A stretch of DNA of 64,000 nucleotides. Source: Symmachiella dynata. GTDB taxonomy: Bacteria > Planctomycetota > Planctomycetia > Planctomycetales > Planctomycetaceae. Location of the stretch: the NCBI RefSeq assembly GCF_007747995.1, contig NZ_CP036276.1, positions 6,996,001 to 7,060,000 of the forward strand, read 5' to 3'. The notes beneath the pieces are model-generated. The model did no database searches and was not told where the DNA came from. It saw only the letters and a list, made by a program, of their open reading frames with translations. This document shows positions 1-64,000 of the stretch, piece after piece. The position numbers were made by a program, and so were the translations under genes. Position 1 is the first letter of the stretch; each line of letters opens with the position of its first letter.

Positions 1-431
1 GACGCTCCTCAATCAGCAACTGTCTGCGGTTATTGGAACTTCCCAAGTTCATCAAGCAGACCCTGGCAGAGAAAAAAATCTCCGCCGGTCACGCCCGCGC
101 CCTCTTGCCGCTGGAAGACGAGTCGCAACAAATCGCCATGTGCCAGCGGATCCAATCGGAGTCGATGTCGGTCCGCCAGACCGAACAAGCCGTCCGCGAC
201 GCCAACGCCGAAGAGGACGAAGCGACGATCCCGTTCGAGAAACCACAAGCGGGCAAACCGGCCCCCCAGCCGAATCACCACCTCTCGTCGCTACAACAGC
301 AGTTGCGTGATCTGGTCAGCGCCAAGGTCGACATCCGCGTCAGCGGCAAGGACCGCGGCAAGATCATCATCCACTTCAACACCAACGATGAGTTCGAACG
401 GATCATCGACCAGTTGAAAAAAGCAGCCTAA
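1..431 (+). CDS. parB: ParB-type chromosome partitioning protein, C-terminal part (5' end outside window)
   Basis: The open frame enters from the left edge (codons in phase from base 3) and ends at TAA 429-431, leaving about 142 residues. The first visible residues, RSSISNCLRLLELP, are the end of the ParB helix-turn-helix DNA-binding domain. EKKISAGHARALLPL then follows, which is conserved in ParB/Noc proteins. After a Pro-rich linker the last ~50 residues (from about LSSLQQQLRDLV to DQLKKAA) form the C-terminal dimerisation domain. ParB binds parS sites, loads onto DNA as a CTP-dependent clamp and works with ParA in segregation. The N-terminal CTPase part and any parA partner lie outside the window. 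I saw no parS palindrome nearby. A TTG at 33 should not be taken as the start, because homology clearly continues upstream. Confidence 0.93.
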   Translation, partial: RSSISNCLRLLELPKFIKQTLAEKKISAGHARALLPLEDESQQIAMCQRIQSESMSVRQTEQAVRDANAEEDEATIPFEKPQAGKPAPQPNHHLSSLQQQLRDLVSAKVDIRVSGKDRGKIIIHFNTNDEFERIIDQLKKAA

Positions 432-446
432 TTCGAGCTAGCTAAA

Positions 447-486
447 GAACCCCCTCTCCCCCTGGCAGAGGGCCGGGGTGAGGGGC
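447..486. repeat. Palindromic intergenic repeat, family A (C-rich/G-rich), copy 1
   Basis: This is a C-tract/G-tract imperfect palindrome just after parB, in the inverse orientation of most other copies. The family core is CCCTCTCCC-AGAGGGAGAGGG preceded by CGCCCCTCACCCC. Other copies lie at 1413-1453, 1723-1762, 1772-1807 (inverted), 1943-1984, 3838-3875 and 38361-38399. It may act as a 3'-end hairpin for parB, but it has no U-tract. Confidence 0.7.
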
Positions 487-574
487 AAGCCAAGTTTGAC
501 GCCCCACCCCTGAGAGGTTGTCGGAGTCGAAATAGAGCAGGGCACCAAGTTCTCTCCAGCAGCCCGCCACCCCC

Positions 575-1030
575 CTATGCCTCTTCCAACCATCGCTGGC
601 CGGATGCGGCTTGGATTTTTCCAGCCAAGCGATTGCTGATCGCAAAGGGGATATCGGGATGGGCCTGGAAGACCAGAGTCACATACTGATAAAAAAACAT
701 CTGGCTGCGAACCGCCTGAATCTCCTCCCACGGAATAAAGAGCGGTGGGTGAAAGAGACTGAAAAAGACAACCAGCGGGACAACCGCAATCCTCAGGCCT
801 TGGTCGTTGGCGGTAATATTCAGGCTCATTCCGTACCCGGTCAAGCCCCCCATCGAGCCGGATTGCATCCACCAACTGGTGCCATCGATCTTCTCACGGC
901 AGGCATATGTTTTGGCCAAACGCCGCCAGCCGCCAACTTCTGCCATGATGAACAGAATCGCAGCCTACGCCGCCAGAATTGCCGGGACCAGCCAGAGGAA
1001 CATCCATGGGGGCTGCTGAAAGTTGATCAT
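575..1030 (-). pseudogene. Membrane-anchored hypothetical protein interrupted by an in-frame stop in its N-terminal helix
   Basis: From ATG at 1030 the minus-strand frame reads MINFQQPPWMFLWLVPAILA, a hydrophobic anchor. It then hits TAG at 967-965, and the same frame resumes with AAILFIM and continues to TAG at 577-575. The downstream part (123 codons from ATG 946) looks genuinely coding: a second hydrophobic stretch (VVPLVVFFSLFHPPLFIP) is followed by WEEIQAV and a soluble tail. Together the two parts make one ~151-residue protein with a membrane helix split by the stop. This could be a nonsense mutation, a sequencing error, or a shorter protein starting at 946 that lacks the first half of the helix. 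I do not recognise a family. Its 3' side abuts the family A repeat. Confidence 0.5.
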
Positions 1031-1182
1031 GGGGCGCTTCCAATGATTCGGTAGACGACTCGTGACGTGCAAACTCAATGCACGATAGTCTGTCTAAGAC
1101 AACGTGCCAACCATTGGCGCGGATCACTTTTTGGTGTTCGGCTCCCACCCCCGGCCGGTCCCGAGAATGAAAAATAGCCTGG

Positions 1183-1453
1183 GGTAGCCGCGATTGCCCC
1201 CGGCAATCGGGGCGGGCAAAGCCCGCAAGAAGCCGCAGTTTGTGCGGTCCTAAACAAGCAGAGCCTCATCGGCAGGGACAGCTGAAACTGCTGCGTCTTG
1301 TGCCTGCGGCACACCGATTGCTGTGGGCAATCGCTGCCACCCGATGATTACTTCCCCCCTCCGATGAAATGCAATATGTTGCGAAGGACAAATGGAACGC
1401 CAAACGTGGATCGCCCCTCATCCCCGACTCCTCTCCCAGAGGGCCAGGGGGGA
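1183..1453. repeat. Long direct repeat, copy 1 (~271 bp)
   Basis: This segment begins GGTAGCCGCGATTGCC and ends in a family A palindrome. It recurs with few differences at 1491-1763, 308 bp further on. It contains the nested hairpin GGGCGGGC-AAA-GCCCGC next to AAGAAGCCGC. No plausible gene lies inside; the open frames here have repeat-derived composition. Confidence 0.85.
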
Positions 1454-1490
1454 ATTCTTGCGGCCGCTACCGAAGAAGAAATTGGCACTG

Positions 1491-1763
1491 GGTAGCCGCG
1501 ATTGCCCCCGGCAATCGGGGCGGGCGAAGCCCGCAAGAAGCCGCAGTTTGTGCGCTCCTCGACAAGCAGAGCCTCATCGGCAGGGACAGCTGAAACTGCT
1601 GCGTCTTGTGCCTGCGGCACACCGATTGCCGTTGGCAATCGCTGCCACCCGATGCTTGCTTCCCCCCCTCCGGTGAAATGCAATATGTTGCGAAGGGCAA
1701 AGGGAACGCCAAACGTGGAACGCCCCTCACCCCCGGCCCCTCTCCCAGAGGGAGAGGGGGGAA
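1491..1763. repeat. Long direct repeat, copy 2 (~273 bp)
   Basis: This is the second copy of the 1183-1453 unit, diverged by scattered substitutions (for example GGGCGAAGCCC in place of GGGCAAAGCCC). It also ends in a family A palindrome (1723-1762), which is followed by an inverted copy of the same palindrome (1772-1807). The first ~60 bp of the unit reappear inverted at 23240-23298, upstream of the miaA stop, so the unit is composite. Confidence 0.85.
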
Positions 1764-1807
1764 CCATTTCTTCTCCCTCTCCCTCTGGGAGAGGGCCGGG
1801 GTGAGGG
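1723..1807. repeat. Head-to-head pair of family A palindromes
   Basis: The copy at 1723-1762 (CCCCTCTCCCAGAGGGAGAG core) is followed after ~9 bp by the reverse complement at 1772-1807. The pair could fold as one long hairpin. Confidence 0.7.
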
Positions 1808-1942
1808 TTTTCGGACGACAAGTGAACGTCCCAATCCAACTCAACTCCAATTTCAGCCCAACATCGAAAAACTCCGACCTGTAGCAGATTACCCCCCGAT
1901 GCGTTTCGCGCGAGTCCGATCGAGCGAACGTCAACCATGGCT

Positions 1943-1984
1943 CGCCCCTCACCCCCGTCCCCTCTCCCAGAGGGAGAGGGGGGA
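1943..1984. repeat. Palindromic intergenic repeat, family A
   Basis: This is another copy with the core CCCCTCTCCCAGAGGGAGAG. It is preceded by the family's usual left flank, CATGGCTCGCCCCTCACCCC, and lies just upstream of the promoter for the radical SAM gene. Confidence 0.75.
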
Positions 1985-1996
1985 ATTCAGGGACGG

Positions 1997-2025
1997 TTAC
2001 CACCGGCGGTGTGGGTGCGTATAAT
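1997..2025 (+). promoter_or_regulatory. Candidate sigma-70-type promoter of the radical SAM gene
   Basis: TTACCA (1997-2002) is separated by 17 bp from a consensus TATAAT (2020-2025). Transcription would start near 2032, which is why the GTG at 2095 is preferred over a possible start at 2011. Confidence 0.5.
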
Positions 2026-2094
2026 GGAGGGCGTCCATTTGTCGTGGGCATTATCCAACGTCATCCGCTAAGTTCACCGAGCCTTCGATCCACC

Positions 2095-2961
2095 GTGACC
2101 AACCCGCAACACACCCTGCATACCGATCACTCGCGGCATTGGCGCGAGAATACGTTTGTCTATCCGGTCCTCTCCCGCCGTAGTCGCGGGGTGTCGATCG
2201 GGGTGAATCTGAATCCGGACAAGGTCTGTAACTTCGACTGTATCTATTGTCAGGTCGATCGCCGTAGCGAAGCGGAGACGCGGTTTGTTGCCACGGAGCA
2301 GTTGTTGACCGAAATCGACGCGATGCTGGGATACGTCTCCAGTGGCGCGCTGTTCGCCGAAGAACCGTTCTCGACCGTGCCGCCCCAGTTGCAGCGGCTG
2401 AACGACATCGCCTTTTCCGGGGATGGGGAGCCGACGACGTATCGCAACATTGACCAGATCGTCGGAGAGGTGGCCGGTCTCAAAAAACGGCACGGGTTGG
2501 ACGACGTGAAGATGGTGTTGATCACCAACGCCAGCATGTTCCACCGCCCAGCTTGCCGCGAGGCCCTGCGGATTTTGGATGCCAACAACGGCGAGATCTG
2601 GGCCAAGCTCGATGCGGGAACGGCGGAGTATTATCACCTGATCGAGCGGACGAAGATCCCGTTTCAACGGATCCTAGACAACATCACCGAAGCCGCCCGC
2701 GAACGGCCGTTGGTGCTGCAAAGCCTCTTCATGCGCGTGAATGGCGATCCCCCGCCACCGGAAGAAATCGACGCCTACTGTACTCGGATCAACGAAATCC
2801 AAGGGGCAGGCGGACAAATCAAACTCGCCCAAATCTACACCGTCGCCCGCCCCCCGGCAGAGAGTTTCGTCTCGTCGCTGACCGACGCCGAAGTCGACGC
2901 AATCGCCGAGCAGGTGCAGCGGGAAACAGGCGTGCCGGCGGAATGTTTTTATGGCGGGTGA
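2095..2961 (+). CDS. Radical SAM protein with a CX3CX2C cluster
   Basis: Counted from GTG 2095 the protein is 288 residues. CNFDCIYC (about residues 46-53) is the CX3CX2C motif that binds the [4Fe-4S] cluster used to cleave S-adenosylmethionine. FSGDGEPTTY supplies the second SAM-binding loop. The layout resembles COG0731-type radical SAM proteins, relatives of wybutosine-synthesis enzymes, but the substrate cannot be read from sequence. The frame is open from 2011. A consensus TATAAT lies at 2020-2025, inside that extension, and the residues before NPQHTL look non-conserved, so the later GTG is favoured. No Shine-Dalgarno site is obvious. It is followed 44 bp later by the ACP-like membrane protein, possibly on one transcript. 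Confidence 0.85.
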   Translation: MTNPQHTLHTDHSRHWRENTFVYPVLSRRSRGVSIGVNLNPDKVCNFDCIYCQVDRRSEAETRFVATEQLLTEIDAMLGYVSSGALFAEEPFSTVPPQLQRLNDIAFSGDGEPTTYRNIDQIVGEVAGLKKRHGLDDVKMVLITNASMFHRPACREALRILDANNGEIWAKLDAGTAEYYHLIERTKIPFQRILDNITEAARERPLVLQSLFMRVNGDPPPPEEIDAYCTRINEIQGAGGQIKLAQIYTVARPPAESFVSSLTDAEVDAIAEQVQRETGVPAECFYGG

Positions 2962-3005
2962 CCGATCGTGTACATCATCAATTCGAGACGTAAGGAGTGA
3001 CGCTC

Positions 3006-3725
3006 ATGGGATTGGATGTGGTGGAATTAGTCATGGATGTGGAGGAGGAGTTCGACATCAAAGTCCCGGATGGGGATTATGAGTTCCTAGCGACTGTGGG
3101 TGATTTCCATGGATACATTTGTGTAAAGACACAGGTCAAGAAATCGGATGTTTGCCTGAGCAGTAAAGCGTTTTTGCGACTGCGACGTGGGCTGATGTCG
3201 GCGATCGGGATTGACCGCGAACAGGTGCGGCTGGAAACGCCGATCGACGAATTGGTCCCGATTTCAGGACGGAGGCAGAATTGGCATCGGTTGCAAGAGG
3301 ATATGAGGGTCAGGCTGCCGGAACTGCGACGGCCGGAGTGGTTGTCGACTACTTTGCAAACCGGGGCGATCGCTGCGATTCTGGTATCATTTTTGACCGC
3401 GTCGGCGACATTGACTGATCCGTTTGGTCCGAAATTGGTGTGGCTTTCTCTCTTCCCGCTCAGCATTGCTGCGACGGTTTTAGCCTATTGGCTGACAGTT
3501 CCATGGGCAGTCTGCCTGTCACCGGGGTGCGTCACGATTCGCAACCTGACGACGACGGTTCTGAATCAGAACTATTATCGTTTACTGTCACGGGAGAATT
3601 TGCCAGTCGAGCCGTCGGATGAGGTTTACCGCCGGTTGGTAAATATGGTCAGCGAACATTTAGGCGTTCCGCTGGAGGATATTCACCCAGAGTCGCGATT
3701 CATCGAGGACTTAGGATGCGGATAA
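3006..3725 (+). CDS. Membrane protein with split, order-reversed acyl-carrier-protein halves
   Basis: The start is ATG 3006, eight bases after AAGGAG (2992-2997), giving 239 residues. The N-terminus, MGLDVVELVMDVEEEFDIKV, matches the part of an ACP that normally follows the phosphopantetheine serine (DSLDxVELVMxxEEEF). The C-terminus (about residues 205-239, MVSEHLGVPLEDIHPESRFI, then EDLGCG) matches the part that normally precedes it. A third stretch, LRRGLMSAIGIDREQVRLET (about 60-80), also resembles an ACP first helix. Two membrane helices lie between the halves (about residues 117-137 and 143-170). Gly occupies the place of the modified Ser, so ordinary phosphopantetheinylation is unlikely. 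The function is unknown; a lipid-related membrane role is only a guess. Confidence 0.75.
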   Translation: MGLDVVELVMDVEEEFDIKVPDGDYEFLATVGDFHGYICVKTQVKKSDVCLSSKAFLRLRRGLMSAIGIDREQVRLETPIDELVPISGRRQNWHRLQEDMRVRLPELRRPEWLSTTLQTGAIAAILVSFLTASATLTDPFGPKLVWLSLFPLSIAATVLAYWLTVPWAVCLSPGCVTIRNLTTTVLNQNYYRLLSRENLPVEPSDEVYRRLVNMVSEHLGVPLEDIHPESRFIEDLGCG

Positions 3726-3837
3726 CCCGCTGTATTTGATTTCACGGCGCGTGTATGGTATCCCCATCGACTCCCCAAACTGACGGCTTGGCCGTCGTAC
3801 TCGGCGCGGGAGGGCTGGTTGACGTCCCAGGTTCGTC

Positions 3838-3875
3838 GCCCCTCACCCCGGCCTTCTCCCAGAGGGAGAAGGAGA
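3838..3875. repeat. Palindromic intergenic repeat, family A
   Basis: This is a shortened copy with core CCTTCTCCCAGAGGGAGAAG. It sits 32 bp upstream of hemL and is preceded by a GACGGCTTGGCCGTC palindrome (3782-3796) of the family also seen at 5232, 36959 and 62733. Confidence 0.7.
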
Positions 3876-3907
3876 TATTTATCATTGAATAGTTGGTAGA
3901 ACACCCC

Positions 3908-5206
3908 ATGCAACACGACGTCAGCCACAACGAATTTCAACGTGCACAGCAACTCATTCCCGGCGGTGTGAATAGCCCGGCGCGGGCTTTTGGTGGGGTC
4001 GGGGGTGAGCCTCCGTTTATTGAGCGGGGGAGCGGGGCGTATTTATACGATGTCGATGGCAACAAACTACTGGACTATGTGGGGTCGTGGGGGCCGCATA
4101 TTTTGGGGCATCGGCATCCGGCGGTGATCGAAGCGATTCAGCAAACGCTGGCACGTGGAACCAGCTTTGGCGCGCCGACGGTGCAGGAATCGGAATTGGC
4201 GGAACTGGTCATCGACGCGGTTCCTTCAATCGAACAGGTGCGTATGGTCAACTCCGGAACCGAAGCGACGATGAGCGCCATTCGGCTGGCGCGGGGATTC
4301 ACCGGACGGGATAAGATCATCAAATTCTCCGGCTGTTATCACGGGCATGTCGACAGCCTGTTGGTCCAAGCGGGAAGTGCGGCGCTGACGTTGGGAACCC
4401 CCTCAAGCCCCGGAATTCCGGCCGGTTGCACGGCGGACACACTGTCTTTGGAATACAACGATACCCAGCAATTGGCCGAAGTTTTTGCTGCTCAGGGGAG
4501 TGAAATCGCCTGCGTGATCCTGGAGCCGGTTGTGGGCAATATGGGCGTGGTTGCTCCCTCGACGGAGTTTTTACAGACGCTCCGCCAGTTGTGCGATGAG
4601 CACGGTGCGTTGTTGATTTTCGACGAAGTGATGACCGGATTTCGGGTCGCTTATGGCGGGGCGCAAGAGCGGTTTGGGATGCGGCCCGATTTGACGACGC
4701 TGGGAAAAATCATCGGCGGCGGCATGCCGGTGGGAGCCTACGGCGGGCGGGCGGATGTGATGAAATCGATTTCGCCGACCGGTCCGGTCTATCAAGCGGG
4801 GACACTTTCGGGTAATCCGATGGCCATGGCCTGCGGGATTGCCACGCTGCGGACACTGAAAGAAACCGATCCGTATGCCGAATTGGAACGGAAAACCAAG
4901 CGTTTGGTGGCCGGTTTGAGCAAGGCGGCCGGCAAGGCGGACGTGCCGCATACGGTTCCGCATGTGGGAAGCATGTTCACGTTGTTTTTCAATGCCGAGC
5001 CGGTCACGAATTATACAGTGTCGTCGCGGAACGATACGGAGCGGTTCGCGCGGTATTTTTGGGGCATGCTGGACCGCGGGTTCTATCTGCCTTGCAGCCA
5101 ATTCGAGGCGAATTTCGTGTCGGTCTGTCATACCGACGAAGATATCGACGCAACGATTGCGGCGGCTGGGGAGTCGATCGCGGCTGCGGTGGAAGCGGGT
5201 GAATAG
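3908..5206 (+). CDS. hemL: Glutamate-1-semialdehyde 2,1-aminomutase
   Basis: The protein has 432 residues, normal for this PLP enzyme. It converts glutamate-1-semialdehyde to 5-aminolevulinate in the C5 route to tetrapyrroles. Diagnostic stretches are [18 protein letters not shown] near the N-terminus, [16 protein letters not shown] (PLP phosphate contacts), FDEVMTGFR, and [18 protein letters not shown] with the PLP-binding Lys. ATG 3908 ([10 protein letters not shown]) is chosen over an in-frame GTG/ATG region from 3893, because the family usually begins a few residues before the S-x-x-x-F-x-x-A segment. No other heme gene is adjacent. A hairpin terminator follows at 5220-5262. Confidence 0.97.
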
Positions 5207-5219
5207 CTTCTACAAAATC

Positions 5220-5262
5220 AGGCCCGCATTGCGACGGCGAAGCCGTCGGTTTGGGCTTTTTA
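5220..5262. terminator. Rho-independent terminator between convergent hemL and the PilZ gene
   Basis: CGACGGC-GAA-GCCGTCG (5232-5248) forms a seven-pair hairpin. It is extended by outer GCCC/GGGC pairing and followed by CTTTTT (5256-5261). The core belongs to the dispersed GACGGC palindrome family. Confidence 0.65.
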
Positions 5263-5266
5263 GCGA

Positions 5267-5860
5267 TTAGACGACGCGGGCGGTGAAGAGGTGGCAGCCG
5301 AAGAATTCGATCTGTTCGAATTCCAATGGTTTGGCGAATCGACACATGACCGTCCAAAGTCCCTGGCCAGCCGGTTGCTGACGCACGACTTCAGCGACGG
5401 CAATTAAGCGGTGGCCGAAGAGCGGATTTTCGATCTTCATGCAGACCGATTGTCCGAGTTCCAATGAACGACCGAGCGTCATGGCCAGACCGCTGCGGCT
5501 AATGTCGACCATGCGGCCTTTGATTTGCGAACTATGCAGCGTCCAGGCTCGCTGGAAGAGAGAATTCTCACTCCCCCCGGTATCGGCACAGAGAGAAACC
5601 GTACAGCGGCTGATGCGACGCGGAAAAGCCCGCCGATCCAGGCGTGGCGGTTGCACGTTTGGCGCAGGGGTATCGTGAATTTTTACTCGGTTCGTGGCGG
5701 CTGAGGGTGGCTGTGATGCGCGCAGTGGTTGTTTCTGTGCAAGTATTTTTAGCGCATGGGCCAGCGCCGAGTGCGGTGCTCCGGCTTGAGCCACACCGGG
5801 CTCTACCTTCTCGCAAGAGCCAAGTGAGGAGGGAGTGAAGATCTGTTGGGTATCTATCAT
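5267..5860 (-). CDS. PilZ-domain protein
   Basis: The 197-residue protein (from ATG 5860, MIDTQQIFT) has a PilZ signature in its second half. RRAFPRR provides the Arg motif and DISRSGLAMTL the D-x-S-x-x-G motif that together bind cyclic di-GMP in canonical PilZ domains. The N-terminal ~75 residues are low-complexity linker. The frame is open up to 6115 but the extra residues are atypical, so the ATG at 5860 is preferred; the start is uncertain. The protein is probably a cytoplasmic c-di-GMP receptor. A GGDEF protein that could supply the ligand lies at 47594-49615. It converges on hemL. Confidence 0.8.
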   Translation of the reverse strand: MIDTQQIFTPSSLGSCEKVEPGVAQAGAPHSALAHALKILAQKQPLRASQPPSAATNRVKIHDTPAPNVQPPRLDRRAFPRRISRCTVSLCADTGGSENSLFQRAWTLHSSQIKGRMVDISRSGLAMTLGRSLELGQSVCMKIENPLFGHRLIAVAEVVRQQPAGQGLWTVMCRFAKPLEFEQIEFFGCHLFTARVV

Positions 5861-6142
5861 AGTCCAGGCGACCGCCGATTGCTTCCGATGTTTAACGAGC
5901 GTCATGAACCTTAAACCGTTGTGGGACATAACGATATGAGTTGCGCAACCATAGTTCGAGGAGGGTAGCGTGTCAAAAACGGTCGCTGTTGCCTGATCAA
6001 TATGGAAGGCATGGTCGCCAGGAAGATCGTATTGTGACGGTTGTAGAGGCGGAAGGATGGGACATTTAGGAAAGAATACACATCCTGGACCGACGAGTCT
6101 TCGCACACACCCCAATCATCCTAAGGCCTCAGACTGATAGCC

Positions 6143-6171
6143 TTGTGATGGATTTCGCGGCTGACTATACT
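6143..6171 (+). promoter_or_regulatory. Candidate promoter of the fab-type cluster
   Basis: TTGTGA (6143-6148), 17 bp, TATACT (6166-6171). It lies ~150 bp upstream of the first dehydratase gene and probably drives 6322-7618 or more. The rest of 5861-6321 shows nothing else I can name. Confidence 0.45.
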
Positions 6172-6321
6172 CTCACGATTCTGGCGTGGCCGTGACGGAA
6201 CTGGCTCAACGTCCGGAAAGAATGAACCGACTAACGATCGTGGTGTGAATGATTGCCGTTTAACATCACGCGTTGAGTAACGATTGAGCAACACGGCGCA
6301 AGGCCGTAAAAAAGAGGACCG

Positions 6322-6807
6322 ATGCGTTTTTCGCTTGTTGATAAAATTACGTCATTGGAACCGGGACGTTCGATTACGGCTGTCAAGAACCTGTCGTTGG
6401 CCGAAGAATATCTGGCCGACCATTTTCCCGGGTTCCCGGTCATGCCGGGCGTCTTGATGCTGGAAGCCATGGTGCAAGCCGGGGCTTGGCTGGTGCGCGC
6501 GACGGATGATTTTTCTGAAAGCACGATCTTGTTGAAGAGCGCTAAAGCGGTGAAATTCAATAGTTTCGTGACGCCGGGAAATTGCTTGACGATCGATGTG
6601 AACTTGCAAAAAACATCCGACGGCGAGGTCACTCTCAAAGGCAAAGGGACTGTGGATGGCCGTTCAACAGTGAGTGCGCGGTTGATCTTGGAAAAATTCA
6701 ATTTGGCCGACCGCAATCCGGAATTGGCGGCGTCGGACGAATATCGTATTCGCAAATTGCGCGAGTTGTTCGCGGAATTGTGGACACCTCTAGAACAAAC
6801 AGTGTGA
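6322..6807 (+). CDS. FabZ-like 3-hydroxyacyl-ACP dehydratase (first of two)
   Basis: This is a 161-residue hotdog-fold protein. [17 protein letters not shown] (about residues 34-50) carries the catalytic His and Glu of FabZ/FabA-type dehydratases, which remove water from 3-hydroxyacyl-ACP. AGAGGA lies a few bases before the ATG. FabG follows 58 bp later, then ACP, a second FabZ-like protein and FabF, all on the same strand. The C-terminal ~25 residues ([10 protein letters not shown] and onward) extend beyond a minimal FabZ. Having two dehydratases in one short cluster suggests a dedicated acyl pathway beside, or replacing, housekeeping fatty-acid synthesis; which one is not decidable here. 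Confidence 0.88.
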
Positions 6808-6865
6808 TTCAGGGCCCGGCCCTTTTTGTGAATCACACTTCTATATTGGAAGAAGTTGGAATCTG

Positions 6866-7618
6866 ATGAGTCTCGAAGGTAAAACGGCGTTAGTGACCGG
6901 TGGGAGCCGGGGGATCGGCAAGTCGATCGTATGGGCGTTGGCAAAAGCCGGCGCGAAGGTCGCGTTCGTCTATCAATCCAGCAAAGAGGCGGCCGACCAA
7001 TTGGTTTCCGATCTGGAGCTGGATCAACACGAAGCCCTTGCGATTCAAGCCGACGTCAAAGACAAAGACGCAGCCGATGCGGCTGTGGCTCAGGTGCTCG
7101 AAAAGTGGGAAAAGATCGACATTTTGGTCAATAACGCGGGGATTATCCGCGATACCTTATTGGCGCAAATGTCGCCGCAGCAATGGCAGGAAGTGATCGA
7201 CACGAATCTGACGTCGGTGTACAACTTCTGCCAAGCGGTCACCCGGCCGATGATGTCGGCGCGTTACGGGCGAATTATCAACATGTCGAGCGTTGCTGCC
7301 GAATTTGGTAATTCGGGACAAGTGAATTACGCCTCGAGTAAAGCAGGCATGATTGGTTTTACGCGTTGCCTGGCCACAGAATTAGCGCGGCGGGGCGTGA
7401 CGGTAAATGCGGTGGCTCCTGGTTTTATTGAAACCGATATGACAGAAGCGGTCCGCAACTTAGCGGGCAGCGAACTGAAGAAAAAAATTCCTGCCCGACG
7501 GTTGGGTCAACCGGATGACGTTGCCCAAGCTGTCCTGTTTTTAGCTGGTGACGGGGCCTCCTATGTTACTGGTCAAACGATCAGTGTTGATGGCGGATTG
7601 ACGTTGGGTGGATTTTAA
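6866..7618 (+). CDS. fabG: 3-oxoacyl-ACP reductase
   Basis: This is a 250-residue short-chain dehydrogenase. It has [10 protein letters not shown] (NADPH-binding glycine loop), NNAG, the catalytic Ser in [19 protein letters not shown] (catalytic Tyr and Lys), and a C-terminus ending [16 protein letters not shown] that is typical of FabG. It reduces 3-oxoacyl-ACP to 3-hydroxyacyl-ACP, the step before the neighbouring dehydratases. The order dehydratase-fabG-ACP-dehydratase-fabF fits one acyl-chain pathway. Confidence 0.95.
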
Positions 7619-7743
7619 GCTGTAAGCCTCTCCCGGGACGGAGAGGTCGCGGATACGGAAAAGTGGGTCGGGTCGCCATGCTGGATGGCGTCCAAAATGA
7701 CGATGAACAATTAGGTTGGGTATTTTCAAATTAGGGACACAGC

Positions 7744-7777
7744 GCGGTCCGTGTGACATCTCAGGTCACGGAACCGC
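7744..7777 (+). promoter_or_regulatory. Hairpin immediately upstream of the ACP ribosome-binding site
   Basis: GCGGTCCGTGTGAC (7744-7757) can pair with GTCACGGAACCGC (7765-7777). The pairing ends six bases before a strong Shine-Dalgarno, GGAGGAGG (7783-7790). It might stabilise the mRNA 5' end or tune translation. Confidence 0.4.
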
Positions 7778-7794
7778 CACTAGGAGGAGGCGTA

Positions 7795-8184
7795 ATGCCG
7801 ACACAAGACGAGATTTACGAAAAAGTTGCCGAGACGATGGTGGATGCCTTGGGTTTGGATGACGACGAAGTCACTCCCGAGGCGACCTTGGTCGGCGATT
7901 TGGGTGCGGAATCGATCGACTTTTTGGACATCGTGTTCCGTTTGGAAAAGACGTTCGATGTGAAGATTCCTCGCGGCGAATTGTTCCCAGAGAATCTGAC
8001 CGCCGGCGATCCCAATTTGGTCAAAGATGGCGTCGTGACCGAAGAAGGCTTGGCGACTTTGCGCGAAAAATTGCCGTTTGCAGATGTCGACAAGTTTGCT
8101 GCGGATCCCCAAGTGGAGAACATCGGCGACCTGTTCACCGTACAAATGATCGTCAATTACCTCGATAAAAAACTGGCGTCCTAA
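7795..8184 (+). CDS. Acyl carrier protein with an internal insertion
   Basis: The start is fixed by GGAGGAGG just before ATG 7795, giving 129 residues where a normal ACP has about 80. LVGDLGAESIDFLDIVFRLE holds the Ser (in ESID) that should carry 4'-phosphopantetheine. After FDVKIPRGELF, where an ordinary ACP goes quickly to its last helices, there are about 45 extra residues (LTAGDPNLV to KFAADPQ). The sequence then returns to ACP-like VENIGDLFTVQMIVNYL. The protein presumably carries acyl chains for the flanking FabG, dehydratases and FabF. The insertion may make it a specialised carrier. Confidence 0.9.
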   Translation: MPTQDEIYEKVAETMVDALGLDDDEVTPEATLVGDLGAESIDFLDIVFRLEKTFDVKIPRGELFPENLTAGDPNLVKDGVVTEEGLATLREKLPFADVDKFAADPQVENIGDLFTVQMIVNYLDKKLAS

Positions 8185-8214
8185 CGCACAGTTCGAGGTC
8201 GATTTTTAAACAGA

Positions 8215-8249
8215 CCGGTTCGGCGGGAGATTCGCCGGGCCGGCCTTTT
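8215..8249 (+). terminator. Hairpin with short T-tract after the ACP gene
   Basis: CCGGTTCGGCG (8215-8225) pairs with CGCCGGGCCGG (8233-8243), with two G-U pairs. CCTTTT follows. It could be a terminator or a partial one inside the cluster. Confidence 0.5.
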
Positions 8250-8314
8250 CACGTTGTTTGCGCGGATACCGCGGCCTAACGCGCGTTGCACCGAGAGCAG
8301 AGGCGAGTGATTCC

Positions 8315-8824
8315 ATGCGGTGGATCTGGATAGATCGGTTTACAGAGTTCGAAAGCGGTTCGCATGCCACGGCCGTTAAGAATGTCACGTTGGCCGAAGA
8401 GCATTTGCACGACCATTATCCCGGATTTCCGGTGATGCCCGGTTCGTTGATCATGGAAGGCTTGGCGCAAACGGGTGGGATTTTGCTCGGTGAGAAAAAC
8501 GACTTCGAGCATGTCGTGATTCTTGCCAAAATCCCCAAATGTGAATTTCACAGTTGGGCCTGTCCGGGCGACAAGCTGACCTATAAGGTCAACCTGGTGG
8601 AGTCTTCGGAGCAAGGCGGTATGGTGGAATGTACGGCAACGGCCGGGGACCGCCTCGTCGCTGAAGCCGAAATTGTGTTCGCCCATGTCGACAAAACCCG
8701 TCCGGAAGCGGCGGCGATTGATCAAAAGAACTTCGTGTTCAGCATGCGGTTGCTGGGTGTGATGGATGTCGGCAAAGCCGGGGACGGCAGTACGAAGATT
8801 TCCGTGAAAGCCGAATCCCACTAG
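8315..8824 (+). CDS. FabZ-like 3-hydroxyacyl-ACP dehydratase (second of two)
   Basis: The protein has 169 residues from ATG 8315 (MRWIWIDRF). [19 protein letters not shown] has the hotdog dehydratase layout with His and Glu in place. It differs from the first paralogue (HY for HF, EGL for EAM), so the two are not recent duplicates. The frame is open from 8258 but that part lacks similarity. It lies between the ACP and FabF genes. The roles could be dehydration versus isomerisation, or different chain lengths; this is inference. Confidence 0.87.
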   Translation: MRWIWIDRFTEFESGSHATAVKNVTLAEEHLHDHYPGFPVMPGSLIMEGLAQTGGILLGEKNDFEHVVILAKIPKCEFHSWACPGDKLTYKVNLVESSEQGGMVECTATAGDRLVAEAEIVFAHVDKTRPEAAAIDQKNFVFSMRLLGVMDVGKAGDGSTKISVKAESH

Positions 8825-9020
8825 CCGGACTGTTGACCCAGGATAAATTGAATCGACTGGGCGGTCCCTTTTCCACATCTACGAGAATCGTGCTTGGCCT
8901 ACAACGGGCTACGCGGATACAATAGTTGTCGTCCGCGGCACGTGATGGATGCCCGGCCGCCACAATTGAGTTTTCAAATCCCCGCGTTTCCATTCCTTTG
9001 AGAATTTGGATAGCAGTTCC

Positions 9021-10307
9021 ATGAGACGTCGAGTTGTCGTAACCGGAATCGGTTGTATCACGCCCGTGGGCAACACTGTGGAATCCATGTGGAAAGTCTT
9101 GCAGGAAGCGGGTAGCGGCGTGGGGCCGATTTCGCACTTCGATGCCTCCAACTTTCCCACGCAAATTGCCGGCGAAGTCAAAGGCTTCGACTTCAGCAGC
9201 TACGTCGATGACGAAAGCCTGTATGAACACGCTGGACGGAATGTTCGCTTTGCCATTGGGGCGGCGACCGACGCGATTAAAGATTCAGGGCTGATGGACG
9301 ACCCGAATCTCGACCCGGTCGATTTCGGCGTCTATTTGGGAGCCGGTGAAGGGCAACAGGACTTCATGAGCCTGATGCGGATCATCGCCGATGCCTCGAA
9401 AAACGGCGAAGTCGACTTGGTGCAATTCACGCGAAACGGTTTGGCGGCTTTGCATCCTCAAGCGGAATTGGAACAAGAACCCAATATGCCGGTGGGGCAC
9501 TTGGCATCGATTTTCAATGCCCAAGGCCCAAATGCCAATTGTCTAACTGCCTGTGCCGCCTCCAGCCAAGCAATCGGCGAAGCGACGGAAATTATTCGTC
9601 GTGGCGATGCGGACGTCATGTTGTCGGGCGGAGCGCACAGCATGATTCACCCGTTTGGCGTGACCGGGTTTAACCTGCTAACGGCGTTATCGACCAATAA
9701 CGAGGTCCCCCAAGCCGCGTCGCGTCCCTTCGATAAAAACCGCGATGGTTTCGTGTTGGGTGAAGGGGCAGGGATGTTGGTTTTGGAAGAATTGGATCGG
9801 GCCAAGGCACGGGGCGCCAAGATTTATGCGGAGATCGCCGGTTATGGTTCCACGGCAGATGCGTTTCGCATTACCGATACACACCCCGAAGGACGGGGAG
9901 CGATTGCCTGTATCAAAATGGCGCTCAATGATGCGAAGGTGAATACGGATCAAATCGACTATGTGAACGCGCATGGCACCAGCACTTCGGTGAATGACCG
10001 CGTGGAAACATTAGCCATCAAAGGCGCATTGGGCGATGATGCTCGCAACACTCCGGTTTCCAGCATCAAAAGCATGATGGGACACTTGATCGCCGCTGCG
10101 GGAAGCGTGGAAGCAATCACGTGCATCTTGGCGATGCGCGATGGCGTTCTGCCACCGACGATCAATTACGAGACTCCTGATCCTGATTGCGATCTGGACT
10201 ATGTCCCGAACGAATCGCGTCCGCAACAAGTCTCGCGGGCGCTGTCCAACAGCTTTGGATTTGGCGGGCAGAATATTTCGCTTATTTTCTCCAAGTTCCA
10301 AGACTGA
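9021..10307 (+). CDS. fabF: Beta-ketoacyl-ACP synthase (FabF/KAS II type)
   Basis: The protein has 428 residues from ATG 9021 (MRRRVVVTGIG). The Cys-His-His triad is complete: CLTACAASSQAIGEA, NAHGTSTSVNDRVE and SMMGHLIAAAGSVEA. The end NSFGFGGQNISLIF is typical. It condenses malonyl-ACP with acyl-ACP. Relative to common FabF the region LVQFTRNGLAALHPQAELEQ looks lineage-specific. This is the last enzyme of the fab-type cluster. Confidence 0.94.
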   Translation: MRRRVVVTGIGCITPVGNTVESMWKVLQEAGSGVGPISHFDASNFPTQIAGEVKGFDFSSYVDDESLYEHAGRNVRFAIGAATDAIKDSGLMDDPNLDPVDFGVYLGAGEGQQDFMSLMRIIADASKNGEVDLVQFTRNGLAALHPQAELEQEPNMPVGHLASIFNAQGPNANCLTACAASSQAIGEATEIIRRGDADVMLSGGAHSMIHPFGVTGFNLLTALSTNNEVPQAASRPFDKNRDGFVLGEGAGMLVLEELDRAKARGAKIYAEIAGYGSTADAFRITDTHPEGRGAIACIKMALNDAKVNTDQIDYVNAHGTSTSVNDRVETLAIKGALGDDARNTPVSSIKSMMGHLIAAAGSVEAITCILAMRDGVLPPTINYETPDPDCDLDYVPNESRPQQVSRALSNSFGFGGQNISLIFSKFQD

Positions 10308-10664
10308 GCTGTGGGCACCCAAGTGGTCCAGTTTGGGCGTCACACTAGGTGGAGCTCGGCGTTTGAAATCGTTCCTGGGGCGGGACGGGACCGATTTCAG
10401 TTGAAATGTGGGACAAAGATCCCTAAAATCGCGGATTGCGGCAATTTCTCTCGGTCACCGCAACGAATCGTGCGGTCAGTGTTTTTGATCGTCAAACTTG
10501 CGGAATTCTAGGGCTTTAGAACGTCCAATCTGTTGTGTCGCTTATGGCGGCTAAGCGGGTGATTCAGATATAAATCGAGTCGAGCAGTCGCTCGGCACGA
10601 GCATGACAGTCAACCGGCGGCATGTTGCCGCAGTGGTTTTTGAGACAGTGAAGAGAGGTTTAAC
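10308..10664. other. Gene-free stretch after fabF
   Basis: I see no convincing gene here. It presumably holds the promoter of the small basic protein; GATATAAATC near 10566-10575 could supply a -10 box, but no good -35 is visible. Confidence 0.4.
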
Positions 10665-10874
10665 GTGACAGTTCATAAGAGTTTACGTCGGGGAGGCCGT
10701 CTGGCACGTTCGCGGAATGTGTTGACGCGAGCGGAGCGGGTCGCCCAAATGAAGTCGGAAGATCGCTGGGTCGAAGGACGCAGTCCTCTGGGACTTCCCA
10801 AGGTTCGGGTCATTAAGTTGGTAATTGGCAAAAAGAAGAAGAAGAAATCTGCGGAAGAAGACGAAACTAAGTGA
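10665..10874 (+). CDS. PVC-superphylum small basic protein
   Basis: This is a 69-residue, strongly basic protein starting at GTG after AGAGAGG. MTVHKSLRRGG, RSRNVLTRAERV and GLPKVRVIK match, from memory, a short family found in Planctomycetes, Verrucomicrobia and Chlamydiae (the TIGR04137 type) and regarded as a PVC signature, perhaps associated with ribosomes or RNA. The C-terminus is a Lys-rich tail, then acidic. No enzymatic motif is present. It is a useful phylum marker for this window. Confidence 0.85.
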   Translation: MTVHKSLRRGGRLARSRNVLTRAERVAQMKSEDRWVEGRSPLGLPKVRVIKLVIGKKKKKKSAEEDETK

Positions 10875-11212
10875 GAAGGACGCTAGAGGAGTTCCGGCGA
10901 CGGCTATGTACGGTCGTCATGCGGTAATTCCCGAGATTTTGAGCGGATTCGCCAAATACCAGGATGGATATTTGCCCGTATCGGATTCTCACGCGTTTGC
11001 TTTTGGAACACGGTCTGAATGTGCGCCGTCGTACAAAAGTCACCGGGACCCGCCAGAGGAGGTCGGGCTGGTAAAGCATCCTTCGCGTTTTCGTTTTCGT
11101 TGGTCGAGCCACATAGGGCTGCTGGTCGATACTCGAATTGATGGGTATTGGATGAGCGGTGGGTCGCCTGTCGAATCGGCTTAGATACTGCACGAATTCG
11201 CGGACAGGAGTC
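10875..11212. other. Gene-free stretch before the GH3-type gene
   Basis: The open frames here (for example 10825-11184 on the plus strand) have no protein-like character and overlap the small basic protein. I see nothing further. Confidence 0.4.
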
Positions 11213-12961
11213 ATGCTCGATACAGTCCGATACTGGGGCGGTGCACCAATCCGTCTCCGCATGCGCCGTCAAGTTGCGAGCTTTGTAAAGGCTACGCAAA
11301 ATTCACGTGGTGCGCAAAATGCCGTCCTTCAGCGACTCATCGCGCTCAATGCAGACAGCGATTTTGGTCGCCAGCACGGCTTTTCTGAGATTCGCAACGT
11401 GGCTGATTTCCGCGCCCGTTTGCCGATTTCTGATTACGAATATTTCCGCCCCTACATTGAGCGGCTCAAGAACGGTGAGAGTTCAGCGCTGTTGGGCCCG
11501 CAAAACCGGTTGTTGATGTTCGCGCTCACTAGCGGAACAACCTCGGGTGCGAAATACATTCCGATCACGTCACAATTCATGGACGACTATCGTCTCGGTT
11601 GGCGGATCTGGGGTGTCTGTGCCTACGATGACCACCGCGCTTTGTACAAGCGGCGGATCGTGCAGCTCAGTAGCGACTACGACCAGTTTCGCACGCCGGG
11701 GGGAACGCCTTGCGGCAATATCAGCGGGCTGGCCTGCGAAATGCTCAATCCGCTGATCCAAACGATGTATACCGTGCCCAAGCCGGTGATGAAAATCAAA
11801 GATCCGCGGTCGAAGTACTACGCCATGCTGCGTGCGGCGATCATGGACTCGAAAGTGGGCATCGTCACCACGGCCAACCCGAGCACGCTGCTGCATCTGG
11901 CGAAGTTGGCGGACGAATGTCGTGAGGACTTGATTCGCGACATTGCCGACGGCACGTTGTCGTCGAAGGTGACAGTCGATGATGAGATTCGCCGTGGATT
12001 GCGGAACAAGACACGGGCAAATCCGCGACGGGCACGCGAACTAGAAGCGATCGTCAATCGGACGGGACACCTGTATCCCAAGGACTTTTGGCCCGAGTTG
12101 GAACTGCTGTCGGTCTGGACCGGTGGCAGCATGGGACCGTACTTGGCGGGCCTGCCGCAGTTTTACGGTGAAAACAACATCCGCGACCACGGTCTGTCAG
12201 CCAGCGAAGGTCGCATGACGATTCCTTTGTCCAGCAATACGTCGTCCGGCGTGCTCGATGCAACGTCGCACTTTTTCGAGTTTATTCCTGAAGAGGAAAT
12301 GGGCTCAGACGATCCCACAGTGCTTGAAGCGCATGAGCTGGTCGAAGACCGGAACTATTTCATCCTGTTGACGACTGCATCGGGGCTGTACCGCTACGAT
12401 ATTCACGATGTCGTCCGCTGCACAGGATTTCTGGGAACGACGCCGACATTGGAGTTCCTCAATAAGGGGGCTCACATTTCCAGCATCACGGGCGAGAAGA
12501 TTTCGGAAAGCCAAATTGTCGCCGCTGTTCGCGAAAGCGTCGATCCGCTGGGTCTGGAGCTGGGACATTTTACGGTCGTTCCGTCGTGGGGTGAGCCGCC
12601 GCAGTATCGATTCTTGGTGGAAGAAACGAATCTGCCTTCAGCTGATGTCGGCGCGAAAATTGTGGCCAGCACCGACCACTGCTTGAAGAGGTTGAACCCC
12701 GAGTACGACGAAAAACGAAATACCGGCCGACTGGGACCAATGACGATGCAGTTATTGCCCAAAGGAACCTGGGAGAAGTTTTGCGTCAAACGGCAATCCC
12801 GTGTGGGGGGTAGCCTTGAGCAATACAAGCATCCCTGCCTAGTCCCGCAGTTGGAATTCTACCAGGAGTTTATGGACGAATTCGTCAATGGTCGGCGGAC
12901 GGACACCGATGGGATTCCGCGTCCTTACTCGTCAGCAGCAAATCGAGTGGATGCTAAATAG
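11213..12961 (+). CDS. GH3-family acyl-adenylating (acyl-amido synthetase-like) protein
   Basis: The protein has 582 residues from ATG 11213 (MLDTVRYWGG). The ATP-binding motif FALTSGTTSGAKYIPIT and the later SASEGRM and LYRYDIHDVV segments are those of the GH3 superfamily. Plant members adenylate a carboxylate (for example jasmonate or IAA) and conjugate it to an amino acid. Bacterial members are largely uncharacterised. Its place downstream of the fab-type cluster makes a lipid or acyl acid a reasonable substrate guess. It converges on the kinase gene, overlapping it by 37 bp at the 3' ends. Confidence 0.88.
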   Translation: MLDTVRYWGGAPIRLRMRRQVASFVKATQNSRGAQNAVLQRLIALNADSDFGRQHGFSEIRNVADFRARLPISDYEYFRPYIERLKNGESSALLGPQNRLLMFALTSGTTSGAKYIPITSQFMDDYRLGWRIWGVCAYDDHRALYKRRIVQLSSDYDQFRTPGGTPCGNISGLACEMLNPLIQTMYTVPKPVMKIKDPRSKYYAMLRAAIMDSKVGIVTTANPSTLLHLAKLADECREDLIRDIADGTLSSKVTVDDEIRRGLRNKTRANPRRARELEAIVNRTGHLYPKDFWPELELLSVWTGGSMGPYLAGLPQFYGENNIRDHGLSASEGRMTIPLSSNTSSGVLDATSHFFEFIPEEEMGSDDPTVLEAHELVEDRNYFILLTTASGLYRYDIHDVVRCTGFLGTTPTLEFLNKGAHISSITGEKISESQIVAAVRESVDPLGLELGHFTVVPSWGEPPQYRFLVEETNLPSADVGAKIVASTDHCLKRLNPEYDEKRNTGRLGPMTMQLLPKGTWEKFCVKRQSRVGGSLEQYKHPCLVPQLEFYQEFMDEFVNGRRTDTDGIPRPYSSAANRVDAK

Positions 12962-14049
12962 ATCGATTCAGACTCAGATTCGGACTCGGCCGCTGATTGG
13001 GAGCGGTCGGGGAAATCGGTGAGTTCGATTTCTTCCATCCAATGCCGGATCTCCGCAACGTACTCGCTGGACAGATCGCCTTTGACAAGGACGTTTTGAA
13101 ACTCGGCTGCTCCGTGTCGTGCAAGATCGGCGTCTTCGGCCGTTTTGAATCGTTTTTCCGGGTCGGGGTGCACCAGCTTTCGCAGCATCCGAATCAGCAA
13201 CTCGTTGAACGCCAATTCTTCAGGCGGCAGCAACTGGGGAAGTTGGTCGAGGATGGTGTGTTTTGCTTTGAGCGCGGCATTGAGACTTTTTTTGCCGAGA
13301 AAAGGTTGTGCCCCCGTGAGCATTTCGATGAGGACGTAACCCAAGCCGGCCAAGTCGGCTGCGGGTGAGCCGACGGTGCCCTGCAGGACTTCCGGTGCGG
13401 CATAGGCGGGTGTGCAGCGTCCCGTTTCCGGCCGATTGCGAAGATCATAGGCCGATCCGATATCGATGATCTTCACGCTCCCAGTCCGTTTGAGCATGAT
13501 GTTGGCCGGTTTAATGTCGCTATGAACAATCCCGCGGCGGTGCAGCGCATCGAGCGCGGAGAGGCAACCGCGAAACACGGCGATAGCAAATGCCGGCCGA
13601 AGACGCGGTTTCTCCAGGCCGCGTGTTACAACGACCTCATTGATATCGCGCCAGCGTTCCGCCGAGACGCGTGACTTGAGATGTTTCATCATGCCCGGCT
13701 TGAGCAGGCGTTGTAAGTCGAATCCGTCGACCCATTCCATCTCCAACAGCCGCAAGCCATCAATGGCTACGAAGTCGTGAACAGCGATCAAATTGTCGTG
13801 TTGAACGCCGGCAACCTGAGAGGAGACCTGGGCGATGCGGGTCATTTCCCGCTCGTATTTGGCGGTTTCGTCAAAATGCTCGGGGGAAAAGATTTTGAGG
13901 GCGACAGGCAGTGAAAAGCCGTCCACACCACTGCGTTCACTGAGATAAACGACCCCTTGTCCCCCGACTCCGATACGGCGCAGAAAAGGGCGTTGCGCGA
14001 CCCAATCGAGCTTTTGCCGCTCGAGTATCGCGTTGTAATTGGCCAGCAA
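12925..14049 (-). CDS. Serine/threonine protein kinase
   Basis: About 374 residues from TTG 14049. Kinase motifs in order are GVGGQGVVYL (glycine loop), VALKIF (ATP Lys), HSDIKPANIM (catalytic loop, Ser replacing the usual Arg of HRD), IIDIGSA (in place of DFG) and YAAPEVL. The C-terminus has a Ser/Glu repeat (ESESESES). There is no transmembrane helix, so it is cytosolic. The start is doubtful: in-frame codons continue upstream to a TAA through LNGPPQDPSSVQQD, which looks coding, with only CTG (14091) as a possible initiator. It overlaps the GH3-type gene convergently. Confidence 0.9.
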   Translation of the reverse strand: MLANYNAILERQKLDWVAQRPFLRRIGVGGQGVVYLSERSGVDGFSLPVALKIFSPEHFDETAKYEREMTRIAQVSSQVAGVQHDNLIAVHDFVAIDGLRLLEMEWVDGFDLQRLLKPGMMKHLKSRVSAERWRDINEVVVTRGLEKPRLRPAFAIAVFRGCLSALDALHRRGIVHSDIKPANIMLKRTGSVKIIDIGSAYDLRNRPETGRCTPAYAAPEVLQGTVGSPAADLAGLGYVLIEMLTGAQPFLGKKSLNAALKAKHTILDQLPQLLPPEELAFNELLIRMLRKLVHPDPEKRFKTAEDADLARHGAAEFQNVLVKGDLSSEYVAEIRHWMEEIELTDFPDRSQSAAESESESESIYLASTRFAADE

Positions 14050-14307
14050 ATCCTGCTGGACGCTGCTGGGATCCTGTGGGGGGCCGTTCAGAGGTTATTC
14101 CTCACAATGGGAAGCAACCCCGCGAAAGGGGCTGGGTGGATGTGACACTCGAGATGTTCTTCAGACATCACGTGCCGACAGGGTCCTGGACACCAAAATT
14201 CGGCCAACGGTTCGCAGAGGGATGCGGCGAACTTAGCACGATCTTAACACAAACCTTGGGCGAGGAAAGGTATTTTTCGGCAACAGTCTTTCCGCAGGTC
14301 GCAAATA

Positions 14308-15255
14308 TCAATCAAACAAATAGCTGACTGATTCAGCGCGGTGGATGCGTTTGATCGCCTCGCCCAGTAAGGGGGCGACGGTGACGGTGTGCAGGTTGGG
14401 GAGGTCTTGAGCTTTGGCGATTGGCAAGCTGTTGGTGACGACCACTTCCTTGACAGGAGCTTCGCACAAACGTGACACCGCTGAACCACAAAACACGGCA
14501 TGGGCGGCGCTGATGTAGATTTCTTCGGCTCCATGCTTGTGGGCGACGTCGGCAGCGCCGCAGATCGAACCGGCTGTGGAGATCATATCGTCGAACAGTA
14601 CGGCAATTTTGCCCTGCAGTGGTTCGCCGATGAGATTGGCCTGTTGCGTGCGGGTGGCACTGCTGCGGCGTTTGTCGACGATGGTCAAACTGCCGCCCAG
14701 ATGGCGCTGATGATGCAAGGCGCGCTTAATGCTGCCCTCGTCGGGACTGACAATGGCCAGCTTGTCGGGGGGCAAATTCAGTGAACGGAAGTATTGATCC
14801 AGAATCGGCGCTGCATAGAGGTGGTCAACCGGCAGGTCGAAGAACCCTTGGATTTGGGCGGCATGCAGATCCATCGTCAGCACGCGATCGGCACCGGCGG
14901 TGACGATCATGTTGGCGGCCAACTTGGCGGTGATCGGAACGCGTCCGGCGTCTTTGCGGTCTTGTCGCGCGTAGCCAAAATAGGGGATGACTGTGGTGAT
15001 CCGTTCGGCGCTGGCCCGTTTGCAGGCGTCGATCATGATCAACAACTCCATCAAGTTGTCATTGACCGGCGGGCCGGTGGGTTGAAACAAGAACACATCG
15101 CGGCCACGAATGTTCTGCTCCAATTTGCAGCCAATTTCCCCATCGGGAAAATCCCAGAGATCGATTTTCCCGAGCGTGATGCCGAGATAATCGGCGACTT
15201 CGCGGGCCAATTCGGGATGTGCCCGGCCGCTGATCAGCGTGAGAATATCGTGCAT
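14308..15255 (-). CDS. prs: Ribose-phosphate pyrophosphokinase (PRPP synthetase)
   Basis: The protein has 315 residues from ATG 15255 (MHDILTLISG). It makes PRPP from ribose-5-phosphate and ATP for nucleotide, His and Trp synthesis. FPDGEI, YARQDRK (catalytic flexible loop), TMDLHAAQIQGFF and the PRPP loop VLFDDMISTAGSI are all present. The frame extends to 15306 without similarity. It lies downstream of the GlmU-like gene on the same strand, the same glmU-prs linkage seen in many bacteria. Confidence 0.96.
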   Translation of the reverse strand: MHDILTLISGRAHPELAREVADYLGITLGKIDLWDFPDGEIGCKLEQNIRGRDVFLFQPTGPPVNDNLMELLIMIDACKRASAERITTVIPYFGYARQDRKDAGRVPITAKLAANMIVTAGADRVLTMDLHAAQIQGFFDLPVDHLYAAPILDQYFRSLNLPPDKLAIVSPDEGSIKRALHHQRHLGGSLTIVDKRRSSATRTQQANLIGEPLQGKIAVLFDDMISTAGSICGAADVAHKHGAEEIYISAAHAVFCGSAVSRLCEAPVKEVVVTNSLPIAKAQDLPNLHTVTVAPLLGEAIKRIHRAESVSYLFD

Positions 15256-15406
15256 GGCGGATTTTGCTGCGCGCGGGAACGTGGCGGAGTGAGAGAGTAC
15301 CGACACGCGCCATTGAATCGCGGGGCGGGGGGAGTGTCAAGGGTTCGGCGGTGAAGGAGTGGTGGGGGGACGGGTCGGGGTAGGCGCTCGTTTGATTTTG
15401 ATGGCG

Positions 15407-15441
15407 AGCCTCACGCCTGTTCCCTCACGCCTGATGCCTGG
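15407..15441. repeat. Heptamer-periodic mosaic repeat
   Basis: It reads as consecutive 7-mers GCCTCAC GCCTGTT etc., five units, between prs and the GlmU-like gene. See the other heptamer loci at 16511, 17257, 19145, 19556, 25611, 27340, 39841, 45616 and 45886. Confidence 0.6.
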
Positions 15442-15524
15442 GTGGGGAGACCTTCGGTCGGGGGGGTGCGGGGTCGGGAGACCCGCGCACAGCGTTTGGC
15501 CCGCGCACAACGTTTGGGCCACGC

Positions 15525-16493
15525 TCAGCCGATGCGTTCGAATGCTGCGACTGTTGTGCCGTCGGGGAGGTTGGCTGTTCCGTCGATGGCTGCGTGGGGG
15601 CCGATTTGGCAGTTGTTGCCGATGGTGACCGGGCCGCTGATTGTGGTGAAGGGGTAGATCGTGGTGTCGCGGCCGATCTGGGCGCGGGGGTCGATGTAGG
15701 TTTGTGCCGGGTCGACGATCGTGGTGCCCTCGAGCATCAGGGCCTGCATGGTGGCGTCCTGGATGCTGCGATGCACCTGGGCGAGTTGATCGCGGCTATT
15801 GACGCCCAAGGCTTCTTCGATGGTCAACCGCTGGGCGGCGACGACGCGTTGGCCATCAGCCAGCATGATGGCGGGGGCGTCGGTCAGGTAGAGTTCACCC
15901 TGCTTGTTGTCGGTGTTGACGTGTTTCAGGGCAGCGAAGAGTCGCTGATTGTCGAAGACGTAGCAACCGACGTTGATTTCGGTGATCGCTTTTTGAGCAG
16001 CATCAGCGTCTTTCTCTTCGACGATGCACTGGAATTCGCCGTCGGCATTGCGGACGATGCGGCCGAGTCCGAAATTGTTTTCGGTGACAGCGGTGCCGAT
16101 CACGCAGGAAGCTTTTTCGTCTTCATAGTCCTTGAGCAGGGCGGAGAAAGAACTGCTTTGCATCAGCGGCGCGTCGCCGGTGAGGATCATGGTGGCGCCG
16201 TCGTGCTGGCGGAGGTTTTCTTCACAGACCATCACCGCATGCCCGGTGCCGTTTTGTTGGGCCTGCAAGGCAAATTCGACATCCTTGTGCACCGAGAGCG
16301 CGGTTTTGACCTGCTCTGCTTCATGACCCACGACAACGACCAGCCGCTCGACACCGGCGGAACGGGCGGCATCGAGGACGTATTCGATCATCGGCCGGCC
16401 GCACAATGGGTGCAGGACCTTGGGCGTCGCCGATTTCATACGGGTGCTTTTTCCGGCAGCGAGGACGATGGCGACGGGGGCGGCGGCGGGCAT
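15525..16493 (-). CDS. glmU: GlmU-like UDP-GlcNAc pyrophosphorylase, short C-terminal left-handed helix
   Basis: The protein has 322 residues, against about 450 for bifunctional GlmU. The N-terminal nucleotidyltransferase domain is complete: AIVLAAGKSTRMKS (about residues 8-21), QNGTGHAV, TGDAPL and EINVGCYVF. After LGVNSRDQLA only a few hexapeptide turns remain (TYIDPRAQIG to TVAAFERIG). The part that would carry the acetyltransferase His and the acetyl-CoA site is missing. It should therefore form UDP-GlcNAc from GlcNAc-1-P but not acetylate GlcN-1-P. No frame downstream of the stop resumes the missing domain. It is co-directional with prs. Confidence 0.87.
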   Translation of the reverse strand: MPAAAPVAIVLAAGKSTRMKSATPKVLHPLCGRPMIEYVLDAARSAGVERLVVVVGHEAEQVKTALSVHKDVEFALQAQQNGTGHAVMVCEENLRQHDGATMILTGDAPLMQSSSFSALLKDYEDEKASCVIGTAVTENNFGLGRIVRNADGEFQCIVEEKDADAAQKAITEINVGCYVFDNQRLFAALKHVNTDNKQGELYLTDAPAIMLADGQRVVAAQRLTIEEALGVNSRDQLAQVHRSIQDATMQALMLEGTTIVDPAQTYIDPRAQIGRDTTIYPFTTISGPVTIGNNCQIGPHAAIDGTANLPDGTTVAAFERIG

Positions 16494-16510
16494 GGTGTGG
16501 CTCTTTTTTT

Positions 16511-16580
16511 GTAGGCGGTAGGCAGTAGTCAGTAGTCAGAAAAGAGTGGCCGGTAGTCAGTGGCCGGTGGCGAGTGGAGA
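16511..16580. repeat. Heptamer-periodic mosaic repeat, overlapping a gene 3' end
   Basis: It is a perfect 7-bp register: GTAGGCG GTAGGCA, then two GTAGTCA, GAAAAGA, GTGGCCG and further units. Its right part encodes the last residues and stop of the minus-strand gene 16557-17246. Confidence 0.8.
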
Positions 16581-17246
16581 TCGTGTTTGCGGGATCTTGG
16601 TTGTTTTTTGTTTGTCTTGTGGGTTGGACTGTTCGGCTGGCTTTGAGGGTACGGCAACTCTCTTGAAGGTTACGGTTCGCGCCGTAGGCTTTGGCTCGAA
16701 TCCTCCGGCTAAGTGGTACGCACCAAAATGATCTTGGACCCACTCCGGGACATTGCTTTTCGATGTTTTTTCGTAGGTCGTTTTTGCGGAAATGAACAGG
16801 TTCAACTCGGGTATTTCTTTTAGTGCGCGAAATTCGTCGTTGAAGCGGTTTGAAATCCAGATTTTCCCTGAAACTTTGCCTCCGTCGTTCAAGGTCACAG
16901 TATTGTCCCGGCCAAGTAAATCGTAACCATAAGAAACGGATAAAAAATAGACGGTTTGGACGCGATATCGGTCCGGTATCCCGGAAACCTCTATCGAACT
17001 TTGCCTGGGCCCTGACCAGGGAAGATTCCACTTATCGATCACAACATTGTCGGGACAATAGGGAGACAGGAATTCTCCGGCATCCTGTTTGTTGTAAGCC
17101 AATGTGAGGGATACCCAAACGTGGCCTTTTTGATCGACTTCAAGGCTGTCTGCATGCAACGTTAAGGCGCGGTCCTGCGCGAACGCGACCAGGTGTTCAT
17201 GGCCTAGTTCAGACAATAGGCATCCAAGGGCAAGAATGAGTTCCAT
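16557..17246 (-). CDS. Hypothetical protein
   Basis: This is a 229-residue protein with a short hydrophobic N-terminus (MELILALGCLLSELGHEHLV). The body is soluble, with beta-rich stretches (VWVSLTLAYN, TVYFLSVSYGYDLLG, NDGGKVSGKIWIS). I do not recognise the family. The tail is odd: the final residues SPLATGH and the stop are written by the heptamer repeat at 16511-16580, so the ancestral C-terminus may have been replaced. It lies 21 bp downstream of the small lipoprotein gene, which also ends in a heptamer repeat, so the two are probably co-transcribed. Confidence 0.65.
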   Translation of the reverse strand: MELILALGCLLSELGHEHLVAFAQDRALTLHADSLEVDQKGHVWVSLTLAYNKQDAGEFLSPYCPDNVVIDKWNLPWSGPRQSSIEVSGIPDRYRVQTVYFLSVSYGYDLLGRDNTVTLNDGGKVSGKIWISNRFNDEFRALKEIPELNLFISAKTTYEKTSKSNVPEWVQDHFGAYHLAGGFEPKPTARTVTFKRVAVPSKPAEQSNPQDKQKTTKIPQTRSPLATGH

Positions 17247-17256
17247 TGTGCATCCA

Positions 17257-17292
17257 GTTGCCGGTGGTCAGTTGTCGGTGGCGAGTGGAGTG
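17257..17292. repeat. Heptamer-periodic mosaic repeat, overlapping a gene 3' end
   Basis: Heptamers GTTGCCG GTGGTCA, GTTGTCG, GTGGCGA. It spans the stop of the minus-strand lipoprotein gene (17268), whose end PLATDN is repeat-encoded. Confidence 0.7.
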
Positions 17293-17666
17293 TTCGTTTG
17301 CTCGCGAGGATCGGGTTCCCACGTTTCGGTGGTTCGGTTGTAGATTTCGCCGGTTTGGCCGTTGATCATCCGACCGTGCGTTCTGGCTGTAAAACGACTG
17401 TTGAAAAGGCCAAACGCATTGAGGATGTAGTAATTGTTTTCGTCGGCATAGTAATAGTCGGTAAATATTTTGAGACCATCCTGTGCCGCTATGATTTCAC
17501 TTAGTTCTTTAGGCGAGATATTGAAACCGTCTGGCGTTTCGAGCTCTGCAGCCTTGGAGGTATCGCCGACGTATCGAATTGGCGATTTACCCAATCCGGC
17601 GCAGCCAACGAAAATGATGAGAACGGTAGGTAGGGCGAAGCGATTCAGGGTTGATCGGATTTGCAT
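17268..17666 (-). CDS. Small predicted lipoprotein
   Basis: The protein has 132 residues from ATG 17666 (MQIRSTLNRF). A signal peptide ends in the lipobox IIFVGC (about residues 17-22), so the Cys is probably lipidated and the protein exported. The mature part includes an aromatic stretch, DYYYADENNYYILNAFG, and a region around NGQTGEIYNRTTETW. I do not recognise the family. The C-terminal residues come from a heptamer repeat. The frame is open to 17699, through a GTAGGTCA-type palindrome, which argues for the later ATG. Confidence 0.7.
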   Translation of the reverse strand: MQIRSTLNRFALPTVLIIFVGCAGLGKSPIRYVGDTSKAAELETPDGFNISPKELSEIIAAQDGLKIFTDYYYADENNYYILNAFGLFNSRFTARTHGRMINGQTGEIYNRTTETWEPDPREQTNTPLATDN

Positions 17667-17682
17667 GATGCCTCGATTTCGA

Positions 17683-17706
17683 TTCGTCATGCACAGCATG
17701 ACCTAC
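17683..17706. repeat. Palindrome of the GTAGGTCATGC family
   Basis: TTCGTCATGCACAGCATGAC followed by CTAC forms a hairpin (GTCATGC/GCATGAC). Copies occur at 31197-31220 and 31249-31272; relatives occur at 27306-27328 and 27373-27395. Confidence 0.75.
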
Positions 17707-17738
17707 GGGGTTTATCGGGCCACCGGCCACTTTTTCCC

Positions 17739-18920
17739 CTAAAACCGCAGCCCCATGCGAGCGATGAAGCCGGTGTCGATGTCTAGGTCCGGGGCGATTG
17801 TTTGGAAGCTGAATTCGCGGTTGAAGACCCAACCTGCTTCGATGAAACCTGACACACAGCAGCCGTAGTTGCGGAAGCCCATCAGGATGCGAAAGTCTTC
17901 GATTTGCATGCGGTCGGTTAAGCCTGTTCCTTGGAGCGTGACTTCGTAGGCTTCGACGTGATATTCGCCGCGGCCGTAGAACCAGGTGGGGCCGAAAGCG
18001 GTGTTGCCGATGAAATAGTCGATGCGGGGGCGCGGCCAGACCATGGTGAATTCCCAACGGTCATCGGGACGCCAAACAAAACCGGCGTAGGGGACGATCA
18101 GATCGTCGACCCGGTCCCAATACTGTACTCCGAGGGCCCAGGTCCATTGGGGGCTGGTACGGATGAACAAGGCTCCCCGGCCATCCCACATCCAGGCTTC
18201 GGACGAGGCCTTTTCGAAATCGCTGGCGACTTGGGGAGTAAAACCGATCTCAAAAGAGTAGGGGCTGCTGACGGAGGTCGAGAGTTGGAAATCACTGGCG
18301 AGGCGATAGGCATTGGGCCCCAAGGGCAAGCCGGACGGACCACCCCAGCTGCGGTAGTTGAATTCCGGGCTCCAGGAGAACGCGGAGTCTTGAAACCATC
18401 GCCACGTCCGCCGCAATTGAGAGTCGAACTCAAAAACGCTGAATTTTCCGAACGGGCTTTCGGTGCTGGCAGCCGGCAGATATCCGACTTCCCATTTCGA
18501 GCTCCAGCCAAAACGGACCGGTTCGGGACCAGCGGAGCCGTAGAATCCGTTGGAACCGGGAACCGTATTGTAGGTCGGCATCGTTTGGTCGTAAGGAGTG
18601 ACGAATCCGGGCTGCGGCGGCAGAAACGGGTCGCCACCGGTATAAGGAGGCGGAGTTCCATAGGAGGGCTGATCGCCGTAGACCTGTGCGACCTGGACCG
18701 GTTGTGAAAATGTAGGCGGCGCCAACGGAGCATTGTAAGGTCCACCTGCAGCTGGAAACGATTGGCCGACCGGAAACGCTGTGGGTTGCGGCATGTACGT
18801 CGGGCTTTGCCCACGGACCTCGGCAGCGAATGCGGCTGACGGTGACGTTACATGAATGGGACCGGCAGCTTCAGGCTCAGCGGATATCAGGGCCAGTAGG
18901 CAAAGTAATTGTGCGTTCAC
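17739..18920 (-). CDS. Predicted outer-membrane beta-barrel protein (DUF6268-like)
   Basis: This is a 393-residue exported protein. The N-terminus MNAQLLCLLALISAEPEAA is signal-like. A Pro/Gly/Tyr-rich linker follows (about residues 40-125, with PPPYTGGDPFLPPQPGF). Alternating aromatic beta strands then run to the C-terminal Phe of FIARMGLRF, as expected for an outer-membrane barrel. Planctomycete proteins of this type are annotated DUF6268; that assignment is from memory. There is no substrate clue. It is the first gene of a minus-strand run with the two small exported proteins downstream. Confidence 0.75.
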   Translation of the reverse strand: MNAQLLCLLALISAEPEAAGPIHVTSPSAAFAAEVRGQSPTYMPQPTAFPVGQSFPAAGGPYNAPLAPPTFSQPVQVAQVYGDQPSYGTPPPYTGGDPFLPPQPGFVTPYDQTMPTYNTVPGSNGFYGSAGPEPVRFGWSSKWEVGYLPAASTESPFGKFSVFEFDSQLRRTWRWFQDSAFSWSPEFNYRSWGGPSGLPLGPNAYRLASDFQLSTSVSSPYSFEIGFTPQVASDFEKASSEAWMWDGRGALFIRTSPQWTWALGVQYWDRVDDLIVPYAGFVWRPDDRWEFTMVWPRPRIDYFIGNTAFGPTWFYGRGEYHVEAYEVTLQGTGLTDRMQIEDFRILMGFRNYGCCVSGFIEAGWVFNREFSFQTIAPDLDIDTGFIARMGLRF

Positions 18921-19222
18921 GCCAGTGCACCTATGATTTCTGGGAAGTGCGGGGGGAAATCGGTGGCGAAATGTCCTTGAGAGATGCCACGTTTGCTCCG
19001 GGGATGGGGCGAATCCACACGTTGTGGAGTCCGCGCGTTTAAGGAGCGGTGTGCGATTGTCTAAAACCGGCGATTTTCGTCAACAGCAAGTCGGTGCTTG
19101 GGGGGAATTGAGATGGGAAAAAGGTTGTTGAGGGGCGGTGGGGAGTCGGCAGTAGGCGGTAGACAGTAGACAGAAAAGGGGAGAGTTGGTTGTTGGGGGG
19201 CTGTTGTATGTGGGGTGTGCTA
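18921..19222. repeat. Intergenic stretch with a heptamer mosaic (19145-19186)
   Basis: The part at 19145-19186 reads GTCGGCA GTAGGCG GTAGACA GTAGACA GAAAAGG. The rest shows no gene. Confidence 0.6.
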
Positions 19223-19537
19223 ATGAATCTTGCAACAAAAATCTTTCCGCGATTTGATCCGTTCGGAGATCGCTGCCCGAGCTGTGGGAAATGCGCTCTG
19301 CGGGAGTACCCAATCCACACGAATCCGCCGGTCAACTGGTCGCTGTGGGATTGCCTTAAGTGCGGCGGCGAATTTGTGAAGGAGGGCGGTCGCACTATTC
19401 CGCGTAAGGAATATGACGGGCCGTTGCTCGCCGAATTTTTCTTTTCGGTACGCGAACAGCCTGACGTAGATCCGAATGAATTATGGCGACAACTCGAATT
19501 GGAGCGGAATCAACACGAAAAAGGGGACGGGAATTGA
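19223..19537 (+). CDS. Small zinc-ribbon protein
   Basis: The protein has 104 residues from ATG 19223 (MNLATKIFPRF). CPSCGKC and, ~25 residues later, CLKCGGEF form a four-Cys zinc ribbon. The tail is acidic and charged. I do not recognise a specific family. It is bracketed by two heptamer repeats (19145-19186 and 19556-19603), and almost the same GGGGGAATTGAGATGGGAAA-type sequence occurs on both sides of the gene (19103-19122 and 19529-19547), as if it sat in a repeat-bounded cassette. Confidence 0.55.
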   Translation: MNLATKIFPRFDPFGDRCPSCGKCALREYPIHTNPPVNWSLWDCLKCGGEFVKEGGRTIPRKEYDGPLLAEFFFSVREQPDVDPNELWRQLELERNQHEKGDGN

Positions 19538-19555
19538 GATGGGAAAAGGTTGTTG

Positions 19556-19603
19556 GGTTGGCAGTGGGGAGTAGACGGTAGGCAGTAGGCAGAGAAAGGG
19601 GCG
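19556..19603. repeat. Heptamer-periodic mosaic repeat
   Basis: GTTGGCA GTGGGGA GTAGACG, then GTAGGCA twice. This is the downstream partner of the 19145 copy around the zinc-ribbon gene. Confidence 0.7.
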
Positions 19604-19770
19604 GTTGTTGGCGAAATCTTTGCGGCTTTGCGTGAGGTTTTTCTGATAGCACCTCACAAAGCGATTCCACCAGGCGATCGAATCGATTCTGCTTCGGCGG
19701 CCAAGATGGTGTCGCTTCGCTCTCGGTGAACGGTTAAGCTGACGGCAGACGCAATGGGAGGCTGCTCGCT

Positions 19771-20049
19771 ATGAAACGTCGTTATCTGATTCTCATCACC
19801 CTGCTGGCCGTCATGGCCTGTCCGCTCTTAGTGGGGCCGTATGCTTGGCTCGACTTCAATGGCCATTTGCCGGGAGCGATCAGCACGGCGGTCGATCCAG
19901 CTTATGCATTCTTAAAGACGGAAGCCGGGGGATTCGATTTCACTCGACATCTATTCGATTCCTATATCGGACTTTGGCTGGGTGGCAAACAAGAAGCGCG
20001 CCTTTACCGAATTATACGGACGTCCAGAAACGATTTGGCGAGGCGCTAG
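19771..20049 (+). CDS. Small exported hypothetical protein
   Basis: This 92-residue protein has a clear N-terminal export or anchor helix (MKRRYLILITLLAVMACPLL). The mature region is short and contains GGFDFTRHLFDSYIGLWLGG. I do not recognise it. A membrane protein gene follows 56 bp later on the same strand. Confidence 0.5.
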   Translation: MKRRYLILITLLAVMACPLLVGPYAWLDFNGHLPGAISTAVDPAYAFLKTEAGGFDFTRHLFDSYIGLWLGGKQEARLYRIIRTSRNDLARR

Positions 20050-20105
20050 ATTCTGATTGAATCATTCTCTTTGCCTCACATGTCGCTCACACGAAAGCCG
20101 TAAAC

Positions 20106-20420
20106 ATGGCAACCCCGAAAACCTTTAAGAGGCTCGGCAAGATGCTGATCTTCGCGGGAGTGCTTGCTTTCCTCGCCGGCCCCGCTGTCACTACTGTGGG
20201 GATGACCAATACCTTTGAGCAAATCAGTCAAACCGACGAAATTCCAGACGTAGCGGTTGAACAGGCAGTCGAAAAGACTGTGTCGTTGTCATGGCGAACA
20301 AACGCGATCGGCATTCCAGTGGGATTGACCTGCCTAGTCGCGGGCATTTGTTGTTATGTGGTGGCTGCACGATTGAAACGCCTGGCGGTTGCCCAAAACA
20401 GTGAAATTCCCGCCGCATGA
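20106..20420 (+). CDS. Two-helix membrane protein, hypothetical
   Basis: The protein has 104 residues with hydrophobic helices at about 12-32 (MLIFAGVLAFLAGPAVTTV) and 69-88 (IGIPVGLTCLVAGICCYVVA), joined by an acidic loop (TDEIPDVAVEQAVEKT). The layout recalls small MotA/TolQ-type fragments of planctomycetes, but I see no decisive motif. It ends 67 bp before the DUF1501 gene. Confidence 0.6.
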   Translation: MATPKTFKRLGKMLIFAGVLAFLAGPAVTTVGMTNTFEQISQTDEIPDVAVEQAVEKTVSLSWRTNAIGIPVGLTCLVAGICCYVVAARLKRLAVAQNSEIPAA

Positions 20421-20487
20421 TCTGTTGTCCAGTCGGGGCGGCGGGTATGATGCATGCTGGTCAAAGTTACTCACCGCCGAGGTCGAC

Positions 20488-22392
20488 ATGCTGCAGTTGC
20501 TTTCCGATTCTGGTTCGCCCAATTTTTGCGATGGTCTATCGCGGCGGCGGATGTTGCAGGTCGGGGGGTTGGGGACGCTGGGGTTGGGGCTGCCGCAACT
20601 GCTCAAGGCGAACAGCGAGGCGGCATCGTCTGCGTCGACGTTTGGCCGGGCGAAGCGGGTGATCTTCTTTTTCATGTGGGGCGGACCGGCGCATCAGGAT
20701 ACGTGGGACCTCAAACCGGACGGTCCTTCTGCCACGCGGGGCGAGTTTTTGCCGATCGCGACCAATGTGCCCGGCATGCATATTTCGGAACATTTCCCAC
20801 TGATTTCCCAACAAGGCGACAAGTTGGCGATCATTCGTTCGGTGGGGCAGGAAGACAACAACCACTCCACCGGCGCGCATGCGGGATTGACCGGACGGCG
20901 GCATGAGCTGAAGCAAGAACGCTTTGCCGCCCGCGAGACGGATTTTCCGCACATTGGGTCGGTGCTCTCGAAATTGCGTCCCAATGCGGCGGGAATGCCG
21001 ACGTTTGTGTCGATGCCGGAAATCATTGCCACGACCGACGGCACGATTACGCCGGGACAATTCGGCGGCATGTTGGGCAAGGCGCACAATCCGTTTCAGA
21101 TCGATCAACACCCGGATTTGCCCGACTTTTCAATCTCGAGTTTGGCGCTGCGAGGCGGAATGAATCCGCAGCGGATGGATACGCGGCGGCAATTGCTGGA
21201 ACAAATCGACGACGTCCGGCGATTGGTCGACCGCGGTGCCCGCGTGCGGGACATGGACGCGTTTTATGCACGGGCTCTCGATTTGGTCCTGTCAGCCGAA
21301 GCGCGGCGGGCGTTTGATATTTCGTCGGAGAGCGAAGAGACGCGGCGGCGGTATGGTTGGCACACGTTCGGTCAAAGCACGCTGCTCGCCAGACGATTGG
21401 TCGAAGCGGGGGTCAAGCTGGTGACCGTTTATTGGCATCGCGAAAAACCGACCGTCGATGCCAGTTGGGATACGCATTGGCTGAACAACCAGGAACTGCG
21501 CAATCGGCTGATGCCTGTTGTCGACCGGCCGATCGCGGCGTTATTGGAAGACCTCAAGGCCAGCGGATTATTGGATGAGACGTTGGTGATATGGAACAGC
21601 GAGTTCGGTCGTTCACCACGATTCAATCGTTATGGCGGCCGCGATCATTGGGGTGCGTGCAATTCGGTGGTGATGGCGGGCGGCGGCGTTCCCGGTGGGC
21701 AGATTTTCGGGGCGTCCGATGAACAGGCGGCGCATCCGATTTCCGAAAAAGTGACGCAAGACGACATTGCCGCCACGGTGTATCACCTGTTGGGGATCGA
21801 ACCGGAGACGGCCATCCAAGACAAACTGGGCCGCCCCTATCCAGTCGCGTTGGGCGAACCGATTCATAAGTTGCTGGGCAATCGCGCCCAACCAGAACCA
21901 TCGCCCGATCCGCCACCCATTATAGGGCGCCCGAAAATCGGTCGGTTCACGCAAATGTTGCGGGAGCGGGGACTGCGGTATTTGACGGTCGACTTTGGCA
22001 ATCCCGATAGCGAAGCGGATTGGAAACTGGCTGGTTTCGGCGAAGCGGTCGGTGAAGGTCTGGAACGTTATCGCCAACCGGCTGCAGAGGTCGCACGGGT
22101 GACGTATCAAGGCATTTGGCATGTGATGTTCGACTGGGCCTACTTGGTCCTGCGTTGCCCCGAACCGCGCACGCTGGATGGTTTGGTGCTCACACTGGAA
22201 GGCCAACCGTTGCCGATTCCGGAAAACTTGGCACAGGAACCGCCGTCAAAAATCTGGCACATCCCATTTCCTCCCGGCACGATTGCCGGCAGTCAGAATT
22301 TCGATTTAGCGATTCGCGGTGCGGATTGGCGGCTGACTGATTTGGTGTTGGTGGGGGATCGGATATCGGAGCGGCATTTGGGGTATGTTTGA
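20488..22392 (+). CDS. DUF1501 protein with twin-arginine leader (alkaline-phosphatase-like fold)
   Basis: The protein has 634 residues from ATG 20488 (MLQLLSDSG). SRRRMLQVGG plus a following hydrophobic stretch is a Tat signal. VIFFFMWGGPAHQDTWDLKP opens the DUF1501 domain, a sulfatase/phosphatase-like fold abundant in planctomycetes. Metal-site-like stretches are DNNHSTGAHAGLTG, WDTHWLNNQELRN, EFGRSPRFN and GRDHWGACNSVVMAG. After about residue 470 there is an extra ~160-residue domain (from IGRPKIGRFTQMLR) that ordinary DUF1501 proteins lack. These proteins often accompany a PSD1/DUF1549 cytochrome protein; none is adjacent here. Confidence 0.9.
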   Translation: MLQLLSDSGSPNFCDGLSRRRMLQVGGLGTLGLGLPQLLKANSEAASSASTFGRAKRVIFFFMWGGPAHQDTWDLKPDGPSATRGEFLPIATNVPGMHISEHFPLISQQGDKLAIIRSVGQEDNNHSTGAHAGLTGRRHELKQERFAARETDFPHIGSVLSKLRPNAAGMPTFVSMPEIIATTDGTITPGQFGGMLGKAHNPFQIDQHPDLPDFSISSLALRGGMNPQRMDTRRQLLEQIDDVRRLVDRGARVRDMDAFYARALDLVLSAEARRAFDISSESEETRRRYGWHTFGQSTLLARRLVEAGVKLVTVYWHREKPTVDASWDTHWLNNQELRNRLMPVVDRPIAALLEDLKASGLLDETLVIWNSEFGRSPRFNRYGGRDHWGACNSVVMAGGGVPGGQIFGASDEQAAHPISEKVTQDDIAATVYHLLGIEPETAIQDKLGRPYPVALGEPIHKLLGNRAQPEPSPDPPPIIGRPKIGRFTQMLRERGLRYLTVDFGNPDSEADWKLAGFGEAVGEGLERYRQPAAEVARVTYQGIWHVMFDWAYLVLRCPEPRTLDGLVLTLEGQPLPIPENLAQEPPSKIWHIPFPPGTIAGSQNFDLAIRGADWRLTDLVLVGDRISERHLGYV

Positions 22393-22533
22393 TTGGGGGT
22401 GGATGCCGCTGAGCGGACCTGAATCGCAAGTGGATGTCTGAATTGATTTGAAACTAAATACGTCGCTTGCCTCGCCAACGGATTGCACAGCGGACCCTAC
22501 TCACTTGGTACAGTGTTCCATCGAAGTTGAATC

Positions 22534-23169
22534 GTGAATCGCGAAAAACTCATTGCTGACCTCAATCGGGCCGTCGCTGACGAGGATGCAACCTTATCGC
22601 GTCTTGTGAGCTTTGAGCATGGAAGTCGTGAACGGGTGGAAATGGAACTTCGATACAATACGGTACGGAATTCTGCAGCGGCTATCCGACGAGAGTTGGC
22701 CACGGTGACAGGCGAAGAACATGCGGTCTGGCTGGATTTGGGTGTCCGCCCCGAGGCTGCCATTTCTGGTGCTGTTCTCATTCAGACCGAGTCACGCTGT
22801 TACTTGATTTTCAATGCGAGCAACCTAGATGTTGACGGACGTGCGGCCCAGGCGATTGCTGAATTCAAATATCCCCGAAATACCCGATTTGGCGCACCCA
22901 ACGATGAGGCGCTCAGCGGACATCCATTATATGGTCGCGGATTGCAACCCTATGACGCATTTGAAGTGATCAACTCTCGATGGCTTGTCGAGGAACTACG
23001 GCAAAATCAGGTAGCATTTCCAAATTACGAATTCTCATGTCGCCATTTTATCTTCACATTCCACGACAGCTCGTTCGAATGTTTGGCAGAGGATCTCTCC
23101 GTAACCGTTGATGAACGTCCGTTCGACCAAATCTGGCATGACCTATATGCGAAGGTCAATGAGCTGTGA
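22534..23169 (+). CDS. Conserved hypothetical protein
   Basis: This is a 211-residue soluble protein. Helical charged N-terminus (MNREKLIADLNRAVADEDAT). The conserved-looking middle and end read RFGAPNDEALSGHPLYGRGL, YDAFEVINSRWLVEELRQ and CRHFIFTFHDSSFECLAED. I recall proteins with the same APND...SGHPL...HFIFxFHDSxFEC layout across many phyla, often as lone genes, without an established function. There is no signal peptide or membrane helix. The start at GTG 22534 follows no clear Shine-Dalgarno. Confidence 0.75.
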   Translation: MNREKLIADLNRAVADEDATLSRLVSFEHGSRERVEMELRYNTVRNSAAAIRRELATVTGEEHAVWLDLGVRPEAAISGAVLIQTESRCYLIFNASNLDVDGRAAQAIAEFKYPRNTRFGAPNDEALSGHPLYGRGLQPYDAFEVINSRWLVEELRQNQVAFPNYEFSCRHFIFTFHDSSFECLAEDLSVTVDERPFDQIWHDLYAKVNEL

Positions 23170-23239
23170 GTTGTTGCCTCGACTTTGGTATTCCACTGAT
23201 TTTGCCAATGAAACTCCACCTGTTTCAGAGCGCGGGAAT

Positions 23240-23298
23240 TGCGGCTTCTTGCGGGCTTTGCCCGCCCCGATAGCAGAGCTATCGCGGCCACCCAGTGT
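23240..23298. repeat. Inverted partial copy of the 1183/1491 repeat unit
   Basis: GCGGCTTCTTGCGGGCTTTG, continuing CCCGCCCCGAT, is the reverse complement of the left end of the long direct repeat. It sits between two convergent genes and contains the hairpin GCGGGC-TTT-GCCCGC, a possible bidirectional transcript end. Confidence 0.7.
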
Positions 23299-24258
23299 TT
23301 AGAGGCTTTCGCTGGATGTTTTGCTGAATTGGGTGAAGCGTTGGGCCAGTTCGTTGGGTGATTCGGTTCCGTTGATTTCTAATGCGCGGCATTCTTCTAA
23401 GTTGCGAAACCAGGTGTGCTGTCGTTTGGCGAATTGGCGGGTGCGGATTTGTAGGGTTTCGATTGCTGCGGGCAATGTGGTTCGCTGCTCCAAGTGTTCG
23501 ATGATTTCTTTATAACCCAGCGCCTGCCGCGCTGTGTTGGCCATCGGTGGTGAAATCGTTAAGAGTCCGCGGACTTCTTCGACCAACCCGACAGCGATCA
23601 TTTGCTCGACGCGGAGGTTAATTCGCTGGTACAGCCAATCGCGCGGTGGGGAGAGCCAAAATACGTTTGCGGGGCGTTGCTCGTTGGGCAGCGGGCCTTG
23701 TTGTTGTTGTGCGGAGAGCGGCTTGCCGGTTAGTTCGTGTACTTCTATGGCGCGAACAATCCGCCGCAGATCGTTGGGGTGCAACCGGGCAGCTGTGGCT
23801 GGATCGACTTCCGCTAATCGACGATGCAGCGATCCGGCGCCGTGCTCTTTTCCGAACTGGTCGAGTTGTTTCCGTAATTCCCAATCCGCCGACGGGCCTT
23901 CGAAGACACCCCGTAAGACGGCGCGCAGATACAATCCCGTCCCCCCCACAAACAACGGCACGCGGCCGCGATTGAGGATCTCTTCGCAAACGGCTTGCGC
24001 CTGGGCGACATAGTCCGCGACGCTGAATTCTTCGTGCGGATCAACGACGTCGAGCATGTGATGCGGGATGCGGGCCTGTTCTGCGGGATTTGGCTTGGCA
24101 GTGCCGATATCCATGCCGCGGTAGATGGCCATCGAATCCAACGAGACGATCTCCGCCGACAATTGCTCTGCCAACCGCAACGCCGTCGCTGTTTTTCCAC
24201 AGGCGGTCGGACCGGCCAAAAATTGACAGCGGGGCAAAATATCGGGCGAAAACTGCAT
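23299..24258 (-). CDS. miaA: tRNA dimethylallyltransferase
   Basis: The protein has 319 residues from ATG 24258 (MQFSPDILPR). It adds the isopentenyl group to A37 of tRNAs reading UNN codons. GPTACGKTATA (P-loop), LDSMAIYRGMDIGTAKP, FVGGTGLYLRAVLRG and HPNDLRRIVRAIEV are the family blocks. TRQFAKRQHTWFRN is the RNA-binding C-terminal motif. The frame is open to 24369 without similarity. Confidence 0.96.
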   Translation of the reverse strand: MQFSPDILPRCQFLAGPTACGKTATALRLAEQLSAEIVSLDSMAIYRGMDIGTAKPNPAEQARIPHHMLDVVDPHEEFSVADYVAQAQAVCEEILNRGRVPLFVGGTGLYLRAVLRGVFEGPSADWELRKQLDQFGKEHGAGSLHRRLAEVDPATAARLHPNDLRRIVRAIEVHELTGKPLSAQQQQGPLPNEQRPANVFWLSPPRDWLYQRINLRVEQMIAVGLVEEVRGLLTISPPMANTARQALGYKEIIEHLEQRTTLPAAIETLQIRTRQFAKRQHTWFRNLEECRALEINGTESPNELAQRFTQFSKTSSESL

Positions 24259-24454
24259 GAAAATGGCATCGTCAGCGGGAGAAACGGAGGGTGATCGTAA
24301 TATCTGCCAGCATAGAGACCCCGTCGGCATTTGGCCAGATCCTACGGCGGATGGCTGAATTGATCGCATCGCCTTCCCGAATCGGTTACTATGAGATCGC
24401 GCGTGAATTTAGACCGGACTTGAAGCACCGAGGAAGACAGGGCGAAATCTATCG

Positions 24455-24907
24455 ATGGCGGAATTTGAACGTAGCATCGTCGTCACCAGTGGGCTGGAAG
24501 AAGTGTTTGATTTCCTGCTCCGTCCCCAAAATGTGACCCGCATCAGCCCCCCCGACATGGGACTGAACTTTGTGAATGCGCCTGAAGTGGTCGAACTGGG
24601 CAGCATCATGGAGTTCAAGGTGCTCGCCCGCGGAGTCGTGCAGAACATCACTCACGAAATCACGCATCTCGACCGCCCGACGCGTTTCATCGAAAAGCAG
24701 GTCCAGGGACCGTTCAAGCAATGGCAGCATGAACATGCGTTTGAAGCGACGGGTGAAGGGGTGACGATTATCGATCGCATCTCCTTCGAACCGCCGGGCG
24801 GGTTGATCGGCTTGCTGGTGACCGAAGAATCGATTCTGGATTCTTTAGACGACGGGTTCGCGCACCGGCACGCACAGTTGCAAAAACTGCTGGGCAACGA
24901 AAGCTAA
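24455..24907 (+). CDS. SRPBCC-family protein
   Basis: This is a 150-residue single-domain protein of the START/Bet v 1-like fold. ERSIVVTSGLEEVFDFLLRP opens the hydrophobic pocket domain, FIEKQVQGPFKQWQHEHAFE lies in the middle, and IIDRISFEPPGG precedes the long C-terminal helix (LDDGFAHRHAQLQKLL). Such proteins bind hydrophobic ligands or act as polyketide cyclase-like enzymes; the ligand is unknown. It is followed 40 bp later by a small membrane protein. Confidence 0.85.
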   Translation: MAEFERSIVVTSGLEEVFDFLLRPQNVTRISPPDMGLNFVNAPEVVELGSIMEFKVLARGVVQNITHEITHLDRPTRFIEKQVQGPFKQWQHEHAFEATGEGVTIIDRISFEPPGGLIGLLVTEESILDSLDDGFAHRHAQLQKLLGNES

Positions 24908-24947
24908 GCGGCATGTTCCCTCACCTTACGATGAACGGCCTCCTTCT

Positions 24948-25229
24948 ATGAGCCAACCTCGCCCCCCCAAACTGCCGGCCTCGCGTCGCAATTCGGAATC
25001 CAACGCCGGGACCTTGTTGGCCGTCTTTTTCATCCTGTTGCTTGCCGGGGGGTTCCTGGCTTTGATCGGGGCCGCCACTCAAACCGGCTTTTTCTTCTTC
25101 ATCCCCGTACTGCTCATCGCTGCCACGTTGGTCGGCCTGTTGCATTATCTTGTCTGGGGCCGGTTGTTGTCGCAGCGGATCATTGAGGAAGACGAAGCCA
25201 AGGCTCAATTTCCCGAGTCGGGCAAGTGA
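24948..25229 (+). CDS. Small two-helix membrane protein
   Basis: The protein has 93 residues: a basic, Pro-rich N-terminus, then helices at about 21-44 (AGTLLAVFFILLLAGGFLAL) and 49-70 (FFFFIPVLLIAATLVGLLHY), and an acidic tail EEDEAKAQFPESG. I do not recognise the family. It may be co-transcribed with the SRPBCC gene. Confidence 0.6.
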   Translation: MSQPRPPKLPASRRNSESNAGTLLAVFFILLLAGGFLALIGAATQTGFFFFIPVLLIAATLVGLLHYLVWGRLLSQRIIEEDEAKAQFPESGK

Positions 25230-25376
25230 ACGCGTGCCGGTAGAGGCCTTGCAAATTTATCGAAAACTCTCTGTGAACGTGTTCTCACCTAGCATTGCGG
25301 CGGGGTCTGAAATCCGAGGCGGCCTATCGTTCGCTGGAGTGGACCATTTAGGCTTAAGTCGTTATCAGGGCCTAGT

Positions 25377-25405
25377 TTGACAATCCCCGTTCTGTGCCGT
25401 ATTAT
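25377..25405 (+). promoter_or_regulatory. Consensus-like sigma-70 promoter of the cimA leader
   Basis: TTGACA (25377-25382) is a perfect -35. After exactly 17 bp, TATTAT (25400-25405) is a good -10. Start of transcription is expected near 25412, giving a ~295-nt leader before cimA. This is the best promoter in the window. Confidence 0.75.
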
Positions 25406-25449
25406 TAGAATTCTATACAGGTGACTCACTACAATTGCGGATTGCTCAG

Positions 25450-25545
25450 ATGTCACGGTTGCTAAACGATATTCGAACTCCCTGCAGCGGCGCTATTGGC
25501 GTGCGCATTGGCGAGATTATTATTGAGCAACCCCCGCGACCTTGA
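25450..25545 (+). CDS. Ile-rich leader peptide of the cimA attenuator (31 codons)
   Basis: ATG 25450 to TGA 25543-25545 encodes MSRLLNDIRTP, then CSGAIGVRIGEIIIEQPPRP. Six of 31 codons are Ile (all ATT), three of them consecutive at 25516-25524. Leu codons also occur at positions 4-5. It lies ~38 nt after the predicted transcription start and directly before a terminator hairpin and the isoleucine-pathway gene cimA, which is the setting of ilv/leu/his-type leader peptides. The stop codon lies inside the segment that can form the antiterminator. No clear Shine-Dalgarno precedes the ATG, which is common here. The peptide itself probably has no function beyond ribosome stalling. Confidence 0.72.
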   Translation: MSRLLNDIRTPCSGAIGVRIGEIIIEQPPRP

Positions 25546-25605
25546 GCACCAACGGTTTTCACACAACCTTCCACCCTCAGGTCGATTTGATCTGAGGGTT
25601 TTTTT
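25537..25605 (+). promoter_or_regulatory. Transcription attenuator: exclusive antiterminator and terminator hairpins
   Basis: Terminator: ACCCTCAG (25573-25580) pairs with CTGAGGGT (25592-25599) and runs into seven T (25599-25605). Antiterminator: CGACCTTGAG (25537-25546) pairs with CTCAGGTCG (25576-25584), nine pairs with one bulged U. The two structures share 25576-25580, so they exclude each other. A ribosome stalled at the Ile triplet (25516-25524) would cover sequence to about 25535 and leave 25537-25546 free to form the antiterminator. A ribosome reaching the stop codon (25543) would mask it and allow termination. I could not find a convincing region-1 partner. Confidence 0.7.
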
Positions 25606-25610
25606 GTTTC

Positions 25611-25697
25611 CAGTCGGCAGTCTACGGTAGACCGCAGGCAGCTCTTTATAGGGAGTCTGTTCTGTCTACTCCCCTCTGTCGACTGCCTACTCACACA
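25611..25697. repeat. Heptamer mosaic in both orientations between the attenuator and cimA
   Basis: The left half reads GTCGGCA GTCTACG GTAGACC. The right half is the same type on the opposite strand (GTAGGCA GTCGACA GAGGGGA GTAGACA). The two halves could pair loosely. Confidence 0.6.
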
Positions 25698-25706
25698 GGT
25701 TTTCGT

Positions 25707-27299
25707 ATGGCCCGGATACAACTTTACGACACAACGCTCCGTGACGGCAGTCAGGGAGAAGGGGTAAACTTTTCGCTGCAGGACAAGCTGCTGATTACGC
25801 GCAAATTGGACGCTCTTGGTTTTGACTATATTGAAGGGGGGTATCCCCTCTCCAACCCCAAGGACTTCGAATACTTTCAGCAGGCAGCGGAGTTGTCACT
25901 CCAGCATGCGCGGGTGTGTGCGTTTGGTATGACGCGACGTCGCGGCGTGACAGCGGAAAACGATGTCGGTATGCGCGCCTTGATCGATTCGCAAGCGCCG
26001 GTCGTAACTATCGTCGGCAAGTCGTGGGATTTGCACGTTGAGGAGATTCTCCGTGTTGACGAGGCGGAGAACTTGGCGATGATCCGCGACTCGGTCGCGT
26101 TCGTCGTCTCGCAGGGACGGGAGGTCATCTATGATGCCGAGCATTTCTTTGACGGATATCTCCACAACCCCGAGTTCGCCCTGGCTACGATTCGAGCAGC
26201 ACAGGAAGCGGGTGCCACGATGGCGGTGTTGTGCGACACCAACGGCGGCAGCTTGCCCGAACAAATCGCCCGCACAGTTGGCATTGCATGTGACACGTTG
26301 AAGATCCCCGTTGGAATTCACACGCATAACGATGGTGATCTGGCCACGGCAAATTCACTGGCTGCTGTGGCGGCCGGGGCGGTGCAGGTGCAAGGGACCA
26401 TCAACGGCATCGGCGAACGTTGCGGCAATGCCGACTTGGTCTGCGTCGCTGCGAATTTATCGCTGAAGCAAGAGCACGAAGTACTCGACGGTAAAGGAGT
26501 GCGGCATCTGACCGAATTGTCGCGGTACGTTTACGAACTCGCCAACATGAATTTTCGTAACAACCAGCCGTTTGTGGGCGCCAGTGCGTTTGCCCATAAA
26601 GGAGGCATGCACGTGCATGCGGTCAATCGCATCGCGCATAGTTATGAACACATTGAACCACAGGTCGTGGGGAACGTGCGTCGCGTGTTGGTGAGTGAAT
26701 TGTCGGGCCGGTCGAACATTGTGGCCAAGGCGACCAAATTCAAATTGGAGCAAGATGCAGACCTGATGGCCAAGATCCTGGAGCGTGTGCAGGATTTGGA
26801 GAGCGAAGGCTACCAATTCGAGGCGGCGGAAGCGTCGTTTGACTTGCTGATTAAGAAGGTGGCGGGCAATTACGCAGCAATGTTCGAGCGGATGCATTAC
26901 CGTGTGAATGTGGAAACCGACCAGAAGTCGCAACCCGTCACCGAAGCGACGGTCAAACTGCGGGTCCATGGCGAAGTACGGCACGAGGTGGCTGAGGGAG
27001 ACGGACCGGTCAACGCATTGGATTCGGCATTGCGGAAGGCACTCAACGGGGCCTATCCGGGACTGGAGGAGATGCATCTGGTGGACTATAAAGTCCGCGT
27101 GATCAACTCCACCGAAGGAACCGCCGCCCGCGTGCGGGTTGTGATCGAAAGCCGTGATAAAGAAGAGATCTGGAGCACAATCGGCGTGAGTGAAAATGTC
27201 ATCGAGGCGAGTTGGTTGGCGCTGGTCGATAGTGTGGAATACAAATTACTTAAGGATGCGGGGCATTTCGAAATCGAAGCCATGAGCGCCGCCGACTAA
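25707..27299 (+). CDS. cimA: Citramalate synthase
   Basis: This is a 530-residue member of the LeuA/homocitrate synthase superfamily of CimA type. YDTTLRDGSQGEGVNFS holds the catalytic Arg-Asp, GIHTHNDGDLATAN the metal-binding HxH, and GTINGIGERCGNADL is the CimA form of the conserved loop. The C-terminal ~130 residues are the regulatory domain of the family. It condenses pyruvate with acetyl-CoA to citramalate, starting the threonine-independent route to 2-oxobutyrate and isoleucine. The Ile-rich leader and attenuator upstream fit this role. valS follows on the same strand after a palindromic spacer. Confidence 0.93.
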   Translation: MARIQLYDTTLRDGSQGEGVNFSLQDKLLITRKLDALGFDYIEGGYPLSNPKDFEYFQQAAELSLQHARVCAFGMTRRRGVTAENDVGMRALIDSQAPVVTIVGKSWDLHVEEILRVDEAENLAMIRDSVAFVVSQGREVIYDAEHFFDGYLHNPEFALATIRAAQEAGATMAVLCDTNGGSLPEQIARTVGIACDTLKIPVGIHTHNDGDLATANSLAAVAAGAVQVQGTINGIGERCGNADLVCVAANLSLKQEHEVLDGKGVRHLTELSRYVYELANMNFRNNQPFVGASAFAHKGGMHVHAVNRIAHSYEHIEPQVVGNVRRVLVSELSGRSNIVAKATKFKLEQDADLMAKILERVQDLESEGYQFEAAEASFDLLIKKVAGNYAAMFERMHYRVNVETDQKSQPVTEATVKLRVHGEVRHEVAEGDGPVNALDSALRKALNGAYPGLEEMHLVDYKVRVINSTEGTAARVRVVIESRDKEEIWSTIGVSENVIEASWLALVDSVEYKLLKDAGHFEIEAMSAAD

Positions 27300-27305
27300 T
27301 CCCCC

Positions 27306-27395
27306 GTAGGTCAGGCTCCCGCCTGACGCCCTGACCAGATAACGTCCAACATCTAACGTCCAATAGAAACCGCGTCAGGCGACTGCCTGGCCTAC
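27306..27395. repeat. Inverted pair of GTAGGTCAGGC palindromes with a heptamer mosaic between
   Basis: GTAGGTCAGGCTCCCGCCTG and ACG (27306-27328) faces CGTCAGGCGACTGCCTGGCC and TAC (27373-27395). Between them lies the heptamer run AACGTCC AACATCT AACGTCC (27340-27367). Confidence 0.75.
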
Positions 27396-27422
27396 TGAAA
27401 TACGAAGAATCTAGAAAACCTC

Positions 27423-30347
27423 ATGACGACTGAACTGCCCAAGCAGTATGAACCGAAAGCCGCGCAAGAGCGGTGGTATTCGCAATGGGAACAGGATGGC
27501 CGGTTTGATGCCGATCCTGATCCGGAAAAACCATCGCATACGATCATGATCCCACTACCGAACGTCACCGGCGCGCTGCACATGGGGCATGCGCTCAACG
27601 GGACGTTGCAGGATTTGATTACCCGTTGGCGGCGGATGCAGGGCTTTGAGGCGCTGTGGATGCCCGGCACGGATCATGCCGGAATCGCGACGCAGTCGGT
27701 CGTTGAACGGCGGATGTTTGAAGAAGAGGGGCTGACGCGGCACGATATTGGCCGTGAGGCGCTGGTCGAGCGGATTTGGACTTGGAAGGACCAATACGAA
27801 GCTCGCATTCTCAACCAATTGAAACAAATGGGGGCCAGTTGTGATTGGCGGCGGACTCGGTTTACGCTCGACGATATGTGCTCGGTGGCGGTTCGCAAAA
27901 CCTTCTTCAAGTTGTTTCGTGATGAACTGATCTTTCGCGGCAAACGGTTGGTCAATTGGGATACCTTCCTGCAGACAGCGGTCGCCAATGACGAAGTGTT
28001 TCACGAAACGGTTCCCGGCCATTTTTGGACCTTCACCTATCCGGTGGTCGGCAGCGATGAGACGCTCGCGTTTTCGACGACGCGGCCTGAGACGATGTTG
28101 GGCGATTCGGCGATTGCCGTTCATCCCAGCGATGAACGTTATGCGCATCTGATCGGAAAAATGGTCAGCATTTCGGTCACCGGCCGCGAGATTCCGATCA
28201 TTGCCGATGGGATTTTAGTCGACAAGGAACTCGGTACGGGAGCGGTCAAAGTCACTCCCGCGCATGACCATAACGACTACGCCTGCGGCCAGCGCAATGA
28301 TCTGCCGGTCATCAACATCCTCAACAATGATGGCACGATCAACGAAAACGGTGCTCCCTATGAAGGGTTGGACCGTTACGAAGCTCGCAAGAAAATTGTT
28401 GCCGATATGGAGGCAGCAGGGCATCTGGTCAAAATTGAGGACCGCGATATTGAAATCGCGCACAGCGATCGCAGTAAGACGCCGATCGAACCGTATTTGT
28501 CCGACCAATGGTTCGTCGCTATGCAGGACTTGGCGCAATCGGCGATTGATGCGGTTGAGGATGGTCGCGTTCGTTTCTATCCAGCACGTTACACCAAAAC
28601 GTACAACGATTGGTTGGGCGAAAAACGAGATTGGTGTATCAGTCGGCAATTGTGGTGGGGACACCAGATTCCGATTTGGTATTGCGACACCTGTAGTGAA
28701 GCGGATCTGCAAGCCGCTTTCGGTGAGCGCGAGGATGTCTCCTATCGCCGCGACGCAGATGATACGACGTGGCTGATTTGCGGCGAAACCGATCTGGCCG
28801 AAGATGCGATGGGCGCTGAACATAAGTTGGTTCGCGATCCGGATGTTCTCGATACCTGGTTCAGTTCCGCCCTGTGGCCGCACGCCACACTGGGTTGGCC
28901 GGAGCAGACCAAAGACTTGGACTATTTCTATCCCGGCAATGTGCTGATCACCAGTCGCGATATTATTACGTTGTGGGTCGCGCGGATGGTCATCATGGGG
29001 CTGTACAACATGGGCGATATTCCCTTCGCGCATGTGCATATCCATCCCAAGATTTTGGATTCTTTCGGCCAAACGATGTCCAAGAGCAAAGGCAACGGCG
29101 TCAATCCGCTGGACATCATCGATAAATACGGCACCGATGCGATGCGGTTTACGATCGCCTCGTTCGCCGGCGAAAGCCAGGACGTCAAGATTCCGGTCGA
29201 CTACGAATGCCCCCATTGCGGCGGGCTGATTCCGCAGACGCTCAAGGATCAAAAAGCGACGCCCGACGGCGGCGAAAAGCCGCGAGTTACGTGTAAGCAG
29301 TGTAAGAAGAGTTCACAGTTCTCCAGCCCGTGGTTCGATCCCGACGAGGGAGAACCGGTTGCGCGGATCGTCAGCGAGCGGTTTGAGTACGGTCGTAATT
29401 TCTGCAACAAACTGTGGAATGCCGCTCGGTTCGCCATGTTGAACCTCGAAGGCTATACGCCCGGCGAGATTGCTCAAGACGAATTGCAGGTCGAAGACCG
29501 TTGGATTCTCAGCCGGCTGTCGCGGACGGCCGAGTCAATCAACGCGCTGTTGAGCGAATACAAATTCGACGCGGCGACGCGCGCTCTGCGTGATTTTGTC
29601 TGGAATGAATTCTGCGACTGGTATGTCGAGATGGTCAAACCGCGGCTGCGCGATGAAGAGGCGAAACCCTCGACGCAGCGGATTTTGGTGGGGGTGCTGG
29701 ATGGCATTGTCCGTTTGCTGGCGCCGTTCACTCCGTTCCTGACAGAAGAGCTTTGGGCGCGGTTGAATGAAATCGCGCCGCAGCGAGGCTTGTTCACGCC
29801 ACAACCAGCGGCCGAGAGTTGCATGATTGCCTCGTATCCTGAGTTCCCGCTCGACTGGCAGGATGCAGGGTTGGAGTCACGGTTCGCGCGGTTGCAGGAA
29901 ACGATTGTCGCTGTCCGCAACCTGCGTGCGGTATATCGCATCGCCAATGCGGTCGAACTGCAACTGCACGTCCGTTGCCCCGCGGGGGTCGCCGCGGAAC
30001 TGGATGATGTCGCTCCGCAATTCGACAATCTGGCCAAAACGAAATTGGCCGCCACCGGACCGGACATCGAACCGCCCCCGGCATCGGCGAGTTTTTCGTT
30101 GACCGATGCGGACGGATTTGTCCCGCTGGAAGGAATTGTCGACTTGGGAGCGGAATTGGAGCGACAAAAAGCGGAAGCGGAGAAACTCCGCGGGCATATC
30201 GGCGGCCATGAGAAGAAATTGGCCAACAAGAATTTCGTGGACCGCGCTCCGGCGGAGGTTGTCGAGGATGTCCGCGAGACGTTGGCAGGCCTGAAAAAAC
30301 AGTTGGAGAGCATCGAAACCATTGTCGCCCAATTGGGCGGGTCGTAG
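27423..30347 (+). CDS. valS: Valyl-tRNA synthetase
   Basis: This is a 974-residue class I synthetase. PNVTGALHMGHAL (HIGH motif, near residue 45), WMPGTDHAGIATQ, editing-domain blocks such as TTRPETMLGD, and MSKSKGNGVNP (KMSKS) are present. The C-terminal coiled-coil arm (LERQKAEAEKLRG...) closes the protein. Between KMSKS and the anticodon-binding domain lies a zinc-ribbon-like insertion (CPHCGG ... CKQCKK, about 29205-29310). It charges tRNA-Val, with editing of threonine. Confidence 0.97.
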   Translation: MTTELPKQYEPKAAQERWYSQWEQDGRFDADPDPEKPSHTIMIPLPNVTGALHMGHALNGTLQDLITRWRRMQGFEALWMPGTDHAGIATQSVVERRMFEEEGLTRHDIGREALVERIWTWKDQYEARILNQLKQMGASCDWRRTRFTLDDMCSVAVRKTFFKLFRDELIFRGKRLVNWDTFLQTAVANDEVFHETVPGHFWTFTYPVVGSDETLAFSTTRPETMLGDSAIAVHPSDERYAHLIGKMVSISVTGREIPIIADGILVDKELGTGAVKVTPAHDHNDYACGQRNDLPVINILNNDGTINENGAPYEGLDRYEARKKIVADMEAAGHLVKIEDRDIEIAHSDRSKTPIEPYLSDQWFVAMQDLAQSAIDAVEDGRVRFYPARYTKTYNDWLGEKRDWCISRQLWWGHQIPIWYCDTCSEADLQAAFGEREDVSYRRDADDTTWLICGETDLAEDAMGAEHKLVRDPDVLDTWFSSALWPHATLGWPEQTKDLDYFYPGNVLITSRDIITLWVARMVIMGLYNMGDIPFAHVHIHPKILDSFGQTMSKSKGNGVNPLDIIDKYGTDAMRFTIASFAGESQDVKIPVDYECPHCGGLIPQTLKDQKATPDGGEKPRVTCKQCKKSSQFSSPWFDPDEGEPVARIVSERFEYGRNFCNKLWNAARFAMLNLEGYTPGEIAQDELQVEDRWILSRLSRTAESINALLSEYKFDAATRALRDFVWNEFCDWYVEMVKPRLRDEEAKPSTQRILVGVLDGIVRLLAPFTPFLTEELWARLNEIAPQRGLFTPQPAAESCMIASYPEFPLDWQDAGLESRFARLQETIVAVRNLRAVYRIANAVELQLHVRCPAGVAAELDDVAPQFDNLAKTKLAATGPDIEPPPASASFSLTDADGFVPLEGIVDLGAELERQKAEAEKLRGHIGGHEKKLANKNFVDRAPAEVVEDVRETLAGLKKQLESIETIVAQLGGS

Positions 30348-30455
30348 AATTCTCTCGATCCCATCCGCCCACCGGCGGCTTGGATTTTGCATTGCCTGCC
30401 AATTGCCTATACTGGGCGATAGACTTCTATTCGTATACACTCGGAGAACTCAGCC

Positions 30456-30857
30456 GTGCTCGTCCATATGGAATTGGCCCGCATTATTATCAACGAGATC
30501 AACGATCACCAGATCGTTTATCTGCGGGAAGTGAACGGCGACCGGCAATTTCCGATCGTCATCGGATTTTTCGAAGCATCGAGCATCGATCGCCGCGTCA
30601 AAGACGAGGCCCCACCGCGGCCGTTGACCCACGAATTGCTGAAAAACACAATTGAAGAACTGGGTGGCGAATTGCAGGACGTGGTGATCAACAACCTGCT
30701 GGATCACACGTACTATGGTCTGCTGCGGATTCTGCAGGACGGCGAAACGGTCGAAATCGACTGCCGCCCCTCAGATGCAATCGCCTTGGCGGTCCAATTC
30801 ACACCACACTTGCCGATTTATGTCGACGAGGAAGTCCTTGCCGAAGCGGCGAATTGA
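30456..30857 (+). CDS. Bifunctional nuclease (BFN/DUF151) domain protein
   Basis: This is a 133-residue single-domain protein starting at GTG 30456. YLREVNGDRQFPIVIGFFEA and RPLTHELLKNTIEELGG are the DUF151 blocks, and ETVEIDCRPSDAIALAVQF ends the domain. The family is named for a plant protein with RNase and DNase activity; the bacterial role is not established. It probably starts at MLVHMELARIII; a later ATG at 30468 is possible. Confidence 0.88.
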   Translation: MLVHMELARIIINEINDHQIVYLREVNGDRQFPIVIGFFEASSIDRRVKDEAPPRPLTHELLKNTIEELGGELQDVVINNLLDHTYYGLLRILQDGETVEIDCRPSDAIALAVQFTPHLPIYVDEEVLAEAAN

Positions 30858-31291
30858 ACCCGGCATCGCGCGCAGGGGCACACTTCAATTAGCCACAGAT
30901 TGAACACAGATCAAACACAGACTGAAGCCAGCGCTGCTAAGTTGCATTCAAGACTTTGACAAGAATTAGCCTCAGAGATCACAGAGAAAACCGAGAAAAG
31001 CTGTCTTGTGGGGTCATCGTGGTTTAATGAATCTCTCTGTGAGCTCGGTGCTCTCTGTGGCTTATTTTTTTAGCGGTGGGGATTTGCACAACAGATGAAG
31101 CATTGATGCATTCGGGGCACAGGTGTGATGTCGTTGATGGTCAGATTCCCAATCGACCGCTTGCGGTTGATCGAGGGGTGGCATTGAAAACATTGCGTAG
31201 GTCATGCTGTGCATGACGAATCGCAGAGGAATGAAAATCGAGCAAGCTTCGTCATGCACAGCATGACCTACTAAAGAGAATAGGCCCTATT
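30858..31291. repeat. Repeat-filled intergenic region before purB
   Basis: It contains TAGCCACAGATTGAACACAG (30890-30909, a repeat also at 62670-62702). It also has an imperfect inverted repeat of CACAGAG motifs (30966-30994 against 31044-31064) followed by seven T, and an inverted pair of GTAGGTCATGC palindromes (31197-31220 and 31249-31272). No gene is visible. The T-tract hairpin may terminate the upstream transcript. Confidence 0.65.
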
Positions 31292-32722
31292 TTGACTGCC
31301 AACCAGTACGAAAATCCGTTGATCTCACGATATAGCTCTGCGGAAATGAGCGGCATTTGGTCGCCGCAGACGAAATTTTCCACCTGGCGACGGTTGTGGG
31401 TCGCGCTGGCTGAGGCGGAGCGTGAGTTGGGGTTGGATATCTCAGCTGCGCAGATCGCTGAGCTTCGGGAAGCGGTGGACGATATTGATTTTGCCACTGC
31501 CCGCCGGCACGAAGAAACCTTGCGGCACGACGTGATGGCCCACGTGCATGCCTATGGCGACCGTTGCCCGAATGCGCGGGGCATCATCCACCTGGGGGCG
31601 ACGAGTTGTTATGTCACGGATAACACCGACTTGTTGTTGTTGCGGGACAGCTTGGAATTGATCCGTGCCCGGCTGGTGCTGACGATCGACCAGTTGGCGA
31701 AATTCGCCGCTGAGTATCGCGATGTCGCCTGTCTGGGATTCACGCATCTGCAACCCGCGCAACCGACGACTGTCGGCAAGCGAGCGACGCTGTGGTGTTA
31801 TGATCTGGTCCTCGATTTGGCGGAAATTCAGCACCGCTTGAATACGCTCCGCTTTCGCGGTGTGAAAGGGACGACCGGAACCCAGGCGACTTTCTTGCAA
31901 CTGTTTGACGGCGATCATGCCAAGGTCGAAACGCTTGATAAACTTGTTGCTGAAAAAATGGGCTTCGAGACAACCTATGCGGTGACCGGTCAAACCTATT
32001 CGCGCAAGATCGATGCACAGGTGTTGGCGGTCTTGAGCGGCATCGGGCAATCGGCGCACAAGGCGGGTAGCGATCTGCGGTTGTTGCAAAGCCGCAAGGA
32101 ATTGGAAGAGCCGTTCGGTAAACAACAAATCGGCTCTTCAGCCATGGCCTACAAACGCAACCCGATGCGGGCGGAGCGGATGTGCGGACTGGCCCGTTAT
32201 GCGATTAGTCTCACCAGCAGTGCGGACAACACGTTGGCGACGCAGTGGATGGAACGGACGTTGGACGACAGCGCTAACCGCCGCCTGAGTTTGCCGCAAT
32301 CGTTTTTGGCCATCGATGCAGCGCTGATTTTGTACCGCAACGTGGCGGATGGACTAGTGGTCTATCCGCAGGTGATCGCCAAACATGTCGCCGAGGAGTT
32401 GCCGTTTTTGGCCACCGAAGAAATCCTGATGGCGGGCGTCCGCGCCGGTGGGGATCGGCAAGACCTGCACGAAAGTGTCCGCGTGCACAGCCAAGCGGCC
32501 GCTCAGCAGGTCAAAGAGCATGGCCAGTCCAACGACCTGATTGCGCGTCTCAAAGGGGACCCCGCCTTCGCGAATGTCGATTTGGACGGCGCGCTCGACG
32601 TCAATAAATACATCGGCCGCGCTCCGGAGCAAGTCGACGCCTTTATTAGTGAAGTCATCGAACCGATCCGCACGCGGTACGCCGAGGACCTGAATCGTTC
32701 CGCAGGCGAGGTCCGGGTTTAA
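31292..32722 (+). CDS. purB: Adenylosuccinate lyase
   Basis: This is a 476-residue fumarase/aspartase-superfamily enzyme. It splits SAICAR and adenylosuccinate, releasing fumarate, in purine synthesis. [43 protein letters not shown] and the signature [15 protein letters not shown] (catalytic Ser loop) are present. The start is a TTG with no obvious Shine-Dalgarno; [19 protein letters not shown] is the expected N-terminus. queG follows after 15 bp. Confidence 0.95.
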
Positions 32723-32737
32723 TCTCCTTGGGATAAC

Positions 32738-33856
32738 ATGCCCACTGCTGCCATCAAACAACATGCCCGGGACGTGGGTTTCGACCTCGTCGGCATTGCG
32801 CCGGCGGTCCGCCCGGCGGGGTTTGGTGATTTCCAGGCGTGGTTACAAAAATGTTACGATGGCGAAATGCGGTATCTCCGCGGCCGTGAAGAGGCATACG
32901 CGCATCCCGAATTTGTGCTGCCACACGTGCAAAGCGTGATCATGCTGGGCTTGAATTATCGCACGGCCGAACCGGTCGCGCTGCCACCCACTGGAGGGCG
33001 GATTTCGCGCTATGCCTGGGGCGACGTCGATTACCACGATACAATCCGCGGCAAGTTACGGCAGCTTGCAGGGCATGTTCACGAACAACTCCCCGGTTGC
33101 CGCACGCGAGGTGTCGTCGATACGGCCCCGCTGCTAGAACGTGATTTCGCCCGACTGGCGGGGCTGGGTTGGTCGGCGAAAAATACGATGCTGATCAATA
33201 AGCAGATCGGCAGTTGGACGTTTCTAGCAGCTCTGCTCATTGATCGCGAACTCGTCTACGACGCCCCGCACGAAACATCGCATTGCGGCAGTTGCACGCG
33301 TTGCCTGGATGCTTGTCCAACCGATGCGTTTGCAGAACCGTTCGTGCTGGACGCGAGCCGTTGTATTTCGTATCTGACGATTGAATTGCGAGGACCGATT
33401 CCCACTGAATTGCGGGAGCCCATAGGAGATTGGTTGTTTGGTTGTGACATTTGTCAGGAGGTCTGCCCGTGGAATCGCAAAGCGCCGGTCTCCGGCGAAC
33501 CGACATTCCAACCCCGCGATGACATGCGTCCGGTCGATGCGTTGGAATTGCTCACGCTGAGTGAAGCGGAGTTCCGTGCGCGATTTCGACAGACGCCGCT
33601 TTTTCGACCCGGTCGCGCGGGATTGTTGCGGAATGCGGCAATTGTGTTGGGCAATGCAGGGGATGAACGGGCGGTGCCGGCGTTGATAGCGGTGCTGAAC
33701 GACGACGAACCGCTGATTCGTGGGGCGGCTGCATGGGCGTTGGGGAGGATTGGTGGAGCGGTCGCGCGAGTGGCGCTGACGGAGCGAAGCAGGATTGAAA
33801 ATGATGGCAAGGTGATTCTTGAGATCGACGGGGCATTAACGAACTATTCAGCGTGA
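32738..33856 (+). CDS. queG: Epoxyqueuosine reductase
   Basis: This is a 372-residue cobalamin-dependent iron-sulfur protein carrying out the last step of queuosine tRNA modification. Two [4Fe-4S] motifs, CGSCTRCLDACP and CDICQEVCPWN, are separated by CISYLTIELRGPIP. TAPLLERDFA and AGLGWSAKNTML are family blocks. The C-terminal ~70 residues (NAAIVLGNAGDERAVPALIA ...) form a HEAT-like pair. Its stop overlaps the converging lipoprotein gene by 13 bp. Confidence 0.95.
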   Translation: MPTAAIKQHARDVGFDLVGIAPAVRPAGFGDFQAWLQKCYDGEMRYLRGREEAYAHPEFVLPHVQSVIMLGLNYRTAEPVALPPTGGRISRYAWGDVDYHDTIRGKLRQLAGHVHEQLPGCRTRGVVDTAPLLERDFARLAGLGWSAKNTMLINKQIGSWTFLAALLIDRELVYDAPHETSHCGSCTRCLDACPTDAFAEPFVLDASRCISYLTIELRGPIPTELREPIGDWLFGCDICQEVCPWNRKAPVSGEPTFQPRDDMRPVDALELLTLSEAEFRARFRQTPLFRPGRAGLLRNAAIVLGNAGDERAVPALIAVLNDDEPLIRGAAAWALGRIGGAVARVALTERSRIENDGKVILEIDGALTNYSA

Positions 33857-34956
33857 ATCTCAGGAACAGAATAGAAATTGACGTCCCCCTCACTGTTTCC
33901 GGTTGCGAGCGTTTTTCCATCAGGCGAAAAAGCAACTGCAGTGGCACCCCAATAGTCGTCGTTGTCTTTCACAGTGGCGTCATCCCTGATTGTTTTAATT
34001 AACTCACCCGCTTCGATATCCCAAATCATAGTCAAACCTTGATCTTGGTCGTCTGGTGTTTCGGTACAAGCCGCTAGTAAACGAGCATCGGGAGACAGGG
34101 CGATTCCACAGATCACGACATCACCGGCATTGAACGTTCGGTATAGGGACCCGTCATTGATGTCCCAAATCGAAATGACATCTCCACAGCAAAACTGGGT
34201 CGTCGCAATTCTTGTTTTGGCGTGTGCCATCTGGATGGATTCGGTCGTACGAAGCAAACAGCGGCTTTGCTCCGATTGACTGGCAATATCGTAAATGGAG
34301 AGGTAACGACTATTGTCCACCCCTGTCACTTGAATTGCCAACAGGCGTCCATCAGCAACAAAACCAATCGGCCACATATCAAGGCCGTCTGCGGACAACT
34401 CCGCGCGCTTCTCGCTCGTCTCCACTTCCTTCACGACCACTTGATCATTGCCGGCCCTGACAGCGACATGACGGCCGTCGGGCGAAATCACGCGGGGATC
34501 CTCTATGGGGAAACGTTCCGGTTTCAGTTTGTGGATGTTCCAGCGAACGACTTCGTTGCCTCCCATCACATGGATGCACTCGCCGTCTGGGGTAAAATAA
34601 AGGGGCGCATATCCGACCATGGCATCAATCGTGAGCGAAGCCTGGTCGACCCAACTCTCGCGACCCAAGCCATAGTCTTTGGGTTCCCAAATACGAACTG
34701 TTCCCGGCGGATTTTCGAATAACGGTGAAACCCGCCAGCTGCTCGGATGTTGCGGGTAGTGCGTGCTTGCCAATTTCTTACCGTCTGGCGAGAAGGCCAG
34801 CGAATCAACCGCAAATGCACCGGCTGAGGCCGAGCCGTGAATCGCCCAGCCATCGTCGTCCTGAATGGCTCCATCCATGTCGATTTGCGAGGCACATCCA
34901 GCAAACGTTGCGAGGCACAGTGCCATCGCCAGCCCGGCATATGAAATCCGTTTCAT
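33844..34956 (-). CDS. WD40-like beta-propeller lipoprotein
   Basis: The protein has 370 residues from ATG 34956 (MKRISYAGLAMALC). The signal peptide ends in the lipobox TFAGC (about residues 19-23). The body is a propeller with repeated SPDGK/SPDAR units (LAFSPDGKKLAST, VISPDGRHVAV, IALSPDARLLAA, VAFSPDGKTLATG) and partners such as VRIWEPKD and ISIWDINDG. It is probably a periplasmic or surface-anchored binding protein with no catalytic residues. The frame is open to 35142 without similarity. Confidence 0.8.
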   Translation of the reverse strand: MKRISYAGLAMALCLATFAGCASQIDMDGAIQDDDGWAIHGSASAGAFAVDSLAFSPDGKKLASTHYPQHPSSWRVSPLFENPPGTVRIWEPKDYGLGRESWVDQASLTIDAMVGYAPLYFTPDGECIHVMGGNEVVRWNIHKLKPERFPIEDPRVISPDGRHVAVRAGNDQVVVKEVETSEKRAELSADGLDMWPIGFVADGRLLAIQVTGVDNSRYLSIYDIASQSEQSRCLLRTTESIQMAHAKTRIATTQFCCGDVISIWDINDGSLYRTFNAGDVVICGIALSPDARLLAACTETPDDQDQGLTMIWDIEAGELIKTIRDDATVKDNDDYWGATAVAFSPDGKTLATGNSEGDVNFYSVPEIHAE

Positions 34957-35103
34957 CGAGAACGGCTCCTGAAAACGATTGCGATTCGCTGAAAACGTTA
35001 TCCGAACCCTGAAACGGCAGCAATAGCGACTTGTTGGATAGCGGCGTGACCGACGATGATGTCGTTTCGGAAATTTTGGCGGCGTTGGTGGATTGTGCGT
35101 TAC

Positions 35104-35177
35104 CCCCCGGCAAAGCCGGGGGCTGAAAGCAAACGCGCGCAATCCACATTTCCATCAGCCCCCGGCTTTGCCGGGGG
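35104..35177. repeat. Inverted pair of CCCCCGGC-AAA-GCCGGGGG hairpins
   Basis: Hairpin one is at 35104-35122 and its inverse at 35159-35177. Each has eight-pair arms and a three-base loop, and they share CTGA/TCAG flanks. They lie between the SGNH-nitrilase stop and the upstream region of the WD40 gene, both on the minus strand, and may act as a transcript end. Confidence 0.75.
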
Positions 35178-35188
35178 GGGCGTGCCGA

Positions 35189-36802
35189 TTACGGACCGGG
35201 CACGGCCGACACCGGTAATTCAAAATAAAACACGCGGTTTTGATCCAACGGGCCGTCGATTTCTTCTTTGGGGATCAATAACCGGTCGCCCAGGATTGTG
35301 CGGCTTTTGATTGTGCCGTCGGGGGCGGTGACTAAAAATTCTGCGGGATGCACGAAGACGATGTATTTGCCGTTTTGTCGTGAACGGCTTTGCACGATCG
35401 GGTCGTTTCGCCGGGGGCCGAACATGCCGCCGGAGGGGCAGATCAAAAACTCCGCGCCGTTCTCATTGAAGCGGCCGACGATGGATTGTTCCGTTCGGTC
35501 AGCGCAGATCATCAGGCCGGTTTTGCCGAAGGGGGAATCGAACACCAACGACCGATCGCCGGGAGTGTTGCGGACCAATTCGTGTTGCAGTTTTTGCTTG
35601 CGGTATTTTCCTACCAGTTCACCTTCGGGATTGATGAACACAGCCGTGTTGTACCGTTTGTCGCCGTCGGCTTCCATCATGCCGGCGACGAGATGAATAT
35701 CCAATTCGTCCGCCAGTGCCGCTAATTTTTTGAAGTATTCGCCATCGGGAATCGGTTCGCCCAGTGCGCGGTATCGGGGGAGCGGAATTGATTTGTCGGC
35801 GATGGCGTAACCATCCAGAAACGACTCGGTGGTGACGACAATCTTCGCGCCGCCGGCGGCTGCTTCGCGAATCAATGCCTCGGCCCGTTGGTAATTGGTT
35901 TCCTTCTCGGTGCGAATCCATTTGAGCACGATCCCTGCGACGCGAACCGTCGGTTGATCGCTTGTGGAAGCGGCATTTTTTTCGGCGAGACGTTTTTTGA
36001 TCAGCGGAGCTAAGAACTTGGCTGTTTCATCGCCAATGACATGATAACCGGCCAGATTGGGGTGCCGGTCGCTGAACCAGCCGGGGACGTCTTTGAGGTG
36101 TGCATCGTAGCGATTGCCCATCGCAATCACTTGCTGGTCGTAGATCGCTGGGCGGATGAGCAGATGAAATCTCTCCGGAACATTTTTGAGTGGAACGCGG
36201 CGATAGGTGAGGGCCTGTGGGCCGGCTGCTTTCAGCTCAGCGGCAAACCGCTCGTGGACATCCAACAATGGAACGTTTTCACTTTCAGCCACCGCGCGGA
36301 CAATGGTATTGATGTCCTCGTCGCGCTGATCGCGGAAATAGGGAAACGTCGGCATCAGGATTAGTTCAGCGCCGGGATGATCCTGACGTAACCGTGCCAT
36401 CAGCTCGCGTAGATCGTTGGGAAAATTCTTGGCAAAGTCCTTGCGCTTGCCACGGTCGTTGAGCCCGTAACGAATCAGCACATAATCGAGTCCGGGCAAC
36501 GGCTTAATGTCGCGGTCATACCGTCCCGATGTGAGGAGTCCGTGGACAAACTCGCCGTCGCGACCTTGGTTGATCACATTTGTGGCGGGGATATCATTGT
36601 CCGCTTTGAGCAAATCGCGAATGACATCTTCCAGGTGATGTGCGTTGGGATCGGTTTTGCGACAGATACTGCCAATGCAAGTGCTATCGCCCATCAACAA
36701 GATTTGTAGTTTGCCGTCATGATCGGCGCGGGCGGTGGCGGATGCGACGGTGAGGGTGAATAGACAAATACTGGGCAGAATGAGGCGACGGAATAACAGC
36801 AT
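35189..36802 (-). CDS. Exported SGNH hydrolase fused to a nitrilase-type carbon-nitrogen hydrolase
   Basis: The protein has 537 residues from ATG 36802 (MLLFRRLILPS, a signal peptide). Domain 1 (about 26-270) is an SGNH/GDSL-type esterase: LLMGDSTCIGS (catalytic Ser), YGLNDR (block with Asn) and FSDRHPNLAGYHVIGD (Asp-x-x-His). Domain 2 (about 285-537) is a nitrilase fold with its triad: VVTTESFLDGY (Glu), LVGKYRKQKL (Lys) and GLMICADRTE (Cys). SGNH domains deacylate carbohydrates or lipids, and nitrilase-fold enzymes cleave amides. An exported two-step hydrolase is a reasonable inference. The frame is open to 36931. Confidence 0.82.
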   Translation of the reverse strand: MLLFRRLILPSICLFTLTVASATARADHDGKLQILLMGDSTCIGSICRKTDPNAHHLEDVIRDLLKADNDIPATNVINQGRDGEFVHGLLTSGRYDRDIKPLPGLDYVLIRYGLNDRGKRKDFAKNFPNDLRELMARLRQDHPGAELILMPTFPYFRDQRDEDINTIVRAVAESENVPLLDVHERFAAELKAAGPQALTYRRVPLKNVPERFHLLIRPAIYDQQVIAMGNRYDAHLKDVPGWFSDRHPNLAGYHVIGDETAKFLAPLIKKRLAEKNAASTSDQPTVRVAGIVLKWIRTEKETNYQRAEALIREAAAGGAKIVVTTESFLDGYAIADKSIPLPRYRALGEPIPDGEYFKKLAALADELDIHLVAGMMEADGDKRYNTAVFINPEGELVGKYRKQKLQHELVRNTPGDRSLVFDSPFGKTGLMICADRTEQSIVGRFNENGAEFLICPSGGMFGPRRNDPIVQSRSRQNGKYIVFVHPAEFLVTAPDGTIKSRTILGDRLLIPKEEIDGPLDQNRVFYFELPVSAVPGP

Positions 36803-37005
36803 GGAATGACTCCGGGATGAGGTAGGCAGTTCCATGCCATGATAACCGGGTGGAAAGCGGTTCGTCCACATTGTTGCTCGTTTGGCAGGTGTTGTTTTGT
36901 TCGTAGACGTTCGCTGTCTGATCGAGGACAATCACCGATTGAATCACACTGTGTGCGACGGCGAAGCCGTTGGTTGGAGTGAGGAAAACGTAGGCGGTTG
37001 GGATT

Positions 37006-38316
37006 ATGAATACACCGAACGATGATCACTTGCGGACCGAAGGGGACGTGAATTTTTCCGCCGTGCGACAGGAATGGCAGGCGGGGCATCTGAATGAGAA
37101 AACCCGATCCATTTTGGATGCGGATGCGCGGGCCTTTCTGCACCAATCGCTCTCCACTCCTTGCCTGAATGCGCTGGAGGGTTGTGAAGGCATTTATCTG
37201 ATCGACAGTGCTGGTCGGCGGATTATGGACTTTCATGGCAATAGCGCTCATCAAGTTGGTTACGGTCACCCGCGCGTTGTGCAGGCGGTCAAGGATCAAC
37301 TGGATCAATTACCGTTTTGCCCGCGACGGTACACGAACGAACCATCCATTCAACTGGCGGATAAATTGGCGGAAATGGCGCCGGGTGATTTGAGTAAAGT
37401 CCTCTTTGCCCCCGCCGGGACCGCTGCGATCGGCATCGCTTTGAAACTGGCACGTTATGCGACCCGGCGACACAAGACGATTTCGATGTGGGGTTCGTTT
37501 CATGGAGCCTCGTTGGATGCGATTTCCGTGGGCGGCGAAGCGCTGTTCCGTGACGGGCTTGGGCCGCTGTTGCCCGGCAGCTTGCACGTCCCTTGGCCGC
37601 ACGAGGAACAAGACGCGGCAGAGATCGAACGATTGATGGACCAAGAAGGGGACATCGGCGCGGTGATTGCCGAACCGATGCGGTGCACAACCGTCGATGC
37701 CCCGTCGGCCGCTTATTGGCGGCGGGTCCGCACGTTGTGTGATGCGCATGGCGCGCTGTTGATCTTCGATGAAATCCCACTCGGACTGGGACGGACAGGG
37801 CGATTCTTTTGTTGCGAGCATTTTGGAGTCACGCCCGATGTGTTGGTGATCGGCAAGGGGCTAGGTGGAGGGGTGATGCCGTTGGCGGCCACGATTGCTC
37901 GCGCTGATTTGGATATTGCCCCTGATCGCGCCTTGGGGCATTACACGCACGAAAAAAGCCCGTTGGCCGCAGCCGCGGCGCTGGCCACGATTGACGTTAT
38001 CGAACAAGAAAACCTCGTCGCCCGTGCCCATGCATTAGGACAACACGCGGCTAGTCGTTTGCGTCACCTGCAACAACAAGTTCCCCTGATCAGCGACGTG
38101 CGGGTGCTTGGGTTGGCGATCGGGGTTGAATTGTCCCGCGGTGGTGGCAAAGCGAATGCCGAAGCGGAGCGGGCGATGTATGAGTGTTTGACGCGGGGCT
38201 TGAGTTTCAAAGTCTCTGACGGCAATGTGCTGACTTTGATGCCTCCGTTGGTGATCAGCAAGGCGGAGTTGGATGCTGCGTTGGATATTGTTGGAGAGGT
38301 GTTGCGTGCCTTGTAG
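37006..38316 (+). CDS. PLP-dependent class III aminotransferase-fold enzyme, PbfA-like
   Basis: The protein has 436 residues. LSTPCLNALEGCEGIYLID, DFHGNSAHQVGYGHP, PFCPRRYTNEPSIQLADKL, TISMWGSFHGASLDAISVGG and VLVIGKGLGGGVMPLAA (PLP Lys) closely follow the pattern I recall for (R)-1-hydroxy-2-aminoethylphosphonate ammonia-lyase (PbfA), which turns a hydroxylated aminophosphonate into phosphonoacetaldehyde. Unlike known loci there is no phnW, phnX or phnY beside it, so the substrate is inferred. PAGTAAIGIALKLAR replaces the more usual GGTEANE segment. It converges on comB. Confidence 0.78.
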   Translation: MNTPNDDHLRTEGDVNFSAVRQEWQAGHLNEKTRSILDADARAFLHQSLSTPCLNALEGCEGIYLIDSAGRRIMDFHGNSAHQVGYGHPRVVQAVKDQLDQLPFCPRRYTNEPSIQLADKLAEMAPGDLSKVLFAPAGTAAIGIALKLARYATRRHKTISMWGSFHGASLDAISVGGEALFRDGLGPLLPGSLHVPWPHEEQDAAEIERLMDQEGDIGAVIAEPMRCTTVDAPSAAYWRRVRTLCDAHGALLIFDEIPLGLGRTGRFFCCEHFGVTPDVLVIGKGLGGGVMPLAATIARADLDIAPDRALGHYTHEKSPLAAAAALATIDVIEQENLVARAHALGQHAASRLRHLQQQVPLISDVRVLGLAIGVELSRGGGKANAEAERAMYECLTRGLSFKVSDGNVLTLMPPLVISKAELDAALDIVGEVLRAL

Positions 38317-38333
38317 GGTGTGGTGAATTTGCG

Positions 38334-39212
38334 TCAGGGGAGGCTGTTGGTTTTGCGAAAACCCTCACCCCCGGCCCCTCTCCCAGAGGGAGAGGGGGGT
38401 ATAGGATTGGGGGGTGGCAAGAACACCGGGGCGTTCTTATGGGTGTTGGTGGCTGGATAGAGCGTGTGGTTGGTGGTGGACAGTTCCGGGACTATGGGGT
38501 GTGTGTCCCAGTGCGAGGCGATCACGATATCCGAGTCGAGTCCGAGTTGGCGGAGATTACGGCCGCCGTAGCTATTGCGCAATGTGCTTAAAAATGTCTC
38601 GGCATCTTTTCCGGCTGATTCCCACAGTGACATGGCTAGCGTGGTTTGGTCGTCTTTGATTTCTGGACGACTATGCTGCGTCCACAGTGCGGTGGCGATG
38701 GCTCCGGCGCAGAGGGCGTCTTCGACGGTGACCTCGCCGTTTGTGCCGGCGCAGATGAAACGCACCGGGCGTCCGTCGCGAATCAATACGTCGAGTAGCG
38801 CATTGAGATTCGCGAAACACCCAATCACAATGCGCTCGGCAGCAGCAACGGCGTCGATTGCCGCGGTCCCGTTGGTGGTGGTGAAGATGATCGTCTTACC
38901 GGCAATTCGCTCAGCCGTGTATTTTGCGGGGGAATTGTCTAAATCGAAACCTGCGATCATCGTCCCCTGCCGCTCGCCTCCTAGTAGGATTTCCTTGTCA
39001 GCGAGTTGTGTCGCCAGTTGCCGAGCAGCGTCGACGGTCGCGCAAGGAACGACTGCTTCAGCGCCGACGTCAAGTGCGGTGGTAATCGTCGTCGACGCCC
39101 GTAACAAGTCGATCACGACGGCGACAGATCCTGTGAGCAAATCTTGGTCGAGCATCTGCGGCAAGAGGTGGACGGAGAACGGGAGCGCTGTATTGGCGGT
39201 GGGAGTATCCAT
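38334..39212 (-). CDS. comB: 2-phosphosulfolactate phosphatase family protein
   Basis: The protein has 292 residues. AVVIDLLRASTTITTAL, ILLGGERQGTMIAGFDLDNS, TIIFTTTNGTAAIDAV and RFICAGTNGEVTVEDALCAG are the ComB blocks. In archaea the enzyme dephosphorylates 2-phosphosulfolactate for coenzyme M; in bacteria the role is often sulfolactate-related or unknown. The last ~22 residues (NPIPPSPSGRGAGGEGF ...) are encoded by a family A palindrome (38361-38399), so the C-terminus has been extended or replaced by repeat DNA. The ECF sigma gene ends 4 bp upstream, indicating co-transcription. Confidence 0.87.
   Translation of the reverse strand: MDTPTANTALPFSVHLLPQMLDQDLLTGSVAVVIDLLRASTTITTALDVGAEAVVPCATVDAARQLATQLADKEILLGGERQGTMIAGFDLDNSPAKYTAERIAGKTIIFTTTNGTAAIDAVAAAERIVIGCFANLNALLDVLIRDGRPVRFICAGTNGEVTVEDALCAGAIATALWTQHSRPEIKDDQTTLAMSLWESAGKDAETFLSTLRNSYGGRNLRQLGLDSDIVIASHWDTHPIVPELSTTNHTLYPATNTHKNAPVFLPPPNPIPPSPSGRGAGGEGFRKTNSLP
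38361..38399. repeat. Family A palindrome inside the 3' end of comB
   Basis: CCCTCACCCCCGGCCCCTCT, then CCCAGAGGGAGAGGGG. In the minus-strand reading it is translated as PPSPSGRGAGGEG near the ComB C-terminus. Confidence 0.85.
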
Positions 39213-39216
39213 TCTC

Positions 39217-39834
39217 TTAGCTGCCTCCCAACACCGTGCGGAGTCGCCGCAAGGCGCGTACGTACCGCATTCCGGCGGCTGGTTGGCTGAGGTCCAGTGC
39301 CTGCGCGACTTCGCTGTTGGAAAGTTGTTCGATATGCCGCATCAACATGATCTCACGGTCATCTTCGTCTAACTCATCCAGGGCGGCCAAGAAGCGCTCC
39401 TGCAATTCCCGTCGAATTGTGGCGGCGGCCGGGGTGAGTTCTTGGTCTCGTAATTGGGCGGCCAGATCGAGGCTCGATTGATCGCCCGTCCCCAGGCGGT
39501 GCATGGGTTGTTCGCGGTCGACGCTGCGCCGCTCGGCGACGCGGTGTTTGCGATGCGCGTCGATCATGTGGTCCTTGGCCAGATGCCGCAGCCAAAGGTG
39601 AAAGGGCATCTTGGGGTCGTCCAGATAACGTGTTAGCCGGCGACTAGCTTCCAACAGCACATCCTGTACGACGTCGCTGGCATCGACGCGCTGCGCTAAC
39701 TTGCGATCCAACCGCAGGCGAACCATCTGCCGTAGCGCCTCGCGATGCCGATCCAGCAATTGCCCCACGGCAGCGGAATCACCTTGTTGGGCGCCGCGCA
39801 GCAGTTCTTGTGTTTGGTCGGAATCGGGCCACAT
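39217..39834 (-). CDS. ECF-type RNA polymerase sigma factor
   Basis: This is a 205-residue sigma-70-family factor with only regions 2 and 4. VDASDVVQDVLLEASRRL (region 2, core and -10 contact) is near residue 50, and EREIM-like DDREIMLMRHIEQLSNSEVA with LDLSQPAAGMRYVRALRRL (region 4 helix-turn-helix) is at the end. It resembles the large planctomycete ECF groups. No anti-sigma gene is adjacent; the only partner in the apparent operon is comB. Confidence 0.9.
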   Translation of the reverse strand: MWPDSDQTQELLRGAQQGDSAAVGQLLDRHREALRQMVRLRLDRKLAQRVDASDVVQDVLLEASRRLTRYLDDPKMPFHLWLRHLAKDHMIDAHRKHRVAERRSVDREQPMHRLGTGDQSSLDLAAQLRDQELTPAAATIRRELQERFLAALDELDEDDREIMLMRHIEQLSNSEVAQALDLSQPAAGMRYVRALRRLRTVLGGS

Positions 39835-39840
39835 TGTTAG

Positions 39841-39872
39841 GCTTGAGGCTTGAGGGGACAGGCTTGAGGGTT
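39841..39872. repeat. Heptamer-type GCTTGAG repeat
   Basis: GCTTGAG GCTTGAG GGGACAG GCTTGAG, upstream of the sigma factor. The same words occur at 45885-45915. Confidence 0.6.
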
Positions 39873-39961
39873 GGGGATTTGATTGCTGTTGGACAGCTCG
39901 GGAGTTGCATTGGCATGGCCAGTGGTACCCAAATTACAATAATACCTGTAGAAATTGCTGG

Positions 39962-41212
39962 TTAATGGTCGGCGGTGACCATTGATTCTTTGTTTGCCGA
40001 GGGGAGCGGATTGACGGGGGCGTCGTAGGCGCCGAAATCGTTGAAACAGAAACGCTTGACCAAACGATAGATTAGGTTTTTCTCTGGAATCTCAACGGCG
40101 GGATTGTACTGTGAGGTGCGGTTTTCCATCGCCTGCAATTCTGCCAGCGCGGTTTGCCGGACAGTGGCATCCTTGGCGCCATGTAGGACGACTAATTCCT
40201 CCAACAAGTCGGGCCGCTCCAGTACGATACAACCGCGCGTCGATGAGGCGGCGAGTTGGCGGAAATCCTGTAGGAAATCCGATTCGCGGAAGACGTCCCG
40301 AATGTGCCGCTCGTCGTGGATCGATTCTTTGGAAAACTGCACGATCGGACAGGGTTCGATATCGCCCCAGGGATTGATGTGGTGGCTGATCCCGGTTGCC
40401 GCCGGGCAGAGCGCGCGGCCTTCTCCGTCGTAATAGGCATCGATGACGCCAATCGGTTTTGTCGCCCGCGTCTCGACCACGAATTTGCGAATGCGGGTTT
40501 GTTGTTCGGGCGTGAGCGCCATATCCGGTTCGGGATCGGGACCCATCGGGCGATAGACGTGATACCAGGTGTACATCACACCCATCTCGATGAGTCGGTC
40601 GACCCATGCGTCGGTCACTAAGTCATCGATGTTGGTTTGGCAGACGGAGGTGCAAACGCCGGTGAGCAGTTTGTTGTTCACACAGTTTTCAATGCCCTGC
40701 ATCGTCTTGCTGAGCACGTCTTTGCGGCCGCGGCGTTCGTCGCTGACGATTTCTGTTCCCTCGACGCTGATCAGCGGCGTGACATTGCCCAGTTTGCGAA
40801 GCCGCTTTGCTTTTTCATCGGTGATGAATTGGCCGTTGGTGAAGACTTGGAAATAGCAATCGGGATGTTGCTCGAGGATGTCGAACAATTCCGGATGCAT
40901 GAACGGTTCGCCGCCGACGATGCCGAAAAAGCTGTTGCCGACCTCTTTGGCTTCGGTGATTAGCCGGTTCATAGCCGTCAGATCGATGGTCTGCTGTTTG
41001 GCAGCCACGTCGACCCAACAGCCTTGGCAGCGGAGGTTGCAACTGTTGATGATCGAGACGTACAAGAATGGCGGAAAATATTCGCCCCGTTTGAGCCGCT
41101 GTTTAAATTTGTAGACGCTGCGCAGTCCTTTAAAACCCATGTTGTACATGAGTTTCCACAACAGCCGCTTGTCGGTTTCGAACAAGGCGCGTTTGGCCAT
41201 TCGCAGGTACAT
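39962..41212 (-). CDS. Radical SAM protein (HpnH/SPASM-like layout)
   Basis: The protein has 416 residues from ATG 41212 (MYLRMAKRALFET); two TTG codons precede it. YVSIINSCNLRCQGCWVDV contains the CX3CX2C cluster motif. GGEPFMHPELFDILEQ is the SAM loop. A later Cys set (ALCPAATGISHHINPWGD, IEPCPIVQF) is placed like an auxiliary cluster. It may act on a lipid or peptide, but I cannot assign a substrate. It is alone on the minus strand, divergent from nothing obvious. Confidence 0.83.
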   Translation of the reverse strand: MYLRMAKRALFETDKRLLWKLMYNMGFKGLRSVYKFKQRLKRGEYFPPFLYVSIINSCNLRCQGCWVDVAAKQQTIDLTAMNRLITEAKEVGNSFFGIVGGEPFMHPELFDILEQHPDCYFQVFTNGQFITDEKAKRLRKLGNVTPLISVEGTEIVSDERRGRKDVLSKTMQGIENCVNNKLLTGVCTSVCQTNIDDLVTDAWVDRLIEMGVMYTWYHVYRPMGPDPEPDMALTPEQQTRIRKFVVETRATKPIGVIDAYYDGEGRALCPAATGISHHINPWGDIEPCPIVQFSKESIHDERHIRDVFRESDFLQDFRQLAASSTRGCIVLERPDLLEELVVLHGAKDATVRQTALAELQAMENRTSQYNPAVEIPEKNLIYRLVKRFCFNDFGAYDAPVNPLPSANKESMVTADH

Positions 41213-41238
41213 CAACAACGTCCTCTCAGATGGAAGTG

Positions 41239-41293
41239 TAGGTCCGGTTATCCCGGACGATTGTGTCAGCGACCGGCATGAAAACCGGACCTA
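41239..41293. repeat. Inverted repeat TAGGTCCGGTT / AACCGGACCTA
   Basis: Eleven-base perfect arms (41239-41249 and 41283-41293) lie upstream of the radical SAM gene. They share the GTAGGTC start with the GTAGGTCA palindromes. Confidence 0.6.
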
Positions 41294-41499
41294 GCTCGGA
41301 GAGCCTTCGTCAGCCAACAGCGGCCGGTGGAACCGACCCTACTTAGCCTCTATCGTAACGCTCGGGGGATTGTTTAGCCACAGATTCCTACGGAATTCAC
41401 ATGGTTACGCAGTCGCCTTGCTGGCAAGTCCCGAATCGAACGCTAGCGGTTGGAATTGACGAGAAAGCGAATCGGACTGTGGGTTAGGCAAACCGCAAC

Positions 41500-41534
41500 A
41501 AAAAATCCCCGCCACGGACGAATCCGAGACGGGG
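41500..41534 (-). terminator. Rho-independent terminator of the RTX gene
   Basis: Read on the minus strand, a GC-rich hairpin with CCGCCCC/GGCGGGG arms around a TCGGATTCG loop is followed by six T (41505-41500). It lies ~40 bp past the RTX stop codon. Confidence 0.7.
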
Positions 41535-41570
41535 CGGTTGAAGTTGAAATTTCTCATGACGCGGGACGTA

Positions 41571-42920
41571 TTACGAGTGGAATACGTTCTGGGTCGTGTC
41601 CCCTTCGGCACTGTTGAAGCCGTAGAGGTATTGTTGCAGCAACCAGTAACCGGAGGTTCCCAGCGGCTTGTAGTGGCGGACGAAGACGTCTGAACCGCTA
41701 CCACCGTAAATCGAGTCGTACACGCCTCCGACGGGATCGTAACCACCATCGAGGTAGTCGTCGCCGGCTTGACCGGACAGTGTGTCCCGGCCGGTTCCGC
41801 CGTAGAGGTCATCGTCGTCGTTTCCGCCGTACATGGCGTCATTTCCGGCGTCGCCATAGAGGCGGTCCTCACCATTCGAACCCCACATGCGGTCGTCACC
41901 GTTTCCACCGCGGACGTAGTCGTTGCCGTCGTTGCCGACGAGTTGATCGTTTCCATTATCACCGTAGATCGAATCGTCGCCGTCTTGGCCCCACAGTGAG
42001 TCGACTCCATCGCCGCCCCGCATGTAGTCGTTGCCGGCTTGGCCCAGCATGTAGTCATTACCGTCTTGGCCGTACATGTAGTCGCGGTCGTTTCCGCCAT
42101 ACAGACGATCGTTGTCATTGCCACCGTACATCCAATCGACCCCGGAATCGCCATAGATGCGATCGGCGCCATCATGACCGTACATCGAGTCGTTGCCCGT
42201 TCCGCCTCGCATATAGTCGTTTCCGTCACGGCCATAGATGCGGTCGTTTCCGGCATCGCCGTACAGATAGTCATTCCCAGCGCCACCGTCGACGGTGTCG
42301 TTGTTATTTCCACCGTACATCACGTCGCTGCCGGCTTCGCCACGCATATTGTCGTTTCCGTTTCCGCCATACATGCGGTCGTTACCGTTCCCACCATACA
42401 TATTGTCATTGTCGTTGTCGCCGTAGATGCGATCGTCGCCGTCGCTACCGTAAAGATTGTCGTTACCGTTTCCGCCGCGAACGGTGTCGTTACCCGCTTG
42501 GCCGTCGATGAAGTCGTTGCCGTTGTTGCCCACCAACGAATCGTTGCCGGTTCCACCGTACAAATTGTCGGATTGTGATCCACCGAAGATCGTGTCATTT
42601 CCGGCTCCACCATCGGCCGTCATGCTGATGTCGGTGTTGTTGATGACGGTGTCGTTACCATCTTTGGCATCGACGACAATCGAGTCGACGTCGTCGAAGT
42701 CGTAGTCGCGGTCTTCAATGACATCACCGTCGGCATCGCGGATGACGACGAGGACTTCATCGATTTCGCCATCGTCATAGGTATAAGAGATTTCAATCGT
42801 GTCGTCTTCGTTGGTGCCCTCGATTTCGAGTACACCATCATCAAGATCGATGTCCGCCGCCATCAACCGGCGGTCTTCCAGTGCTTCGAATTTCATTTTG
42901 CGTTTGTTTGGGAGAGTCAT
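41571..42920 (-). CDS. LEPR/LEDR-motif protein with RTX (GGxGxDxxx) calcium-binding repeats
   Basis: The protein has 449 residues from ATG 42920. The N-terminus MTLPNKRKMKFEALEDRRLM and AAD is the planctomycete LEPR-x-L-L motif found on many surface or secreted proteins. After an acidic beta domain (about 25-90), about 35 glycine/aspartate nonapeptides follow (GGTGNDSLVG, GGNGNDRMYG, GDAGNDRIYG ...). Each pair of turns can bind calcium. A short tail (YKPLGTSGYWLLQQYLYGFN) ends the protein. There is no classical signal peptide. No type I secretion genes are nearby. The repeats encode strong opposite-strand open frames that are not genes. Confidence 0.88.
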   Translation of the reverse strand: MTLPNKRKMKFEALEDRRLMAADIDLDDGVLEIEGTNEDDTIEISYTYDDGEIDEVLVVIRDADGDVIEDRDYDFDDVDSIVVDAKDGNDTVINNTDISMTADGGAGNDTIFGGSQSDNLYGGTGNDSLVGNNGNDFIDGQAGNDTVRGGNGNDNLYGSDGDDRIYGDNDNDNMYGGNGNDRMYGGNGNDNMRGEAGSDVMYGGNNNDTVDGGAGNDYLYGDAGNDRIYGRDGNDYMRGGTGNDSMYGHDGADRIYGDSGVDWMYGGNDNDRLYGGNDRDYMYGQDGNDYMLGQAGNDYMRGGDGVDSLWGQDGDDSIYGDNGNDQLVGNDGNDYVRGGNGDDRMWGSNGEDRLYGDAGNDAMYGGNDDDDLYGGTGRDTLSGQAGDDYLDGGYDPVGGVYDSIYGGSGSDVFVRHYKPLGTSGYWLLQQYLYGFNSAEGDTTQNVFHS

Positions 42921-43590
42921 TTCGTGTTCGCCTTTTCGTTGGAACGGTGTGTTTGAAAAAATGGTCCAATACTCTGTGAAGCGAAACCGGTGGCGAACTG
43001 TTACACAGATATTGCAAGAAAAAATGTGGGCCGCAGAAATTCGTGCAGAGCGTGCCGTGGGCAGCAGCATCGTGCGGAAAAGCAGCTGTCTCAATTCGAT
43101 TCGCGATTCGCCCCGTCGGTTTTGAGAGCAAAAAATCTCGTAGCAAAATTGGGGAATCGCCGTTGACGTGAAAGAAAGAACTACTTATCGTTCGCCGCTC
43201 TTCACTTGGGGGACCCCAGGCTCCGGTGACTGGCCGCGTTTTTTCTTCGAAAACAGAGCCGCCGTCACATCAGCCTTCCCCGCCGAACACTTCCTCTCAA
43301 GATCCACTTCAAGTTTTCAGAATCGTGCATCCATTCCGGTGTTGTTCGCGTGACCGTTGTGTCAGGACGAACGGATTGGAAAACCATGCTATTGAGATAA
43401 TCCTTAGCCGTCTGACCGTTTCCCGAATGAACTGCAGACGGCCCGACCCGACCTCACAGCCTCTTCTCGTGACCCGTCACGATCCATGAACTGGGCAACC
43501 ACCAATCCCCTGGGGATTGTGCGAAGTCCATGATGGGTAACCTGAGAATGGAACCGGGCTGTGCCACTTCGTTCCGCAAAGGACTGCGTT
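42921..43590. other. Long divergent intergenic region
   Basis: This 670 bp separates the minus-strand RTX gene from the plus-strand lipoprotein gene and must hold both promoters. I could not pick a convincing promoter pair or gene. The short open frames (for example 43168-43353) look random. Confidence 0.4.
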
Positions 43591-43860
43591 ATGAGACAAT
43601 TGCTTTTGACCGTTGTCGGAATTTTTTCGTTGACCATGGCAGCCGGGTGCTGCTGTTGGAGCAACCCTTGCAACTCCTGTAGCAGCCCGTGCAGCACCGG
43701 CAACTGCGGTCCTGGTGGCTGCGGCGTACAACAATACGGACAACCGTACAACAGTGGCGCCTATTTTGGTCCGGCGTCGCCTCAAACGGCCTATGCGCCG
43801 CTGCAGCCCATTCCGATGACAGCCGTTGGTCCGGTGGAATCGCTGCCGACCTATCGCTAA
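43591..43860 (+). CDS. Small cysteine-rich lipoprotein
   Basis: The protein has 89 residues from ATG 43591 (MRQLLLTVVGIFSL). The lipobox MAAGC is followed by CCWSNPCNSCSSPCSTGNCG and GCG, a cluster of Cys residues. The rest is Pro/Gln/Tyr-rich (YGQPYNSGAYFGPASPQ). It is exported and probably lipid-anchored; the Cys cluster suggests disulfides or metal binding. I do not recognise the family. A start at 43561 would add ten residues before a good signal peptide and is less likely. Confidence 0.65.
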   Translation: MRQLLLTVVGIFSLTMAAGCCCWSNPCNSCSSPCSTGNCGPGGCGVQQYGQPYNSGAYFGPASPQTAYAPLQPIPMTAVGPVESLPTYR

Positions 43861-44041
43861 GCCGACTACGCGATCGAAGCGTTGAGCGATGGCCTGACCT
43901 TCGATATCTTGGTTTTGCGGGAATCCCGCCTTTGTTCGTTGATTCATTCGCCGAGGGGTGATGTACTCGACGACAGGGGCGGTACGTCCTATAATTCAAC
44001 CTTGGTTTTTGTCTACGGTTGGAATGGGGACGTGTCGGTTC

Positions 44042-44614
44042 ATGGAAATTGTTAAGTATCCGCATCCTGCATTGCGGTGGAAATCATCGCCCGTTCAGGC
44101 CATCAACGCCGAATTGCGGTCTACGGTCCGCGAGATGTTCGAGTTGATGTATGAAGCCAACGGCATCGGATTGGCCGCCAATCAAGTGGCGCTGCCGATA
44201 CGGCTGTTCGTGCTGAATCTCCTGGCCGATCCGGCGGAGAAGGAAGAAGAATACGTCTTCATCAATCCGGAAATCATCCGCCGCAAGGGAAACCAGGAAG
44301 CCGAAGAAGGCTGCCTGAGCATGCCCAATCTTTATGGCGATGTCCGCCGCGCTGGAGAAATTGTGGTCCAAGCGTACGGTTTGGACGGGCAAGGCTTTGA
44401 ACTGACCGTTGACGAGTTGGCCAGCCGCGCGATTCAGCACGAAACGGATCATCTCGATGGGGTCCTGTTCACCGACCGCATGACCGAAGCAGCCCGACGC
44501 GAAATCGATCCGATGTTGACTGATTTTGAAACGCTGTTCCGTCGCCAACAGGAACAGGGAAAATTCCCGTCTGACGCTGAAATCCAGCAGCAACTCCAGG
44601 AACGGACTCCGTAA
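44042..44614 (+). CDS. def: Peptide deformylase
   Basis: The protein has 190 residues from ATG 44042 (MEIVKYPHPALR). It removes the formyl group from nascent N-terminal Met. The three metal/active-site motifs are present: GIGLAANQVALP, EEGCLSMP (Cys ligand) and QHETDHLDGVLF (HExxH-type His ligands, HETDH). The C-terminal tail is longer than in E. coli Def. fmt follows 17 bp later, the usual def-fmt pair. Confidence 0.96.
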   Translation: MEIVKYPHPALRWKSSPVQAINAELRSTVREMFELMYEANGIGLAANQVALPIRLFVLNLLADPAEKEEEYVFINPEIIRRKGNQEAEEGCLSMPNLYGDVRRAGEIVVQAYGLDGQGFELTVDELASRAIQHETDHLDGVLFTDRMTEAARREIDPMLTDFETLFRRQQEQGKFPSDAEIQQQLQERTP

Positions 44615-44631
44615 GTGGAGGGGATGCGCGG

Positions 44632-45594
44632 ATGACAAGGTTACGATTGGCCATGATGGGAACAGGCGCATTTGCGGTTCCCACCTTCGCAGGCTTATAC
44701 GACACGCCGCACGACGTTGTGGCGCTCTACACACAACCCGCGCGCACCGGTCGCGGGCATCATAAACACGTGCGCAATCCAATGGTCGAACTGGCTGAAG
44801 CGCACGATACCCCAGTCCTGCGACCGGCAAAAGTCAACACACCTGAGTCGTTGGACGAGATGGCCGAGTTGCAGCTCGATCTGTTGGTCGTGGCGGCGTA
44901 TGGACAAATCCTCTCGGCTAAGCTGTTAGACACCCCACGACTTGGCGCGGTGAATGTGCATGCCTCGCTACTACCGAAATACCGCGGCGCTGCTCCGGTG
45001 AACTATGCGATTCTTAGAGGCGAAACGGAAACGGGTGTGACGATTTTCCAGATCGAACCGAGCCTCGACTCCGGACCGATCTTGGGAATGGAGTCGCTGA
45101 CGATCGGCACGGAAGAAACGGCCGGGGAATTGGAACCGCGACTCGCGCAACTCAGCGTGCCGTTGGCTCAGCGCGTCATCAGCGAATTGGCGGCCGGCAC
45201 CACGAATCCGCTTGTCCAAGACGAAGCCACTGCGACGTTAGCGCCAAAGATGAAAAAAGAGCAGGGAGCGATTGACTGGACGCGTTCGGCTGACGAAGTC
45301 GACTGGCACATTCGCGCCATGCAACCTTGGCCCAAGCCGTTCACGTTTTGGCATCGCTCTGAAGGAAAACCGCTGCGGTTGGTCGTGCCGCATGTTCGCA
45401 AAATCGACGCCCGCTCAGCCGAATTGCCAGGCACAGTCCTGGAAAACGACGAAGGCGGATTGTGGATTCAAACCGGAAGTGACGTGGTAGAGATTGTGGA
45501 AATCCAGCCCGAGGGCAAACGTGCCATGTCCGCCGACGATTTTCTCCGCGGCCACAGCGTCCCCGCCGGCGAGCGTTTCGGGCCGCTGGAGTAA
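44632..45594 (+). CDS. fmt: Methionyl-tRNA formyltransferase
   Basis: The protein has 320 residues. It formylates Met-tRNA for initiation using 10-formyltetrahydrofolate. MMGTGAFAVPTFAGLY, LVVAAYGQILSAKLLD, AVNVHASLLPKYRGAAP (catalytic Asn/His region) and SLDSGPILG are the catalytic-domain blocks. The C-terminal domain begins near KKEQGAIDWTRSADEVDWHI. It is in an operon with def. Confidence 0.96.
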   Translation: MTRLRLAMMGTGAFAVPTFAGLYDTPHDVVALYTQPARTGRGHHKHVRNPMVELAEAHDTPVLRPAKVNTPESLDEMAELQLDLLVVAAYGQILSAKLLDTPRLGAVNVHASLLPKYRGAAPVNYAILRGETETGVTIFQIEPSLDSGPILGMESLTIGTEETAGELEPRLAQLSVPLAQRVISELAAGTTNPLVQDEATATLAPKMKKEQGAIDWTRSADEVDWHIRAMQPWPKPFTFWHRSEGKPLRLVVPHVRKIDARSAELPGTVLENDEGGLWIQTGSDVVEIVEIQPEGKRAMSADDFLRGHSVPAGERFGPLE

Positions 45595-46019
45595 GCCGCC
45601 GTAAAGCGTCTGCAAGGGGTGAGGCGTGAGGGTTAGGTTTTAGACTGTAGACCGTAGACTATAGGGTTGGTCAGTAAATGCTGTTTGGCATGGCATGTGT
45701 ATGTACTGGCCGCTGGTGAGGCGTGTGGCGTTGTAGCGATGGCTCAAGCCTTGGCAGCGAGAATCCCCGTGAAACGGGGATGGAAATGGCGGGCGGCTAC
45801 TGCATACCCCGTCGTAAACGACGGGGCTGATACCGCTGCGCGGAAAACGCCGGTGAACCGGCGTCATTTACGCCACTCGCAAGGCTTGAGGCGTGAGGGG
45901 ACAGGCGTGAGGTGGGCTGTAGGCTATAGACCGTAGACTTTAGGGTTGGTCGATGGCTGCCGTTTGGCGCGGCGTGCGTACGTTCTGGCCACCGGCCACT
46001 GGCCACTCCCTTCAACTCG
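45595..46019. repeat. Repeat island: three hairpins flanked by degenerate direct repeats
   Basis: Hairpins: ATCCCCGT-GAA-ACGGGGAT (45763-45781), CCCCGTCGT-AA-ACGACGGGG (45807-45826) and ACGCCGGT-GA-ACCGGCGT (45847-45864). All have GT-(G/A)AA-AC-type tips. On both sides lie related ~100-bp sequences (45616-45712 and 45886-45995) with heptamer units (GACTGTA GACCGTA GACTATA) then GGGTTGGTC and TTTGGC...GGC. No gene. Confidence 0.75.
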
Positions 46020-47558
46020 CTAAACCAAAAACACCCACGTCAGCAACAGCGAGAGCGGAAACAGGACCGCGCAACTGTAGGCCATGTAGCCGAAGAAGCT
46101 GGGCATGCGGACGTTGTTCTTTTCGGCGATCGACTTGACCATGAAGTTCGGTCCGTTGCCGATGTAGGTCATGGCTCCCATGAAGACCGCTCCGAGGCTG
46201 ATGGCGATGAGCGAAGGCTCAGCCACGCCTGCGACGGTGGTGGCGTCGGTGGGGATTGTCTTGGCTGTTTCGAAGAAGACGACGTAGGTCGGGGCATTGT
46301 CTAAGAAACTGGAGAGCAACCCGGTCCCCCAATAGAACTGCCACGATTTGTCGATGCCCAAGGAGGGACCATAGGTGTGCAGAATCTGAATCGGCGCCTG
46401 CATGCAGATGAAAATACCAATGAACAGCGCCGCCACTTCGACGATGGCGTCGTAGTTGAACGAGTTTTGTTTCCGAATCGCTGCCGATGTTGAGAGCAAC
46501 GATAGACCGGTCAGCGCCAGCATGACGATTTCGCGAAAATAAACCGGTGCGTGATAGTGCGTGCCGGGGACCGCTTTCGACGGATCGAGCAGTGCGACGC
46601 AGAAGATGACGCCAAACAACCACAGGAAATTGATTCCGCCTCGAATGGCGAATGGCTGCGGACGCTCGGGACGGGTTTCCACGGCGGAGCGATCTTCATG
46701 ACGGAACCGCCATGTGTCCCAAAGATAATACACGACCAGCAGAGAGCCGTTCATGGCCAACCATTGCGGCCATAGCTTGAGTGTCCAAAAGAAATCTACG
46801 CCGCGCAAGAATCCTAAAAACAACGGCGGATCACCAATCGGTAACAGGCAGCCGCCGGTGTTACATGCAGCGAAGATGAAAAAGACGACGGTATGCACCA
46901 CGTATTTGCGGTTGGCATTGGCTTTGAGCAGCGGGCGGATCATTAACATGGCAGCACCGGTGGTCCCGATCAGACTGGCCATCAAAGCGCCGACGGCAAT
47001 AAAGCCGGTATTCAACTTCGGGCGTCCGACCAGATGTCCCTCGATGGCGATGCCGCCGCTGATGACATACAGGCTGAACAGCAAGACGATGAACGGGATG
47101 TATTCCACAAGCATCGCGTTTTTCAGTACTGTGAGCGCCGCACCCCAACCGGGGGCGGACATCTCATGCGAGGTGTGATCCAACACACCGTGGCCATAGA
47201 TAAACGCAAAATACAACAGTGTCAGCGCCCCGCAGCCCACAGCGACCAACAGGCGATTGTGATTGTGTTCCCACCACTCTTCGGAGAAATGAAACAACGG
47301 CAACAGGGCGATGCACAGTAACAAACCGGCGAACGGAATGATGCTATAGGCAGCCGGCGGGGGTGCTTCATGCGTGGCGTGCTCCGCATGAGCGGCGGTC
47401 GCGTCGTGTGCCGCTTCCACCCCATGATGCACCGCGGTTACGGTTGCGACCGATTGAAACTGCCACAGGCCATAGCAAATCGCCATACCGACAATGGCAC
47501 CTACGACCCAACGTCGGGTGAGTTCTTGTTGTCCACCCGGGACTGCGGTGATTTCCAT
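46020..47558 (-). CDS. NhaD-type sodium:proton antiporter
   Basis: The protein has 512 residues from ATG 47558 ([11 protein letters not shown]). About twelve hydrophobic helices are visible. [51 protein letters not shown] and [17 protein letters not shown] (the last with an Asp-Asn in a membrane segment) fit the NhaD/ion-transporter superfamily. A His/Ala-rich periplasmic stretch ([20 protein letters not shown]) lies after helix 1. It exchanges Na+ for H+ across the inner membrane. It lies 35 bp downstream of the HDOD-GGDEF gene on the same strand. Confidence 0.88.
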
Positions 47559-47593
47559 GATTCTGACTTTCCAACAATTGCAAGGCGCCCGAT

Positions 47594-49615
47594 TTAACGG
47601 GGATCCGCCGGGGCAATTCCACATGAGGGGGAGGGAACGGAGTCCGTTGTTTGATTCGTCGTAGGACTGGAAGCGAAGAATTCCGAACAGATGACGTCCG
47701 TGCGACTCGTCGCATAAGCCTCCAATGCGCATTGCAATTCGACCCTGCTCAAGATGTCCTGAGATGCGATTGCTTGGAGCAACGCACTGGGGTCTTCTCG
47801 CTGCAGGATCAACAGATCGACGAGTTGGTCTTCGCTGAGTAAATCCAATCGCAGGGCGACCTCGCCGAATCTCTCGCCGGTGCATTCTTGCTCGGCAAGA
47901 ATCGTTTGAACGTCAACGGACCGCAGCACTTTGCAGGAGACGGCTAATTGGCCGATCTGCGCTTTTTGGCCGGTCACCTGCAGCAATGCTCGCGAGACGA
48001 CGGGAATATCCAATATCTGGTTCGCAACGAGCCAGCGGCTGAAACGATTATTGGTGACAAGTTGTTCCAACCGGGCTGAGGATTCGCAGATCAGCGAACG
48101 AACTTGCGAACGGTTGCCGCCTGCATGTTTTGATTTGTACATCTCTTGGTCGGCGGCGGCGATCACACGGTCTCCGACATCGACACAACTTCGTCCGGGA
48201 ATATCTAAGGCGGCTCCCAGGCTGACACAGATGGTCAAAGGGCAACCGTCAATTTCAAATTGCTCAGTTTCGATTCGCAAGCGGATCCGTTCAGCCAGTT
48301 TTTCCAATCCCTTAAGAGTGGGATTGCTGACCAACACAACGAATTCGTCACCCCCATACCGAGCGAGGATGTCATCGGGCCGTAAAACTTCAAGAAATGC
48401 AGCCGCCACTTGTTTTAAAATTTGATCACCAAATTGGTGCCCATAGGTGTCGTTTGCCTGTTTGAATTGGTCAATATCGCAGAAGATCAACCCCAGTGGA
48501 TGAGCGGTTTGTACGCAACGCCCGACTTCGGTATCCAAGGCATCCTCAAAGTAGGCTCGGTTGAAAGCGGTGGTGAGCCGATCGTACTGAGATTGCTGCT
48601 GCAATTCGTGATGCTGGGATTCCAAGTCGTGTTTGGCTTGAACGGCCGCTTCGTGCCGTGCCGTCGCATGCAGGTTGGCCACGCTTTCTTGCATCACAAG
48701 ATTCGCCAATTGTTCGCTGGCTTGGGCCATCAATTCGGCAGGGTCCTCGAGTTGATTGGCTTGAGCCGAAAACTGATCGGCGACGTCCTCGATGCGCGCA
48801 CGCACCTCATTGAGGAATTCTTCTAACTCCTGTTCATCCATTTCATAATCGTGGGCGGCACGTTTTTGCAGTCGCTCATAAGCGATGCCTAAACTGTTGG
48901 CACAAAAGAAATCGCCCACACAGGCGGCGAGTGCCAATGCGCGCTCTTGGGAATGGGTCGCAGGATCCTCTGATGTTTCCGGTTCTTCGACCGCCGCATG
49001 ATGAGAGCCAATGAACTTCCAGAGCGTTTCAGGCAATTCCCACGTTTCGGCCAACTTGACACCGATTTCCATATGGTCGAAGCCCAGTTGTTCGCGTTCG
49101 ATTTCGTAGAGATCGCGCGACTGCGTGGCAGCTGTGGTCATTACCGCCTGATATTCGTCGGGAATCGCCTTGAGCATCGCCAATTGGCCCAGATCGAGCA
49201 GCAGGCCAGCTAAGAACAGTTCTGATTCCATCCGTTGTTTGGCACGCCGTCCCAAAGTTTCTGCCGCAGTGGCTTGGACGACGGATTGCAACCAATACCG
49301 CGCGTAATATTCTGACAACGGCCCGGTTGTGGATGCGTGTTGGGACAAATAGAAACTCAGCGCCAACGATGTGACGTAGGTGCCACCCAGCAAGCTAACG
49401 GCCCGTTCCAGTGAAGTGACTTGCGAGGAAACTCCGAAGAACGTGGAGTTGACCGCCTTGAGGATTTTGGCCGAGATCGCCGGATCGTTTCGGACCAACG
49501 CTTGCACTTCAGCGATGCCCGCTTCAGGATCATTTCTCAGCTTGAGCAATTCGACCGCAACTGACGGCAATGTCGGCAGATGTTTGGATGTCCAGATTGT
49601 TTCGGGATCGATCAT
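47594..49615 (-). CDS. HDOD-GGDEF protein (diguanylate cyclase)
   Basis: The protein has 673 residues from ATG 49615 ([19 protein letters not shown]). Residues ~10-210 are an HDOD domain ([37 protein letters not shown]). A helical linker (~250-340) follows. A GGDEF domain (~345-500) has [35 protein letters not shown] and [12 protein letters not shown], with an intact active-site GGDEF and CVSLGAA. The C-terminal ~150 residues (from [13 protein letters not shown]) are a separate unassigned region. It should make c-di-GMP; the PilZ protein at 5267 is a possible target. It stands in a signalling run with CheX, FHA and receiver proteins. Confidence 0.92.
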
Positions 49616-49868
49616 CGTCTCGACCGGATGTATGGGGATTTTTTGGGGGGGAGCAAGCCGTTCAATTTTCGAAGGGTCGATTGAACGTTTCGTCGTCGCT
49701 GGAAAACCGCAATACAGGACCACTTCGCTGGAAGTCGTCCAAGACGTCGATGTCGGGTAGGTGGATTCGGGAGGCTGTTTTGGCAGGACTTTAACGATGG
49801 TGGGGTAGCGCAAAGCAAGATTCAGGATCCGCGACAAATGAGTCGCGGACAGGTGGGACTGTTACTCG

Positions 49869-50363
49869 TCAATGCACGGGTTTGGTGAAACCCACCTCGA
49901 TGGTAAACGGTCCCAGGTCGCTGTCGAATGAAATACAAATCGGAACGACATCGGACGGATAGTGCACGACGTGCCCGGCACCGGTGACGACGTTCGGGAT
50001 GCTTAACGACAATTCCAACTGTGCCAAGTGCGCTTTGGCAGCTCCGGCTATCATGTTGGCCAATTCGCCAATTGCGTCGCAAACTTCATTGTTGACTTCA
50101 TCGGTTTTGATGCCGACCAATTGATCCAGGACGGAAAATGACATCTCTTTGCCGAAACTCAATACGAACGTCCCTTGGACGAGGCCGGTCAATCCAATCA
50201 CAGCACTCACTTCATGCTCGGGCGTCACTTGCGTCTTGAGTTTGAGGCCGGTCCGAGCTACCGATGCCCCCAACATCATTTCAAAAACGTTTTTGGTCGA
50301 AGTAATCACCGGATTGATGTAGTCGACGTCCGACGCCATTTTTTGTTCAACAGCCGCACTCAT
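49869..50363 (-). CDS. CheX-like chemotaxis phosphatase-family protein
   Basis: The protein has 164 residues from ATG 50363 (MSAAVEQKMASDVDYINP). FVLSFGKEMSFSVLDQLVG is followed by NEVCDAIGELANMIAGAAKA, which carries the E-x-x-N motif used by CheC/CheX/FliY to dephosphorylate CheY-like receivers. VVHYPSDVVPICISFDSDLG ends the fold. The nearby stand-alone receiver (51672-52094) is its obvious candidate substrate. The frame is open to 50540 without similarity. Confidence 0.87.
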   Translation of the reverse strand: MSAAVEQKMASDVDYINPVITSTKNVFEMMLGASVARTGLKLKTQVTPEHEVSAVIGLTGLVQGTFVLSFGKEMSFSVLDQLVGIKTDEVNNEVCDAIGELANMIAGAAKAHLAQLELSLSIPNVVTGAGHVVHYPSDVVPICISFDSDLGPFTIEVGFTKPVH

Positions 50364-50748
50364 GGTGACTTTCCTCAAGGGGGGGCAATATCCAGGCGGA
50401 TTTGACATCAAGACGAAGCGAATCTCCGACCTCTTCGAGAGAGCTCGCCGACCTCTACGCCGGTCGGAAATTGAGAATCTATCGCCACTATAGGTCAAGA
50501 ATTGCGAAGAGTCGGGCACTATATTGCACGACGTTGCCAATTTCTCAGTCAGGCGATGAGAAATTAGGCGCGGTTTTAACAGCCGTAGGGGTCATTCCGT
50601 CAAAACGAGCGGACGAGCCGGATGACTGCATGGATTCGACACAGCAGAGCGCGCAGCCTGAAGTGACTGTACATTGCGTGGGGCGCGGAGATGGCTCTGA
50701 GCCGGTTTTGAGGAACAGCGCGATTCAACCGGTCGAACGATCAGACCG
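50364..50748. other. Intergenic region with a perfect inverted repeat
   Basis: AATTTCTCA (50539-50547) and TGAGAAATT (50557-50565) flank a nine-base spacer. This could be an operator or hairpin between the FHA and CheX-like genes. Nothing else is visible. Confidence 0.4.
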
Positions 50749-51414
50749 TTAGCGGTCTGGATCAGCGATTCGTCGCAAGTAGATCGCCAGGTGCATCTCA
50801 GTTTTGAGCAACCGTTGCCATACCGCGGCGGGGACTTCGATCCGTGGTTGCTCGCCGCCTCCGGTACGTTCTTCGGCATTCTCTAGCACGGCTGCGATTT
50901 GATCGTGGACATAGGCCAAGACGTCCGACACCAACGCTGCATGTACCGGTCGCATGTCGCGCGGGATCTCGGGGGGACCTTGCGGAAACAACTCCCCATC
51001 CGCCCGCGTGCTGCCGACTGCATCGGATTGATCTTCGCCGTGCAGCGACATGGTGTGTGAATCGGATGACAGAACTCCGCTGTTGAGTAGTTCGTCCCGC
51101 GTCTGTTGTATCGAGATTTCTTCTTCACTACCGAAGATCAACAACGAACGTCCGACAGCGACCAGATCACCGACTTGGAGCACGCGCATGTGCATCGGGT
51201 GCCCATTGACACGCGTGCCGTTGGTGCTGTCTAAATCGGTTAAAATAAACCGGCCGTCGTCGTCTTGAATTTTGACGTGAAATCGGCTCACGCTTTCGTC
51301 ATTGAGACGAATGGTATTGTCGTCCTCACGGCCGATCGTGACCGGCGTGGGCAAATCTGCGTAGACCGATCCTTTCTCCAGACCGCTCACAACTTGAAAT
51401 GTCACCATGGCCAT
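50749..51414 (-). CDS. FHA-domain protein
   Basis: The protein has 221 residues from ATG 51414 (MAMVTFQVVSGLEKG). The FHA domain (~1-100) shows VTIGREDDNTIRLNDESVSR and FHVKI (phosphothreonine-binding Arg, Ser, His) and TDLDSTNGTRVNG (conserved Asn). The remainder is an acidic linker and a helical tail (DVLAYVHDQIAAVLENAEER). FHA domains read Ser/Thr-kinase signals, so it may link to kinases such as 12925-14049. It is part of the minus-strand signalling run. Confidence 0.88.
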   Translation of the reverse strand: MAMVTFQVVSGLEKGSVYADLPTPVTIGREDDNTIRLNDESVSRFHVKIQDDDGRFILTDLDSTNGTRVNGHPMHMRVLQVGDLVAVGRSLLIFGSEEEISIQQTRDELLNSGVLSSDSHTMSLHGEDQSDAVGSTRADGELFPQGPPEIPRDMRPVHAALVSDVLAYVHDQIAAVLENAEERTGGGEQPRIEVPAAVWQRLLKTEMHLAIYLRRIADPDR

Positions 51415-51671
51415 GCAGCACGCTTTTGTAGAGAGTCTTGCCAACGTGGTTGCGTCGTGATGTCCCAGGATACGAGCGAGGCAAAATGGTTATCGAGAAT
51501 GGCTCGCTGAGAACCAAACCTTTGAGCCATTCGACAACTGACCTCCGCCTGGGAACGCAATCAGGAGAATTGCGGATCAGGAAAAATCCGCCGCATAAAC
51601 CAACTTGTAACATGGTAACGCGCTGAGCGTCAAGAACTTCTCCTCGCGCACGCCCGGTTACACACGGGGCG

Positions 51672-52094
51672 TTAGTTCAGTGAGGCGGCCCAATTCAGGA
51701 TGTCTGGGTCGTTATAAGTCTGGCCGATCGCATCCGAGACAGACTTGACCACCTCAATTTTTGTGACCGGTTTGGCCAAAACCGAATAGGCCTCCGCCTG
51801 CTCGGCGTCGCGGCGCAAATCGTCCGTTGCATCGGCGGTGATGATAATACATGGCAGCAATTCGTGCAGCGATTTGACAATCCGCACCGTTTCCAACCCG
51901 GTGAGGACTTCCATATGCATATCCAACAACACTAAGTCGACGTGTTGCTCTTGCACAATATCGATTGCCTCTTCGCCCGATTCCGCCTCGACCAAGCTAA
52001 ACCGCAGCTCAAATATTGAGCGGAGTGCCTCGCGAAAATGCGGATCGTCATCGGCGATCAACAATTCATAAGGACGGTTGCCTCGACGTCTCAC
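51672..52094 (-). CDS. Single-domain response regulator receiver
   Basis: The protein has 140 residues. GTG 52094 is the start, because AAGGAGG ends five bases before it; an in-frame TTG at 52115 lies upstream of that ribosome site. The receiver residues are present: LLIADDDPHF (acidic pair), LVLLDMHMEV (phospho-Asp), IITADA (Thr) and VLAKPV (Lys). There is no output domain, so it works by protein contacts, like CheY. It is the first gene of the run FHA, CheX-like, HDOD-GGDEF. Confidence 0.92.
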   Translation of the reverse strand: MRRRGNRPYELLIADDDPHFREALRSIFELRFSLVEAESGEEAIDIVQEQHVDLVLLDMHMEVLTGLETVRIVKSLHELLPCIIITADATDDLRRDAEQAEAYSVLAKPVTKIEVVKSVSDAIGQTYNDPDILNWAASLN

Positions 52095-52416
52095 AGGAAC
52101 CTCCTTTGATTCCAACGATCAAACATCACACGAAATTCTGCGCAAACAATCCCTCCGGGACTGATGCCTGACTCCCTTAACAGCAACAACAATGCCAACA
52201 GGCTGCAAATCAATGGCGATTCCCTAAGTGTCACTGTCATAGGGTGTTCCGAAATTGGCTTGCAAGCCGGGTCATCGATTGTACCAGATGAATACGTCCG
52301 AAATCGAGATGAATTTACAACCGGCATTGCCCAAACTGTCAGAACGGCAGGTTTTTTAAGTCGCCAAAATGGCCAAGAAAGCCGTAAAACAGGGGCACAC
52401 GTCTCCTGGGTTGCTG

Positions 52417-55400
52417 TTATTTCAGTGTTTCCAAATACGCCAGCAGGTCTCGAAATTCGCGAACTGTTAATTGGTCCTGGAGTTTTTCGGGCATGATTGA
52501 CGTTTTTTGAGGCACCCGTTCGTCGATTTTGTTGCTCGATAACTCCAAGATATTCCCCTGGGTATCGCCAATCGTCACCGTGCCCTCACGGTCCTGGGCC
52601 AGGATTAACCCGCTGTGGACTTTGCCATCCTGCATGACGAATGACCAGCCGGAGAATTGGGGAGCGATCTCGGCGCTCGGTTCCAGGATCGACTGCACCA
52701 GTTTGTCCCGCTTAAGCGTGCCGGCGACTTTGGAGAGTTCCGGGCCGATTTGCCCGCCGCGGCCGTTGACCGTGTGACAGCGATAGCAACCCGCTCCGCC
52801 GGAGTGAAAAAACACCCGCCGCCCCGCATCCGCATCCCCCGGTTGCTCAAGCAGCTTTTGCCATTCCTCAATGGATTGCGGCCGCTTAGTACGCAAGGCG
52901 GCGTTCCGTGGCACGTTTTGTCCGCCGGCTTTTAGCGCGCGTTTGAGTTGATCCGCCAATTCGCGATCGTCATCGGTTACATCGTCGCCTTTCGAGCTTA
53001 TCAACGATGTCGATAAATCGGTCAGCGCCGTGTTGAGCTCCGCGTTGAAATCCTGCGGCGGTATTTTGCGGACCGCTCGTAGGGCTTCGATTTGCAGGGC
53101 GCGATCTTCGGAACTCAATAGCGACGTCAACAGCTCGCGCGATGCGGCATCGATGGGTTGAGCAGCCAATCCGACTAGTGCCTCAGCTCGCAGATTGGTC
53201 TCCAGGTTTTCGTCACGCGCGATGCCTGCCAACAATTGGGTGGCGGTCGGAATGGAGGAGGCTTGTAAGGTGCGGACCGTTTCCAAGCTGAGCACCGGAT
53301 CGGCGACCGCTAATAAATCGTTGAACAGTTTGTCATTCAACCCGGCATGGGCCGGATCGAGCGCCCGCAAGGCCCGCGCCCGCAACTGTGGTTTTTGTTG
53401 GGGGTCGGTGACGAGTTGCAGCACATATTGCGAGCCGTCGATTTCGTTTTTGATTTTCGTTTTGAAATCACCGTCACGCTCCACGCCATCCAAAATCGCT
53501 AGTGCCGCCAGCGTGGCTTCGAACAGATCGGTGGAAAGATTGCCATCGGTCAGCAACTGTTGCAACTGCGGCCGCAGGTCTTGGAAATCCTCCTCGGCGA
53601 TCCACTGCACGGCGGCGCGTTGGATGTCGGGGGACGGATCGGCGAGGCCCGCTTCGGCGGCGGCTTTGAATTTGGGGGCCTTTTGGCGGAGGGCGAGGAA
53701 ATAGCCGAGGCGGGCGCGCGGTTGCTCTATGACATTGTGGTTTGTCTTTTTGATTAACAACTTTTGTGAAAACTGACTACTTGCGATTTTTATTAAACAG
53801 CAAAATACAAATGGATCGTCGTTTAAAAAGACACTGTCATACGTTTCAAGCACCACATAGGAATCAATGTTTTTCTCTTTCGAGTAGTGCCCAGCATCCA
53901 TTAGTGAAAGCGTCACGAACGGAAACGTCGGATCACTCGATTCAAACATCGTTGATAAAATGTGCCCGTACATATTCATTGGATCGGGGTCTAATAGCGA
54001 TATCCCAAAATTCAACAAGAATTCACGTGCTGCTTCATCCTGAATTAAGTCATCCCATGAATCGGCACGCTGCAGGTGCTTGTCTAAAACCTGAAATACG
54101 GCAGTTGCGGATTCGTCAAACATCCTAGCAATATTTTGATCCCTTGCCTCTTGATTTGGCTGTACCAATTCGTGTTCAGTTGGGGACATTCTGTTCGTCA
54201 GCGTCCACACAGCTTCGACTCGGGCACGCGAGGAAAGCTTTAAGTCGGTCATCGACTTTTTCACAGTATTTCGCCCCTCCTCTGTCTCCGCCAATGCCAC
54301 CGCCGCTGCGCGACGCACTTCAATCCGTTTTGACTTCAGTAACTCCTTTAACTCCGCCACCGGCCGTCCAGGAATTGTCGCGGTGTTGATCACCTCCCGC
54401 TGCGGCTCCTCTACCGCCGAGACGCGCCAGATGCGGCCGTGGCCGTGGACCGGGTAGTCCTTGAGGACCCAGTCGGTGAAGTACAAACTGCCGTCCGGCG
54501 CGACCGCCAAGCCGACTGGGCGGAAGTTTTCTCCGCCGACGATCAACGGTTCCGCCTTGGAAGTGAACGACGTGCCGCGGGGTTTGAGTTGGAATCGATC
54601 GATGCGGTGGTCGCCCCAGGAACCGACTAGCAGCGAGCCGATGTATTCTTCCGGGAAGCCGTCCGATTCGTAAGCGACGATGCCCGAGGGGGCTTCTCCC
54701 GTGCCGGCGACCATCGGCAGCGTGCCGGGCAATTCACCATTCCAGGAGGTAAACGGATGCACGCCGCGACGGCCGTTGCGGTAACGATAACCGTAATCAC
54801 CGCCGCGAATCGTGTGCAACAACCGGCAGGGTGGACGGCTGTCGGGATCGTTGTCGACGGTGAACATGCGGCCGAACGTGTCGAAACAACTGGCGTAGGG
54901 GTTCCAAAATCCGGTGGCGAACCGTGTGAGCTTCGAACCGTCGGGGCGACACCGAAAGATGTTCCCCCCTTCGCCGCCCCCGGTCTCGACACTGCCGTCA
55001 GTGCCGAACAGTTTGTAATCCGCACCGAGGTTTTCCCCCATGCCGATGTACATCCAGCCGAGTGCGTCAAAGGCGAATCCGGCCAGGCCGTTGTGTGGAT
55101 AATCGCCCGGCGTGTCGAGATGCAAAATCCGTTCGCGGCTATCGGCCTTGCCGTCGCCATCGGTATCACGAAACAACAAGACTTCTTTCCGCGTCGCGAT
55201 ATAGACCGCCCCGTCGGGCCGCAGGGCGATGCTCATGGTATGCACCAACCCGTCGGTGAAAACGACGATGTCGTCCGCGCGGCCATCGTTGTTCGTGTCG
55301 CGCATGATCAAAACGCGGTCGCTGTCGTGCCCTTGGTAATCGCTCGCGCGGTGGTGCGTGTTGCTTTCAATCGCCCACACGCGACCAAGATGGTCGACGT

Positions 55401-55560
55401 CGATGCCGGTCGGCGTGACGATCTGCGGATGCTCGGCGAACAGTTCAATTTTCAACCGCGGATCGAGCGATTTCGGCGGCGCGTCTTCCGCAGCACCGGC
55501 GATCATGGGATACACCGCGATCAGGATAACGGTAGCGAGCAGATTCATGCGAGCGGTCAT
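52417..55560 (-). CDS. PVC-type heme-binding (CxxCH) protein with beta-propeller and HEAT repeats
   Basis: This is a 1047-residue exported protein (signal MNLLATVILIAVYPMIAGAA). Domain order: an N-terminal six-bladed propeller of glucose/sorbosone-dehydrogenase-like type (~35-390; TPTGIDVDHLGRVWAIESNT, PHNGLAGFAFDALGWMYIGM), HEAT repeats (~400-880), then a C-terminal cytochrome c domain with GCYRCHTVNGRGGQIGPEL (heme CxxCH) near residue 930. Such proteins are hallmark planctomycete oxidoreductase-like proteins of the periplasm. About 53750-54200, inside the HEAT part, is visibly AT-richer and encodes atypical residues (FCCLIKIASSQFSQKLLIKK). Confidence 0.93.
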   Translation of the reverse strand: MTARMNLLATVILIAVYPMIAGAAEDAPPKSLDPRLKIELFAEHPQIVTPTGIDVDHLGRVWAIESNTHHRASDYQGHDSDRVLIMRDTNNDGRADDIVVFTDGLVHTMSIALRPDGAVYIATRKEVLLFRDTDGDGKADSRERILHLDTPGDYPHNGLAGFAFDALGWMYIGMGENLGADYKLFGTDGSVETGGGEGGNIFRCRPDGSKLTRFATGFWNPYASCFDTFGRMFTVDNDPDSRPPCRLLHTIRGGDYGYRYRNGRRGVHPFTSWNGELPGTLPMVAGTGEAPSGIVAYESDGFPEEYIGSLLVGSWGDHRIDRFQLKPRGTSFTSKAEPLIVGGENFRPVGLAVAPDGSLYFTDWVLKDYPVHGHGRIWRVSAVEEPQREVINTATIPGRPVAELKELLKSKRIEVRRAAAVALAETEEGRNTVKKSMTDLKLSSRARVEAVWTLTNRMSPTEHELVQPNQEARDQNIARMFDESATAVFQVLDKHLQRADSWDDLIQDEAAREFLLNFGISLLDPDPMNMYGHILSTMFESSDPTFPFVTLSLMDAGHYSKEKNIDSYVVLETYDSVFLNDDPFVFCCLIKIASSQFSQKLLIKKTNHNVIEQPRARLGYFLALRQKAPKFKAAAEAGLADPSPDIQRAAVQWIAEEDFQDLRPQLQQLLTDGNLSTDLFEATLAALAILDGVERDGDFKTKIKNEIDGSQYVLQLVTDPQQKPQLRARALRALDPAHAGLNDKLFNDLLAVADPVLSLETVRTLQASSIPTATQLLAGIARDENLETNLRAEALVGLAAQPIDAASRELLTSLLSSEDRALQIEALRAVRKIPPQDFNAELNTALTDLSTSLISSKGDDVTDDDRELADQLKRALKAGGQNVPRNAALRTKRPQSIEEWQKLLEQPGDADAGRRVFFHSGGAGCYRCHTVNGRGGQIGPELSKVAGTLKRDKLVQSILEPSAEIAPQFSGWSFVMQDGKVHSGLILAQDREGTVTIGDTQGNILELSSNKIDERVPQKTSIMPEKLQDQLTVREFRDLLAYLETLK

Positions 55561-55643
55561 GCGATTCCTTGTCGTGGATTGTGCGAACGAAATCGAGATT
55601 GGATTTTGGCCAGAATGAGATTGTCATGGCGGACGCACCATCA

Positions 55644-55897
55644 GCATACAAAAGTCTACGCCGAAGGCGTTAGTCATCATAGCCTAGGGTCGCGAACGTA
55701 GTGAGCGCACCCTAGGTGGGCGAGGCGATAATGTGTGGCAACCCTGCAGGGGTTGTTCAATCGTGATCGGATCGCATTACGGGGCATGCGATGCGTTGAG
55801 AAACCCTTTCAGGGTTTGTGCGCGGGGAGCCTGGGTTCCTAGGGTGGCGCGGCTTCGCCGCTTACCCTAGGCTAGGATGAGCTACCCCTTTGGGGTA
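55644..55897. repeat. Hairpin-rich tandem unit 1
   Basis: It starts GCATACAAAAGTCTACGCCG and contains, in order, CCTAGGGTCGCG...GCGCACCCTAGG, AACCCTGCAGGGGTT, GAAACCCTTTCAGGGTTT, CCTAGGGTGGCGCGGC-TTC-GCCGCTTACCCTAGG and TACCCCTTTGGGGTA. Each is self-complementary. Confidence 0.9.
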
Positions 55898-56028
55898 GTG
55901 ATAGGTGTGCGTCGACGTTCATTGGGTATGCTGGTCGCAGGGCCAGGACCGGGTGTCGGCGGAGGTGAGGATTCAGTGGGGATCCAGTCATGGCAAACGC
56001 ACCACGAACATGCAAACGTGTACGCCCT

Positions 56029-56283
56029 GCATACGAAAGTCTACGCCGAAGGCGTTCGTCATCATAGCCTAGGGTCGCGAACGTAGTGAGCGCACCGTAG
56101 GTGCGTGGGGCGATGATGTGCGGCAACCCTGAAGGGGTTGTTCAATCGTGGTGGGATCGCATTATGGGGCATGCGATGCGTTGAGAAACCCTTTCAGGGT
56201 TTGTGCGGGGGCGGGCCTGGGTTCCTAGGGTGGCGCGGCTGCGCCGCTTACCCTAGGCTAGGATGTCTTACCCCTTTGGGGTA
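56029..56283. repeat. Hairpin-rich tandem unit 2
   Basis: Same order of hairpins as unit 1, starting 385 bp later. It is preceded by a ~92-bp shared spacer (55937-56028) that also precedes unit 3 (56370-56461). Substitutions in one arm are often in loops or compensated (CTGAAGGGG against CTGCAGGGG). Confidence 0.9.
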
Positions 56284-56461
56284 TGTGCCCGCGGGCGTTG
56301 ATATTTGGTGGGCGTTGTTTTTTGGTGGGCGTTGATAATTTGCGGACGTTGATATTAATGGGGGTGCCAGCAGGGCCAGGACCGGGTGTCGGCGGACGTG
56401 AGGACCCAGTGGGGATCCAGTCATGGCAAACGCACCACGAACATGCAAACGTGTACGCCCT

Positions 56462-56715
56462 GCATACGAAAGCCTACGCCGAAGGCGTTCGTCATCTTAG
56501 CCTAGGGTCGCGAACGTAGTGAGCGCACCCTAGGTGCGCGGGGCGATGATGTGCGGCAACCCTGTAGGGGTTGTTCAATCGTGGTGGGATCACATTACGG
56601 GGCATGCGATGCGTTGAGAAACCCTTTCAGGGTTTGTGCGTGGGGGGACCGGGTTCCTAGGGTGGCGCGGCTGCGCCGCTTACCCTAGGCTAGGATGTCT
56701 TACCCCTTTGGGGTA
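56462..56715. repeat. Hairpin-rich tandem unit 3
   Basis: This is the third copy, 433 bp after unit 2. Units 2 and 3 continue into TTTGCCCGCGGGCGTTGA-like sequence (GCCCGCGGGC, itself a palindrome). The array ends 20-30 bp from the stop of the minus-strand lipoprotein gene. Confidence 0.9.
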
Positions 56716-56737
56716 TTTGCCCGCGGGCGTTGAGCGG

Positions 56738-57106
56738 CTAGGGCCTGTTGGCGCCTGCTGATACGGCGACGTCGTCGACGATGCCGTTGGTATGCCGGAT
56801 TTTCACGCGCCAGCGCTTCGTTCCGAAATACTCGCCGCCGGGGCCCAAGTCGCAATCGAGGTACGCGCCGGTTTCATCCGACTTTTTTTCGATTTTGAAA
56901 CCGTTGTCCGACATCACCTTCTCGGCTTTTTCAATGGGTGTGCCGGGCGGAGTTTGTTCGAGGATCCGCTGCTGCATTTTCTCCACACCGGGCAGACCGG
57001 CGTTGCGGAATTCGGCGGGGAGGTCGCTGGTTTGCAGCGGCTTCGGGGTATTGCACCCGGCAATTAGGAACAACGGCAACACGACCGCCAGAATACGTGA
57101 GATCAT
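56738..57106 (-). CDS. Small predicted lipoprotein
   Basis: This is a 122-residue protein with signal MISRILAVVLPLFLIAGC; the lipobox LIAGC ends at residue 18. The mature part has PIEKAEKVMSDNGFKIEKK, typical of small BON/SmpA-like or unassigned periplasmic proteins, and CDLGPGGEYFGTKRWRVKIR. I do not recognise a family. It lies 46 bp upstream of nothing on its own strand except the repeat array downstream, and 47 bp after the MraY-type gene. Confidence 0.7.
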   Translation of the reverse strand: MISRILAVVLPLFLIAGCNTPKPLQTSDLPAEFRNAGLPGVEKMQQRILEQTPPGTPIEKAEKVMSDNGFKIEKKSDETGAYLDCDLGPGGEYFGTKRWRVKIRHTNGIVDDVAVSAGANRP

Positions 57107-57125
57107 CGGTCACCCTTTTGATAAA

Positions 57126-57147
57126 CACTGGCCGTGCCAGTGACACC
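57126..57147. repeat. CACTGGC palindrome (family with GGCACCC tail)
   Basis: CACTGGCCGTGCCAGTGACA followed by CCCC. Related copies are at 58630-58655 and 62781-62803 (CACTGGC-AAA-GCCAGTG, then GCACCCT). Confidence 0.6.
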
Positions 57148-57152
57148 CCAAT

Positions 57153-58244
57153 TCATTGATTTTTGGCTGCACTCGATCTGTTTTTTATAACACGCACACG
57201 CCGCATCCAGCTTTTTGCCAATTCCCATTCCAGCCGGCAACAATAATGCCCGGCGAACAAATAAGCCGGTACGCCGCAAAACGCCAACCAGGCTAAGGCG
57301 GGAACACCGATGGCGACTGAAATGAAACAGGTCAGACCCGTCACGCAAAACAGGCCCGCTAGAAATCGCAGCACCGCCCAGCGGGACATGCCATGGCCCA
57401 GCAAACTGTGATGCATGTGTCGTCGATCGCCGTGCCAAACATCCTGTCCGATCAAAGCACGGCGGAGGATGGCCAAGGATGTGTCCAAAATTGGGACCGT
57501 CAATAATGCCACTGCGACACCGAGATGCAGTGCATCACCCGGTGCGCGCGGCGCTTGGATTGCTAAATACGACACGGTCATCCCGATCAGCATGCTGCCG
57601 GAATCTCCTAAATAGACGCGGGCCGGCGGCAGGTTATAAACCATGAAACCAATCAATGCTCCGGCGTGAATCAACGCCAACAGCGCGATTTCGGTGCGGT
57701 CGGTGATCACGGCGATCGCAGCGGCGGCAACTGACAATCCGACACCGGTCAATGATCCCAACCCGTCCATACCGTCTAAAAAGTTGATGGCGTTGATTCC
57801 GGAAACCAGCCACAGCACGGTTAGCATTTTTCCGAACATGCCTAGATCCCACACCGTGCCGAACACCCAAATGCGATCAACCGCATCACCGGCCATGACG
57901 ATCGGTAGCACGGCGATGATTTGTCCGACAAACTTCCAGCGTGGTTTGAGATTGAAGACATCGTCGTATGCGCCGACCAGACAGATGATCAGCGAGGAGA
58001 GTAGCACAGGAACCAAGCCCCCGACGGGAACTTCGGTCAAAGCGGCGACGCAAGCAGCTAAGAGAATGGCGACGCAGACTGCCACTCCCCCGAGCGTGGG
58101 GACGGGATATTTTTGGCGTTTGCGTTGGCCATCGGGGCGATCCATGGCTCCGGTACGCGCAGCGACAAATCGCACGCCGGGCGTGAGAAATATCGCAGCC
58201 ATAATTGCAATCACAAACGGGACACTCAGCATCCAGGCATCCAT
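57153..58244 (-). CDS. MraY/WecA-family polyprenyl-phosphate glycosyl-1-phosphate transferase
   Basis: This is a 363-residue integral membrane protein with about ten helices. Motifs in order: PTLGGVAVC, VGAYDDVFNLKPRWKF (Asp-Asp), INAINFLDGMDGLGSLTGV (Asn/Asp catalytic loop), RVYLGDSGSMLIG and HGDRRHMHHSLL (the HxxHH loop typical of WecA rather than MraY). It loads a sugar-1-phosphate from a UDP-sugar onto undecaprenyl phosphate, starting surface-glycan synthesis. The CDP-deoxysugar genes at 58681-62519 upstream on the same strand fit a glycan locus. Confidence 0.92.
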   Translation of the reverse strand: MDAWMLSVPFVIAIMAAIFLTPGVRFVAARTGAMDRPDGQRKRQKYPVPTLGGVAVCVAILLAACVAALTEVPVGGLVPVLLSSLIICLVGAYDDVFNLKPRWKFVGQIIAVLPIVMAGDAVDRIWVFGTVWDLGMFGKMLTVLWLVSGINAINFLDGMDGLGSLTGVGLSVAAAAIAVITDRTEIALLALIHAGALIGFMVYNLPPARVYLGDSGSMLIGMTVSYLAIQAPRAPGDALHLGVAVALLTVPILDTSLAILRRALIGQDVWHGDRRHMHHSLLGHGMSRWAVLRFLAGLFCVTGLTCFISVAIGVPALAWLAFCGVPAYLFAGHYCCRLEWELAKSWMRRVRVIKNRSSAAKNQ

Positions 58245-58680
58245 ACCTTATGCTTTAGACACCCGCCGGAGCAGGTGTTCAGTCGATCAACGCGGTCAAT
58301 CCATTCCCGCCGCGCACTACGGCAGGCCCGCGAAAGATAAGGGGTCGAGTGGCGGAGTATAAACGCTCATTAGAAATCGACAAACCCCATTATCGAGATA
58401 CATTTCATGCTCGAAACGGTTGCGAGATTGGGCGGGCCAATGCGCGCGTTTGCCTTTTGAGACGACGGATTCCTGTTAGGTCACCACTACCGTAGACATG
58501 GCGCAGGGCGAAGCAAAGCAGCGGGAAGGGGCGTTTTTAAACCGGAGTTTGGGAACGCGGTGACAAAGGGATGTCAAACGACCTGGGGGCGAACTGGCGT
58601 TCGTCCCCAGCCACCCTTCCGTCGCAAAACATTGGCGACGCCAGTGGCACCCTTTTTCGGGCGGGCTCTTAGTCATCTCA
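58245..58680. repeat. Intergenic region with strong hairpins
   Basis: CTGGGGGCGAAC-TGGC-GTTCGTCCCCAG (58583-58610) is a twelve-pair stem with one G-U. ATTGGCGACGCCAGTGGCAC, then CCTTTTT (58630-58655), is a CACTGGC-family hairpin with a T-tract. Together they lie just past the epimerase gene's 3' end (58681), on the far side from its start. No gene. Confidence 0.65.
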
Positions 58681-59610
58681 CTAGGCGGCGCGTGATTGTC
58701 GGTGTTGCTGTAATTCATGCACGACCGACCGCAGACCTTCGTCGAGGGTAATCGACGGTGCCCAAGCGACTTCTGTTGACAGCCGCTCGGTCACGGCGGA
58801 AATTTCCGGCGGGTTGTCGATGGAGGGTTCGCCGTTTTCGATGGTGGCATTGCCGCGGCCCACGGTTGCCACGAGTCGGGTTGCGATCTCTTCCAAAGTG
58901 ACCGGTCGGCCTGAGGCGATATTCACCGGGCCGGTTACGTTGCTCTCCAACAATGTGGTGAGCGCGTCTCCGGCGTCATGCACGTGCAAATAATCGCGGA
59001 CATGCGAGCCATGCCGGCAAATTGCTGATTTGTCGGCGAGCAAAGTTTTCACGGTTGAGGAGACAAAACGCTGATCCGATTCTCCCGGACCGTAAACGTT
59101 AAACAAACGGCCCCAGGCGGAACTTAAGCCAGTCGTGCGCGAGTACTCGGCGACCACTTGCTGCAAGGCGTTTTTAGACACTCCGTACAGACTCGTGGGA
59201 CGTAACGGGGTCGTGATCTCGTCGCAGATTTCGGCGGATTCACCATATTCGGCACAACTGCCGGCGAAGACAGCCCGCTGCCCGCCGCAAGCTGAAAAGC
59301 CGCGCAACAATCCTAGGCTGGCCTCGATCCATTGCGCATTACTTGGCGAATTCCAAAACCGGCCATGCGTTGTTTCCCACGCCAAATGCAACAGGTGCGT
59401 CGGTTGGATCATCTGTAACATACGGCAGACGTAGTCGCTGTCAAACAGATCGCATTCATGGATCCGCATCCGCGGCGACGGCGCGAAGGGGCCGGTGTAG
59501 GTCCGCGAAGCGACATGCACTTCGTAACCATTGCGCAACAAGGCGTGTACGGCATGCCGGCCGATAAAACCTGTTCCGCCGGTCACAAACACAATTTTTT
59601 CATCCGTCAT
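58681..59610 (-). CDS. NAD-dependent epimerase/dehydratase (sugar nucleotide)
   Basis: The protein has 309 residues from ATG 59610 (MTDEKIVFVTGG). It is an extended SDR: VTGGTGFIGRHA (NAD loop), LLHLAWETTHG, FAGSCAEYGES (Ser) and SLYGVSKNALQ (Tyr and Lys). As the last gene of the CDP-deoxyhexose set it is the likely 4-ketoreductase or epimerase finishing the sugar. Its ATG lies inside the end of rfbC (overlap of 11 bp), implying translational coupling. Confidence 0.9.
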   Translation of the reverse strand: MTDEKIVFVTGGTGFIGRHAVHALLRNGYEVHVASRTYTGPFAPSPRMRIHECDLFDSDYVCRMLQMIQPTHLLHLAWETTHGRFWNSPSNAQWIEASLGLLRGFSACGGQRAVFAGSCAEYGESAEICDEITTPLRPTSLYGVSKNALQQVVAEYSRTTGLSSAWGRLFNVYGPGESDQRFVSSTVKTLLADKSAICRHGSHVRDYLHVHDAGDALTTLLESNVTGPVNIASGRPVTLEEIATRLVATVGRGNATIENGEPSIDNPPEISAVTERLSTEVAWAPSITLDEGLRSVVHELQQHRQSRAA

Positions 59611-60202
59611 AAGAACGCTCCATCGTTTCCGCCACAGCGTGGGTCGCTGCAGTGGTCTCGTACTGAATCTGTCGGTCAAGGACCGGTCCAAAACTTTGGT
59701 CACGCTCTGAAATGCAACGAACTGGCAGCGGCCATTCGATGCCGATTGCCGGGTCGTCGTGGCAAAATCCGCGAGCGTGTTGGGGCGAATACGGGTGCCC
59801 CATTTGGTAAAACAATTCCGTGTCGGCGGTCAGTGTTTGAAATCCGTGCGCCATTCCACGGGGGATAAACAGCGTGCGACGATTGGCAGCGGTCAATTCC
59901 ACGGCATGCCAACAGCCGTAGGTTTGCGAGTCGGCGCGGAGGTCGACGATCACGTCATAGGCTGCGCCACGGAGGCAGCAGACTAATTTTTGTTCGGCGT
60001 GCGGCGGCACTTGATAGTGCATGCCACGCAAAGTACCGCGACGGCGATTTTGTGACAGGTTGCATTGCACGATGTCGACATCAATACCATGTTCGCGGAG
60101 CGTCTCACGACAAAACGTCCGCGCGAAAAATCCGCGCTCATCGCGCCGCAAATCCGGCTGAATGACAAATGCGCCGGCCAAAGGTGTCTCGATTAGATTT
60201 AT
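59600..60202 (-). CDS. rfbC: dTDP-4-dehydrorhamnose 3,5-epimerase family protein, non-canonical start
   Basis: About 200 residues. NLIETPLAGAFVIQPDLRRD opens the cupin fold, GTLRGMHYQVPPHAEQKL has the catalytic His, RGMAHGFQTL and ELFYQMGHPYSP (Tyr) follow. No ATG, GTG or TTG exists in frame near the expected N-terminus. The best candidate is ATA at 60202-60200, overlapping the stop of the upstream methyltransferase gene as ATAA (60202-60199), mirroring the usual ATGA overlap. The upstream open frame to 60442 is a shadow of the methyltransferase gene. It acts on the 4-keto sugar made by RfbG. Confidence 0.85.
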   Translation of the reverse strand: MNLIETPLAGAFVIQPDLRRDERGFFARTFCRETLREHGIDVDIVQCNLSQNRRRGTLRGMHYQVPPHAEQKLVCCLRGAAYDVIVDLRADSQTYGCWHAVELTAANRRTLFIPRGMAHGFQTLTADTELFYQMGHPYSPQHARGFCHDDPAIGIEWPLPVRCISERDQSFGPVLDRQIQYETTAATHAVAETMERSYDG

Positions 60203-61464
60203 GGCAGCACCTCGACTTCCGGAATCGGCACCACGAATTGTCCGCCCCAGCGGCGGATTTCGGCCAGTTGCTGCGTGATCTCGTCGCGAAGATTCCAGGG
60301 AAAGATCACCACATAATCGGGGCGATGCATGTTGATCGCATCTGGATGCAAAATCGGAATCTGCGTGCCGGGAATAAAGTGTTGTTGTTTGCGCGGATTG
60401 CGGTCGACGGTGAAGTCGATGAATTCGACATCCACGCCGCAATAATTCAACAGAGTCGTCGCCTTGGCCGGTGCGCCATAACCGGCGACGCGCGCTCCTT
60501 TCAACTTCGCATCCAGCAAAAACTGTAACAACGACAATTTCGCCACGCGCAACTGGCGGTTGAAGTCGCGATACGTCTCGAGCCGCTCCAAACCGCGGCC
60601 CCGTTCTATCTCAATCAGTTCTTCAACAGCGGTCGCTATTTCAGGATTCGCCTCGGCATGCCGCGCGAAGACCCGCAATGACCCGCCGTGCGTCGGCAAT
60701 TGCTCGACATCGGTGACAGTCAGATTGTGAGCTGCAAAGATCCCCTGCACGACGGCCAACGATAGGTAGGAAACGTGCTCGTGGTAAATCGTGTCGAACT
60801 GAATGGACTCGATCAGCCGCAACAAATGCGGAAACTCGACCGTGATCAAACCGTCGGGTTTCAATAACAATTTGAGGCCGGCAACAAAGTCGTTGATGTC
60901 CGGCACGTGAGCCAACACGTTGTTGGCGATCAATAAGTCGGCGTTTAATCCCCGCGCCGACAAATGCTCGGCATACGGTTTTCCGAAGAACGTTGCATCT
61001 GTGGGAATCCCGGCGGCGACGGCGACCTTGGCCACGTTTGCCGCTGGATCGACGCCGTGAACCGCGATGCCCTGTTTTTGAAAACAGCTCAGCAAACAAC
61101 CATCGTTGCTGCCAATTTCCACAACCTGCGAGGCGTTGTCGAGTTGGAGTTGGGTTGCCATTCGTTCCGCGTACTGTTGGCAATGCCTTAACCAACTGCG
61201 GGAATAGGAAGAGACGTACGCATATTCCCCAAACAACGTTTGCGGCGATTCCAAGTGCTCCAATTGCACGAGTCGACATTCGGGACAGACTTGGACGTGC
61301 AGCGGATGGAACGGTTCCACCGCGCGCTGCCGATCCATGGGGACATAGGAATTCGCCAACGGCATCATTCCCAGGTCGGCGAACGTGACGTTTAACCGGC
61401 TTTGGCAAAACCGGCAGTGGGCACCTGTGTATTCAACGGTATCTTCGTGCCGAGAAATTGGCAA
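60199..61464 (-). CDS. Zinc-ribbon class I SAM-dependent sugar C-methyltransferase
   Basis: About 421 residues if TTG 61464 is the start. HCRFCQSRL and, ~35 residues on, VCPECRLVQ form the N-terminal four-Cys zinc domain. MATQLQLDNASQVVEIGSND with GCLL is the SAM-binding loop, followed by IYHEHVSYLS, a conserved element of this family. The C-terminal third (GARVAGYGAPAKATTLLNYC) is the SAM-MT C-terminal domain. Relatives methylate C-3 of 4-keto-deoxysugar nucleotides. The start is doubtful: it must lie inside rfbG (stop 61392), with no ATG close to the conserved region. Confidence 0.88.
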   Translation of the reverse strand: MPISRHEDTVEYTGAHCRFCQSRLNVTFADLGMMPLANSYVPMDRQRAVEPFHPLHVQVCPECRLVQLEHLESPQTLFGEYAYVSSYSRSWLRHCQQYAERMATQLQLDNASQVVEIGSNDGCLLSCFQKQGIAVHGVDPAANVAKVAVAAGIPTDATFFGKPYAEHLSARGLNADLLIANNVLAHVPDINDFVAGLKLLLKPDGLITVEFPHLLRLIESIQFDTIYHEHVSYLSLAVVQGIFAAHNLTVTDVEQLPTHGGSLRVFARHAEANPEIATAVEELIEIERGRGLERLETYRDFNRQLRVAKLSLLQFLLDAKLKGARVAGYGAPAKATTLLNYCGVDVEFIDFTVDRNPRKQQHFIPGTQIPILHPDAINMHRPDYVVIFPWNLRDEITQQLAEIRRWGGQFVVPIPEVEVLP

Positions 61465-62519
61465 ATTTGCTGTTGCGTCACCGCGCGTGCGTCGAGTCCG
61501 TTCTGAAACGCTTGGTACCATTGAACCGTCCATTGTAAAGCGGTGTCGAGTGTCGTGCGGGGCCACCATCCCAGTTCCTCCCGCGCCTTTTCACAATTCA
61601 GTTTGAGTGAATGAGCTTCGCACGGTTGCTCGCCGACGGCCAATTCCCAGGAGGCGTCTCCCTCCCACAATTCGGCCAGTCGATCGGCAATCACCGAAAC
61701 CGGTTGTGCATCTTCATCGCGGGGACCGAAATTCCAAGCCTCGGAAAAATCGCCGGGGGCGTCCCACAGCTTTTCGGCCAACATTAAATAGCCCTTGAGC
61801 GGTTCCAAAACGTGTTGCCAGGGCCGCACGAACAGGGGATTGCGGATTGCGGCGGGTTGATCCGCTGCGAAGGCCCGCATCAAATCAGGAACCAGACGGT
61901 CTTCAGCCCAGTCGCCGCCGCCAATGACATTGCCGCTGCGGACCGTTGCGATGGCTGTCTCAGCTTTCGCCGTGGATGAGAAAAAGGAGTCGCGGTAAGC
62001 GGCGGTGATCAACTCGGCGCACCCCTTACTACTGCTGTAGGGATCGCTGCCTCCCATGGGGTCTGCTTCGACGAAGCCATGGATCGCGTCATGATTTTGG
62101 TAGCATTTGTCACTCGTGACGACAATCGCGACGCGGACACCAGATGTCTGTCGCACGGCTTCCAGCACGTGAGCCGTTCCCATGACGTTGGTAGCATAGG
62201 TTTCGAGCGGTTCGTGATAGGAGCGTCGCACCAAACTCTGCGCCGCCATGTGAATCACGATCTCCGGCTGTGCATCGCGAACCGTGGTGCGCAGGTGTTC
62301 GAAGTTGCGGACATCGCCGCGAATCGAGCGTAGGTCATCGTCAAGATGGGCGAGCTCAAACAGCGCTGGTTGTGTGGGGATGTCGCGGGCAAAACCGACG
62401 ACCTCGGCGCCTAGCTCTTTGAGCAATAGACAGAGCCAAGCTCCCTTAAAGCCCGTATGGCCGGTCACCAGCACACGTTTTCCGCGCCAAAACGGCTGCC
62501 ATAGTCTGCCGCCTTCCAT
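61392..62519 (-). CDS. rfbG: CDP-glucose 4,6-dehydratase
   Basis: The protein has 375 residues from ATG 62519 (MEGGRLWQPFWRG), with AGGAGGG about ten bases upstream. VTGHTGFKGAWL (NAD loop), VIHMAAQSLVRRSYHEP, VVTSDKCYQNH, DPYSSSKGCAEL (Tyr/Lys) and SGNVIGGGDWAEDRLVPD are RfbG-type. It makes CDP-4-keto-6-deoxyglucose, the entry to CDP-dideoxy- and branched sugars. Its usual partner RfbF (glucose-1-phosphate cytidylyltransferase) is not in the window. It is first in the run rfbG, methyltransferase, rfbC, epimerase. Confidence 0.94.
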   Translation of the reverse strand: MEGGRLWQPFWRGKRVLVTGHTGFKGAWLCLLLKELGAEVVGFARDIPTQPALFELAHLDDDLRSIRGDVRNFEHLRTTVRDAQPEIVIHMAAQSLVRRSYHEPLETYATNVMGTAHVLEAVRQTSGVRVAIVVTSDKCYQNHDAIHGFVEADPMGGSDPYSSSKGCAELITAAYRDSFFSSTAKAETAIATVRSGNVIGGGDWAEDRLVPDLMRAFAADQPAAIRNPLFVRPWQHVLEPLKGYLMLAEKLWDAPGDFSEAWNFGPRDEDAQPVSVIADRLAELWEGDASWELAVGEQPCEAHSLKLNCEKAREELGWWPRTTLDTALQWTVQWYQAFQNGLDARAVTQQQICQFLGTKIPLNTQVPTAGFAKAG

Positions 62520-62876
62520 GGCGTGCCCTCCTAAACTCATTTCCAGTGAGATCATTTTCGCCAGACGAAGTCCCTCGTCGAGCGAAAGCGGGGCGTAATG
62601 TGGCAGAAACATTCCGCAGGGTCAATATGTAATTGAGATGCCGTCCGGCAACTCAAATGACGATATTTTTAGCCACAGATGAAACACGGATCAAACACAG
62701 ATTCGAGGAAGGCGGCAGACAAATCCCCAAACCGACGGCTTGCCGTCGTGCACGGTTATCCATGCCAAGTAACACCTTCGCACTGGCAAAGCCAGTGGCA
62801 CCCTATTTTTCAGCTGTGATTATGCATGGGTGACGGGAATAGACACCGGTGGCGTGAAACCGCGTGGCCAACCGTT
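62520..62876. repeat. Intergenic region with several dispersed repeats
   Basis: TTTTTAGCCACAGATGAAAC and ACGGATCAAACACAG (62666-62701), CGACGGC-TT-GCCGTCG (62733-62748) and CACTGGC-AAA-GCCAGTG, then GCACCCTATTTTT (62781-62810). The rfbG promoter must lie at its left end; no gene. Confidence 0.65.
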
Positions 62877-63839
62877 CTATTTTATCGTCGCACCGTGATT
62901 CATCGGTTTGACACAGCGGATGTCGCAGTTTTGGCAATTCGGGTCGCTGCGCAATTCGCCGCATAGCACGTCCGCGTGTGATTGATCGCGACAGAGTACA
63001 AAGAGCGTTGGGCCCCAGGATGTTTGGCCGATTCCCGTATAGCCCCGTTCCCGAATGACCGGTGCCAATTGTTGCATCGCCGGTGAGGCGAAGACTCCCC
63101 CTTGTGTCGGGGCAAAATATTCACCGACCATCCGACCGAATTCGTAAATGGCCGCACTACAGGCGTCGAAATCGGCTTCGATCACAGCCGGCATCATTTG
63201 CAATAATAAAATCCGGCAAAGCGTATCGGTCATGTCCGTCGGCATCGGGGCCATCTCGGCAAAGGCCTTCAATTCCGCTGATCCGGAGAGCCCGCTGAAT
63301 TCTTTGGGGGTCACCAGCACAAATCGCCATTCGCTTGGAAACTCGGCGTGTCCCACCAGTGGGGCAACGGCGTCCTTGCTCCGTTTGCCGCCGTCGATGA
63401 GGAACCCTCCCCGCTCAAAACCGTGGATGCCCAGTCCCGACCGCAAACCCCGCCCGACACGTTCGGCCAACGGAATCGCAGGAGTCGCTGATTCACCAGC
63501 CAGCACCGCTAGCACGCGGGCGGTGGCCAAACCGAGTTGCGTTCCCGAACCGAGCCCCGCATGTGGCGGAATCACTTGCTCCAGGTTGATGCGGCAAGGG
63601 GGAGGCTGCTTGCCGTTTGGAATGGATTCCCGGTAGGCGCCGACGAATCGGCGCACGCGATCGGCAGCAATTTCGTCTCCAATTACCTCGTCAGCTTCGG
63701 CGACGGTTCCGCGCAGGCGATAACCGATTCCTGAGACCATCACCCCGGCGCCGCCGAATTGCCGCGAGATTTGGGGCGAATGCGCTAACAGCCCAAAATG
63801 TAGCCTCGCACCGGTTTCGACAACAACTTCGTCGGTCAT
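62877..63839 (-). CDS. Beta-ribofuranosylaminobenzene 5'-phosphate synthase family (GHMP fold)
   Basis: The protein has 320 residues from ATG 63839 (MTDEVVVETGARLHFGLLAH). The N-terminal block and PPHAGLGSGTQLGLATARVL (GHMP-type phosphate loop) are diagnostic, as are GLGIHGFERGGFLIDGG and ASPAMQQLAPVIRERGYTGI, then GQTSWGPTLFVL. The enzyme joins 4-hydroxybenzoate or p-aminobenzoate to PRPP in (tetrahydro)methanopterin synthesis. Planctomycetes are among the few bacteria with H4MPT-linked C1 genes, so the assignment fits. No other C1 gene is in the window. The frame continues to 63929. Confidence 0.9.
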   Translation of the reverse strand: MTDEVVVETGARLHFGLLAHSPQISRQFGGAGVMVSGIGYRLRGTVAEADEVIGDEIAADRVRRFVGAYRESIPNGKQPPPCRINLEQVIPPHAGLGSGTQLGLATARVLAVLAGESATPAIPLAERVGRGLRSGLGIHGFERGGFLIDGGKRSKDAVAPLVGHAEFPSEWRFVLVTPKEFSGLSGSAELKAFAEMAPMPTDMTDTLCRILLLQMMPAVIEADFDACSAAIYEFGRMVGEYFAPTQGGVFASPAMQQLAPVIRERGYTGIGQTSWGPTLFVLCRDQSHADVLCGELRSDPNCQNCDIRCVKPMNHGATIK

Positions 63840-64000
63840 GATCTCACTACTTCCGTCCGCCTCGGCCAAACGACTCTCGATTTCCGGTTTTTCTTCCCCC
63901 AGATTAACGAATCGGCTGTCGGGACGCAAAATCGTGGCGGTGGATATTTTTTGTGGTGAGAAATGTTGCCGCTGCGGGTTATCTTAAAACGCCATCGCCG

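Follow-up and report, generated by a model that had tools for sequence, protein, structure and literature searches.

The trp, his, leu and ilv operons of enteric bacteria carry ribosome-mediated attenuators. This mode of control requires tight coupling of transcription to translation, and the planctomycetes are a phylum known for unusual cell organisation. In Actinobacteria, the described leuA element consists of a leader ORF with a run of Leu codons and a pseudoknot, the base stem of which pairs with the Shine-Dalgarno box of leuA (excerpts of PMC1262725). In bacilli, a His-leader has been reported upstream of two hisS paralogues, and excerpts of the same article state that, to its authors' knowledge and leaving the ermC leader aside, no leader-peptide system had been shown beyond Proteobacteria and Actinobacteria (PMC2965389). 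A statistical peak of leader genes near structural genes has been noted in Planctomycetes, in a text whose excerpts do not contain isoleucine, ilv or leuA (PMC4833913). By title and start of abstract, no leader-peptide attenuation was recognised for cimA or in planctomycetes in the open-licence PMC literature, which omits most subscription journals; within that literature, the remark of the first-pass annotation that no such description was known in planctomycetes stands uncontradicted. Both the phylum and the gene would therefore, provisionally, be new to ribosome-mediated attenuation.

The window analyzed here is a stretch of 64,000 nucleotides from the genome of Symmachiella dynata, and all coordinates below refer to it. 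Upstream of cimA it contains an element that we interpret, with a probability of roughly 0.92, as a ribosome-mediated transcription attenuator that responds to isoleucine and controls cimA, probably together with the downstream valS, a reading drawn from sequence comparison and RNA folding.

Architecture of the element upstream of cimA

Every part of such an attenuator can be located on the forward strand of the window. A sigma-70-type promoter, TTGACA-N17-TATTAT, lies at 25377-25405 and matches the consensus at 11 of 12 positions. It is followed by an open leader reading frame of 31 codons, six of them for Ile, at 25450-25545, with the predicted peptide MSRLLNDIRTPCSGAIGVRIGEIIIEQPPRP; Ile clusters of this kind are seen again in relatives. 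Three ATT codons in tandem at 25516-25524 form the predicted stall site. No Shine-Dalgarno motif is evident by eye upstream of the leader ATG. The leader stop codon, TGA at 25543-25545, falls inside the 5′ strand of a putative antiterminator (25537-25546), and its first T is bulged in the minimum-energy fold. The 3′ strand of the antiterminator, at 25576-25584, is part of the 5′ arm of an intrinsic terminator (25573-25605) composed of a hairpin at 25573-25599 and a T tract, so the two hairpins share an arm and are mutually exclusive. The terminator thus stands between the leader and the structural gene, an arrangement that is the same in relatives.

The terminator stretch at 25570-25606 folds with -18.7 kcal/mol (z -5.5), and none of 200 shuffles is as good. 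The antiterminator stretch at 25535-25587 forms nine pairs with one bulged U at -14.1 kcal/mol (z -3.3), again unmatched in 200 shuffles. Since the terminator is the stronger of the two, switching between them must be kinetic. A 1:2 pairing is also present in the minimum-energy fold of the window, but with z -1.1 it is equalled by 26 of 200 shuffles.

The gene that follows, at 25707-27299 (+), encodes citramalate synthase (CimA), scoring 678 bits against TIGR00977 with a cut-off of 450. The finding points to a regulated entry point of isoleucine synthesis via the citramalate route. After a gap of 123 nt in which no T tract was read, valS (valine--tRNA ligase, NF004349) occupies 27423-30347 on the same strand and is probably the second gene of a cimA operon. 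It is noted that a miaA-like tRNA isopentenyltransferase gene (PF01715) lies upstream on the opposite strand, at 23299-24369 (-). Promoter, Ile-rich leader with its triplet, terminator and antiterminator with a bulged U, a shared arm and an internal stop codon had all been claimed in the first-pass annotation, and each was recovered; its further claim that the leader codons fit the product of the downstream gene agrees with the assignment of that gene to citramalate synthase.

A comparison of the window genome with the next species (G001) found no substitution in the 115 nt at 25492-25606, from leader codon 15 through the T tract. The flanks do differ: 16 substitutions fall within the 115 nt at 25377-25491, which run from the promoter through codon 14, and 10 within the 100 nt that follow the T tract, at 25607-25706.

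Recurrence of the leader in relatives

A search of 59 related genomes gave cimA-like matches in all 59, and no close cimA was seen in three members of the family (G010, G012, G025), in which the best matches had only ~30% identity. In a sample of the phylum, cimA was found at E<=1e-120 in 127 of 292 genomes. The upstream regions of 163 distinct Planctomycetota cimA loci were scanned. Duplicates (L065, L066, L067, L070) had been dropped beforehand, two genomes whose cimA matches start inside the gene (G106, G041) were left out, and three incomplete loci (L081, L108, L226) stay within the 163, counted as misses. To count as an Ile leader under a strict rule, an ORF had to span 10 codons or more, to end 8-110 nt before a hairpin with a T tract lying at most 650 nt from cimA, and to have two adjacent Ile codons and at least three Ile among its last 25 codons.

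This rule is satisfied at 59 of the 163 loci, whereas 40 rounds of dinucleotide shuffling gave 3.6 on average and never more than 7. When the identical rule was applied to other residues at the same loci, the next best were Ser (25), Ala (23) and Val (23). By taxonomy, the rule is passed by 40 of the 48 loci from the family of the window, by 9 of 26 from the remaining families of its class and by 10 of 89 from outside that class, where the other 79 fail; all seven loci of family f2 fail as well. Four further loci of the window's family (L008, L014, L018, L029) have leaders with 3-6 Ile codons and no adjacent pair, and no Ile leader was found at four of the 48 (L003, L015, L027, L036). At locus L003, from a genome listed as the same genus (G002), the 1500 nt before cimA contain no terminator and hence no leader-terminator pair, implying that the element can be lost. 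The cimA of L003 is 86% identical to that of the window, valS still lies downstream, and the leuA of this genome retains a Leu leader.

A second, named set of 80 loci is partly shared with the 163 and extends to other phyla. At 30 of the 80, a strong terminator follows a leader that has three or more Ile codons; an uncultured Gimesia and Gemmata sp. IIL30 (L161, a mixed Val/Ile leader) are two examples. A looser look added the Planctomycetota strain ZRK32. Ile leaders were recognised by eye in Rhodopirellula (L167), Rubripirellula obstinata (L172) and Stieleria sedimenti (L175), the last requiring a GTG start. It should be mentioned that the first detector restricted the gap between stop codon and terminator and missed these three loci, where the gap is ~80 nt; its T-tract rule also missed L022 and L057, both recovered later. 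No terminator was found upstream of cimA in Singulisphaera sp. GP187 (L158) and Aquisphaera insulae (L159), and a metagenome-assembled genome labelled Singulisphaera sp. GP187 (L151) does carry an Ile/Val leader. At L017, an extra ORF, which we take to resemble a 23S-rRNA-intervening-sequence four-helix protein, lies between the leader/terminator and cimA, which stand about 430 nt apart.

A promoter match of at least 9 of 12 positions was found upstream of 38 of 54 leaders from relatives, compared to 6.8% of shuffles; no match was found in 3 of the 54.

Covariation of the antiterminator and pairing of the stop codon

The 54 leaders used here and below are the 59 strict-rule leaders after collapsing identical 33-nt ends. 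The mean energy of pairing between their cognate antiterminator strands and terminator arms is -19.07 kcal/mol; permuting the arms between loci gives -14.24 ± 0.43 kcal/mol, and none of 5000 permutations reaches the cognate value. When each distinct arm is represented by a single locus (n = 43), the values are -19.02 and -13.73 ± 0.49 kcal/mol. Dinucleotide shuffles of single loci gave p < 0.05 for 52 of 65 antiterminators, the remaining 13 failing to reach this level.

The stop codon takes part in this pairing. All three of its bases are paired in 24 of 32 TGA leaders, 7 of 15 TAG leaders and none of 7 TAA leaders. Where the second base of the stop codon is paired, the pair is G-C in 26 cases and A-U in 8; for the third base, it is A-U in 26 and G-C or G-U in 13. 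Because the stop bases are paired in both the TGA and the TAG classes, the identity of the stop codon and the sequence of the terminator change together.

The first-pass annotation had made its reading depend on conservation in relatives, covariation of the hairpins and overlap with the stop codon. Ile-rich leaders, terminators and stop-overlapping antiterminators recur before cimA across much of Planctomycetia, with strict-rule loci well beyond the shuffle maximum. The antiterminator stems covary, cognate pairing exceeding permuted pairing, and the stop codon lies within the stem in many relatives. Taken together, recurrence and covarying stems lend strong support to the proposed isoleucine-responsive attenuator.

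Leu leaders upstream of leuA, and a survey of other amino-acid genes

As a control for specificity, 20 leuA loci (L232-L251) from the window's own genome and related genomes, G002 included, were considered; they are part of the LeuA-like matches in these genomes, and all 20 genes score as 2-isopropylmalate synthase above the curated cut-off of TIGR00973. Leaders rich in Leu codons precede a terminator at 17 of the 20, with 5-9 Leu and 0-1 Ile codons each, compared to averages of 5.4 Ile and 1.1 Leu in the cimA leaders. The short ORF thus has clustered codons for the end product in both cases, Ile for cimA and Leu for leuA. The leuA leader of the window genome (L232, G000:C1:3368704-3369454) ends with ...MFRFLLLNLALRLSLLTEGRG, and many leuA leaders have their stop codon in the antiterminator. 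Cognate pairing at leuA is -20.3 against -17.5 ± 0.8 for permuted arms; the lowest permutation, -20.8, passes the cognate mean, and covariation is therefore weaker for leuA than for cimA. An Ile or Val leader was found at 0 of 24 ilvB loci, one of which satisfies the Leu rule and is taken as background; a Trp leader was found at 0 of 30 trpE/pabB loci and a His leader at 0 of 25 hisG loci, with 6 of these 79 loci clipped at contig ends, where the upstream slices may be off.

These data bear on a rival account, in which the hairpin would be the ordinary 3′ terminator of the upstream gene and the short ORF would have arisen by chance. A forward-strand ORF does end upstream, at 25229, and intergenic terminators are common. 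We nevertheless regard this account as highly improbable, as the promoter sits between that ORF and the hairpin, the Ile-rich ORF recurs far above shuffled expectation, a plain terminator needs no covarying antiterminator strand, and the leader before leuA is rich in Leu instead.

Codon use and the sequence of the leader peptide

Runs of Ile dominate the leaders. A qualifying ORF and a terminator are both present at 69 loci, of which 53 have Ile runs of at least two, 23 of at least three and 10 of at least four; for any other residue, the corresponding counts are at most 20, 4 and 0. In 87 distinct leaders, three of which are deltaproteobacterial candidates, Ile codons are commonest 7-11 codons before the stop. 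Counted together, their Ile codons are 282 ATT, 152 ATC and 8 ATA, whereas the cimA genes themselves (loci L132-L178) show the reverse preference, with 884 ATC, 243 ATT and 24 ATA.

It could be argued that the peptide itself matters, as an arrest peptide or a small functional protein, and the leader frame is indeed kept without gaps between the window genome and G001. This possibility is remote. The peptides of different genera look unrelated except for the Ile clusters at their preferred distance from the stop, and the preference for ATT in leaders against ATC in cimA suggests that it is the codons that count. Control of the terminator by a metabolite- or tRNA-sensing RNA, with an incidental ORF, is the most improbable of the alternatives: T-boxes are known alternative sensors of amino-acid genes, but neither they nor other Rfam leader families reached the gathering score in the window, where the best match by E-value was at chance level (14.9 bits, E 0.68, gathering score 49.5), or at 20 other cimA loci. 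Rfam found nothing at the gathering score at 20 further loci, mostly from other phyla, and T-boxes are therefore not shown there.

Ribosome position and the proposed mechanism

The reach of the ribosome on the leader was modelled by assuming a leading edge 12 nt past the first base of the A-site codon. In 37 of 54 leaders, the antiterminator strand is then entirely clear of a ribosome that stands on the last Ile codon, and all 54 have at least one Ile codon at which a stall keeps the whole strand clear. At the stop codon, the ribosome overlaps the strand in 53 of 54. Upon folding of the nascent RNA downstream of the ribosome, the mean number of antiterminator pairs is 10.8 for a ribosome stalled at the last adjacent Ile pair, 2.5 for one at the stop codon and 6.8 without a ribosome. 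This in silico folding, which has no shuffled control, gives more antiterminator pairs for the stalled ribosome than for the ribosome at the stop in 54 of 54 leaders, and for the element in the window the values are 9.0 and 1.1. In silico, the position of the ribosome thus decides which hairpin can form. Blocking is incomplete in 6 of the 54, where the terminating ribosome still leaves at least six antiterminator pairs. The 1:2 pause or protector hairpin has a mean z of -0.56, with z below -2 in 11 of 54 leaders, and is unsupported as a general part; the design is accordingly nearer to two hairpins than to the three of the enteric systems.

We propose the following scheme. Transcription would start ~38 nt upstream of the leader ATG, as judged from the promoter. 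With charged Ile-tRNA present, the leading ribosome would pass the Ile codons and terminate at the TGA at 25543, where its footprint would cover the 5′ strand of the antiterminator; the hairpin at 25573-25599 could then form, and RNA polymerase would stop in the T tract. A shortage of charged Ile-tRNA is predicted to stall the ribosome at 25516-25524. With the last Ile codon in the A site, the leading edge of the ribosome would reach ~25534, a few nucleotides before the antiterminator strand begins at 25537, and the strand, left free, could pair with the emerging 5′ arm of the terminator, allowing transcription to continue into cimA. Leader translation, stalling, the efficiency of termination and the response to isoleucine are all predictions of this scheme.

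Val codons, valS and deltaproteobacterial loci

In a set of 131 loci, which holds duplicates, other phyla and incomplete loci, valS lies downstream of cimA in 75. Leaders from this set average 2.9 Val codons with valS next (n = 42) compared to 1.3 without it (n = 23), kinship being ignored. For hand-picked Planctomycetaceae-like loci with similar peptides collapsed, the averages are 2.6 and 0.83 (n = 20 and 12; Mann-Whitney p = 4e-4, kinship ignored); before collapsing, the same comparison gives p = 2.7e-5, likewise with kinship ignored. Mixed Val/Ile leaders of cimA were observed at L042, L046, L047, L049, L150 (...VIGVVVVITTG), L155 and L161, and in family f5 at L037, L045 and L048.

A wider reading joins these observations, and we offer it tentatively, at somewhat less than even odds. 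Planctomycete branched-chain supply may be governed by compact two-hairpin attenuators on the paralogous CimA and LeuA, with the stop codon base-paired in the antiterminator and the codons of each leader matched to its entire operon. Ile codons would serve cimA and Leu codons leuA, and additional Val codons where valS follows would make the leader a dual Ile/Val sensor. As a 1:2 hairpin is not a general part, readthrough would be expected to rise, and not to vanish, once the leader is no longer translated.

Genomes near a deltaproteobacterial metagenome-assembled genome (G333, locus L200) were also searched. Of 60 such genomes, 49 have cimA, and the best 30 of the 49 were examined. An Ile-rich leader precedes a terminator at 29 of these best 30 loci (L347, L350-L378), against a shuffle mean of 3.7 and a maximum of 6; one of the leaders, at L375, is weak. 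The core of the terminator differs from the planctomycete one and is often AATCCGTTATCAGG. The frequency of Ile leaders among the best 30 of 49 loci implies that attenuation of cimA probably exists in at least two distant groups, leaving a convergent or a very old origin open to study.

Comparison with known attenuators

Judged by the placement of the terminator, the clustered end-product codons, the mutually exclusive antiterminator with its covariation and the modelled effect of ribosome position, the element belongs to ribosome-mediated attenuation by every sequence-level criterion tested. Ribosome-mediated attenuation would be extended to planctomycetes, and the element would offer a direct reporter of transcription-translation coupling in this phylum. 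Many natural variants, with Ile, Leu and Val codons and with UGA and UAG stops in the stem, would allow the joint evolution of codons, stop codon and terminator to be followed.

Like the enteric attenuators, the planctomycete element has a short leader ORF with runs of end-product codons, a stop codon near the antiterminator strand, and an intrinsic terminator with a T tract, and it precedes a biosynthetic gene for the amino acid that the leader encodes. It differs from them in belonging to another phylum and in regulating cimA of the citramalate route. The planctomycete 1:2 hairpin is not generally supported (mean z -0.56), and the planctomycete stop codon lies within the antiterminator stem in many species.

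As described in excerpts of PMC1262725, the actinobacterial trp and leuS attenuators share with it the repeated regulatory codons, the alternative terminator and antiterminator hairpins and an occurrence outside Proteobacteria; the amino acids and genes of the planctomycete systems are different. Planctomycete leuA combines a Leu leader with an intrinsic terminator, in contrast to the pseudoknot of actinobacterial leuA (excerpts of PMC1262725). The His-leader upstream of hisS in bacilli is, as here, a leader-peptide system in another phylum; according to excerpts of PMC2965389, its His codons control genes for aminoacyl-tRNA synthetases, whereas the first gene of the planctomycete unit is biosynthetic.
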